The notes below the pieces were generated by a model. It was not told the origin of the DNA. It saw nothing but the letters and a program-made list of their open reading frames with translations, and did not search any database. A DNA stretch of 35,428 bases from Actinomycetota bacterium. Lineage in GTDB: Bacteria > Actinomycetota > Acidimicrobiia > Acidimicrobiales > Ilumatobacteraceae. Positions within the stretch are counted from its first letter, which is position 1. Each line of letters begins with the position of its first letter. The stretch lies in assembly GCA_027592925.1 (NCBI GenBank), contig JAQCJO010000010.1, positions 1 to 35,428 of the forward strand, given 5' to 3'. The translations under genes and the position numbers were made by a program. Below are positions 1-35,428 of this stretch, one piece after another.

Positions 1-709
1 CGTGGGCATTGACGGCATACGGCGGCCAAATCATATGCGGGCCTTCCCACGTATCGTCATAACGCATCGCCCATTCCTCTGGTGTGTCAAATGGTTCGTG
101 CGGATCAAACTCGTCGACGAACAACATGAAGCGCTCGCCATTGGCGCGGTGATGCGGAGAATCCTCAATCAACCACTTGGTGGCGGCCTGCATGGTGCGA
201 GGGCCTGGGTAATCTTCTTCACCTTTAAACCATCCACGCGAGTTGTCGTAGTGCGTGTGGCCTCTACCAAATGTCGGCGCACCAATCCAGCTCGCATCGG
301 GGCGTGTCTTCCACGCATCACTTTCGTGACCGCGCTCATACGACCACGCGGTGAAATCGGAGTGGAAGTTTTCTCCACCAACTTCAAAAAGGTGCGGGTG
401 ATCGGTGATCAGGTTTGTCACGACGCCTACACGACGAAGCGCAACAGTGATCGCTTCTTCCCAGATTTCAATCGAGCCCCATGGCTTCCACAAAAAGTCC
501 CATGCGCCAACCAGAATGTCGTGTCGAGCAGGGATGCACGGCAGCGATCCGGTGTGGTGGTTGGTGAATTTGAGTGAGCGAGCTGCAAGACGATCGATAT
601 TTGGCGTGTCGAATGATGTGCCGCCATATGTACCAAGCTCGTGGCGATTGAGACTATCGAGCAACAGCACGATCACGTTTTTGGGTTGCTGTGCTACGGG
701 CATGTTCAT
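1..709 (-). CDS. Sulfatase / arylsulfatase family, C-terminus cut by window edge
   Basis: Hydrolyses sulfate esters (or phosphonate/phosphate esters in some relatives). The minus-strand reading is open from an ATG at 709 to base 1, giving 236 residues of a protein usually 450-550 long. Visible landmarks are the metal-binding start VIVLLLDSLNRHELGTYGG (Asp18) and the sulfatase signature CIPAR at residues 58-62, whose Cys is normally converted to formylglycine. WDFLWKPWGS and FDPHEPFDTPEEW follow as in cytosolic sulfatases. No signal peptide is seen, so it is probably cytoplasmic. Its ATG overlaps the TGA of the upstream EamA exporter (ATGA at 706-709), which suggests one transcript and coupled translation. 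An alternative start is the ATG at 703. The substrate cannot be told from the sequence. Confidence 0.88.
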   Translation of the reverse strand, partial: MNMPVAQQPKNVIVLLLDSLNRHELGTYGGTSFDTPNIDRLAARSLKFTNHHTGSLPCIPARHDILVGAWDFLWKPWGSIEIWEEAITVALRRVGVVTNLITDHPHLFEVGGENFHSDFTAWSYERGHESDAWKTRPDASWIGAPTFGRGHTHYDNSRGWFKGEEDYPGPRTMQAATKWLIEDSPHHRANGERFMLFVDEFDPHEPFDTPEEWAMRYDDTWEGPHMIWPPYAVNAH

Positions 710-1614
710 TGCAAAAACACTATTGGTTGCGAGCGCGTCTCGTGCACTCCCAAATAGACGAGTGCTCCAATCACGAACACAGCACCGACACCCTGTTGCA
801 GGCTGAATATTTCATTAAGGAACAAGATTCCAGCGACAATGTTGAGCACAGGTTCAACTGTATTGACGACTGAGGTGGTATTTGGGCCAAGAATCTTGAG
901 TCCGGCAAACAGGGTTGAGGTGCTGAGTACGGTCGAAAAAATGGCAAGAGTACCAATCCAGACCCAGCCTGATGTTTGTTGTGGAAACGTCACTGGGGTG
1001 GAAGACGGAGCAAGCAACCAGTAGAGCCAAAAAGCCGTAGCTGCTCCGGTCATCACAAAAGTTACACCGGTGTAGAGGTCAGTTTTCTTAAACGCGCGCG
1101 ATCCACTCAGTGTGTAAAACGTGTAGGTGAGTGATGAAAGCAGTACCAAGATGACGCCTTTTGTTGTGGCATTGCCTGGTTGACCAGCAGTGATGGCAAC
1201 ACCGATCATCGCTGAGATGAGTGAAAAAATAGTTTGTCGTTGCGGTTTCGTCTTAAATACTGCCCAACCAATAAGTACAACAAATACAGGGTAGATATAC
1301 CAAATGACGATGGAGACTCCGGTTGACATGTTTTCGATGGCGGTGAAGTAGAAAAACGCGGCACCTGAATAGCCGATTGCTCCTAGCAAGAACAGGTCAA
1401 ACATCAAGCGAGGTTTTGGCCAGACACGTTGGCCGCTTGAAAATTGGCGAATCAGCAACATCAATATTGCGGCGATGGTGAAACGCACGATGAGCACGCC
1501 GACGGTATTGGCGCCAGATTCGTACGCACGCTTTGAAAATGTTGGTGCCATCGAGAAGCCCAAGCTGGAGAGGAAAACTAACGCGAAGCCAAGCGCGCGC
1601 TGGTTCTTGAGCAT
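706..1614 (-). CDS. EamA/DMT-superfamily transporter
   Basis: Inner-membrane carrier of the drug/metabolite transporter superfamily, 302 residues with about ten hydrophobic segments arranged as two EamA repeats. The repeats begin near residues 7 and 150 (FALVFLSSLGFSMAPTFSK and GVILVLLSSLTYTFYTLSG). The second repeat ends with NTTSVVNTVEPVLNIVAGI and a Glu-containing loop typical of the family. The start is an ATG at 1614, divergent from the amidase. The stop overlaps the start of the sulfatase, so the pair may export or import a metabolite linked to sulfate-ester breakdown (inference). A closely similar but broken copy lies at 10905-11821, minus strand. Substrate unknown; family assignment firm. 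Confidence 0.9.
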   Translation of the reverse strand: MLKNQRALGFALVFLSSLGFSMAPTFSKRAYESGANTVGVLIVRFTIAAILMLLIRQFSSGQRVWPKPRLMFDLFLLGAIGYSGAAFFYFTAIENMSTGVSIVIWYIYPVFVVLIGWAVFKTKPQRQTIFSLISAMIGVAITAGQPGNATTKGVILVLLSSLTYTFYTLSGSRAFKKTDLYTGVTFVMTGAATAFWLYWLLAPSSTPVTFPQQTSGWVWIGTLAIFSTVLSTSTLFAGLKILGPNTTSVVNTVEPVLNIVAGILFLNEIFSLQQGVGAVFVIGALVYLGVHETRSQPIVFLQ

Positions 1615-1673
1615 TGCTCAAATCTAGTTGCGATGAGATGATGGGTGGCGGGACTAAATTGGAAAGCAACCAA

Positions 1674-3089
1674 ATGGACAATATGGCAAACGAACTATGG
1701 CGTAAATCGGCTCTTGAATTAGCGGCCGATATTCGATCAAAAAAAGTAACAAGCCGAGAGGTTGTAGACGCACACCTCGAGCGCATCGCGCAAGTCAATG
1801 GTCATGTCAATGCTGTCGTACGAGTGCTTGCTGATGAAGCCCGTGCAGGTGCAGACGCTGCTGACGCCGTGGTTAAGGCTGGCGATCAACTTGGCGTGTT
1901 TCACGGTGTGCCATTTACGATTAAAGAGAACATTGATGTAGTCGGTTACCCAACGACTCAAGGTATTCCTGCTCTTGCCCAAGCGATTCCTACGCTCAAT
2001 GCACCTGCGGTAGACCGCATGCTTGCGGCTGGTGCAATCCCTATCGGCCGTACCAACTTGCCGGACCTCGGTCTACGAATCCACACCGACTCGACCTTGT
2101 ATGGCCGTACAAAAAACCCGTGGAAGTCTGACCGCACAGCCGGTGGCTCAAGTGGCGGTGAAGGCGCTGCACTTGCGAGTGGCATGTCACCAATTGGACT
2201 CGGCAACGATATTGGTGGATCGCTTCGCAACCCTGCGCACTGTTGTGGCATTGCATCAATCAAGCCATCAACTGGAGTGATTCCTGATGCAAATCAATTC
2301 CCAATCGAAGATGTAGGACTGAGTTCGCAGTTGATGCTCAATCAAGGAGTGATGGCGCGCACGATTGCCGATGTGCGCGCAGGCTTATTGGTTGTTGCAG
2401 GTCAACACTCTCGAGACCCAACCAGTGTTCCTGCAATGCTCACCGATATCAAGCCTGGGCAAAAATTGCGCATTGCAGTGATGGCAACACCACCAGGCGG
2501 CAGCACACATGCCGGTGTCGCAGATGTGGTTCGCAAAGCAGCAGACGCATTGTCAAATGCTGGACATGACGTCGTCTTGGCAACGCCACCAGATTTTGAA
2601 ATTGCATGCGAAGTATGGAAGGCACAACTGTACGGAGAGCTTGAGTTGCAGCGCCCGTTACTAGAGATGGTGATGGGAGAGGGCGGTCGAAAGTTTGTCG
2701 ATCTCGCCACACTCAGTAGTACAAAAGTAGATTTTGCAGCGTGGGTAAATGCGCAACTGCAGCGAAACAGCCTTGGGCGCAAGTGGGGTCTGTGGTTTGA
2801 CGAGTACCCGATCTTGCTTTGTCCAACATGGACACAGCCACCGTTTGTATTTGACTTTGATATCGAGAATGAAGCCAATGCACTAGCAACTGTTGAGTTG
2901 ATGCGACCTGTGTTGCCAGCAAATTTGCTTGGACTTCCTGCAGTGGTGGTGCCGAGCGGAATGGCCGACTCGCTTCCAGTTGGAGTGCAGGTAATGGGTG
3001 CTCGTTACACCGACTTGCGTTGCTTATCAATCGCTGAACAGATCGAATCGGCGTGCGGTTTAGACACGCCGATCGATCCGATCAACTAG
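1674..3089 (+). CDS. Amidase signature (AS) family amidase
   Basis: Hydrolyses carboxamides using the Ser-cisSer-Lys triad. With the chosen ATG the protein is about 471 residues, normal for the family. The triad is visible: Lys84 in FTIKENIDV, cis-Ser160 in TAGGSSGGEGAAL and nucleophile Ser183 in DIGGSLRNPA. The C-terminal part has LPANLLGLPAVVVPSG and LPVGVQVMG, as in bacterial amidases. The start at 1674 is preferred over a TTG at 1614 because a purine run (ggaaag) lies about 8 bases upstream and homology-like sequence begins only there; ATG 1683 is also possible. It has no GatB/GatC neighbours, so it is probably not the tRNA amidotransferase GatA. Likely a catabolic amidase of unknown substrate; expressed alone, divergent from EamA. 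Confidence 0.9.
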   Translation: MDNMANELWRKSALELAADIRSKKVTSREVVDAHLERIAQVNGHVNAVVRVLADEARAGADAADAVVKAGDQLGVFHGVPFTIKENIDVVGYPTTQGIPALAQAIPTLNAPAVDRMLAAGAIPIGRTNLPDLGLRIHTDSTLYGRTKNPWKSDRTAGGSSGGEGAALASGMSPIGLGNDIGGSLRNPAHCCGIASIKPSTGVIPDANQFPIEDVGLSSQLMLNQGVMARTIADVRAGLLVVAGQHSRDPTSVPAMLTDIKPGQKLRIAVMATPPGGSTHAGVADVVRKAADALSNAGHDVVLATPPDFEIACEVWKAQLYGELELQRPLLEMVMGEGGRKFVDLATLSSTKVDFAAWVNAQLQRNSLGRKWGLWFDEYPILLCPTWTQPPFVFDFDIENEANALATVELMRPVLPANLLGLPAVVVPSGMADSLPVGVQVMGARYTDLRCLSIAEQIESACGLDTPIDPIN

Positions 3090-3108
3090 TTCTTAGAGCC
3101 TCTGATCG

Positions 3109-3306
3109 TCAGACAACAACGACGTTCTGGGCTTCTTCACCCTTGCGGCCCGGTGCAACGTCGAACTCTACGGCTTGCCCCTCGAACAAAGACTTGTAGC
3201 CTTCGCCCTTGATGTTGGAAAAGTGTACGAATACGTCTTCGCCACCATCACGTGAGATGAAGCCATAACCCTTCTCAGCGTTGAAAAATTTAACGGTACC
3301 TCGCAT
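3109..3306 (-). CDS. Cold-shock protein, CspA family
   Basis: A 65-residue single cold-shock domain that binds single-stranded RNA and DNA and acts as an RNA chaperone. Both nucleic-acid-binding motifs are intact: RNP1 KGYGFI (residues 12-17) and RNP2 VFVHF (25-29), preceded by [11 protein letters not shown]. The length is at the lower end for the family. The start is an ATG at 3306 behind an A/G-rich run that can serve as ribosome binding site. It is convergent with the amidase, and its upstream side is the hairpin-rich gene-free stretch 3307-3670, which could form a long 5' leader if transcribed on this strand. Such leaders are usual for csp genes. Family certain; physiological role (cold or housekeeping) not resolvable. 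Confidence 0.95.
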
Positions 3307-3422
3307 TGGATTTTCTCTTTTCTTTTCTTTTGATTTGATTTGTAACGAACTTGCCTACGTGGCAAATCCTTTACTAAGACTATGAGATTTTCTGACGGAT
3401 AGCACATATTTTTTCAAGTCGG

Positions 3423-3624
3423 GCAAATTGACTGACACCTCAAGGGTCATGCCTTGAGCACAGACATCGGGTGCCAATTTGCACCAAGTATTCGCCTCTG
3501 ACTCGCTCGCTACAAGGGTTTGAGCGAGTTTGGCATTCTTGCTCCAGCAGATCGAGAGGCAGTCAGTTGGGTGCACTAGACCCGATTCTCCCCAGATCGG
3601 CAAAAGATTTTCCCTGCGCACCCA
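3423..3624. other. Hairpin-rich gene-free region, candidate structured RNA
   Basis: No convincing gene lies in 3307-3670, but complementary segments are unusually dense. Arms seen: 3423-3430 with 3475-3482 (8 bp, gcaaattg/caatttgc); inside it 3439-3445 with 3452-3458 (7 bp, loop of 6); 3494-3499 with 3555-3560 (6 bp) enclosing 3501-3508 with 3522-3529 (8 bp, actcgctc/gagcgagt); and 3568-3574 with 3618-3624 (7 bp) enclosing 3582-3586 with 3596-3600 (5 bp). An extra 6-bp match, 3431-3436 with 3562-3567, would form a pseudoknot. The strand is undecided: on minus it would lie in the csp leader, on plus in the leader of the kinase at 3671. It matches no RNA family I recognise (not tRNA, tmRNA, 4.5S or 6S by sequence). 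No base-pair statistics could be computed. Confidence 0.4.
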
Positions 3625-3670
3625 GCGCGACAAGTCAAATAGTCTGTAGCGCGTACGGCTTGGGGGACTC

Positions 3671-4708
3671 GTGAACGAAGAAGTGCTGACGCGATCATTG
3701 CAGAAAAGATTTCCTGGACTGTGCGTAACTGAAATCTCGACGAGTCCGATTGGAACTGGTCAGATGGCCGACAGTTTGCGCGTGACCATGCATCACAGCG
3801 GAAATGATTCTGCACCAGCAACACTTATTGCCAAGGTTCCAAAAGCCAACGAAGCAAGCCGTGCGGCATCTCGCATGACTCGTTGCTATGAAGTGGAAAC
3901 AAGTTTCTATTCAGAAATCCGCTTGGCTGTTGATGCCCGAATACCCGACTGCTATCACGTTGAATACTCGGCACATGACGACGAGTTTTTGTTACTTCTC
4001 GAAGATTTGGCTCCGGCACAGCAGGGTGATCAGTTGGGCGGTTGCAGTGTTGACGATGCAATGCTGGCAGTCACCGAGATGGCCAAGTTGCACGGCTCCT
4101 TATGGGAGAGCCCGTTGATACAAAACAAGGAATGGTTGCATCGCAACAGCAAAGATTCGGCGGAAATCACTTCGCAACTTTTGCAGGGCGTGTACCCGGC
4201 TTTTTGTCAACGTTTTGAAGGTCGCATCGATAGCGAAGTGGTGAAGGTCGGCCAACAGTTTGTAAATCAGTTTCCCACGTACTTTGCTGCCCAGCCCAAG
4301 CCGAACACAGTTGTGCATCGTGATTTTCGGTTAGACAATCTGCTGTTTGGGGAATGGGAAGGAAATCGTGGAGTCGCCATCCTGGATTGGCAGACAGCGT
4401 GCGACGGCGTAGCCATCAGCGATCTTTCATACTTCGTAGGGTCTGCGTTGTTGCAGAGCGTGCGGGTTGAAAATGAAAGGGCTGTGGTTGATCAGTATGT
4501 GTCGGTGCTCAATACCTATGGAATTGAACTCTCGAAAGAAGAGGCGTGGCGCCAATATCGGCTATTTTCGTTTGGAGGATTTGTGATGGCAATAGTTGCT
4601 TCAATGTTGGTGCAACAGACCGAACGGGGAGACGAAATGTTTATGGCAATGGCCAATCGACATGGTCAACAAATTTTGCAACTTGATGCGCAGAGCTTCT
4701 TATCATGA
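3671..4708 (+). CDS. Aminoglycoside phosphotransferase-like / ecdysteroid-kinase-like small-molecule kinase
   Basis: Probable ATP-dependent kinase of a small hydroxylated molecule, 345 residues, protein-kinase-like fold. The catalytic loop VVHRDFRLDN (Asp218, Asn223) and the metal-binding ILDW (Asp239) are intact. The N-terminal lobe has the family's IGTGQMADSLRV loop (residues 27-39) and a lysine in LIAKVP. The later FGGFVMAIVASM is typical of the actinobacterial branch often found near steroid and CoA-ester catabolism genes. The start is a GTG at 3671, three bases after a GGGGGA run. The stop overlaps the ATG of the next gene (ATGA, 4705-4708), so the two proteins are probably made together. 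Substrate unknown; antibiotic resistance is not implied. Confidence 0.82.
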   Translation: MNEEVLTRSLQKRFPGLCVTEISTSPIGTGQMADSLRVTMHHSGNDSAPATLIAKVPKANEASRAASRMTRCYEVETSFYSEIRLAVDARIPDCYHVEYSAHDDEFLLLLEDLAPAQQGDQLGGCSVDDAMLAVTEMAKLHGSLWESPLIQNKEWLHRNSKDSAEITSQLLQGVYPAFCQRFEGRIDSEVVKVGQQFVNQFPTYFAAQPKPNTVVHRDFRLDNLLFGEWEGNRGVAILDWQTACDGVAISDLSYFVGSALLQSVRVENERAVVDQYVSVLNTYGIELSKEEAWRQYRLFSFGGFVMAIVASMLVQQTERGDEMFMAMANRHGQQILQLDAQSFLS

Positions 4709-5763
4709 GCAGATTTACTCCGCTCGATGAACGCTTCGCGCACCAAATTCCGGAGCCGTTTCCAAACACAGTTACGTTCCATCACGAATGGCGCGAAAGC
4801 CTCTTTTTTGTGATGCAGCGACCCGATGGACCAGGCGATGTAGTGATTTCAACTCTTGCACATTTTCCAGCGAGGGGCGAGATGGACGCGCTGCAGTTGG
4901 GTCGGGTGGGTGGAAACCCATTGATCACCAAACATGTGCGAACTGTTGATGGCGACCAAGACATATTTAAAGTCGGTGGGGTCACGATTGACATTATTGA
5001 GCCACTCAAGAAGGTGCGACTTCAGGTTGTTGAATCGCCCGCAACATCGGCCACCCTTGACATCACGTTTACTGCCCGTACCCAGCCGTATCAATTGCGC
5101 CGTGGCGCGATGAAAGCAGGACATGAAGTTGTGTGGGATCAGTCGCACATGTTTCAGAGCGGCACATATAACGGTACCTACACATATAAAGGTCAGACAC
5201 ACAAAGTTGAAAACTGGTGGGGACAACGTGATCACTCATGGGGTATCCGTGCACACGGCAGATGCCCGATGTGGATGTGGCTGGCTATTCAGCTTCCAGA
5301 AGGGATGCTCGGTGTTTGGAATTGGGAGTATCCAAATGGCGCTCGCGTGTACACCGATGGATGCTTTGCACCGTCTGATGGCAGCGATCCAATTCCTGTC
5401 ATTGGTTTTGAGCACGACTTGCAATGGCAAGACGAGAACGGAAACGAAACGTCGTATGACCGCTTTGGAGAAAATGTGCGCGGACTTGGTGGCGTAGTGC
5501 ACTTCACATTGCAAGGAGGTCGAAAAATTACTGTTACCGCACAAGGTAAATGGGCGCAGCGCTACAGCGACATCACCAATCGCACAGGTGCTGCGCTCGG
5601 CGGTGGCTTAAACGAAATGGTGGTGACGACATCTGACGGCACAAAGGGAACTGCTATATATGAAGTGACGGGCAGTTGGCATCACAAGTATTTTCCGCTG
5701 GCACGAGGTGAACGTCTGCCGCCAAATGGCATCACGCCAGCCGAAGACGAAATAGCTCGCTAG
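4705..5763 (+). CDS. AttH/CrtC-like lipocalin-fold protein (hydroxyneurosporene-synthase-like)
   Basis: A 352-residue soluble protein, predicted mostly beta. It has the family's most recognisable stretch around residues 170-182 (NWWGQRDHSWGIR), followed by aromatic-rich strands (MWMWLAIQLPEG, VWNWEYPNG). This pattern belongs to the AttH/CrtC-type double-lipocalin proteins, some of which hydrate isoprenoid double bonds; many members have no known activity. It is translationally coupled to the kinase upstream (4-base overlap), so both may act on one hydrophobic or steroid-like substrate (inference). There is no signal peptide. It ends 14 bases before the convergent LLM gene, with a hairpin between. 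Fold assignment is moderately sure; activity is unknown. Confidence 0.65.
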   Translation: MSRFTPLDERFAHQIPEPFPNTVTFHHEWRESLFFVMQRPDGPGDVVISTLAHFPARGEMDALQLGRVGGNPLITKHVRTVDGDQDIFKVGGVTIDIIEPLKKVRLQVVESPATSATLDITFTARTQPYQLRRGAMKAGHEVVWDQSHMFQSGTYNGTYTYKGQTHKVENWWGQRDHSWGIRAHGRCPMWMWLAIQLPEGMLGVWNWEYPNGARVYTDGCFAPSDGSDPIPVIGFEHDLQWQDENGNETSYDRFGENVRGLGGVVHFTLQGGRKITVTAQGKWAQRYSDITNRTGAALGGGLNEMVVTTSDGTKGTAIYEVTGSWHHKYFPLARGERLPPNGITPAEDEIAR

Positions 5764-5770
5764 ATCTGTA

Positions 5771-5788
5771 CTGGCAACTATTTGCCAG
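5771..5788. terminator. Hairpin between convergent genes
   Basis: Perfect 7-bp inverted repeat ctggcaa / ttgccag with a 4-base loop, lying between two convergent stop codons and covering the stop of the LLM gene. No clear T-run follows on either side, so it is a weak candidate for a bidirectional terminator or 3'-end stabiliser. Confidence 0.4.
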
Positions 5789-6737
5789 AGAGTGCAGCAA
5801 CCACTGGCGCAAACTTTTTGATATCTTCGCCACCGACGATGACATACGAAAAACCCCAGCGCTCGCGACGAGCAATCAGGTCTTCAATCAGTTTTGAAGG
5901 AGGCCCCATGAGGGCAAATGGTGTTTCGGCAACCATCGACTCTGCGACACCCATGCCAGCAGCGAGTCGTGAGATTGCGCTGGCTGCATCATCGGTGATG
6001 TTGACCAGAAATGCACGAATATTCATCTCAACATGATTGAAACGATCGCCCGCAGTATCGCGAATGATGTCAACTTTTCCATCAACGGCCTCGGCGGTCA
6101 TTGTTGAAATCGCTTCAGGTCCAACTGCACCTGCGCTCATAGTGGCATTGATACCAATGATGTCGGCTACTTGTGCTGCGTACGTCAGCACTCGCTTGCC
6201 ACCGCCACCGATGAGGATTGGTGGGCAAGGTGCTTGCAATGGTTTTGGAAGTCCGTCGTAGTTGGTGATGGTGTAGTGCTTGCCAGCGTAAGAGAATGCA
6301 CCTTGCCCGAAGCAACCTTTCATCACGTCGATACCTTCGATCATGCGATCAATGCGTAAGCCAAAGAGCTCGTATGGAATGCCCGATTGTTCGTAGTCGC
6401 TGATCATCCAGCCCGCACCGATGCCAAGTTCGAGTCGACCATCCGACAACAAGTCGATGGTCGCAAGTTCTTTGGCCAAGACAACAGGATGTTTGTAGTC
6501 GTTGTCCCACACAAGAGCGCCAACGCGAAGTTTGGTTGTTGCATCAGCGACGCTCATGAGTGCTGGGACTGGTGCGAGTTGATCGGTGAAGTGATCGGGC
6601 ATGGTCAACACGTCGAACCCTGCAGCCTCAGTGCGCTTTGCAAGATCGATCCACGACTTGCGATCTGGTTGGGACGACGCCTGAACCCCGAAACGGAAAG
6701 GCTTGATGGGGAACTGTCGGGAAGAAGTCACGGGCAA
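5778..6737 (-). CDS. LLM-class F420-dependent oxidoreductase
   Basis: Luciferase-like TIM-barrel oxidoreductase, 319 residues, of the branch that in Actinobacteria usually uses coenzyme F420. Family features are FRFGVQASS at the N-terminus, GFDVLTMPDHF (residues 39-49), LLSDGRLELGIGAGW, the downstream PPILIGGGGKRVL and the C-terminal YVIVGGEDIKKFAPVVAALSGK. The start is uncertain: TTG at 6737 or GTG at 6731, with no Shine-Dalgarno sequence before either. Only about 20 bases separate it from the divergent penicillin-binding protein gene, so the two promoters must overlap the coding ends. Substrate unknown; the flavin could be FMN rather than F420. Confidence 0.88.
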   Translation of the reverse strand: MPVTSSRQFPIKPFRFGVQASSQPDRKSWIDLAKRTEAAGFDVLTMPDHFTDQLAPVPALMSVADATTKLRVGALVWDNDYKHPVVLAKELATIDLLSDGRLELGIGAGWMISDYEQSGIPYELFGLRIDRMIEGIDVMKGCFGQGAFSYAGKHYTITNYDGLPKPLQAPCPPILIGGGGKRVLTYAAQVADIIGINATMSAGAVGPEAISTMTAEAVDGKVDIIRDTAGDRFNHVEMNIRAFLVNITDDAASAISRLAAGMGVAESMVAETPFALMGPPSKLIEDLIARRERWGFSYVIVGGEDIKKFAPVVAALSGK

Positions 6738-6757
6738 AGAGTATCGTGGGAGGTGCC

Positions 6758-9121
6758 GTGAATCCCCAACTCAGGACGATCCAGCGCCTCCTCATCGTGA
6801 TGTTGGCAGGTGCCTTAAGCATTACTGCCTTGGTCACTGCAATGGCCCCGCAAGTGTGGGGAGTGCTCAATGCGCACCGCCAAATACCGGTGCAACTGCC
6901 AGGTTTTGCGGGCTTGTCGCAGCGCAGCGTGCTGTTTGATGTTGCTGGCGAACAGATCGGTGTTTTTCAAAAAGAAAACACGCAAAAGACGCCTGTCGAC
7001 AGTGTGCCGGTGGACGTGATTGCCTCAATCTTGGCCGTTGAAGATGCAGTTTTTTACAGTCACGATGGTGTCAACCTGCGCGCCGTCGTGCGCGCCACAT
7101 TGGCCAATACACAGGGGTCGACTCGTCAGGGCGCTTCAACCATCACCCAGCAAGTTGTGAAAAACGACTTTCTTGCTGGTCTTGATAGAGACGGTCGATA
7201 CAAGGTGTTGCAGTCTCGATATGCCGTGATGCTGGAAAAGCAAGTGCCAAAAAAACTTATTCTTGAGCGCTACTTAAACACAGTATTTTTTGGCAACAAT
7301 GCCTATGGCTTGCAAGCAGCAGCCGAGGTGTATTTCGGTGCTCCCGTTTCGGCATTGACCGTAACCCAGGGTGCATTTCTTGCAGGACTCATTCAAGCCC
7401 CATCGAGTAACGACCCAATCCGTCGACCGGATGCATCGCGCACGCGCTACAAGATCGTGCTTGCACGATTAGTTGATGTTGGTCTCATTACTGCTGAAGT
7501 AGCAACGGCTACATGTGCGGGATGGGAGAAGCCAAAAGTACGCACGCTTGTGGATGCAGAGTGTGTGATTCCAGAACAGGTCAGCACCATTCCGCAGCAA
7601 GACGTCAATCGTTCGTACTTCACTGAAGAAGTGAAGGATTATTTGCTCAATCGTTCGACAGTGTTGGGTGCCACGTATCAAGATCGTTACAACAAACTGT
7701 TTCGTGGTGGTCTCAAGATCTACACAACCTTGAATAAGAAAGACCAAATTGCAGCCGAGGCTGCAGCCGCTGCGCAACTTCCCGAAAACAAAACTGGTAT
7801 TCAAGCGGCTGTCGTATCGATTGACAATGCAACAGGGGGAGTGCGCGCGATGGTTGGCGGCACGGGCTTTGTTCCTGTCGGCAACGAGATCAACCTTGCG
7901 CTACGAAGGCGTCAAACTGGGTCAAGCGTCAAGATGTTTATCTTGGCGGCTGCGCTACAGGCCGGAATACTGCCTGACGACGTAATAGATGGAACGCTTC
8001 CTTGCACGTTGCCAAACCCAGGCAAGCCTGAAGAACCATTTTATATTTCGAAAGGTGTGAGTTACCAAGTTGCACCGCTGCGCACTATGACCGCATTGTC
8101 GATCAACTGTGCATACGCGAAATTGTCTCAAGTTGTTGGGCTTGAGCGTGTGGTCGCATTGATGTACAGGATGCTGGATTCGGAATTCACTAATCCAGAA
8201 ACGTACAAAATTCAGCCCTATGCATCTCTTGCCACCGGCGCCAACGAGCTCAGCCCGCTCGACATGGCTTCAGGTGCCCAAACCATGGCAAATGGTGGCG
8301 TGCACTTGAAACCGTATTTCATAGACAAGATTGAAGACGCCAATGGAGTGTTGTTTCAGCATGAACAACTCTGCGTTGCACCATTGGATGTGGAGCCGTG
8401 CAGAGTGTTGAGTAGCGAAGTTGCCTTGCGGGCGGTCGACATGATGAAGGGCGTGATTCGGTTTGGTACAGCCCGTCGCACAGCACTTGAGCCTGCGGCA
8501 CCAACACCGAACAAGGCTCGCCCCGCAGGAGGCAAGACGGGCACGCAAGATGACAACACCAACGCATGGTTTGTTGGTTACACCAAGCAACTGACTACTG
8601 CGGTGTGGGTTGGCGACCCAAAGGCGTATACACCGATGGTCAATATTCCCGAATTTATAAAACAAGATGGCATTACGCGTGTGCAGGGCGCGATGTATCC
8701 CGCACGTATTTGGAAGCAATATATGGATGCGGCTCACGAAGGCTTGCCATCTCTGGATTGGGACGCTGCGCCAGCTCCAGTTGCAACTGAAACACGACCC
8801 GACCCAAATCCGATGCGCATCTATTTGCCAGGAACCGAATGTTTGGCACAAGTTGTGTCGGGCACTGTTCCGTCAACAACGACAACAACAAGTATCAAAC
8901 CGGGTAGAGCGAGAAAAACAACAACAACAACTACAACAACTACGCCGATAGATCTTTTGAATCCGGCAAATACTGTCGTAGTGAGGGTTGTTGATCCAGG
9001 AACTACGATCGCGCCTACGGATACCAACCCATTTTCTCCGGTCAACACCGTGGCTATTGGCAGCTATTGGGTATATGAATGTGCCAAATCATTTTCTCCT
9101 GCTGTGCAAACGGTGCCATAG
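6758..9121 (+). CDS. ponA: Class A penicillin-binding protein (glycosyltransferase-transpeptidase)
   Basis: Bifunctional peptidoglycan synthase, anchored by one N-terminal membrane helix (residues 9-30). Glycosyltransferase domain: catalytic EDAVFYSHDG (95-104) and RQGASTITQQ (123-132). Transpeptidase domain: TGSSVK with nucleophile Ser389, SIN (448-450) and KTGT (593-596). All key residues are present. The C-terminus carries a low-complexity Thr tail (TTTTTTTTTP) encoded by near-perfect aca triplets at about 8920-8942, likely an extracellular linker. The start GTG at 6758 is chosen because GGGAGG lies at 6748-6753; a GTG at 6746 also exists. The next gene follows after 7 bases, suggesting an operon with the zinc-ribbon and membrane proteins. 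The symbol reflects the family, not proven orthology. Confidence 0.93.
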   Translation: MNPQLRTIQRLLIVMLAGALSITALVTAMAPQVWGVLNAHRQIPVQLPGFAGLSQRSVLFDVAGEQIGVFQKENTQKTPVDSVPVDVIASILAVEDAVFYSHDGVNLRAVVRATLANTQGSTRQGASTITQQVVKNDFLAGLDRDGRYKVLQSRYAVMLEKQVPKKLILERYLNTVFFGNNAYGLQAAAEVYFGAPVSALTVTQGAFLAGLIQAPSSNDPIRRPDASRTRYKIVLARLVDVGLITAEVATATCAGWEKPKVRTLVDAECVIPEQVSTIPQQDVNRSYFTEEVKDYLLNRSTVLGATYQDRYNKLFRGGLKIYTTLNKKDQIAAEAAAAAQLPENKTGIQAAVVSIDNATGGVRAMVGGTGFVPVGNEINLALRRRQTGSSVKMFILAAALQAGILPDDVIDGTLPCTLPNPGKPEEPFYISKGVSYQVAPLRTMTALSINCAYAKLSQVVGLERVVALMYRMLDSEFTNPETYKIQPYASLATGANELSPLDMASGAQTMANGGVHLKPYFIDKIEDANGVLFQHEQLCVAPLDVEPCRVLSSEVALRAVDMMKGVIRFGTARRTALEPAAPTPNKARPAGGKTGTQDDNTNAWFVGYTKQLTTAVWVGDPKAYTPMVNIPEFIKQDGITRVQGAMYPARIWKQYMDAAHEGLPSLDWDAAPAPVATETRPDPNPMRIYLPGTECLAQVVSGTVPSTTTTTSIKPGRARKTTTTTTTTTPIDLLNPANTVVVRVVDPGTTIAPTDTNPFSPVNTVAIGSYWVYECAKSFSPAVQTVP

Positions 9122-9128
9122 GCAACTC

Positions 9129-9836
9129 ATGGGCATTCTTCACGATCTCTACGCGGTGCAACTCAGCGACATTGCAATTTCGCAAGCGCAGTATCGCCTT
9201 GCGCATTTGCCAGAATCGGCAACATATCAACATGCAAAATCTGCTTCGGCAAATGCAATCACAGAATTGGCTGCACTCGACAAACGAAGTGCAGAGGCTG
9301 GAGCGGAAATTACTGGACTTGAAATACAGGCTCAGGAGATTGATTCGACACTCGCGCGTCTCAATAAGCAGATGAAGACGATCATTGCGCCGAGGGAAGC
9401 CGAGGCCTTGCAACATGAGATTGCCACATGCACAAACAACCGCAGTGCTCTTGACGACAGAGAACTGGAATTGCTCGAGATAGTTGAGCAGTGCGACAAA
9501 GAATCGGTTGTGCTCGGCTCTCGTGTTGAATCGACTCGCGGAGCTCTTTCGAGTGCGGAACAAGCATTGCGTGTTGCGCGAGCCACGGTTAACGCCCAGA
9601 TTGCGCAACTCGCTGAACAACGAAGTGCCCAGAGTCTTGTGGTGTCTCCGTCGTTGCTCTCGACTTACGATGCAAAACGCAAGCACCGCCCGGATGGGGC
9701 GGTTTCAAAGATGAACGGTCCGACTTGCAGCGGTTGCCACCTCGACTTGCCAAAGAGTGAAATTGATCGACTGCACAAACTTCCCGCCGATGAACTTCCT
9801 GAGTGCCCGCATTGCGGTTGCTTCATCGCGTTATAG
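9129..9836 (+). CDS. Coiled-coil protein with C-terminal C4 zinc ribbon (CdsZ / zf-RING_7-like)
   Basis: A 235-residue protein: a long Ala/Glu/Leu-rich coiled coil (about residues 10-180) followed by a C4 zinc ribbon with CSGC and, about 25 residues later, CPHC, ending GCFIAL. This architecture is the bacterial CdsZ/DUF164 family, linked to RNA and chaperone-like roles and common in Actinobacteria. The ATG at 9129 is preferred because the reading upstream is inside ponA and lacks family character. It starts 7 bases after ponA stops and ends 9 bases before the next start, so the three genes are probably co-transcribed. Function not established. Confidence 0.85.
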   Translation: MGILHDLYAVQLSDIAISQAQYRLAHLPESATYQHAKSASANAITELAALDKRSAEAGAEITGLEIQAQEIDSTLARLNKQMKTIIAPREAEALQHEIATCTNNRSALDDRELELLEIVEQCDKESVVLGSRVESTRGALSSAEQALRVARATVNAQIAQLAEQRSAQSLVVSPSLLSTYDAKRKHRPDGAVSKMNGPTCSGCHLDLPKSEIDRLHKLPADELPECPHCGCFIAL

Positions 9837-9845
9837 GGCTCGTTG

Positions 9846-10250
9846 ATGTTGTTTTGGTTCATCGGCACGTCGGTTGCATCGGTGTGGAGCGTGTTTCGTG
9901 ACCCGAAGTTTGCCTATCGCTGGGTGATTGTTGGGGCGCTCGTACCCGTGTTCAGCGCTGTGACAGTGGTGGGGTTCCTGGTTGCTGTGATGCTGTTGAC
10001 AATCGGCAAAAGTGCCAGCAAAAAAACAGTACGAAAGAACTTTCTGGCTCTGACAATTGGTCTTTTCATGCATCTCGTCTTCGATGGCGCGTTTCTGAGC
10101 ACCAAAATGTTTTGGTGGCCGCTGGCCGGCCTCTCTGTAGATGGGTATGCGGTACCGCTGATAGAACGTGGATTACTCAATATTCCTTTTGAAATTGTTG
10201 GTATAGGCCTCATTCTGTGGACGAAAAAACAGATCAAACCCTTTCTTTGA
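9846..10250 (+). CDS. Small membrane protein, YdjM/DUF457-like
   Basis: A 134-residue protein with three or four hydrophobic segments (about 2-14, 24-50, 65-85, 108-125). The segment GLFMHLVFDG has a His and Asp in a membrane helix, as in the YdjM/DUF457 membrane-bound metal-dependent hydrolases. The other His/Asp positions I would expect in that family (a PD motif and an HS motif in the first half) are not apparent, since the corresponding stretch reads GALVPVFSAVTVVG. It may be an inactive or divergent member. The start is ATG 9846 (TTG 9843 possible). It sits at the end of the ponA operon; no terminator was recognised after it. Confidence 0.6.
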   Translation: MLFWFIGTSVASVWSVFRDPKFAYRWVIVGALVPVFSAVTVVGFLVAVMLLTIGKSASKKTVRKNFLALTIGLFMHLVFDGAFLSTKMFWWPLAGLSVDGYAVPLIERGLLNIPFEIVGIGLILWTKKQIKPFL

Positions 10251-10284
10251 ACGGTGTTTAAGGGCTTCTAGAGATGATGGAAAA

Positions 10285-10302
10285 TACGAACATTTGTTCG
10301 TA
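10285..10302. promoter_or_regulatory. LexA-type SOS box
   Basis: Perfect 18-bp inverted repeat, tacgaaca-tt-tgttcgta. Its core GAAC-N4-GTTC with flanking C and G matches the LexA (DinR) operator of Gram-positive bacteria and Actinobacteria. It lies 35 bases after the preceding stop codon and upstream of the lysozyme-like gene on the plus strand, and no other gene starts nearby. Binding is inferred from the motif only. Confidence 0.7.
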
Positions 10303-10328
10303 GTGGGTCGTAGAACCGTCTTATTTAT

Positions 10329-10347
10329 GGGTAAACTTTATTTACCC
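10329..10347. repeat. 19-bp inverted repeat / hairpin in the same leader
   Basis: gggtaaa - cttta - tttaccc: a perfect 7-bp stem with a 5-base loop, 27 bases after the LexA-type box. It could be a second operator or an RNA hairpin in the leader of the lysozyme-like gene. No poly-T run follows, so terminator function is doubtful. The rest of 10251-10394 shows nothing recognisable. Confidence 0.4.
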
Positions 10348-10394
10348 CACGAAAGCGAGCGTTTATCCCTTCGTACCCCCACCGTTTCCCCCTC

Positions 10395-10508
10395 ATTCGT
10401 CGCATATTCACAGCAGTAGTCATATTCTGCTTCATGTCTGGCACTCTGGCTATGGCCAAATCGGCTGATGAATCGGCCGGCAACTCAACAAAGAATCAGG
10501 CAGTTTGA
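10395..10508 (+). other. Signal-peptide-like reading ending in an in-frame TGA
   Basis: In the same frame as the lysozyme-like domain downstream, the bases encode IRRIFTAVVIFCFMSGTLAMA followed by KSADES. That is an arginine pair, a hydrophobic core and an AMA cleavage-like site, the form of a secretion signal. The first codon of that pattern is ATT (10395); the only in-frame ATG (10434) is inside the hydrophobic core. A TGA at 10506-10508 then interrupts the frame six bases before the GTG at 10515. This suggests that the secreted lysozyme-like gene has lost its start and acquired a stop, or that non-standard initiation is used. Confidence 0.45.
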
Positions 10509-10514
10509 CAAAAG

Positions 10515-10934
10515 GTGTCAGCCGGGCTGGCATCGCAGGTGATTGTCGACGGTCTCGATTTTGTGCCTCCAATGCCATATGGCTCGCTGTGTCCGCAGTG
10601 GTACGACCTGGCGATGCAGTATTTCTCGCCAGCCGAGTGGAACACCATCGACTTTCTGCTCAACCGAGAGTCCAGATGTGATTCGCGGGCTCTTAACCCC
10701 AAAGACACCAATGGCAAACCAAGCTATTCGCTCTTCCAGATCAATGCGTTCTGGTGCCGCCCCAGCAAGTATTACGACGAGGGTTTCTTGCAGCAACAAG
10801 GGGTTTTGAACACCTGTGAAGAGCTCTTTGAGCCCGAGACCCAATTTAGGGCTGCTCGTGCCATTTATGTAGAGGGCCTCGTTCGCCATGGCAGGGGCTG
10901 GCGCTCATGGGGAAGTTACCCCGAGACCCGCTGA
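10515..10934 (+). CDS. Lysozyme-like / SLT-fold domain protein, N-terminus probably lost
   Basis: A 139-residue reading from GTG 10515. Residues 26-100 resemble actinobacterial transglycosylase/lysozyme-like secreted proteins: CPQWYDLAMQ, then a helix ending in NRESRCDS, whose Glu52 is the expected catalytic acid, then SYSLFQIN and RAARAIY. Such enzymes cut peptidoglycan outside the membrane and need a signal peptide, but none is present from this start. The matching signal-like sequence lies in frame upstream and is separated by a TGA (see 10395-10508). A LexA-type box sits about 200 bases upstream. The 3' end overlaps the convergent EamA pseudogene by 30 bases. It may be a pseudogene; the domain call is firmer than the gene's integrity. 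Confidence 0.55.
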   Translation: MSAGLASQVIVDGLDFVPPMPYGSLCPQWYDLAMQYFSPAEWNTIDFLLNRESRCDSRALNPKDTNGKPSYSLFQINAFWCRPSKYYDEGFLQQQGVLNTCEELFEPETQFRAARAIYVEGLVRHGRGWRSWGSYPETR

Positions 10935-11821
10935 CGTCTCAGTTCGGGCTTCAAGCACCGAAAGTGCAATGAGGGCACCGATAACGAAACTTGCACCTAT
11001 TACGCGATTTATCGTGAGGTTTTCGCCGAGGAAGATGACACCCGCTGCAATGGCCAGCACTGGTTCGAGAGTTGTGAGCACCGAAACCATACTTGGACCA
11101 ACGCGCTTGAGACCGGCATAGGAAGACAGTAGGGGTGTGATTGTGCCGAAGAGAACTAGGCCGGCAACGAATATCCACGCAACTGAATCATGAGGAAATT
11201 CGGTTGTTAGAGATCCTGGTGACAACGCAACCAGTATTCAATAGGTGAGTGCACACCCGGCATTAACGAGGACCACACTCGTAATCACATCTGCTTGTTT
11301 CAGCGAGTGGGACATGCCCAACAGATAAATCGTAAAAAAGAACGCCGAAAGAAGAACGAGCACAACTGCACTTTTGCTTGCATCTCCTATCTGTCCAGCA
11401 GTGATAAAGACTCCAACGAGTGTGAAGACCATAGAGATCGCGATATTGCGTGTAGGTCGTTTTTTCGAGATGACCCATGAACCAAGCACGATGAATAGCG
11501 GATTTGCATAAAACAGCACAATTGCTAGCCCAGTATCGATGTCATTGATTGCAATGAAATATGTCAGTGAGATTCCCGTTATTGAGGCTCCCACAGCAAT
11601 AGCAGCGCTGATCGTTTGACCGTGGGCCATGGTGTGTTGCGCATCATGAATGCACGAATAACAAACATCAAGATTGTGGCAAAGGTGAATCGAACAGTCA
11701 TTACGCCCATTGCGTTGGTGTCATACGCATAGAGTTTTTTGGTAAACGTAGGCACGATCGCAAAACCGGTAGAGGAAAGAAAGACAAACAGCGTTCCGAT
11801 GACACGCTGGTTCTTTGGCAC
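10905..11821 (-). pseudogene. Broken EamA/DMT transporter
   Basis: Minus-strand remnant in three pieces that together follow the intact EamA protein at 706-1614. Piece 1, from GTG 11821, begins PKNQRVIGTLFVFLSS, against LKNQRALGFALVFLSS in the intact copy. The frame then shifts by one base near 11590-11610 (between LLL and GASITG), and piece 2 continues in another frame to a TGA at 11238-11240. Piece 3 continues in the same frame as piece 2 to 10905. The TGA falls where the intact copy has Trp in LYW, so a TGG-to-TGA change is likely. Two independent lesions argue for true decay rather than one sequencing error. It lies just downstream of rnpB on the same strand. Confidence 0.82.
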
Positions 11822-11857
11822 TAGAAGAATCTAGTTGAGCGCGATCAGTAGTGAAGT

Positions 11858-12251
11858 GACGGTGAGTCGATCTATAAGCGGGGTTCTGTAGTCGTCGCAA
11901 TTTCTCGCGCCAACCGATGACCATCCCTCTGTGCAACCTACCCGAGGGTTGTTGACTACAAGTAGTCAACGAACGGACCGCTCATGCCCTCTGCATGGTC
12001 TTGCTTCGAGTGTTGATACCAAGCCGCACAAATTGCTTCGTGCGCTGGTGCGCTCTTACCGCACCGTTTCAGCCTTACCTGTGACGATGACCTTGCGGTC
12101 ACTGTCCATCGGCGGTTTGTTCTCTGTTGCACCATTCGTCAAGTCGCCCCGACCTGGCTCTCGCCAGCACTCTGTCCTGTGAAGCCCCGACTTTCCTCAA
12201 CCAAATAATGCGAGCACTACTTGGCCGCGGTCATCCGAACGACTCACCGTC
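11858..12251 (-). ncRNA. rnpB: RNase P RNA, bacterial type A
   Basis: Catalytic RNA of ribonuclease P, which trims tRNA 5' leaders. On the minus strand it shows the hallmark GAGGAAAGTC (12198-12189) near the 5' end, then ACAGAGTGCTGG-like and GCAACAGAGAACAAACCGCC segments, GGTAAGGCTGAAACGGTGCG and GTAAGAGCGCACCAGCG. The 3' core is ACAGAACCCCGCTTATAGA (11889-11871). The terminal helix P1 is a perfect 12-bp match between 12251-12240 and 11869-11858 (gacggtgagtcg / cgactcaccgtc), which sets the ends within a few bases. Length is about 394 nt, normal for the class. It lies between the ferritin-like pair and the EamA pseudogene; a promoter should lie in 12252-12298 but is not obvious. Confidence 0.93.
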
Positions 12252-12298
12252 GATATCAAGTCTACGGGCGAGAAAAATAGTGCTGTGTGCGTGATTAT

Positions 12299-13111
12299 TT
12301 AGCAGGAGATCTCGTCATAGACGAGACCGTTCAGGCTTGGGGTTTCCATTGAAAGGTTTGTCTTAACACCTTCAGAGTTGGCAATTCCGAGCGATACCTG
12401 AATGACTGCGAGGGCACCAAATGCTGAAGGCACCGAGGCAACCTTGGCCTTGCCGGTTGCTTCATCAGTGGTTGGGCCGACTGCCGAGTACCCCGGGTTG
12501 AGCACCTGGGCGAGCACCACTGCGTGGCGTGCTTCGTCTTGACCGACTCGCATTGCACTTCCGCGCAGACGTGGCTCTGTCAGCAAAGCAACGATGCCCT
12601 GATACGTCTGTGTCGCCAAGTTTTCGAGTGCGTGTGCAAGTGCTACTACATCTCGTGCAGCATCGGCATTGCCGTCAGCAGTAATCAGTTTGAGCGCTGG
12701 GTCAACATAGAGATTGTTGACACGTGTGTTGGCACACCCGTGAGCCTTGCCGCCGTAGCCAACGACAAGTGCGTTGATTGCTGCAGCATGACTGATGTGA
12801 TCATCGCGAAAGCGCTTGACTGCATCCTTGAGCGATGCATAGTCGCCTGTAAGAAGATCACCATCAATCACCTTCGTGTATGTGTCGATTGCGTTGTACT
12901 CAAGCGATGCTGCTGTGCGCAACAACACGGTGTCAGAGATTACGACTTGACTGAGAGCGGTAGTTGGGGGCACTGTGCCAGCACTAGCCACGTTTGCGCT
13001 TTCGACAATGCCAGATTGTGCGCCGCACGACGCAAGAAACGTGATGCCGGCAATAGAGAGACCGCTGATCTTGAGCAACTCGCGGCGAGTCAGATTGTTG
13101 AAATCGTTCAC
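12299..13111 (-). CDS. Exported ferritin-like protein with Tat/lipoprotein signal
   Basis: A 270-residue protein with an N-terminal twin-arginine motif (TRRELLKISG, residues 8-17), a hydrophobic stretch and FLASC, which could be a lipobox with Cys29. The mature part is helical and has repeated carboxylate/His motifs of ferritin-like four-helix proteins: LEYNAIDTY, DDHISHAAAINAL, HALENLATQTY and DEARHAVVLA. These suggest a diiron or other metal site outside the membrane, though ligand geometry cannot be proven. Its ATG overlaps the stop of the sister gene upstream (13108-13111). Tat export would fit a folded, metal-loaded protein. Physiological role (iron handling, peroxide defence) unknown. 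Confidence 0.78.
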   Translation of the reverse strand: MNDFNNLTRRELLKISGLSIAGITFLASCGAQSGIVESANVASAGTVPPTTALSQVVISDTVLLRTAASLEYNAIDTYTKVIDGDLLTGDYASLKDAVKRFRDDHISHAAAINALVVGYGGKAHGCANTRVNNLYVDPALKLITADGNADAARDVVALAHALENLATQTYQGIVALLTEPRLRGSAMRVGQDEARHAVVLAQVLNPGYSAVGPTTDEATGKAKVASVPSAFGALAVIQVSLGIANSEGVKTNLSMETPSLNGLVYDEISC

Positions 13112-13653
13112 GGTGCCACCGTCGTCTCTGTAGTCGTTGCCGCAGGTGCAGCATTTGGTGCGAGTGAACTAGCCGCGCTGTTTAGTGCGCTACCGAGATT
13201 TGAGTTTGGGAGAGTGCCAAACACTGCGGCATGACGTGCTTCGACGGTAATGATCGAGGCAACGAGTGTTGCGCCGTCCAAACCTTCGAGGCTGGAAAGA
13301 ATGTCGGTGTGTGTTGCAACCATTGTGTTCTCAACTGACTGCAGCACTCTGCTCATCGCCTGGGCAGAAGTCAATTGTCTGGCATATGTCGAATACAGCG
13401 CTTCGTTGCGAGTGTTGCTTGCTGCTTTTCCAAGTAAGCCGTTGAGCGATTGTGCATATGCCTTGTGATGATCCGAAAACATTTCCATCATGGTTTTTTC
13501 GTCGGCTGAGAGCATTCCAGAATCGATCGCTTTGAGATAAAGATCATGCACTGACAATTCGGCTGACAGGGCAAAGTCCAACAGTTGCTTGTCGGCGGTT
13601 GTTGGCATCTTGGTTGGCGCTGTTGGTGTGGCTGCCGAAGTCTTGGTTGTCAC
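13108..13653 (-). CDS. Second ferritin-like domain protein
   Basis: A 181-residue protein with a Thr/Pro/Ala-rich N-terminus and C-terminus and a central helical domain. The domain carries motifs spaced as in its downstream neighbour: LSAELSVHDLYLKAID, FSDHHKAYAQSL, VLQSVENTMVATH and VEARHAAVFGTL. No signal peptide is visible, so it may be cytoplasmic or exported as a partner of the Tat protein (inference). The start is a GTG at 13653 preceded by AGGAAAC. It is translationally coupled to the next ferritin-like gene and begins 31 bases after the FGGY kinase ends, so it may be part of the same transcript as the glp genes. Confidence 0.72.
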   Translation of the reverse strand: MTTKTSAATPTAPTKMPTTADKQLLDFALSAELSVHDLYLKAIDSGMLSADEKTMMEMFSDHHKAYAQSLNGLLGKAASNTRNEALYSTYARQLTSAQAMSRVLQSVENTMVATHTDILSSLEGLDGATLVASIITVEARHAAVFGTLPNSNLGSALNSAASSLAPNAAPAATTTETTVAP

Positions 13654-13684
13654 TCATGTTTCCTTTTTTTGGGGCGATATCAAT

Positions 13685-15130
13685 CTAGAAGTCAAGCCCC
13701 GATAGTTCGGGTATCCAACCACTAGAGCGCTGAACTGCTTCATTCCACTGGGCTCTATTGAGTATTGAATCGGGCCTAACGATCGAGGCTGGTTTCCAAG
13801 TAGAGCAAGCTTCTTCAAGGGATTTCCATGTTCCGACAGCAACACCCGCAAGAAATGCTGCACCGAGTGTGGTGGCCTCGGTGACGGGAGACACCTCAAT
13901 AGGTCGTTGCGTTGCATTGGCAAGCGCTTGAACAAAGGTCGGATTTTTGCTCATGCCGCCGTCAATACGCAATGTGTCAATTGGTAAACCTGAGTCGGCA
14001 ATGGTCGCTTCCATCAGGTCGGCGCCACGATGTGCAATGCCCTCGAGCACAGCACGAACAACATGCGCACGCGTTGTGCCACGTGTAATTCCAATCAAGG
14101 TTCCGCGTGCTCCGTAATCCCACTTTGGTGTGCCAAGACCAAAGAGTGCGGGAACATACACAACGCCATCTGCTGTCTCTACTTGTGATGCGACGTCATG
14201 ACTTTGTTGTGGCGTGTCGATGAGCTGCATGTCGCTGCACAGCCATTCGATATTGGTGCCAGCAGAAAGCATGATTGCTTCAGCACCCCAGGTGATGCCG
14301 GCTGCATCGCTAAATGCAACAATCGGAAACGTGCCGCCCGACGAGCGACGATTCTCGCTCGGTGGGGTAGTTCCGGTGACTGTGTCGAGCATGCCGCCAG
14401 TGCCAAACGTGATTTTGGTTCTGCCAGGAGTGATGCAACCTTGGCCAACAAGAGAACCCTGTTGGTCGCCAACCAAACTTGCTATTGGCGGAGCACCTGG
14501 TAACGCAGTTGCATTGCCAACCACACCAGAGGACCGCACAATTGTTGGCATCATCTCGATGTCAATGCCAAAAATGTCGAGAATACGTGGAGACCATGAT
14601 TGGTCTTGCAGTGTCCACAAACCTGTCACTGCTGCGTTGGTGTCGTCGGTGACAAAAAGTTGACCTTGTGAAAGCACAAACGCGACCCATGTGTCCACTG
14701 TTCCGATGCAGATGTTTGCATTGGATGGAATCGAATAGTTCTTGAGCATCCACGAAGCCTTGGTTGCTGTTTGATTAGGCGCCAAATACAAACCATGCTC
14801 TGCGCGTGCAGTGATGCACTCAATAACAGTGCGCAAATCTTGCCAACCGAGCGCTGGACCAATGGGAATTCCGGTGTTCTTGTCCCATGCGATTGCGGAT
14901 GCACGCTGATTGGTGATGCCAACTGCGTCTACTTTTCCTGCTGCACTGAGCGAGGCATTGGCAACTCGCAACACTGCGTCACGCATTGTGGCTGCGTCAA
15001 ACTCAACAAGACCAGGAACGGGAGAACTTGGTGCGAGTGATTCGTAAAAGAGATGCTCAACAACACCTGTTGATCGCACAACTGCTGCGCGAAGTCCACT
15101 GGTACCAACATCAATAACGAGAATGCTCAA
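13685..15130 (-). CDS. glpK: FGGY-family carbohydrate kinase, probably glycerol kinase
   Basis: ATP-dependent sugar/polyol kinase, 481 residues. The ATPase fold motifs are present: VIDVGTSGLRAAVV at the N-terminus, FGTGGMLDTVTG in the middle, and LRIDGGMSKNPTFVQALAN with EATTLGAAFLAG at the C-terminus (FGGY signature region). The N-terminal motif is not the strict DQGTTSSR of classical GlpK, so another polyol is possible. The glycerol assignment rests on its neighbours: it overlaps the FAD enzyme (ATGA 15127-15130), which follows glpD. The product would be glycerol-3-phosphate for GlpD. Family sure, substrate moderately so. Confidence 0.75.
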   Translation of the reverse strand: MSILVIDVGTSGLRAAVVRSTGVVEHLFYESLAPSSPVPGLVEFDAATMRDAVLRVANASLSAAGKVDAVGITNQRASAIAWDKNTGIPIGPALGWQDLRTVIECITARAEHGLYLAPNQTATKASWMLKNYSIPSNANICIGTVDTWVAFVLSQGQLFVTDDTNAAVTGLWTLQDQSWSPRILDIFGIDIEMMPTIVRSSGVVGNATALPGAPPIASLVGDQQGSLVGQGCITPGRTKITFGTGGMLDTVTGTTPPSENRRSSGGTFPIVAFSDAAGITWGAEAIMLSAGTNIEWLCSDMQLIDTPQQSHDVASQVETADGVVYVPALFGLGTPKWDYGARGTLIGITRGTTRAHVVRAVLEGIAHRGADLMEATIADSGLPIDTLRIDGGMSKNPTFVQALANATQRPIEVSPVTEATTLGAAFLAGVAVGTWKSLEEACSTWKPASIVRPDSILNRAQWNEAVQRSSGWIPELSGLDF

Positions 15131-16632
15131 GGCCAGACCGGTTTCCGCTTGGAGGTGTCTGTGTCGGGGTTGAGTCCAAGTTTGCCTGGGTTGAAAATGT
15201 TGCGTGGGTCGAGTGTGTTTTTAATCGACTGCAAAACATCCATGCCGGTACCGAGCGACTCGGGCAAAAAGCGTCCACGATTGAGACCAACACCGTGGTG
15301 ATGAGAGACGTTTGCACCCGCGTCGAGCGCCGCTCGCTGACATGCATTCCACAACTGCACATATCGCTGTTCAAATTCGGGCGTTGGTTTCGCGGCAAAT
15401 GTGAAATAGAGGCATGCTCCATCGAGATAGCTGTGCGATAAGTGGCATGTAGCGCCTACAGCACCTTCAACTGCCATGAGCGAAGCACGAACGTTGGTAA
15501 AAATCGCTTCGAGTGCGCTCCATTGAGCGGCAACTTCCATGGTGTCAACGATAAAGCCGCGACGAGTTGCTTCTTGTAGTCCGCTCGTGTTGTTGCGGTG
15601 ATGCATCCACTTTTCAACCAATTCAACATCTCCAACTTGAGCACCATTGGCCATCGCTGCGTCATGCACTATTTCAAGAGTTGCTGCAACAATGCGCTCG
15701 TCACCTTCGTCAAGTACGAGCAGTGTGCATTGCTTGCCGTCAGTGCCATGCGACCTTTTTGATTCGTCGGCATCGTACAAACGCAATACAGCAGGAGTTG
15801 CACCGTGTTGCACCGCAGTGCGACATGTATTTATGCCATCAATGAATGTTGGAAAAAGGTAAGCGGCGCGTCGTTGCGTGGTTGGCAACGGGTGCGAGCG
15901 CAGCCAAATTCGAGTAATCACTCCGAGCGTGCCTTCGCTGCCAACAAAGAGCGAATTCAGATCTGGGCCATTTGCACCTGCTGGTTCGGTGCCGGTGTAC
16001 ACAACCGTGCCGTTGGCGAGCACGACTTCAAGACCGACAACCATGTCTTCAATTTTTCCGTAGCGCGTTGAAAACTGACCGGCGCCTCGACACGCAACCC
16101 ATCCGCCTACGGTCGAGATGTCAAACGACTGTGGGAAGTGCCCAACAGTTACGCCGTGCGTGTCGCGCAATTCATTTTCAAAATCCGGGCCAAACATGCC
16201 CGGTAGCACTTCGACAACACCCGACACTTTGTCGACACTGACGATGCTTGCAAGCAAGCAGGTGTCAAGCACTACGCCGCCGTAAACGGGAATTGCTGCG
16301 CCACATACTCCACTGCGCCCGGCAGAGACGGTGAGCGGGATTCGATTTTCGTTGCACAACGCAACGATGGATACAACTTGCTCGGTGGTCATGGGCCGAC
16401 AGACTGCGTGCGGCTTGCGTGGAGTTTTGCCCTGCATTGCCCAGTGCATTGCGAGTGGCCACCAGTCGCGACCATGATCAGCCAGATCTCGATCTTCGGT
16501 TGACACCGCACAGATCGCAGACAGTTGAGCAATGAGGTCTGGTGAAAGAGTTGTAGCGCTTGTTTCGTTGAAGTGTTCCTGAATTGGCGAGGTCAAGCCC
16601 ACAAACTCGATTGGATCAGTTGCGTGTGTCAT
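15127..16632 (-). CDS. FAD-linked oxidase, alkyl-dihydroxyacetonephosphate-synthase-like
   Basis: A 501-residue vanillyl-alcohol-oxidase-type flavoprotein. The FAD-binding part has PLTVSAGRSGVCGAAIP (about residues 98-114), FDISTVGGWVACRGAGQFSTRYG and LFVGSEGTLGVITR. The C-terminal cap has the triple-His motif SHHHGVG (His444-446), which is also the active-site motif of alkylglycerone-phosphate synthase, and ends NTLDPRNIFNPGKLG as in D-lactate/glycolate oxidases. In the AGPS reaction acyl-DHAP becomes alkyl-DHAP, the first ether-lipid step. Placement between glpD and the glycerol kinase supports a DHAP- or glycerol-phosphate-related substrate, but a simple hydroxyacid oxidase is the alternative. 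Overlap with the kinase gene and a 6-base gap from glpD show an operon. Confidence 0.78.
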   Translation of the reverse strand: MTHATDPIEFVGLTSPIQEHFNETSATTLSPDLIAQLSAICAVSTEDRDLADHGRDWWPLAMHWAMQGKTPRKPHAVCRPMTTEQVVSIVALCNENRIPLTVSAGRSGVCGAAIPVYGGVVLDTCLLASIVSVDKVSGVVEVLPGMFGPDFENELRDTHGVTVGHFPQSFDISTVGGWVACRGAGQFSTRYGKIEDMVVGLEVVLANGTVVYTGTEPAGANGPDLNSLFVGSEGTLGVITRIWLRSHPLPTTQRRAAYLFPTFIDGINTCRTAVQHGATPAVLRLYDADESKRSHGTDGKQCTLLVLDEGDERIVAATLEIVHDAAMANGAQVGDVELVEKWMHHRNNTSGLQEATRRGFIVDTMEVAAQWSALEAIFTNVRASLMAVEGAVGATCHLSHSYLDGACLYFTFAAKPTPEFEQRYVQLWNACQRAALDAGANVSHHHGVGLNRGRFLPESLGTGMDVLQSIKNTLDPRNIFNPGKLGLNPDTDTSKRKPVWP

Positions 16633-16638
16633 GGTGCC

Positions 16639-18309
16639 TCAACTGATTGTAGTTGACTGCACAAACTCGGCTTCACTGACCATCGCGGCATCTTGCTCGC
16701 GCGCGCAAGAGTCAACAAAGTCGGTAACTTGTTGCGTGATTTCGGCAAGCGACCACTGCAGTTCTGGTGCGATCAATTCGGCAACGCTGCGAGCACTTGC
16801 AAGCGCGGCCGGTCGGTTGATGATGCGTGCTCGTGTGCGTCGTGAGAGCACGTCGTCAAGCGTGCGTGCCATTTCATTGCGCACAGCAAAAATGGCCTCG
16901 GCTTTGATGTAGGGAAGACCACTGATGAGGGGCTCGCTCAGGTGCGGGTTTTGTGCAACGAGTTCGTTGATCTGTGTGAACTCGGCACCAAATCTCTCGA
17001 CAAGGCCGACGTCTTTGCCACTGAGCATTGATTGGCGAAATCCGCGAGCGCCAACGAATGCCAAGCGCTTCGTGCGACAGCGAGGCTTTGAATCAAGCTG
17101 CTTGCACGCTGCATCGACCGCATGCTCTGCCATCTTGCGATATGTGGTGAGTTTGCCACCGGTAATCGAGACCATTCCGGCGTCAGAGATGCGCACCTGA
17201 TGTTTGCGCGAGAGGTCGCTCGTTTTGCCCTTCGCAGTCGAGCCATCGGTATTGCGCACAAGTGGACGCAGACCTGACCACACCGCAGTGATGTCGTCGC
17301 GTGTGATGTTGGTATTGATGGCTGCGTTGAGCGCAGTGAGTACGTAGTCAATGTCATCGGTAGAGCATTGAGACTCATCTACACCGCCAACAAAATCTGT
17401 GTCGGTCGTGCCGACATAGGTGTACTGAAATGTGCCGTCGTGATTCGAGATATAAGGCACTACAAAGAGGCTTCGCTTGTCAACTTTGACGGGAATAACT
17501 ACTGCGATGTCGTTGCGCACCATCTTCCACGGAATGGTGATATGGATACCTTTGGCGGGACGAATGCTGTTGGGGTGAACTCCCTCGTCGGTCTCGCGAA
17601 CATTGTCGGCCCAGACCCCGGCGGCATTGATAACGCAACGAGCCTGAATCTCGAAGGGTTCGCTAGCCAAGGGTGCAACTCGTGCACCACATACCTTGCC
17701 GTTTTCATCGTGAAGTATTTTTTGAACAGGACATCGGTTAGCAATAACTGCACCGTAAAGTGCTGCGGTGCGCGCAACAGTCACGCACAGGCGAGCATCG
17801 TCTGCTGCAGCGTCGTAGTACAAATACGCCGACGACATTCTGTCTGTGTTGATCGTTGGCAAGTGCGCATTTGCTTCTGCGGCTTTGAGTCGCTTATGCA
17901 ATTTGCCGATGCGCCATCCGCCAGTGAGGTCGTACATCCATAATACGCTTCCAAGTGCACGTGCAATCTTTTTAGAAATCACACCATCGCGGGTGAGGAT
18001 TGGGATCATGAAAGGCAAAATCTGAACGAGATGGGGTGCATTGCGTCGTAAACGTTGACGTTCGTGCAGCGCTTCGTACACCAGCCCAACTTCGCCCTTT
18101 TGTAGATAGCGCAAGCCTCCGTGGATGAGCTTGCTGCTCTTTGAAGACGTTCCCGATGCAAAATCTTCGCGTTCAACTAGGGCAGTGCGAAGACCTCGGG
18201 AAGCCGCATCGAGTGCAACCCCAACACCTGTAATTCCTCCACCTACAACCAGCACATCGAACTGCTCGGTGCGAAGTCGATCCAGATTGAGTTGTCGGTC
18301 AAAGTTCAC
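16639..18309 (-). CDS. glpD: Aerobic glycerol-3-phosphate dehydrogenase
   Basis: FAD-dependent, membrane-associated oxidation of glycerol-3-phosphate to DHAP, passing electrons to quinone. 556 residues, normal length. The N-terminus has the dinucleotide fold VLVVGGGITGVGVALDAASRG (19-39; first 20 quoted residues are diagnostic), followed by SGTSSKSSKLIHGGLRYLQ, the GlpD signature. Later come FVVPYISN, VWSGLRPLV, SITGGKLTTYRKMAEHAVD and the helical C-terminal domain with DDVLSRRTRA. The start is a GTG at 18309 without a clear ribosome binding site. It is the first gene of the minus-strand glp operon, and its promoter should lie in 18310-18473. Confidence 0.94.
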   Translation of the reverse strand: MNFDRQLNLDRLRTEQFDVLVVGGGITGVGVALDAASRGLRTALVEREDFASGTSSKSSKLIHGGLRYLQKGEVGLVYEALHERQRLRRNAPHLVQILPFMIPILTRDGVISKKIARALGSVLWMYDLTGGWRIGKLHKRLKAAEANAHLPTINTDRMSSAYLYYDAAADDARLCVTVARTAALYGAVIANRCPVQKILHDENGKVCGARVAPLASEPFEIQARCVINAAGVWADNVRETDEGVHPNSIRPAKGIHITIPWKMVRNDIAVVIPVKVDKRSLFVVPYISNHDGTFQYTYVGTTDTDFVGGVDESQCSTDDIDYVLTALNAAINTNITRDDITAVWSGLRPLVRNTDGSTAKGKTSDLSRKHQVRISDAGMVSITGGKLTTYRKMAEHAVDAACKQLDSKPRCRTKRLAFVGARGFRQSMLSGKDVGLVERFGAEFTQINELVAQNPHLSEPLISGLPYIKAEAIFAVRNEMARTLDDVLSRRTRARIINRPAALASARSVAELIAPELQWSLAEITQQVTDFVDSCAREQDAAMVSEAEFVQSTTIS

Positions 18310-18473
18310 ATCGAAAGCCTAAATCAAGGGGACGAGATGGTTGCTACCCAAATTGCCTCAACATGACCATTTTGCCATAAGTCACAAATTTTGATGGTGA
18401 GCAATACATCCAAATTAGATTGAAAATTGAGTTATTCTCACCTCCGTTAACAGATCAGAAAGCGAGAAACATC
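18310..18473. promoter_or_regulatory. Divergent promoter region glpD / rubrerythrin
   Basis: 164 bases between two divergent starts, AT-richer than its surroundings. One imperfect dyad is visible, tgaaaat (18421-18427) and attctca (18434-18440), 6 of 7 arm bases complementary with a 6-base spacer. It could bind a Fur/PerR-like or other regulator ahead of rubrerythrin, but the spacing is not that of a classical Fur box. No firm -35/-10 pair was assigned. Confidence 0.35.
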
Positions 18474-18896
18474 ATGGCTGGACTACATGGCACAAAAACA
18501 CATGAGAATCTCAAGGAAGCGTTTGCTGTCGAGAGCCAAGCCAATCGCCGCTACTTGTGGTTCGCGCAGAAGGCAGACATTGAAGGACTTCCAGGCGTTG
18601 CATCGTTGTTCAAAAATGTTGCAGACGGCGAGACCGGTCACGCATACGGGCACCTCGAGTACCTCGCCGAGGTTGGCGACCCTACTTCTGGCGAGCCAAT
18701 CGGTGACACCGCACAAAACCTTGAAGCATCAATCGCAGGAGAGACATACAAGTACACACAGATGTACCCAGGCTTCGCTAAAGCGGCACGCGATGAAGGT
18801 TTTTCGGAAATTGCTGAATGGTTTGAGACACTTGCACGCGCCGAAAAGAGTCACGCTGGTCGTTTCTCGGATGGTCTGAAGAACCTCGCTACATGA
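18474..18896 (+). CDS. Rubrerythrin (erythrin type, no rubredoxin domain)
   Basis: Non-haem diiron protein that reduces hydrogen peroxide, 140 residues, a single ferritin-like four-helix domain. Predicted iron ligands are visible: Glu20 in VESQANRRY, Glu53 and His56 in [10 protein letters not shown], Glu90 in AGETYKY, and Glu124/His127 in [10 protein letters not shown]. The C-terminal rubredoxin Fe(SCys)4 domain of long rubrerythrins is absent, so electrons must come from another protein. The ATG at 18474 is preferred because family sequence begins there; an upstream TTG at 18420 would add an unlikely extension. Its stop overlaps the Fe-S protein gene (ATGA, 18893-18896), the natural candidate partner. 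Confidence 0.92.
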
Positions 18897-20206
18897 CTAC
18901 TACCTACGATCCAAAACACCCGATGTATCTTGACGAAGCCGACACTCGTCACGAACTCGAGCGTGTCTACGACGTGTGTCACGGATGTCGGTTGTGTTTT
19001 GAGTTGTGCCCGTCTTTTCCAACACTTTTCTCGTATATCGACGTTCATGACGACCAAGATGCCGGCCAGATGACGCCGGCACAGCAAGATCATGTGATTG
19101 ACGAATGTTTCCAATGCAAACTGTGTTTTATCAATTGCCCTTACACGCCGAACCAACATGAGTGGGCACTCGATTTTCCACGCCTCATGCTTCGTGCCAA
19201 CGCGATGCGTCGCGAAAACGGGCATCTGTCTTTGCGCAACAAACTCACGACAGCGGTCATTGGTCGGACAAATGCAATTGGCAAAGCCGCAACATCGATG
19301 GGCGTCGTAACCGGCGTGGTGATGGGCGCAAAACCAGGATCGCTGATCCGCAAAGTTGTCGAAAAAACAGCAGGGATATCAAGTGTTCGATTGCTGCCAC
19401 CATTTGCGCGCATTCGCTTCTCGACGTGGTTTAAAAATCGACCAAAGACAACAATGCTCAATCGTCAGGCAAAAGTTGCTGTTTTCCCCACTTGCTTGGT
19501 CGAGTACCAAGACCCAGGTATTGGACAAGATTTAATCAAGGTCTATGAGCGCAACGGAATTGAGTGTTCGCTTGCGGGCGAAGCCGCTTGTTGTGGTGCA
19601 CCTTCCCTGCACAGCGGTGACGTTGACACGTTCACCAAGGTCGCAAAGAAAAACGTCAAGATGCTTGCCGATGAAGTGCGTGCAGGTAATGAAATCGTTG
19701 TGCCACAGCCAACGTGCGGATATGTTTTGAAGAAAGACTATGTCGACTACGTGGGTGGTGCCGATGCAACTCTTGTTGCCGACAACACCTATGACACAGC
19801 CGAGTATCTGATTCGTTTACACAAAACTGACGGCAAGTCGCTCGACCTTAATTTCACAGGCGAAATACCTGAGACGATCACATATCACACGCCATGTCAC
19901 TTGCGCGCGCAAAACATTGGGCTCAAGAGCCGTGACTTAATGAAACTCACCGGAGCAAAGATCAAACTTGTGCAGCAATGCTCGGGCATCGATGGCATGT
20001 GGGGTCTGCGCGCAGAAAATGCACACTTATCGATACCTATTGCCAAAAAGCTCGGTCGGATGATCAACGACGCTCAAGGCGATGTTGTTGCAGGCGACTG
20101 CCACCTGGCCAACACTGCCATCAACGAACAAACAGGCAAACAGGCGTTTCACCCGCTACAAGTAGTCGCTCGCGCATATGGCATTAAGCCAGAGGAGAAA
20201 AAGTAA
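18893..20206 (+). CDS. Heterodisulfide-reductase-like Fe-S oxidoreductase (CCG domains)
   Basis: A 437-residue electron-transfer protein. Two 4Fe-4S sites stand at the N-terminus: Cys29-32-35-39 (CHGCRLCFELCP) and Cys72-75-78-82 (CFQCKLCFINCP). Two CCG/HdrB-like domains follow. The first has PTCLVEY, ACCGAPSLHSG and PQPTCGYVLK; the second has TPCHLRAQ, CSGIDGMWG (CSG in place of CCG) and GDCHLAN. It resembles GlpC/HdrD-type subunits and the Fe-S protein regularly found behind rubrerythrin in Actinobacteria. Its 4-base overlap with rubrerythrin supports a role as reductant for the peroxidase (inference). A DUF3501 gene, often third in such operons, is not present. Confidence 0.88.
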   Translation: MTTTYDPKHPMYLDEADTRHELERVYDVCHGCRLCFELCPSFPTLFSYIDVHDDQDAGQMTPAQQDHVIDECFQCKLCFINCPYTPNQHEWALDFPRLMLRANAMRRENGHLSLRNKLTTAVIGRTNAIGKAATSMGVVTGVVMGAKPGSLIRKVVEKTAGISSVRLLPPFARIRFSTWFKNRPKTTMLNRQAKVAVFPTCLVEYQDPGIGQDLIKVYERNGIECSLAGEAACCGAPSLHSGDVDTFTKVAKKNVKMLADEVRAGNEIVVPQPTCGYVLKKDYVDYVGGADATLVADNTYDTAEYLIRLHKTDGKSLDLNFTGEIPETITYHTPCHLRAQNIGLKSRDLMKLTGAKIKLVQQCSGIDGMWGLRAENAHLSIPIAKKLGRMINDAQGDVVAGDCHLANTAINEQTGKQAFHPLQVVARAYGIKPEEKK

Positions 20207-20379
20207 TCAAGAATTATTGACCGATGTCCGCAATTAATTTGTACGGGCACCTCTGGCCCTTGTCGGGTAAGGGGATAGTCAGACCATTCTGGTGATTTGG
20301 ATTGGCATGGGACTGACTCTCCGTTCTACAGTCAGGTCTGGGAAAATTGCGCTCAATGTTGAGCACGAGGGGGGCCTAG
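20207..20379 (+). promoter_or_regulatory. Leader region of whiB with possible stem
   Basis: 173 bases without a gene. A long-range stem is possible: cagacc (20280-20285) with ggtctg (20335-20340), enclosing gactg (20311-20315) with cagtc (20329-20333). A G-rich ribosome binding site (ggggggcc) ends just before the ATG. No RNA family is recognised. Confidence 0.35.
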
Positions 20380-20619
20380 ATGTCGTTGGCAGATGTTGTT
20401 TGGAGATCAAAGGGCGCTTGCCAGGGCTTGGATGTCGAAATTTTCTATCCAGACAATGAAGATCACGCCGACTTTGCTATTTCGGTGTGTTCTGAGTGCG
20501 AGGTGCGCATAGCGTGTTTGGATTATGCGCTCGAAAATCGTGAACAACAGGGTGTCTGGGGTGCCACAACTGCCCGCGACAGGCGCCGAATGCTGCGTCA
20601 ACGCAAACAAACTGCGTAG
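20380..20619 (+). CDS. whiB: WhiB-family Fe-S transcriptional regulator
   Basis: A 79-residue Wbl protein, an actinobacteria-specific regulator that holds a 4Fe-4S cluster and binds the primary sigma factor. The four cluster cysteines are in place (Cys14, Cys37, Cys40, Cys46, pattern C-x22-C-x2-C-x5-C). The turn GVWGATT (58-64) and the basic tail RDRRRMLRQRK follow. The start ATG has a strong G-rich ribosome binding site. Which Wbl class it belongs to cannot be fixed by eye; the short form with a minimal N-terminus resembles WhiB1/WhiB2 types. trpD begins 12 bases after its stop. Confidence 0.93.
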   Translation: MSLADVVWRSKGACQGLDVEIFYPDNEDHADFAISVCSECEVRIACLDYALENREQQGVWGATTARDRRRMLRQRKQTA

Positions 20620-20631
20620 TTGGAGCGCGCG

Positions 20632-21684
20632 ATGAGCGCGATCGATCGCATCGGTGGATGGTCGCAACTGATCGCCACGTTGTTGCGTGGCGAAGACTTG
20701 TCGAGTAGTGATGCGCAAATTGCAATGGATGCAATATTGCTTGGTGAAACAACGTCGTTACAGATTGCGGCATTTGTGACTTCGCTTCGCTCAAAAGGAG
20801 AGACTGCCGACGAACTGCAAGGCATGTTGGCGGCGGTGCTTGACGCATCTGAATCTGTGCCATTGAGCGCAAAAATGTCATCTCGTGCAATTGACATTGT
20901 TGGCACTGGTGGCGACAAATCGCACTCTGTCAATATTTCGACGATGGCTGCCTTTATTGTTGCCGGAGCCGGAGTGCCGGTGTGCAAACACGGTAATCGT
21001 GCAGCGTCGTCTCAATGTGGCACGGCAGATGTGCTTGAGGCACTTGGCGTGACGATTGATCTGGATGGGGCAGGAGTTGCGCGGTGTGTAGAACAGGCAG
21101 GCATGGGATTTTGTTTTGCCCCAAAGTTTCATCCGGCATTTCGACACGCCGGTCCAACTCGCAAAGAATTAGGAGTTCCGACAGTATTCAACTTGTTGGG
21201 CCCAATGGCCAACCCCGCACAAGTTGCATACATGGTTGTTGGCGTGGGCGATCCGAACATGGCGCACAAGATGGCTCAAGCAATTGCGGGCCGCGGCGTG
21301 CAACGAGCATGGGTAGTGCATGGTCATGGCAGGCTAGATGAGTTGTCGCTGAGCGGAGACTGTTCGGTGGTCGAGATGAGTCAAGGCAACCTGTCTGAGT
21401 TTGTGCTCAACGCAAAAGATTTTGGACTGCAGCCTGCAGACGTCACTGCGGTGCGTGGTGGAGACCCAGCACACAACGCAAAAGTGATTCGAGACACATT
21501 TTCTGGCACGCGCGGAGCAGTTCGCGACATTGTGGTGTTTAACGCCGCGGCAGGTTTAGTGGTGGCTGGTGTAGCAACACACATGGCAGACGGCATTGAG
21601 CGCGCGCAGGCGAGTATTGATTCTGGTGCTGCAAATAATGTTGTCGACGCACTCATCAAAATTAGTAACTCTGTGGCAAAATAG
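20632..21684 (+). CDS. trpD: Anthranilate phosphoribosyltransferase
   Basis: Second step of tryptophan synthesis: anthranilate plus PRPP gives phosphoribosyl-anthranilate. 350 residues, normal. Key motifs: GTGGD (91-95) with the following KSHSVNIST for PRPP/Mg binding, KHGNRAASSQCGTADVLEALG (first 20 residues diagnostic), FCFAPKFHPA and GVPTVFNLLGPMANP, all in family order. The ATG at 20632 is chosen because GGAG lies 6 bases upstream (20622-20625). No other trp gene is nearby, so the pathway is split. It follows whiB closely and precedes thrB by 6 bases. Confidence 0.94.
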   Translation: MSAIDRIGGWSQLIATLLRGEDLSSSDAQIAMDAILLGETTSLQIAAFVTSLRSKGETADELQGMLAAVLDASESVPLSAKMSSRAIDIVGTGGDKSHSVNISTMAAFIVAGAGVPVCKHGNRAASSQCGTADVLEALGVTIDLDGAGVARCVEQAGMGFCFAPKFHPAFRHAGPTRKELGVPTVFNLLGPMANPAQVAYMVVGVGDPNMAHKMAQAIAGRGVQRAWVVHGHGRLDELSLSGDCSVVEMSQGNLSEFVLNAKDFGLQPADVTAVRGGDPAHNAKVIRDTFSGTRGAVRDIVVFNAAAGLVVAGVATHMADGIERAQASIDSGAANNVVDALIKISNSVAK

Positions 21685-21690
21685 TTTTCT

Positions 21691-22539
21691 ATGACCGCGC
21701 AACCATTCTTCGTTCGCGTGCCAGCAAGTTCCGCAAATCTCGGTCCTGGCTTTGATGCGCTCGGGATGGCGCTCTCGGTTTATCTCGAGATGGGTCCTGT
21801 AATCAACGGCCAAGTTCCCTTAGACGCAAAAATGATCGACGAGTATCACCCAGGGCGTATTGCTTTTCGCAGTTACGGCGGCGTAGGAGACGTTTGGGTG
21901 CGCTCCAAAATCCCCATGGGTCGTGGTCTCGGTTTCAGCGGAGCCGCAAGAGTGGCGGGGGTCGTTGCGGCTCATGCCCAACTGCACGGCTTGAGCATGG
22001 ATGCTCTCAATGCCGCACGCAAAGATCTGTTGCACGCGAGCACGGAACTTGAAGGGCATCCAGACAACGTTGCAGCCTCGCTTGTTGGTGGTGTTACTGC
22101 GAGCGCTTCGGGCGAAGTAGTGCGTTTGCCGCTTGCGCTTGATCCGATAATTCTTGCGTGGGTGCCCGACACACAGACCAGCACTGAAAAATCTCGTACC
22201 GCAATAGCTACAACTTTGTCGCTCAGCGATGCAGTGGTCAACATTGGTCATACGGCATTACTCATGGGTGCGCTCGCTACTGGCGATATTGCGTTGTTGC
22301 GCATCGCAACACAAGATCGCATTCATCAAGACATTCGATTGGCGCATGCACCAACGTCCAAGGCTGCACTCGACGCAGCCTTAAGCACTAATGCGTGGTG
22401 TGCGTGGTTGTCTGGTTCGGGACCAACAGTTGCGGTGATGTGTGCCAAATCGGACGCGAAGCACATTGCTTCGCAGTTACCCCAGTCTGGTGATGTGCTC
22501 GAGTTGACTATTGATCAACACGGCGCAGTAATCATCTAG
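21691..22539 (+). CDS. thrB: Homoserine kinase (GHMP family)
   Basis: Phosphorylates L-homoserine on the way to threonine. 282 residues. GHMP-kinase motifs: VRVPASSANLGPGFDALG at the N-terminus, the ATP loop PMGRGLGFSGAARVAG (the usual GLGSSAA is here GLGFSGAA), HPDNVAASLVGG, and the C-terminal CAWLSGSGPTVAVM. The N-terminal motif is specific for homoserine kinase. The stop codon shares CTAG with the stop of the convergent AcuI-like gene (22536-22539). Co-transcription with trpD is likely (6-base gap). Confidence 0.9.
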   Translation: MTAQPFFVRVPASSANLGPGFDALGMALSVYLEMGPVINGQVPLDAKMIDEYHPGRIAFRSYGGVGDVWVRSKIPMGRGLGFSGAARVAGVVAAHAQLHGLSMDALNAARKDLLHASTELEGHPDNVAASLVGGVTASASGEVVRLPLALDPIILAWVPDTQTSTEKSRTAIATTLSLSDAVVNIGHTALLMGALATGDIALLRIATQDRIHQDIRLAHAPTSKAALDAALSTNAWCAWLSGSGPTVAVMCAKSDAKHIASQLPQSGDVLELTIDQHGAVII

Positions 22540-23540
22540 AGATTTGGATCAACGAGTACTCGACCTTGCATCTTGCCAGCAAGAATATTGTCGAGTTGTG
22601 CAGGTAGTTCTGCAAGGCCAATAATTTGTGCGTGCTCGGTGTCGAGCCACGATGGTCTCAAGTCGGTCGCAATGCGTGTCCACATTGCACGACGGATGGC
22701 GATGGGTGTTTGCACACTGTCGATACCGAGCAGATTGACTCCGCGCAGGATAAACGGCAGCACTGTCGTTGCTAATCCGTTGCCACCAGTAAGGCCACTT
22801 GCCGCAACCGATGCTCCGTAGTTGAGGGTGCGCAACACGTAGGCGAGTGTTGATCCACCAACACAGTCGACCGATCCTGCCCATCGCTCGCGTTCGAGTG
22901 GTTTTGGCGACTCTGCGCTGGTTTCTTCGCGCAAAATAATGTCACTTGCGCCAATCGACTTCAGCCAATCGCTCGATGCTGCCTTGCCGGTAGACGCAAC
23001 AACTTCATAGCCGCGCGCTGCCAACATGCCAACCGCAACTGAACCGACACCGCCGGTAGCGCCAGTGACCAATACAGGGCCAAAGCCTTTAGTGAGACCG
23101 GCGCGCTCGAGTGCATCAACTGAGAGCGCTGCAGTAAAGCCAGCAGTTCCGATCATCATCGCAGTGCGAGTGGTCATGCCTGTTGGTACTGCAACCAACC
23201 ATTGCGCTGGTATTCGTGCCAATGCGCTGTATCCGCCATGGCGCGCAACACCGATGTCGTAACCATGAGCGATGACCTGATCGCCAACTAGAAAGTCTGG
23301 GCTTGCCGACTCAACAACGGTGCCCGCAAGATCAACGCCCGCAATCAACGGATCGATGCGTGCAACTCGACCCTTCTCGCTTGTGGCTAGACCGTCTTTG
23401 TAGTTGATGCACGAGTACTCCACGGCAATCAACACGTCACCTTCACCCAGATCGTCTACTGACACGTCGGTGATCTGTTGTGTCCATACGTCGTTGATCT
23501 TGCCGACAGTAAATGCGCGGGATGTTGTTGGGTTGCTCAT
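22536..23540 (-). CDS. acuI: YhdH/AcuI-type medium-chain reductase (acryloyl-CoA reductase-like)
   Basis: A 334-residue NADPH-dependent oxidoreductase of the zinc-less MDR superfamily, YhdH/YhfP/AcuI branch. Features: INYKDGLATSEKGRVAR and PLIAGVDLAGTVVES in the catalytic domain, GTAGFTAALSVDALE, the nucleotide loop VLVTGATGGVGSVAVG, and GASVAASGLTGG with LRGVNLLGIDSV. The branch includes AcuI, which reduces acryloyl-CoA to propionyl-CoA in DMSP catabolism, but other enoyl/quinone substrates are possible. A GAAAGGCG run precedes the ATG. It lies 30 bases downstream of the XRE regulator on the same strand, so it may be co-transcribed and co-regulated with it. Confidence 0.82.
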   Translation of the reverse strand: MSNPTTSRAFTVGKINDVWTQQITDVSVDDLGEGDVLIAVEYSCINYKDGLATSEKGRVARIDPLIAGVDLAGTVVESASPDFLVGDQVIAHGYDIGVARHGGYSALARIPAQWLVAVPTGMTTRTAMMIGTAGFTAALSVDALERAGLTKGFGPVLVTGATGGVGSVAVGMLAARGYEVVASTGKAASSDWLKSIGASDIILREETSAESPKPLERERWAGSVDCVGGSTLAYVLRTLNYGASVAASGLTGGNGLATTVLPFILRGVNLLGIDSVQTPIAIRRAMWTRIATDLRPSWLDTEHAQIIGLAELPAQLDNILAGKMQGRVLVDPNL

Positions 23541-23570
23541 GTGGTACGCCTTTCGGTGAGTATGAAAACT

Positions 23571-24506
23571 TTATGCGCTGAGCTGTAATTCTTGTACAAC
23601 GGCGTTGGTGTGTGCCGACCAGCTTTTTGCTGAAACATTCTTTGGTCGCACAAGAGTGAGCAATCGTTTGGCTGCAGTATTGCCAGTTGTTATTTGCTTA
23701 TTGCGCGCAGACCAAACATTGTCATGACTGCGCAGTAGGTCTTGGGCGACCTCGTCTGGATTGTGAAGGCTTAAAAGATTGTCGATGCGGTACACGCAGA
23801 TGTTCCATGCCGCAAACGCACCAACCGCTTGAGTCGCGTCGGTAACCACTTGCTTCCAATCATGCTCAAATTCAACAATCGACATTGGGTTGTTGACATG
23901 GTTCATCAGTGAAGATGTTTCATCAAAGATAATTCCGATATCGCTTCCCGAAATGTTTGCTTGGTGTCTAGACAATTCGTTGCTGAGTGATGCGGTAATC
24001 GCTTTCGGTTTGTACGCATTGTTGATATCGCGATGCAGTTTGATGGAAAGGCAGTTGTGATCCTTGTGTGTGTCGTGATCTGTTGGGCCGCCAGCACACA
24101 GCCACTCTTGGGCTGTCTTGTCTGTTGCCGTTGCACTCTTTGTCGAGGCAGTACGAGCTCTTTCGAGAGATGTCATCATGTCATCTTCCATAAAAAGCAA
24201 GACGTGTTTGCCTGCAGGTCGAATTGCTTGCGAAAACAATTCGTTTGCGCTCATTCGCAATGCCGTGGCAAGCCTGGCGATCATGTCGACTGTGGGTGAT
24301 GGGCTCATTGTGCTGCTTCTGTTGGCATCGACGCCATTTCTTGATCGCTCTAAGGCAACCACGTATGGCTGAGAGATGTTTGCCCGCTGGGCAAGTTGTC
24401 GCGTGGTGAGACCGAGTTGCAGGCGACGATGGGTGAGCAACTGGGCAAAGCGAACAGCGTCGAACACGAATGATTCGTGTTTGTGGTGCTTGATTTTGTT
24501 GCTCAC
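23571..24506 (-). CDS. XRE-family helix-turn-helix regulator with large C-terminal domain
   Basis: A 311-residue protein with an N-terminal HTH (about residues 17-75: LLTHRRLQLGLTTRQLAQRA, then ISQPYVVALERSRNG as recognition helix). The domain is completed by PSPTVDMIARLATALRMSANELF. The remaining 200 residues match nothing I recognise. They are not a cupin or a peptidase by eye and could sense a ligand. The start is a GTG at 24506, nine bases from a -10-like element and without Shine-Dalgarno sequence, so the mRNA is probably leaderless. It is divergent from the DUF2182 gene, and the 26 bases between them hold an 18-bp perfect palindrome, the likely operator for both directions. Confidence 0.85.
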   Translation of the reverse strand: MSNKIKHHKHESFVFDAVRFAQLLTHRRLQLGLTTRQLAQRANISQPYVVALERSRNGVDANRSSTMSPSPTVDMIARLATALRMSANELFSQAIRPAGKHVLLFMEDDMMTSLERARTASTKSATATDKTAQEWLCAGGPTDHDTHKDHNCLSIKLHRDINNAYKPKAITASLSNELSRHQANISGSDIGIIFDETSSLMNHVNNPMSIVEFEHDWKQVVTDATQAVGAFAAWNICVYRIDNLLSLHNPDEVAQDLLRSHDNVWSARNKQITTGNTAAKRLLTLVRPKNVSAKSWSAHTNAVVQELQLSA

Positions 24507-24510
24507 GGTT

Positions 24511-24528
24511 TGATCACTATAGTGATCA
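24511..24528. promoter_or_regulatory. Perfect palindrome: shared operator and overlapping divergent promoters
   Basis: tgatcactatagtgatca is an 18-bp perfect palindrome filling the gap between two divergent genes. Its centre gives TATAGT on both strands (plus 24518-24523, minus 24521-24516). Each hexamer ends exactly nine bases before its gene's start codon (ATG 24533, GTG 24506), the spacing of a -10 box for a leaderless transcript. The XRE regulator beside it is the obvious binder. The sequence is certain, the function inferred. Confidence 0.75.
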
Positions 24529-24532
24529 GATC

Positions 24533-25294
24533 ATGGAAACAACAAGTCAACCAGTTGGGCTTCGTGCAATGCCGCGACCCGATGTTGCGTGGGTTGGCTT
24601 TTTTATGTTGGTGACACTCGGCTGGATTGCTCTGATTCGGGCATCAAGTGCGCAGGCCACACAGCATCAAGTTGGATGGCGCGCAACGTTTGCAATGTGG
24701 GCACTCATGTCATTGGTGATGATGTCTACAACCGCCGTTCCGGTGCTTGGTGCATTGCGCAACATATTGCGCACCGGATCAATTTCGGTGTGGTGGATGT
24801 TTGTTGCAACGTATTGCGCAATGTGGATTGGTTTCTCAGTCGTTGCTACGTCGCTACAAAGAATCTTGACAGATTTTGGGTGGGTTGAGGATCACCGTTC
24901 TGCGATGTGGTTGAGCGGAGTGCTACTAGTTGTTGCTGGCGCATACCAATTTTCGGCGCTGAAAGAGAATTGCTTGACGCAGTGCGTTACTCCTATGACT
25001 TTCTTTATGCGTTATTGGCGCGACGGTATTGCCGGAGGAATGAAAATGGGCATTCGGCATGGTTTGACATGCATCGGATGTTGCTGGGCACTCATGTTGC
25101 TCGCGTTAGCAGGAGGAATGTCAAACGTGTTGTTCATGGTGTTGAGTGCGGCAGTCATGACAATAGAAAAATTTCCTGCGATCGGCAAGAGAGTGACGGT
25201 GCCGCTTGGTGTCGCACTTCTGATGGGCGGGTTTGCGTTACTCGCGCTGCAATTTGTTTTTGGCGCGCAACCAACAAATCATTTACACAACTAA
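24533..25294 (+). CDS. DUF2182 predicted metal-binding membrane protein
   Basis: A 253-residue protein with six or seven hydrophobic segments. Family marks: WALMSLVMMSTTAVP (56-70, Met-rich helix), GAYQFSALKENCLTQCVTP (136-154; Cys147, Cys151) and GLTCIGCCWALMLLA (177-191; Cys180, Cys183, Cys184). The Met, Cys and His residues suggest metal or thiol chemistry in the membrane; no biochemical function is firmly known for the family. It is probably leaderless from the palindromic promoter and is first of the plus-strand cassette, 34 bases ahead of the DUF1326 gene. DUF2182 and DUF1326 genes often neighbour each other, which suggests a joint role. Confidence 0.85.
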   Translation: METTSQPVGLRAMPRPDVAWVGFFMLVTLGWIALIRASSAQATQHQVGWRATFAMWALMSLVMMSTTAVPVLGALRNILRTGSISVWWMFVATYCAMWIGFSVVATSLQRILTDFGWVEDHRSAMWLSGVLLVVAGAYQFSALKENCLTQCVTPMTFFMRYWRDGIAGGMKMGIRHGLTCIGCCWALMLLALAGGMSNVLFMVLSAAVMTIEKFPAIGKRVTVPLGVALLMGGFALLALQFVFGAQPTNHLHN

Positions 25295-25328
25295 TTCAAG
25301 AAACCCTAAAAATAGAAAGCGATACAAC

Positions 25329-25937
25329 ATGGATCCATGGTCACTAGAAGGCGAACTTATTCTCAACTGCAATTGCACGGTTTTTTGTCCATGCGTGATT
25401 TCCCTCGGCACTCACCCTCCGACCGAGGGGTATTGTCAGGCTTGGGCGGGTGTGAGAATCGACAAGGGACACGCTGGATCAGTTGATCTTTCGGGTCTCA
25501 ACGTTGGCATGTTGCTCGACATTCCGGGAAAGATGGAGCGAGGCAACTGGACACTTGCATTGTGGATTGATGATCGCACAACTGATGAGCAGTTCGCCAA
25601 ACTCGAAGAAATCTTCCGGGGTTCAGCTCGTGGCACCACTGGGTTATTCAAATTGCTTGTTGGCGAGTATCTCGGTGCCGAACGCGCACCGATCACCTTC
25701 ACTACCGAAAATGGCAAGCGCACGTTGTCGGTTGGCAAGTTCATTCAGGGCTCAGTCGAGCCGATTGGTGGACTTCGCGAATCCGAAGAAGTCAGCGTTG
25801 TCAACACTCAATACTGGATGGGACCAGAAGTGATCGTGGCAAAGGCACTGCAGGGCAGAGTCCGTGCATTTGGCAGAGTCTGGAACTTTGAGGGCCGCAG
25901 CGCCGAAATCTGCACCATCAAATGGGTGGGACCATGA
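25329..25937 (+). CDS. DUF1326 cysteine-rich protein
   Basis: A 202-residue soluble protein. The N-terminus carries the dense Cys pattern LILNCNCTVFCPCVISLG (Cys14, 16, 20, 22) and EGYCQAW (Cys36), typical of DUF1326 and suited to metal binding. The rest is beta-rich with WTLALWIDDRTTDEQF and GLFKLLVGEYLGAERAPI. No signal or membrane segment. The ATG at 25329 is chosen because the family begins with the xxWxLEGE stretch; the upstream frame overlaps DUF2182. Its TGA overlaps the ATG of the DmdA-like gene (25934-25937), so the two are translationally coupled. Function unknown. Confidence 0.83.
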   Translation: MDPWSLEGELILNCNCTVFCPCVISLGTHPPTEGYCQAWAGVRIDKGHAGSVDLSGLNVGMLLDIPGKMERGNWTLALWIDDRTTDEQFAKLEEIFRGSARGTTGLFKLLVGEYLGAERAPITFTTENGKRTLSVGKFIQGSVEPIGGLRESEEVSVVNTQYWMGPEVIVAKALQGRVRAFGRVWNFEGRSAEICTIKWVGP

Positions 25938-27058
25938 GCCTTCCTGCACTTGCAATCACGCGTCGCACGCGCTCAACACCCTTTTCGAGTCGCATCGAAA
26001 AATTTGGTGTCGAGGCATACACAATTTATAACCACATGTTGTTGCCAACACGTTTTCGTGGGGTAGAAGAGGATTATTTCCATTTACGTGAAAGCGTGCA
26101 GATTTGGGATGTCTCGTGTCAGCGACAAGTCGAAATTGTTGGACCAGACGCTGCTCGGCTTGCTCAGATGTTGACTGTGCGCGACTTGCGCAAACTCGGC
26201 ATTGGCAAGTGCGCACTTGCACCTGTGTGCGATGAGGATGGTTTTTTGCTCAATGATCCTGTTGCTATTCGTGTCGCAGAAGATCGATTCTGGTTTTCTA
26301 TTTCCGATCTCGACATCTTGTTGTGGGCCCAGGGCATAGCTCTTGGAATGAAACTCGATGTCAAAATCTTTGAGCCAAATATTTGGCCGCTTGCGGTGCA
26401 GGGGCCTCGTGCCGAAGATGTGATTGTCGAAGTGTTTGGTGAGGCGGCTCGGGCAACAAAGTTTTTTCGTTTTGACTCGCTTACGTTTGGCAATCATCCA
26501 TTGCTCGTTGCGCGCAGTGGCTGGAGCGCTCAGGGCGGGTTCGAAATTTATGTCGACGATGCCGAGATCGGTTTGCAGTTATATGACGCTCTCGATGCGG
26601 CTGGCCAAAAATACGGCATACGCCCGGGTTGCCCAAACTTGATCGAACGTATTGAAGCAGGCCTCATGACATATGGAACCGACATCACACGCAACGACAC
26701 ACCGCTCGAAGGTGGCATGGCTCAATATGTTGGTCTAGACGCTGACATCGAAGCAATTGGGCTTGATGCAATTCGTGCGCGTGCCAAAAAGGGAATTGAT
26801 CGTGCAATTGTTGGTATCACGATCGATGGCGACAAGGTGCCAGCCAATCGCGCGCCATGGCCAGTCATTGCTGATGGCAAGCAGATCGGTTCAGTCACAT
26901 CTGCAGTGTGGTCACCCCGTCTACAGACCAACGTCTCGCTGGGTCAAGTGGCGATCGATTTCACGGCTGTCGGCACACAGATGAGCGTTGAGACACCAGA
27001 TGGCATGCGTTCTGCGCAGGTCTCGCCAGTTCCTTTTCCCGGAGCGACAACTCACTAG
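25934..27058 (+). CDS. dmdA: GcvT-fold protein, dimethylsulfoniopropionate demethylase (DmdA)-like
   Basis: A 374-residue tetrahydrofolate-dependent aminomethyltransferase-fold protein. Its N-terminus (ITRRTRSTPFSSRIEKFGVE, then AYTIYNHMLLPT), the stretch VQIWDVSCQRQVEI, PLAVQGPRAEDV, SGWSAQGGFEIYV (195-207) and RPGCPNLIERIEAGLMTYG (230-248) agree with DmdA as I remember it, more closely than with GcvT or sarcosine oxidase. Trp197, Glu204 and Tyr206 coincide in numbering with residues I recall from the Pelagibacter structure; this needs checking. DmdA moves a methyl from DMSP to THF, giving methylmercaptopropionate. dmdB, dmdC and dmdD are not in the window. It starts in the stop of DUF1326. 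A related methylated substrate is the main alternative. Confidence 0.7.
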   Translation: MSLPALAITRRTRSTPFSSRIEKFGVEAYTIYNHMLLPTRFRGVEEDYFHLRESVQIWDVSCQRQVEIVGPDAARLAQMLTVRDLRKLGIGKCALAPVCDEDGFLLNDPVAIRVAEDRFWFSISDLDILLWAQGIALGMKLDVKIFEPNIWPLAVQGPRAEDVIVEVFGEAARATKFFRFDSLTFGNHPLLVARSGWSAQGGFEIYVDDAEIGLQLYDALDAAGQKYGIRPGCPNLIERIEAGLMTYGTDITRNDTPLEGGMAQYVGLDADIEAIGLDAIRARAKKGIDRAIVGITIDGDKVPANRAPWPVIADGKQIGSVTSAVWSPRLQTNVSLGQVAIDFTAVGTQMSVETPDGMRSAQVSPVPFPGATTH

Positions 27059-27086
27059 TTCGCGCCAATAGGTAAAGATTGTGCAC

Positions 27087-27917
27087 ATGACAGATACGAC
27101 AACGATTGAAGTTGATGGAATCAAAATAGAGATTCGCCGGCGAGGCATGGGGCGACCGTTATTGGTGATCCATGGTTGGTCGGCAGACCATCGCTACATG
27201 ATGGCCGACCTTGAACCAAATTTTGACGAGTCATCAACATGGCAACGAATTTATTTTGATTTACCGGGTCACGGCACCACAATTGCGCCCGACTGGCTAG
27301 ACAATCAAACGCAGATGTTGGAGATTTTGACAAAAGTTATTGAACAGGCGATCGGCGATCAAAAGTTTGGTGTAATTGGAAACTCCTATGGAGGGTATTT
27401 ATCGCTCGGTCTTGTTCGAAAAATGCCTCACCAACTCTTGGGGGCTGCACTTTTGGTGCCCGATCTTCCGAATGATTTGAATAATCGTCAAACCACGGAA
27501 TCTTCGACAATCGTTGAGGACATGACGTTGTTTGGCAACTTGCAGTCAGATGAACAGTGGATCCCCGCAGGATTGGTTGAGCACAGTCAATATGCGCTTG
27601 ATGAGATACGAGCACATGACATGCCTGGCTATCGAGCGTCAGATGACGATTTGCTCGAGCGTCTCAACAACAACTATTTACTTCCGGTTGAAGTTCGTCA
27701 TGCAGGTGACCCCTTCGCACAACCGAGTCTGATCGCTTTGGGGCATCAAGATGCCACGGTGGGTTACGAGCGGCAGTTGCAGTTGCTGTCCGAATTTCCG
27801 CGTGCCACCGTTGCCGTTATCGACATGGTAGGGCATTACTTGGGCCGAGTCGAAAGGCCCAAAGTCTTTAATGCCCTTGTACGCGACTGGATTGAGAGGG
27901 TCGAAATATCTCTGTAA
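27087..27917 (+). CDS. Alpha/beta-hydrolase
   Basis: A 276-residue hydrolase. Oxyanion-loop HGWSADH follows the third strand, the nucleophile elbow is GNSYGGY (Ser in G-x-S-x-G), the acid is probably Asp in LGHQDATVGY, and the catalytic His is in MVGHYLGR. The cap domain (about residues 125-210) is acidic. ATG 27087 is preferred over GTG 27081 since ggtaaag lies about 10 bases upstream. It follows the DmdA-like gene by 28 bases and is probably the last gene of the XRE-controlled cassette. Substrate unknown; a thioester or ester product of the preceding enzyme is conceivable. Confidence 0.85.
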   Translation: MTDTTTIEVDGIKIEIRRRGMGRPLLVIHGWSADHRYMMADLEPNFDESSTWQRIYFDLPGHGTTIAPDWLDNQTQMLEILTKVIEQAIGDQKFGVIGNSYGGYLSLGLVRKMPHQLLGAALLVPDLPNDLNNRQTTESSTIVEDMTLFGNLQSDEQWIPAGLVEHSQYALDEIRAHDMPGYRASDDDLLERLNNNYLLPVEVRHAGDPFAQPSLIALGHQDATVGYERQLQLLSEFPRATVAVIDMVGHYLGRVERPKVFNALVRDWIERVEISL

Positions 27918-27940
27918 CACCCATTGTGCAAACTTCACTT

Positions 27941-27959
27941 TGTACGTAGTTGGCGTACA
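27941..27959. repeat. Inverted repeat upstream of the Cys-rich gene
   Basis: tgtacg - 7 bases - cgtaca, a 6-bp perfect dyad about 80 bases before the start of the gene at 28039. It could be an operator for the 28-33 kb gene group. The rest of 27918-28038 is AT-rich and probably holds the promoter, but no clear -35/-10 was assigned. Confidence 0.3.
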
Positions 27960-28038
27960 CATGCAATTCAACTTACATATTTCCCCACAGAAGCCGTAGG
28001 CCACAGTCAGATTCCCTAGTTGAAATGAGGAGCACAAG

Positions 28039-28254
28039 ATGAGCGATACGAATCAACCCCAACAACCACTGGTGATCAGTTGCGACACCTGCGTCATGCA
28101 AAAGACATCGGCATGCGACGACTGTTTGATGTCATTTTTGTGTGGCGATCCGCATGAAACAGCGGTGGTGTTTGATCTTGCCGAGCAGCGGGCAGTTCGC
28201 CTGCTCGCAAATGCCGGAATGGTGCCTACGCTTCGGCATCGTGCGGTTATCTAA
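28039..28254 (+). CDS. Small cysteine-rich protein
   Basis: 71 residues with Cys15, Cys18, Cys26, Cys29 and Cys35 (CDTC, CDDC and LC), enough for a zinc or Fe-S site. The second half is helical (VFDLAEQRAVRLLANAG). A strong ribosome binding site (gaggag) precedes the ATG. Its 3' end overlaps the likely start of queG in another frame. I do not recognise a named family; small proteins of this type occur in Actinobacteria. Role unknown, possibly tied to QueG maturation or unrelated. Confidence 0.75.
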   Translation: MSDTNQPQQPLVISCDTCVMQKTSACDDCLMSFLCGDPHETAVVFDLAEQRAVRLLANAGMVPTLRHRAVI

Positions 28255-29392
28255 AAAAACACCCAAGTTTGACGTTGCCGACCGCGCTGCCTGCGTGGCT
28301 TACACCGATCACATATTGTCCATCGGAACATCTGGCGGGTTGGACCGCGTTGGCGTTGCTCCAGCACATGTGATGCAACGGGCACGCCAAACACTTGTCG
28401 ATCGCAAGGCGGCGGGTTTGCACGACACGATGCAATTCACGTATCGCAATCCTGCAAGATCGACCGATCCTCAATCGGCTGTCGCTGATGCCAAAGCAAT
28501 GATCGTTGGTGCGTACTCGTATGCGTCACCGTTGCCAGACCCACAGTCGCATCCAAGCGCCCGTGTCGCGCGATATGCATGGACCGAATATTACGAATCG
28601 CTCAAAGTCGGATTGTTCGCAATGCGAGACGAGTTACGCAGTGATGGTTTTAAGGCAGTTGTGTTTGCCGACGACAACTCGATGGTCGATCGCGAGGCCG
28701 CGTACTTGGCGGGTCTCGGTTGGTTTGGCAAAAATGCAAATGTACTCATTGAAGGCGCCGGCAGTTTCTTTGTGTTGGGCAGTGTGATCACTACAGCACC
28801 ACTCGTAATAAATGACAAACCAGTTGCCGATGGATGTGGTGCGTGCAGGCGATGTATTGATGCTTGTCCTACGGGTGCGATTATCGAGCCAGGCACCGTT
28901 GATGCTGCGAAATGTCTTGCATGGCTGATTCAAAAACCTGGCATCTTCGATCGCAGGTATAGAGAGGCATTGGGCGACCGAATCTATGGATGCGATGATT
29001 GCCAAGAAGTTTGTCCACCGACAATTCGGTTGAGTTTGTCCAAACCACTTCGAGAAGATGCACGTCCATGGATCAATGTGCTGGAGTTGCTCGACATGGA
29101 CGACGAAACACTGCTAGCACGTGTTGACCAGTGGTACATCGCCGAGCGCAACCCAGATTGGGTGCGACGCAACGCATTACTTGTGCTGGGCAACATCGGC
29201 GAAGGCACTGATGCAAATGTGGTGAGCGCAATTGCTCGATATCTCGAGCACCCAGACCCAATGTTGCGAGCCCACGCAGTGTGGTCGGCTGCACGACTCA
29301 ACTTGTTCAGTCTGATTCCCATGCACGACACAGCGCCGTTGGTGGTTGACGAATTGCAAAACTTGCCGTTGGCGCGACAACAAGCGATCTAG
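28241..29392 (+). CDS. queG: Epoxyqueuosine reductase
   Basis: Reduces epoxyqueuosine to queuosine in tRNA anticodons, using a cobalamin and two 4Fe-4S clusters. From GTG 28241 the protein has about 383 residues. The GLGWFGKN motif (around 158-165) and upstream DREAAYLAG match QueG. Cluster motifs are CGACRRCIDACP (from residue 199) and YGCDDCQEVCP (from 250), with another Cys in AKCLAWL. The C-terminus has HEAT-like repeats (RRNALLVLGNIG, LRAHAVWSAARL) as in many QueG proteins. The start is uncertain: ATG 28211 or 28142 would overlap the Cys-rich gene further. No other que gene is nearby. Confidence 0.88.
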   Translation: MRLSKKTPKFDVADRAACVAYTDHILSIGTSGGLDRVGVAPAHVMQRARQTLVDRKAAGLHDTMQFTYRNPARSTDPQSAVADAKAMIVGAYSYASPLPDPQSHPSARVARYAWTEYYESLKVGLFAMRDELRSDGFKAVVFADDNSMVDREAAYLAGLGWFGKNANVLIEGAGSFFVLGSVITTAPLVINDKPVADGCGACRRCIDACPTGAIIEPGTVDAAKCLAWLIQKPGIFDRRYREALGDRIYGCDDCQEVCPPTIRLSLSKPLREDARPWINVLELLDMDDETLLARVDQWYIAERNPDWVRRNALLVLGNIGEGTDANVVSAIARYLEHPDPMLRAHAVWSAARLNLFSLIPMHDTAPLVVDELQNLPLARQQAI

Positions 29393-29410
29393 ATTGGGTG
29401 CGTCGACACC

Positions 29411-30535
29411 ATGAAACATTTACTTGTCACCAACGATTTCCCCCCAAAGGTAGGTGGAATCCAAAACTTGTTGTGGGAGTGGTGGAGGCGTTTGCCGCCA
29501 GATTCGTTTGCGGTATTGACGTCGCCACATGCCGGTGCCGAAAGTTTTGATGCTGCTCAGGCGTTTGAGATCAGACGAGTGCGCGAGCCATGGTTGTTGC
29601 CGCATCCACTGATGGTCAGGCGCATCAATAATATGGCTCGAGAGATTGGTGCCGACTTTGTTGTTCTCGACCCCGCAGTGCCTCTTGGCATTGTTGGGCC
29701 AAGACTCAAGTTGCCCTACATGGTGCTGTTGCATGGGGCAGAAGTGACCGTGCCTGGAAGATTGCCATTGTCAAGACTCATTTTGTCGCGTGTACTAAAA
29801 AACGCAAGTCACATCATCGCTGCAGGCGAGTATCCGGCGGCAGAAGCTCGTCGCGCTGGTGGAAACTCTCTGCCGATCACGGTGATTCCTCCTGGCGTAG
29901 ACACGCAAAGATTTCGTCCGTTGAGTAATGATGAACGAATTTTGGCACGATGCGAGTTTGGTGTGAGCGATGATGCCGAGTTGATCGTAGGTGTCAGTCG
30001 GTTGGTGCCGCGCAAAGGTTTCGACACGCTGATCGAGGTTGCAGCAGCACTTCGCACAAGTCGACCTCGCTTGCAGGTGCTCATCGGCGGTGGTGGTCGT
30101 GATGCGAAGAGATTGCAAAAACTTATTGACAAACTCGGTGCGCCGGTGCGAATGCTTGGCCGAGTTTCTGACCAACAGTTGCCACTGTTGTACGGATGTG
30201 CTGATGTTTCGGCGATGTTGTGTAGGTCGAGGTGGGGTGGGCTCGAACAAGAAGGCTTTGGCATTGTGTTTTCAGAAGCTGCATCGTGTGGTGTGCCTCA
30301 AATTGCAGGCAAGAGTGGTGGTGCGGCAGACGCAGTTCTAGATGGTCTCACTGGCAAGGTCGTGCAAAACCCGAGCGATGTCGCTCAAGCGGCAAGCACC
30401 GTTGCCCAATTGCTGGATGACGCGTTTTTGCGAAGTTTGATGAGTGTTGCATCGAGGGAACGCGCGCTGAACACCTTTGATTACAACGTGCTGACAAAAT
30501 CATTAGCACAAGTGCTTACAGTGGATGCACGATGA
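29411..30535 (+). CDS. pimB: Glycosyltransferase family 4, PimB-like mannosyltransferase
   Basis: A 374-residue GT-B retaining glycosyltransferase. N-terminal domain: LVTNDFPPKVGGIQNLLWEW, LLHGAEVTVPG and VIPPGVDTQRFRP. C-terminal sugar-nucleotide part: VGVSRLVPRKGFDTLIEV, VLIGGGG, RMLGRVSDQQLPLLYGCADV and EGFGIVFSEAASCGVPQIAG (the E-x7-E nucleotide motif). These match PimB', which adds the second mannose to phosphatidylinositol mannosides at the inner face of the membrane. The following genes (membrane protein, SRPBCC, ROK glucokinase) are the usual actinobacterial neighbourhood. The stop overlaps the next ATG (30532-30535). Confidence 0.82.
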   Translation: MKHLLVTNDFPPKVGGIQNLLWEWWRRLPPDSFAVLTSPHAGAESFDAAQAFEIRRVREPWLLPHPLMVRRINNMAREIGADFVVLDPAVPLGIVGPRLKLPYMVLLHGAEVTVPGRLPLSRLILSRVLKNASHIIAAGEYPAAEARRAGGNSLPITVIPPGVDTQRFRPLSNDERILARCEFGVSDDAELIVGVSRLVPRKGFDTLIEVAAALRTSRPRLQVLIGGGGRDAKRLQKLIDKLGAPVRMLGRVSDQQLPLLYGCADVSAMLCRSRWGGLEQEGFGIVFSEAASCGVPQIAGKSGGAADAVLDGLTGKVVQNPSDVAQAASTVAQLLDDAFLRSLMSVASRERALNTFDYNVLTKSLAQVLTVDAR

Positions 30536-30981
30536 AGAGCCTGCCACGAATCAATCTATTTTTAACATCGCTGTTTTTGGTTGCGACTGTCGTTGCCGCA
30601 GTTGTGTTTACGCCAGCCACACGAGCAGCAGGTGTTGGTGTAGACCTGTTGTTATTCAGCATCGGTGTAGCAACGTTTATCTGGGGTTATTTTTCGGCTG
30701 TGCAACGAAGCCGGGTTGACGAAATCTCTGTGGGATCGTTGTATTTTTTGAGCGGTCAAGTTGCAGATAAGCAAGTGCAAAAGACCATGAATGGCTGTCT
30801 GATTGCTCAACTGGTTATTGGTCTTGCTGGTGCAATTGCACGCTCATCCACAGATGGCAAGGCGGGTAGCACCCTTGCTTTTGGGGTATTGGTGCCATTG
30901 CTTGGGCTCGGACTGAACGGCTTGTGGGCCAGCCAATTTGGAACCTTTACCCCTCGCGAGCAGCCCGATCGGCAAGGATAG
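30532..30981 (+). CDS. Conserved membrane protein of the pimB cluster
   Basis: A 149-residue protein with four hydrophobic segments (about 8-25, 38-56, 90-105, 115-130) and a basic loop QRSRVDEIS between the second and third. I do not recognise a named domain. Translational coupling to the PimB-like enzyme (ATGA) suggests a role in the same cell-envelope lipid or sugar function. It is followed after five bases by the SRPBCC gene, whose ribosome binding site (agagg) lies at its end. Confidence 0.75.
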   Translation: MKSLPRINLFLTSLFLVATVVAAVVFTPATRAAGVGVDLLLFSIGVATFIWGYFSAVQRSRVDEISVGSLYFLSGQVADKQVQKTMNGCLIAQLVIGLAGAIARSSTDGKAGSTLAFGVLVPLLGLGLNGLWASQFGTFTPREQPDRQG

Positions 30982-30986
30982 AGGAC

Positions 30987-31418
30987 ATGGTTGAATCTGG
31001 TTCCGAATCTCTCGTCGTGACGGCAGGTCTTGACGAGTGCTTTTCTATGGTTACCGACTTCGAAAATTATCACGAGTGGGCCCATGACGTAAAGCAAGCA
31101 ACAGTGCTCACGCGTGACTCAAGTGGCCGACCAATATCTGTCGAGTTTCGTGCATCCGCACTTGGTCGCAGTACGCACTACACACTTGACTACGACTACG
31201 CGCAGGCGCCAAACAAATTGTCGTGGCACATGTCATATGGCGACATCATGAGATCAATCGTCGGTTCGTATGCTTTTGAACCAGCAGGTTCAGGCACACG
31301 CATTACTTATGACTTGGCAGTCGAACTCGTGATCCCACTTCCAGGCTTTGTCAAGCGTCGCGCCGAAATGCGCATTTTGAGCACATTGAAAGAATTGAAG
31401 ACGCACATCGAGTCGTGA
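30987..31418 (+). CDS. SRPBCC / START-like polyketide-cyclase family protein
   Basis: A 143-residue hydrophobic-pocket protein of the START/Bet v1-like fold: DECFSMVTDFENYHEWAHDV near the N-terminus, the beta-strand middle (YTLDYDYAQAPNKLSWHM) and the C-terminal helix MRILSTLKELKTHIE. Such proteins bind lipids or polyketides; activity is unknown here. The ATG at 30987 is chosen for its ribosome binding site (agagg). The gene order, next to PimB and glucokinase, recurs in Actinobacteria, which suggests a lipid-carrier role in envelope synthesis (inference). Confidence 0.83.
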   Translation: MVESGSESLVVTAGLDECFSMVTDFENYHEWAHDVKQATVLTRDSSGRPISVEFRASALGRSTHYTLDYDYAQAPNKLSWHMSYGDIMRSIVGSYAFEPAGSGTRITYDLAVELVIPLPGFVKRRAEMRILSTLKELKTHIES

Positions 31419-31433
31419 GATGCAAATAGTGCA

Positions 31434-32291
31434 ATGAAAATTGGCATCGATGTTGGTGGTACCAAATGTCTTGGTGTTGCGGTTGACGACAGTGGCAAAG
31501 TCGTTCAGCAATATCGTTTGCCAACACCTCATGCTGACGCACTCTGCGACACGCTTGTCGAAATAGTTGCGCAACTCGGTGAGTTCAAGTTCATTGGCAT
31601 CGGTGTTCCTGGATTGATCTCTCCAGAAGGCGTGATACGCGCGTCACCAAACTTGGTCGGAGCAAAAGAGTTGGCTCTACGCCAAATGGTCGAGGATCGT
31701 TTGGGCAAAAAAGTTTTGGTAGAAAACGATGCAACGTGTGCAGCGCTTGGTGAATGGAAATCGGGTGCGGCTCATGGTGCAACCGATGCATGGGTGATCA
31801 CTCTCGGCACTGGCATCGGTGGTGGATTTATCTCTGGCTCTGTGTTGCAACGCGGTGCTCACGGTTTTGCTGGCGAAGTCGGGCACATGGTTGTAGATCC
31901 GGATGGTCCACTGTGTCCGTGTGGCCGCAAGGGGTGTTGGGAGAGGTATGCCTCGGGAAATGGCCTTTCATTTTTGGCAAACGGTGAAAAGGGTGAAGAC
32001 GTGTTGTCGCGCGCAAAGGCCGGTGCTGCCGATGCGCTCGGTGTCGTCGACACATTTGCCAAGTGGGTTGCACTTGGTCTCGTCAATCTCACCAACATGA
32101 CTGATCCCGACGTGATTGTTGTCGGTGGAGGAGTAATTGTTTCGGCAGACGTAGTGATGCCACGGATTGCGCACTGGTTTGAGCAGTTGTTGTATTCGCC
32201 ACAGCATCGTGCACACCCACGGCTCGTTGCGGCACAGCTTGGCGAGCAAGCAGGCGCGATCGGTGCCGCGATGCTCAATACAAGCGTCTAA
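31434..32291 (+). CDS. glk: ROK-family glucokinase
   Basis: A 285-residue sugar kinase: ATP loop GIDVGGTKCLGVAV (4-17), VENDATCAALGEW (97-109), LGTGIGGGFISG (124-135), and the ROK zinc/sugar motif EVGHMVVDPDG with CPCGRKGCWE (161-170). The zinc ligands His and three Cys are all present. It phosphorylates glucose (or a related hexose) in the cytoplasm. The place behind the SRPBCC gene matches actinobacterial glkA-type glucokinases. No Shine-Dalgarno sequence is evident before ATG 31434. Confidence 0.87.
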   Translation: MKIGIDVGGTKCLGVAVDDSGKVVQQYRLPTPHADALCDTLVEIVAQLGEFKFIGIGVPGLISPEGVIRASPNLVGAKELALRQMVEDRLGKKVLVENDATCAALGEWKSGAAHGATDAWVITLGTGIGGGFISGSVLQRGAHGFAGEVGHMVVDPDGPLCPCGRKGCWERYASGNGLSFLANGEKGEDVLSRAKAGAADALGVVDTFAKWVALGLVNLTNMTDPDVIVVGGGVIVSADVVMPRIAHWFEQLLYSPQHRAHPRLVAAQLGEQAGAIGAAMLNTSV

Positions 32292-32300
32292 GTTGATGAC

Positions 32301-33263
32301 ATGAGCGGCGAATACACCCTTGGTCTGCACGAAGTTGGTGACAACTCGTATGCGTACTTGCAACCAGATGGCGGTTGGGGTTACAGCAACGCGGGCCTCA
32401 TTGTTGGTGACGGCGTCTCGCTGCTTGTCGACACGCTGTTTGATCTACGGCTCACGGCGTCCATGCTCGATTCGATGTCTGTTGCAACTCGCAGCGCACC
32501 AATAGCAACTGTTGTTAACACCCATGCCAACGGCGACCACTGTTATGGCAACCAACTTGTAACCGGTGCAGAGATTGTTGCATCAAGTGCCACTGCACAC
32601 GAGATGATGGAAGTTCCACCGTCGATGTTGGCTGCTCTCAATAATGCACCTGGTGAGATCGGCGAGTTGTTCCGACATTTCTTTGGCGATTTTGAATTTA
32701 ATGGCATCGATCTTGCGCCTCCGACACGCACCTTTGACGGACGTCTTGATATTGAAGTGGGTGGAAGAGTCGTGGAGCTGATTGAAGTTGGCCCCGCGCA
32801 TACGCAGGGCGACACAATTGCGTATGTTGCAGATTCAAAGACGTTGTACACCGGCGACATCTTGTTTATTGGCGGCACACCGATCGTGTGGGCAGGGCCA
32901 CTCGACAATTGGATTGCGGCGTGCGATCTGATGTCCGAACTCGACATTGATGTAGTTGTGCCAGGCCACGGGCCGCTCACCGACAAAGCAGGCATTGCCC
33001 GAGTGCGCGACTATCTGTCGTTTGTCTTAAGCGAAGCAACATTGCGTCACGATGCAGGCATGGACGCGTTTGATGCAGCGCGTGAAATTGCGCGTGACAT
33101 CTTGGGCGACAACAGTCGGTCGTTTGCACAATGGAAAGAGTTTGGGCGTATCAGTGTCAATGTGGACACGGTGTACCGCAGCATTGATGCCACGCACAAG
33201 AGCCCAGATGTGATCGAGCAGTTTCGCCGGATGGCAAAGATCGAGTTACACCCCGAGGGCTGA
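32301..33263 (+). CDS. Metallo-beta-lactamase-fold hydrolase
   Basis: A 320-residue MBL-fold protein. The metal motif reads HANGDH (75-80; His75, Asp79, His80); the second His of HxHxDH is replaced by Asn, as in the cyclase-like branch of the superfamily. Other ligands: PAHTQGDT, YTGDILF and VVPGHG. The C-terminal 90 residues are helical. The reaction is unknown; it is probably a hydrolase of esters or lactones. It starts nine bases after the glucokinase stop, so it is likely co-transcribed. Its 3' end overlaps that of convergent SURF1 by 18 bases. Confidence 0.86.
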   Translation: MSGEYTLGLHEVGDNSYAYLQPDGGWGYSNAGLIVGDGVSLLVDTLFDLRLTASMLDSMSVATRSAPIATVVNTHANGDHCYGNQLVTGAEIVASSATAHEMMEVPPSMLAALNNAPGEIGELFRHFFGDFEFNGIDLAPPTRTFDGRLDIEVGGRVVELIEVGPAHTQGDTIAYVADSKTLYTGDILFIGGTPIVWAGPLDNWIAACDLMSELDIDVVVPGHGPLTDKAGIARVRDYLSFVLSEATLRHDAGMDAFDAAREIARDILGDNSRSFAQWKEFGRISVNVDTVYRSIDATHKSPDVIEQFRRMAKIELHPEG

Positions 33264-33983
33264 TTGCTTTTTGCCAGTTACTTCGCGCCTCACGATTGCA
33301 AACCAGCCGCCAAGCGCGCATAGTGAAAATAGAACCCACTGACCCACATAGCCAAGATGCGGTCCGTTACTAAAAGTAGGTTCAGCAATTCGTGACAATG
33401 TCGCATCATCTGCAGGCGATGAAGACTGCATCTCGACATAGACATTGACCAGTGGGGAAGGCATCTGCTGTTGCAACCTTGTGATGTCGATGCGTTGCAC
33501 TTCGGTCAGTACGCCGCTCGATGCGTCGGAAACCGCTCCAAGTCTTTTGACTGACGATGCGCGAAGTCTGCCTTGCAGAGTCACTGGTCCGGTTGGTGCT
33601 TGTTGCACAGTGCTGCCAAGCGGAATAAACCCTCTGTTGATAAGGATCAATCGACCGTCGCTCAGTTGCAACGGAGTAACTGGGTCAAAACCCGGTCCTC
33701 CACCTTGTGAAACATTGACGATCTGGATGTCGTGGTCTTGCAGATACAGACCCGTCACCACGACGCTTCTCCATTCGGCAGCACTGGCATCAGGAAATTG
33801 GACAAGTACTTGCTCGAGTGGTTGTGTCGGTGCATCGACGCGCTCAATAAGAGTCTTGTTGAATGCAACTCGTTGGTGATGGCGATCCCATTGCCAGTTG
33901 GCAAGCATCAGCATGATTGTGACAAGTGCAACGATCAAAACATGAAAAGCCATCCACTTTGGTCGCAATAAAAACTTGTACAC
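33246..33983 (-). CDS. SURF1 family cytochrome oxidase assembly protein
   Basis: Helps assemble haem-copper cytochrome c oxidase. 245 residues from GTG 33983: an N-terminal helix after YKFLLRPKWMAFH, the DRHHQRVAFN-type loop, extracellular-side beta domain with VVVTGLYLQDHDIQIVN and ILINRGFIPLG, and a second helix near the C-terminus (HLGYVGQWVLFSLCALGGWFA). The GTG at 33983 is chosen because SURF1 proteins begin just there; an ATG at 34034 would overlap the divergent DCC gene. TAAGTT lies seven bases before the start and no Shine-Dalgarno sequence is seen, so the mRNA may be leaderless. Confidence 0.88.
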   Translation of the reverse strand: MYKFLLRPKWMAFHVLIVALVTIMLMLANWQWDRHHQRVAFNKTLIERVDAPTQPLEQVLVQFPDASAAEWRSVVVTGLYLQDHDIQIVNVSQGGGPGFDPVTPLQLSDGRLILINRGFIPLGSTVQQAPTGPVTLQGRLRASSVKRLGAVSDASSGVLTEVQRIDITRLQQQMPSPLVNVYVEMQSSSPADDATLSRIAEPTFSNGPHLGYVGQWVLFSLCALGGWFAIVRREVTGKKQSALGV

Positions 33984-34024
33984 GCACCACAACTTAGTGC
34001 GAGAGAGGACTAGCGTGAACTTCC
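33984..34024. promoter_or_regulatory. Short divergent promoter region, SURF1 / DCC
   Basis: Only 41 bases separate the two starts. TAAGTT on the minus strand (7 bases before GTG 33983) and TAGCGT on the plus strand (8 bases before ATG 34025) both fit TANNNT -10 elements at leaderless spacing. Motif-based only. Confidence 0.4.
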
Positions 34025-34402
34025 ATGAACACATTGATTTACGATGGAGATTGTGCCTTTTGTCTCCGTTGTGTGCAGTGGATGCAAAAACACTTCAAAC
34101 GAGTTCCTCACATTGTCGCTTGGCAAAAAGCAGATCTAAGGACGTTGGGTCTCACCGCTGAACAATGTCAAACAGCCTTGCAGTGGGTGAGCGCAGATTC
34201 GTCACAGATTCTGAGCGCGCACAAGGCAGTGGCTCGTGTGTGCAAGGACGCTGGAGGCTGGATCACTGTGGCTGGTTATGCGTTGTCGTTACCGGTTGTA
34301 TCGCCAATTGCGGGCGTTGTGTATCGCTGGGTGGCGCGCAATCGTCAAAAAATGCCAGGCGGCACGGCTGCATGCGCAATTGACTTCGAAAAAAAAATCT
34401 AA
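34025..34402 (+). CDS. DCC-family (DUF393) thiol-disulfide-oxidoreductase-like protein
   Basis: A 125-residue protein with the family start LIYDGDCAFCLRCVQW (Cys10, Cys13, Cys16), a DGxCxxC thiol motif. The remainder has the family's SLPVVSPIAGVVYRWVARNR. Thought to act in thiol-disulfide exchange; substrates unknown. Divergence from SURF1 raises a link to cytochrome-oxidase assembly (inference). Its TAA overlaps the stop of the convergent SET-domain gene (CTAA at 34399-34402). Confidence 0.85.
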   Translation: MNTLIYDGDCAFCLRCVQWMQKHFKRVPHIVAWQKADLRTLGLTAEQCQTALQWVSADSSQILSAHKAVARVCKDAGGWITVAGYALSLPVVSPIAGVVYRWVARNRQKMPGGTAACAIDFEKKI

Positions 34403-35127
34403 AGAGTTCTTCGCTCGTTTAACTGCTGTGCCAATTGATCAAGAGACTGCTGATCAAGTGTTTGTAGAAGTTCGCTCTGTTGTTTGTCGGTGAAACATAG
34501 ATCAATCAGCGTGTTCCATGATGCATTGGGCATGCCGGTTGTGATGCGTAGTGCGAGCATCAGCGCTTGTTGCGGATTGATGTCATAGTTGTTCATCAGA
34601 TTTTCGGCATCCCGTTTTGACAATGGTCGCGCCGTACGAGTGGCATCAATTTTCCGTTGCACATATGGCGAGAACATGTTGTGGTACCGACTGTGAAGTT
34701 CGGGTAGTTTCCAGTCATTGCCAGAAACGCGACCACGACAATTATCGGATCTACACGCGCACTCAAACTCGACATAGTTAGACGTGTCGCTCATGGCGTA
34801 GTCATAGGTAAGTTCTTCGCCAACTGCAATTGGACCCATGGCGATGAGTTGTGTTGCATTGCGCATTCCACAGTTTGGCAAGCATGAATGATTGATGGAG
34901 TCGCCTGGCTCGCGCGACTCTGGGCCGAGCACAAATTGATTCACATCAATTTGGATTGATCGGCTGCGTTGCTCGAGTGGGTAAGTCTCGAAGTTGACTC
35001 GATTCACAACTATTCCGCCAAATGTGGCGATTATGGTGCCCATTGGAATTGGGGTGACGGCAAAACTGCCAAAGCCTTTTGGCGCGATTTCGCGAGCTTC
35101 TGCAAGAGGTGAAAGATAATTGCGCAC
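34399..35127 (-). CDS. SET-domain protein (lysine methyltransferase-like) with post-SET motif
   Basis: From GTG 35127 (GGAGGG five bases upstream) the protein has 242 residues. The SET core is clear: KGFGSFAVTPIPMGTII (17-33), the active-site motif NHSCLPNC (79-86) and GEELTYDY (103-110) with the catalytic Tyr. A post-SET-like CACRSDNCRG (123-132) probably binds zinc. The last 100 residues are helical and unassigned (HSRYHNMFSPYVQRKID, then two Gln/Leu-rich repeats). It would methylate a protein lysine with S-adenosylmethionine; the target is unknown. A longer reading from 35304 exists, with a Cys-rich N-terminus, but lacks support from a ribosome binding site. Base use resembles neighbours. 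Confidence 0.82.
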   Translation of the reverse strand: MRNYLSPLAEAREIAPKGFGSFAVTPIPMGTIIATFGGIVVNRVNFETYPLEQRSRSIQIDVNQFVLGPESREPGDSINHSCLPNCGMRNATQLIAMGPIAVGEELTYDYAMSDTSNYVEFECACRSDNCRGRVSGNDWKLPELHSRYHNMFSPYVQRKIDATRTARPLSKRDAENLMNNYDINPQQALMLALRITTGMPNASWNTLIDLCFTDKQQSELLQTLDQQSLDQLAQQLNERRTL

Positions 35128-35261
35128 GTCGACCCTCCGGTCGCGACCTGCGTGGCCGCCCGAGTACACAGCACCAACTCCGCCCGCTGTGGTGCAACCA
35201 TGATATCGGCAGGTATCGTTGTTTGGGCAACATCGTCTCGGTCTGCTCGACCGGGCCGGTG

Positions 35262-35428
35262 GTGCACTACAAGTTGCATCAGGAGAGACCAATTGGTCCG
35301 GCAACCGGGGTCACGCCCACGGTGCCATCTCATCCGCAAGGATGGGAGATGTGGTTTCGTCGTTTAGACGAAGCAACGGGCCGGCTCAGTTGGGCGAGCC
35401 AGAAGGAATTTTTTATGACCCGACATGA
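35262..35428 (+). CDS. Partial gene, 5' end only, unknown
   Basis: A plus-strand reading open to the window edge, giving HPQGWEMWFRRLDEATGRLS and then WASQKEFFMTRH. The amino-acid mix looks like real coding sequence, and it would be divergent from the SET gene. The start is undecided (GTG 35262, GTG 35322 or ATG 35349). No family recognised. The alternative is an extended SET N-terminus on the other strand. 35128-35261 shows nothing else. Confidence 0.35.
   Translation, partial: MHYKLHQERPIGPATGVTPTVPSHPQGWEMWFRRLDEATGRLSWASQKEFFMTRH

Follow-up and report, generated by a model that had tools for sequence, protein, structure and literature searches.

A DUF2182-DUF1326 gene pair linked to DMSP demethylase and acryloyl-CoA reductase genes in Acidimicrobiia and Rhodobacteraceae

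Why does a freshwater actinobacterium keep a DMSP gene, a predicted acrylate-detoxifying enzyme and two Cys-rich proteins in one switch-controlled cassette? DMSP is an algal sulfur compound whose demethylation carries much sulfur and carbon through surface waters. The Cys-rich proteins belong to DUF2182 and DUF1326, both widespread families without a firm function.

In the window, the 35,428-nucleotide stretch of DNA analysed here, an XRE-type regulator (23571-24506, minus strand, 311 aa, GTG start) faces four plus-strand genes across an intergenic space of 26 bases (24507-24532). These encode a DUF2182/PpoB2 membrane protein (24533-25294, 253 aa), a DUF1326 protein (25329-25937, 202 aa), the DMSP demethylase DmdA (25934-27058, 374 aa) and an alpha/beta hydrolase matching Abhydrolase_1 (27081-27917, 278 aa). 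The DUF2182 and DUF1326 genes are 34 bases apart, the DUF1326 and DmdA genes overlap by 4 bases (ATGA), and the hydrolase follows DmdA by 22 bases if counted from its GTG or by 28 if counted from the ATG at 27087. The first-pass annotation, which gave the latter value, described a regulator opposite four closely spaced genes with a palindrome in the 26-base gap, and its coordinates are correct. Its plus-strand core stands as drawn but the unit was incomplete, because an acryloyl-CoA reductase of the AcuI/YhdH family (22536-23540, minus strand, 334 aa) lies behind the regulator, 30 bases away and likely co-transcribed with it. The conserved unit is AcuI-XRE facing DUF2182-DUF1326-DmdA. The hydrolase, once counted as the fourth member of the cassette, does not recur with it: it lies 3′ of DmdA only in this genome and its closest sisters (G000, G006, G017), and other genes take that place elsewhere. 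At this locus it is possibly in the same transcript as DmdA.

The enzymatic activities proposed here are those of the protein families. By its curated cut-off, the third plus-strand gene is a DMSP demethylase, scoring 493 bits against NF009133 (NCBI DMSP demethylase, cut-off 410). It carries the Pfam domains GCV_T and GCV_T_C, and its best PDB match is Pelagibacter ubique DmdA (3tfh, E 1.2e-100), with GcvT (1yx2) at 3.1e-35. The earlier label "DmdA-like" can be replaced by that name. The same cut-off is passed in loci L034, L041, L050 and L055, relatives elsewhere score 471-527, and distant homologues in L043 and L044 fall below it (345 and 284). The reductase exceeds the TIGR02823 cut-off (422.9 bits vs 297), and its PDB matches are YhdH/AcuI. 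We name it AcuI/YhdH-family and not AcuI proper because it scores 344 bits against the 440 of the AcuI equivalog NF051456, a threshold that the Tritonibacter mobilis copy (421) also misses. The genome has nine enoyl-CoA hydratase matches, any of which may be DmdD or AcuH, and no gene is assigned here as DmdC or DmdD.

The regulator has an N-terminal helix-turn-helix (HTH_31/HTH_3, above cut-off) and a C-terminal domain that matches no Pfam family. Between it and DUF2182 lies TGATCACTATAGTGATCA (24511-24528), a perfect 18-base palindrome and predicted operator. In 24 of 26 Acidimicrobiia cassettes examined, the space between these genes preserves the core ACTATAGT with flanks of the GAT/ATC type; the remaining two carry the variant AATATAGT. 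Conservation at this one place across the cassettes indicates that the palindrome is not there by chance, and the core is kept even where regulator identity falls to about 36-40%. Divergent, overlapping -10-like TATAGT hexamers (24518-24523 on the plus strand, 24516-24521 on the minus strand) predict a pair of divergent leaderless promoters at the palindrome; the distance from hexamer to start codon is 9 bases on both sides. The operator GATNACTATAGTNATC is a single site in the 1.66-Mb genome when up to one mismatch is allowed. A wider XRE regulon was considered and rejected, as no second operator was found in this genome at that threshold.

The unit recurs well beyond this contig. Within the genus, each carrier contig that extends far enough has it, at differing genomic sites and with DmdA identities of 61-98%. 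The XRE, DUF2182, DUF1326 and DmdA genes occur together in 22/22 Acidimicrobiia MAG loci, with AcuI in most where the contig is long enough, and the regulator stands opposite DUF2182 in all Acidimicrobiia cassettes. Recurrence of the four-gene order was the check that the first-pass annotation proposed, and for DUF2182-DUF1326-DmdA the order does recur.

A counterpart exists in a second phylum. The core DUF1326 subfamily to which the protein in the window belongs also occurs, paired with DUF2182, in Rhodobacteraceae. Across 198 genomes of that family, 84 of its 95 copies have AcuI and/or DmdA no more than 5 kb away, a neighbourhood seen for 0 of the 28 remaining DUF1326 copies. Whenever these 84 share a strand with AcuI or DmdA, the enzyme gene is downstream of DUF1326. 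The core protein is present in 66 of 76 DmdA-bearing genomes, and in these operons it is a GntR-FCD regulator that lies opposite DUF2182-DUF1326. The other 11 core copies, together with locus L074, lack AcuI/DmdA neighbours at the thresholds used, some of them at contig ends. DUF1326 is conserved at 65% across phyla vs 51% for DmdA. The two-gene module heads most sampled Rhodobacteraceae dmdA/acuI rows and all freshwater Acidimicrobiia cassettes seen, under unrelated regulators. We consider it very probable that the two proteins function within the DMSP/acryloyl-CoA regulon. One plasmid annotation (Marinovum pMaD9) labels the pair "involved in DMSP breakdown".

The two proteins are rich in conserved Cys or Met residues. 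The DUF1326 protein (PF07040, 172 bits vs a cut-off of 25) has no evident signal peptide and, in the alignment, five invariant cysteines (C14, C16, C20, C22 and C36; CxCxxxCPC...C). Its predicted model (pLDDT 94.9) has an acetoacetate decarboxylase (ADC)-like fold, matching that superfamily in Foldseek (E 2.9e-5, prob 1.00) and VIA at Z 11.6 (rmsd 3.7, 159 aligned). The DUF2182 protein (PF09948, now named PpoB2; 171 bits vs 28.7) conserves W56, M59, M63, M64, C147, C151, C180, C183 and C184, within the motifs MxxxMM, CxxxC and CxxCC. Its model is helical (pLDDT 89) and has no fold match above Z 5.6, which is uninformative, so the putative metal path is read from sequence alone. Neither protein has a sequence relative in the PDB at E <= 1. 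A literature search for DUF1326, DUF2182 and PpoB2 returned only work on Marinomonas and unrelated uses of the name, and no paper was found for the locus tags SPO1910-1912. In the Marinomonas work, PpoB2, a DUF2182 relative, is reported to transfer copper to a tyrosinase (PMC2855505).

The best mechanism we can offer is a pair that handles a soft metal, probably Cu(I), and is co-regulated with DMSP/acryloyl-CoA metabolism; we give it an even chance. The XRE protein would bind the palindrome overlapping both divergent promoters and repress, or gate, its own gene with AcuI and the DUF2182-DUF1326-DmdA row until a DMSP catabolite appears. DmdA would then pass a methyl group from DMSP to THF, and the AcuI-family enzyme would remove acryloyl-CoA. 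The pair is a specialised form of a two-protein module that occurs widely. DUF2182 is a membrane protein lined with Met and Cys, and DUF1326 a barrel in the cytosol that carries a site of five cysteines. Together they would most likely take up, hold and hand over the metal, keeping Cu(I) controlled as DMSP breakdown produces ligands, either thiol or sulfide, along with acryloyl compounds that consume thiols. This agrees with the first-pass view that one regulated unit combines a THF-dependent demethylase for a methylated sulfur compound with a Cys-rich pair of a membrane and a soluble protein.

Soft-metal (copper) handling by the pair, judged as a claim of its own, is plausible and falls somewhat short of even. 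In its favour, CopC adjoins DUF1326 in Mycobacterium gallinarum, the Caballeronia pair has a tyrosinase about 2.3 kb away, and in Chroococcidiopsis a copper-binding four-helix protein is encoded about 4 kb from the DUF1326 gene. Against it, copper genes are missing from the surroundings of most plasmid-borne general pairs, and no copper enzyme is known in DMSP demethylation up to methanethiol. No copper-enzyme client is found among the cassette genes; genome-wide, SBP56 alone was sought, and it is absent.

Could the pair handle sulfur instead? DUF1326 might bind or relay DMSP-derived methanethiol or sulfane sulfur, with DUF2182 as exporter or anchor. The Mycobacterium gallinarum DUF1326 gene precedes genes for a CsoR/CstR-family regulator, DUF302, TauE and an MBL-rhodanese protein, a set with the composition of a sulfide/persulfide detoxification operon. 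In Marinovum pMaD9 and L073 the gene after the unit is SBP56, a member of the methanethiol oxidase family. However, at least 21 core Rhodobacteraceae copies have AcuI but no DmdA alongside, and several AcuI-only genomes lack any close DmdA, so methanethiol from DMSP demethylation is not common to all carriers. The copper role reported for PpoB2 also speaks against sulfur, and we regard this reading as unlikely.

Rather less probable still is that DUF1326 is itself an enzyme with the ADC fold, converting a toxic intermediate (acyl or keto) that arises from DMSP, its cysteines forming a metal or nucleophile site. The fold match is clear: 12 ADC-superfamily entries align at Z 10.7-11.6 over 151-160 residues, and the next group scores 8.6. 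Many invariant residues are specific to the core subfamily (for example Y162-W163-M164, R179, R183, R190, E193 and C195), and the strong conservation across phyla would suit an enzyme. But ADC Schiff-base chemistry is unsupported, as no lysine is invariant or reaches 90% in a sequence alignment of 56 DUF1326 proteins. The five signature cysteines also occur in general DUF1326 copies that have no DMSP context, and DUF1326 is nearly always accompanied by the membrane protein.

Delivery of copper to methanethiol oxidase (SBP56/MtoX), the step after DMSP demethylation, is very improbable. MtoX is a Cu enzyme (PMC5739008), and SBP56 sits in the gene rows of Marinovum pMaD9 and L073 noted above. Yet SBP56 occurs in 0 of 23 genomes searched in the genus, carriers included, and of 80 loci examined 1 has it close to the unit; a SCO1/MauG set already serves MtoX (PMC5739008). 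MtoX is predicted to be periplasmic, while no signal peptide is evident in DUF1326. For this genus the idea is rejected. Least probable of all is the first-pass proposal that DUF2182 serves DmdA as an importer of DMSP or some other methylated compound. Its gene lies immediately 5′ of dmdA and encodes a polytopic membrane protein, and the genus, judged by BCCT transporters alone (none in 24 genomes searched), wants an importer. But elsewhere DUF2182 pairs with DUF1326 without DmdA or AcuI, its conserved residues are Cys/Met-rich, and its nearest characterised relative, PpoB2, is reported to act in copper transfer and not in solute import (PMC2855505).

A pair that handles a soft metal, probably Cu(I), remains the best reading. 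More broadly, and more tentatively, DUF2182 and DUF1326 may be core components, so far unrecognised, of how two phyla demethylate DMSP and deal with acryloyl-CoA: a pair needed by degraders that handles Cu(I), or else methylthiol. If so, a major sulfur pathway of marine and fresh waters would depend, unsuspected, on copper or thiol management. The cassette also gives a set of freshwater actinobacteria a complete putative local switch for DMSP.

Several known systems resemble parts of this cassette. General DUF1326-DUF2182 pairs in Actinomycetota, Proteobacteria and haloarchaea share the adjacency and the invariant Cys, but are about 24-45% identical, usually place DUF1326 first, and lack DmdA/AcuI or a constant third gene. 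In the ppoB1-ppoB2 operon of Marinomonas mediterranea, a DUF2182-family protein (COG5486) likewise partners a metabolic enzyme; the client there is a copper tyrosinase, and the available text mentions no DUF1326 partner (PMC2855505). DmdA is not known as a copper enzyme. The acuR-acuI-dddL operon of Rhodobacter sphaeroides also combines a local regulator, AcuI and a DMSP enzyme, but its regulator is TetR-type, its enzyme is a DMSP lyase, and neither DUF is mentioned in the portion of the paper available (PMC3338564). Marinovum algicola pMaD9 (MALG_05028/05029) has the core pair in a row of DUF2182, DUF1326, acyl-CoA synthetase, DmdA, AcuI-like dehydrogenase and SBP56; it differs in its facing GntR regulator and in the DmdB-like gene and SBP56. 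A published relative, the Roseobacter dmdA-acuI operon (Todd et al. 2012, PMC3338564; PMC4029986), also links and co-regulates demethylase and acryloyl-CoA reductase genes. There acuI lies directly 3′ of dmdA on the same strand, whereas here it is on the opposite strand (22536-23540) behind the XRE regulator, and DUF2182-DUF1326 precede dmdA. The available text of the dmdA-acuI papers we found does not mention the pair, yet across the 198 Rhodobacteraceae genomes sampled the majority of dmdA genes have it beside them. In an operon studied since 2012, DUF2182-DUF1326 is very probably an overlooked, and now testable, part of a major sulfur-cycle pathway.

The AcuI-XRE and DUF2182-DUF1326-DmdA genes of the window form a divergent cassette, and the reading that we rank first, at about even odds, is a DMSP/acryloyl-CoA regulon with an attached soft-metal pair (DUF2182 plus DUF1326), the metal probably being Cu(I). 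The genes named in the first-pass annotation were all found in place: a minus-strand regulator starting at 24506 (HTH by Pfam), then DUF2182 from 24533 (PF09948), DUF1326 (PF07040), DmdA (GCV_T/GCV_T_C) and a hydrolase (Abhydrolase_1). Behind the regulator, also on the minus strand, lies an AcuI/YhdH-family acryloyl-CoA reductase (22536-23540). The GCV_T protein reaches 493 bits with NCBIfam NF009133, dimethylsulfoniopropionate (DMSP) demethylase (cut-off 410), and its closest solved structure is Pelagibacter ubique DmdA (3tfh, E 1.2e-100; GcvT, 3.1e-35). The reductase scores 423 bits versus 297 with TIGR02823 and its PDB matches are YhdH and AcuI; the stricter AcuI equivalog is passed neither by it nor by the Tritonibacter mobilis copy. 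Elsewhere in the window, 28039-28254, directly 5′ of a QueG-like gene, encodes a short Cys-rich protein (71 aa) that is 94-96% conserved in sister genomes and matched no Pfam family, and the translation of 34399-35304 resembles a bacterial SET-domain protein.

Across 22 same-genus genomes, DUF2182 and DmdA go together, and every carrier contig of sufficient length has AcuI-XRE divergent from DUF2182-DUF1326-DmdA, on opposite strands. This arrangement persists where DmdA identity falls to 61% and that of the regulator to 36-40%, and the genomic site varies (thrB/queG-like genes in the window's group, ribonucleotide reductase in G018 and G022). The four-gene cassette proposed earlier survives in its first three genes; the hydrolase follows DmdA only in the window's genome, G006 and G017. 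Scanning named genomes for DUF1326 turned up 22 loci in Acidimicrobiia MAGs, each with XRE, DUF2182, DUF1326 and DmdA; where the source is recognisable, it is a lake (e.g. Baikal, Lanier, Erken). Most genomes compared are MAGs. DmdA of marine Acidimicrobiia is already published (PMC13280387). Downstream of the cassette, at 2-3 kb, several lake Acidimicrobiia carry an ABC transporter of metal type, with a TroA-like binding protein and an ATPase (L055:8891-10863, L067:5797-8490).

The 26 bases between the regulator and DUF2182 do contain the perfect palindrome described before, TGATCACTATAGTGATCA (24511-24528). Of 26 Acidimicrobiia cassettes, 24 keep its core, ACTATAGT, with GAT/ATC flanks, and two have AATATAGT instead; the window's genome has no second such site, and relatives have at most one each. 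Through the window's palindrome, TATAGT stands on both strands, 9 bases ahead of the respective start codon; this arrangement suggests divergent promoters for leaderless transcripts, with the predicted operator lying over them. We infer repression, the inducer and the leaderless starts.

Copper, or another soft metal, as the business of the pair is a tentative assignment. The predicted DUF2182 model is helical and membrane-type (pLDDT 89; no match in a fold search), with (near-)invariant W56, M59, M63, M64, W98, K144, C147, C151, C180, C183, C184 and E212, and C14, C16, C20, P21, C22 and C36 are invariant among 56 diverse DUF1326 sequences. These Met/Cys sites support copper, as do CopC adjoining DUF1326 in Mycobacterium gallinarum, a tyrosinase near the pair in Caballeronia and a copper-binding protein near DUF1326 in Chroococcidiopsis. 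To our knowledge, the pathway up to methanethiol involves no copper enzyme, which speaks against this reading, as do the absence of methanethiol oxidase from the genus (genomes searched) and the lack of copper genes beside most general DUF1326 copies, those outside the core subfamily close to the window's. A further argument for copper is the relationship to PpoB2, as PF09948 is now named; PMC2855505 reports Marinomonas mediterranea PpoB2 as copper donor to the tyrosinase PpoB1. That the pair handles sulfur instead of metal is unlikely, the reported copper transfer by PpoB2 standing against it. Some genomes have the pair and AcuI with no close DmdA anywhere, so the common chemistry would be DMSP or acryloyl-CoA, not methanethiol alone. 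A Hyphomicrobiaceae MAG locus (L073) agrees, with GntR facing a long dehydrogenase (which looks like crotonyl-CoA reductase), DUF1326, a DmdB-like gene and SBP56. Somewhat less probable still is an acetoacetate-decarboxylase-type enzyme: the DUF1326 model (pLDDT 94.9) resembles that fold (Foldseek E 2.9e-5; by VIA, 12 superfamily entries at Z 11.6-10.7, next 8.6), and the 56 diverse sequences share no invariant lysine.

Only 19 of 296 Acidimicrobiia genomes have any DUF1326, and outside the window's genome and the cassette of G207 these copies show about 24-42% identity. They almost always accompany DUF2182, usually with DUF1326 first, and none of these non-cassette copies has DmdA or AcuI beside it; annotated plasmid copies of the pair have no constant third gene. 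The DMSP linkage is not a general DUF1326 trait. On a Mycobacterium gallinarum plasmid (L214:4128-8912), CopC, DUF1326, a CsoR/CstR-type regulator, DUF302, TauE and an MBL-rhodanese protein occur together, and TACCCCC/GGGGGTA palindromes resembling CsoR/CstR operators precede DUF1326 and the regulator. A plasmid of Rhodococcus sp. M8-50, from nitrile-contaminated soil, carries acetate-CoA ligase, aliphatic amidase, DUF1326, DUF2182 and an iron-chelate ABC transporter (L217:1355-9961); an acrylamide/acrylate link of this general pair is conceivable. Conversely, another genus of the window's family (G034, L041:1094-7588) has DmdA at 527 bits, above the DMSP demethylase cut-off, without the pair; betaine-aldehyde-dehydrogenase-like, TauD-family dioxygenase, BKACE and 3-hydroxyacyl/carnitine-dehydrogenase-like genes follow, possibly a carnitine/betaine demethylation setting.

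The remaining 58 loci of the DUF1326 scan are nearly all alphaproteobacterial, chiefly Rhodobacteraceae; their DUF1326 and the window's copy share 64-71% identity. In most, DmdA and/or AcuI follow DUF2182-DUF1326 on the same strand, and in 46 a GntR-FCD regulator lies opposite. Among 198 genomes of Rhodobacteraceae, the family of T. mobilis, 95 have core DUF1326. Within 5 kb of it, at least 54 have both DmdA and AcuI and at least 21 AcuI alone, the AcuI counts being lower bounds; among the AcuI matches listed, DmdA alone is near in nine and neither in 11. All same-strand neighbours are downstream, and the 28 other DUF1326 copies (30-45% identity) all lack both, among the matches listed. DmdA (at least 59% identity) occurs in 76 of the 198 genomes, and core DUF1326 accompanies it in 66 (Fisher p 7e-19; neither this test nor the E-values account for kinship).

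Between the phyla, DUF1326 is the more conserved, at 65% against 51% for DmdA, and their distances correlate (r 0.79). DMSP-subfamily DUF1326 has many extra specific residues, including Y162-W163-M164, R179, R183, R190, E193 and C195. Cassette proteins of Acidimicrobiia and of alphaproteobacteria fall largely apart in both trees; an actinobacterial MAG (L074:5263-6609), whose core-type DUF2182-DUF1326 lacks DmdA or AcuI nearby, groups with alphaproteobacteria and is an exception or recent transfer. Alphaproteobacterial loci have a different repeat ahead of DUF2182, TTGTCAGACA...TGTCTGACA, conserved between it and the GntR-FCD regulator in L080, L079, L088, L089 and L120 (about 5040-5200), a candidate operator for dmdA/acuI control. 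With XRE in one phylum, GntR-FCD in the other and differing repeats, the pair heads the regulon under unrelated regulators.

Operons of dmdA and acuI are known (PMC3338564, PMC4029986), and the literature searched does not mention the pair. Antarctobacter pSMS3-2 has GntR facing DUF2182-DUF1326-DmdA-MDR oxidoreductase, and annotators of Marinovum plasmid pMaD9 labelled both pair proteins 'involved in DMSP breakdown'. The adjacency of core DUF1326 to dmdA/acuI means that the known dmdA-acuI operons often hold two extra genes.
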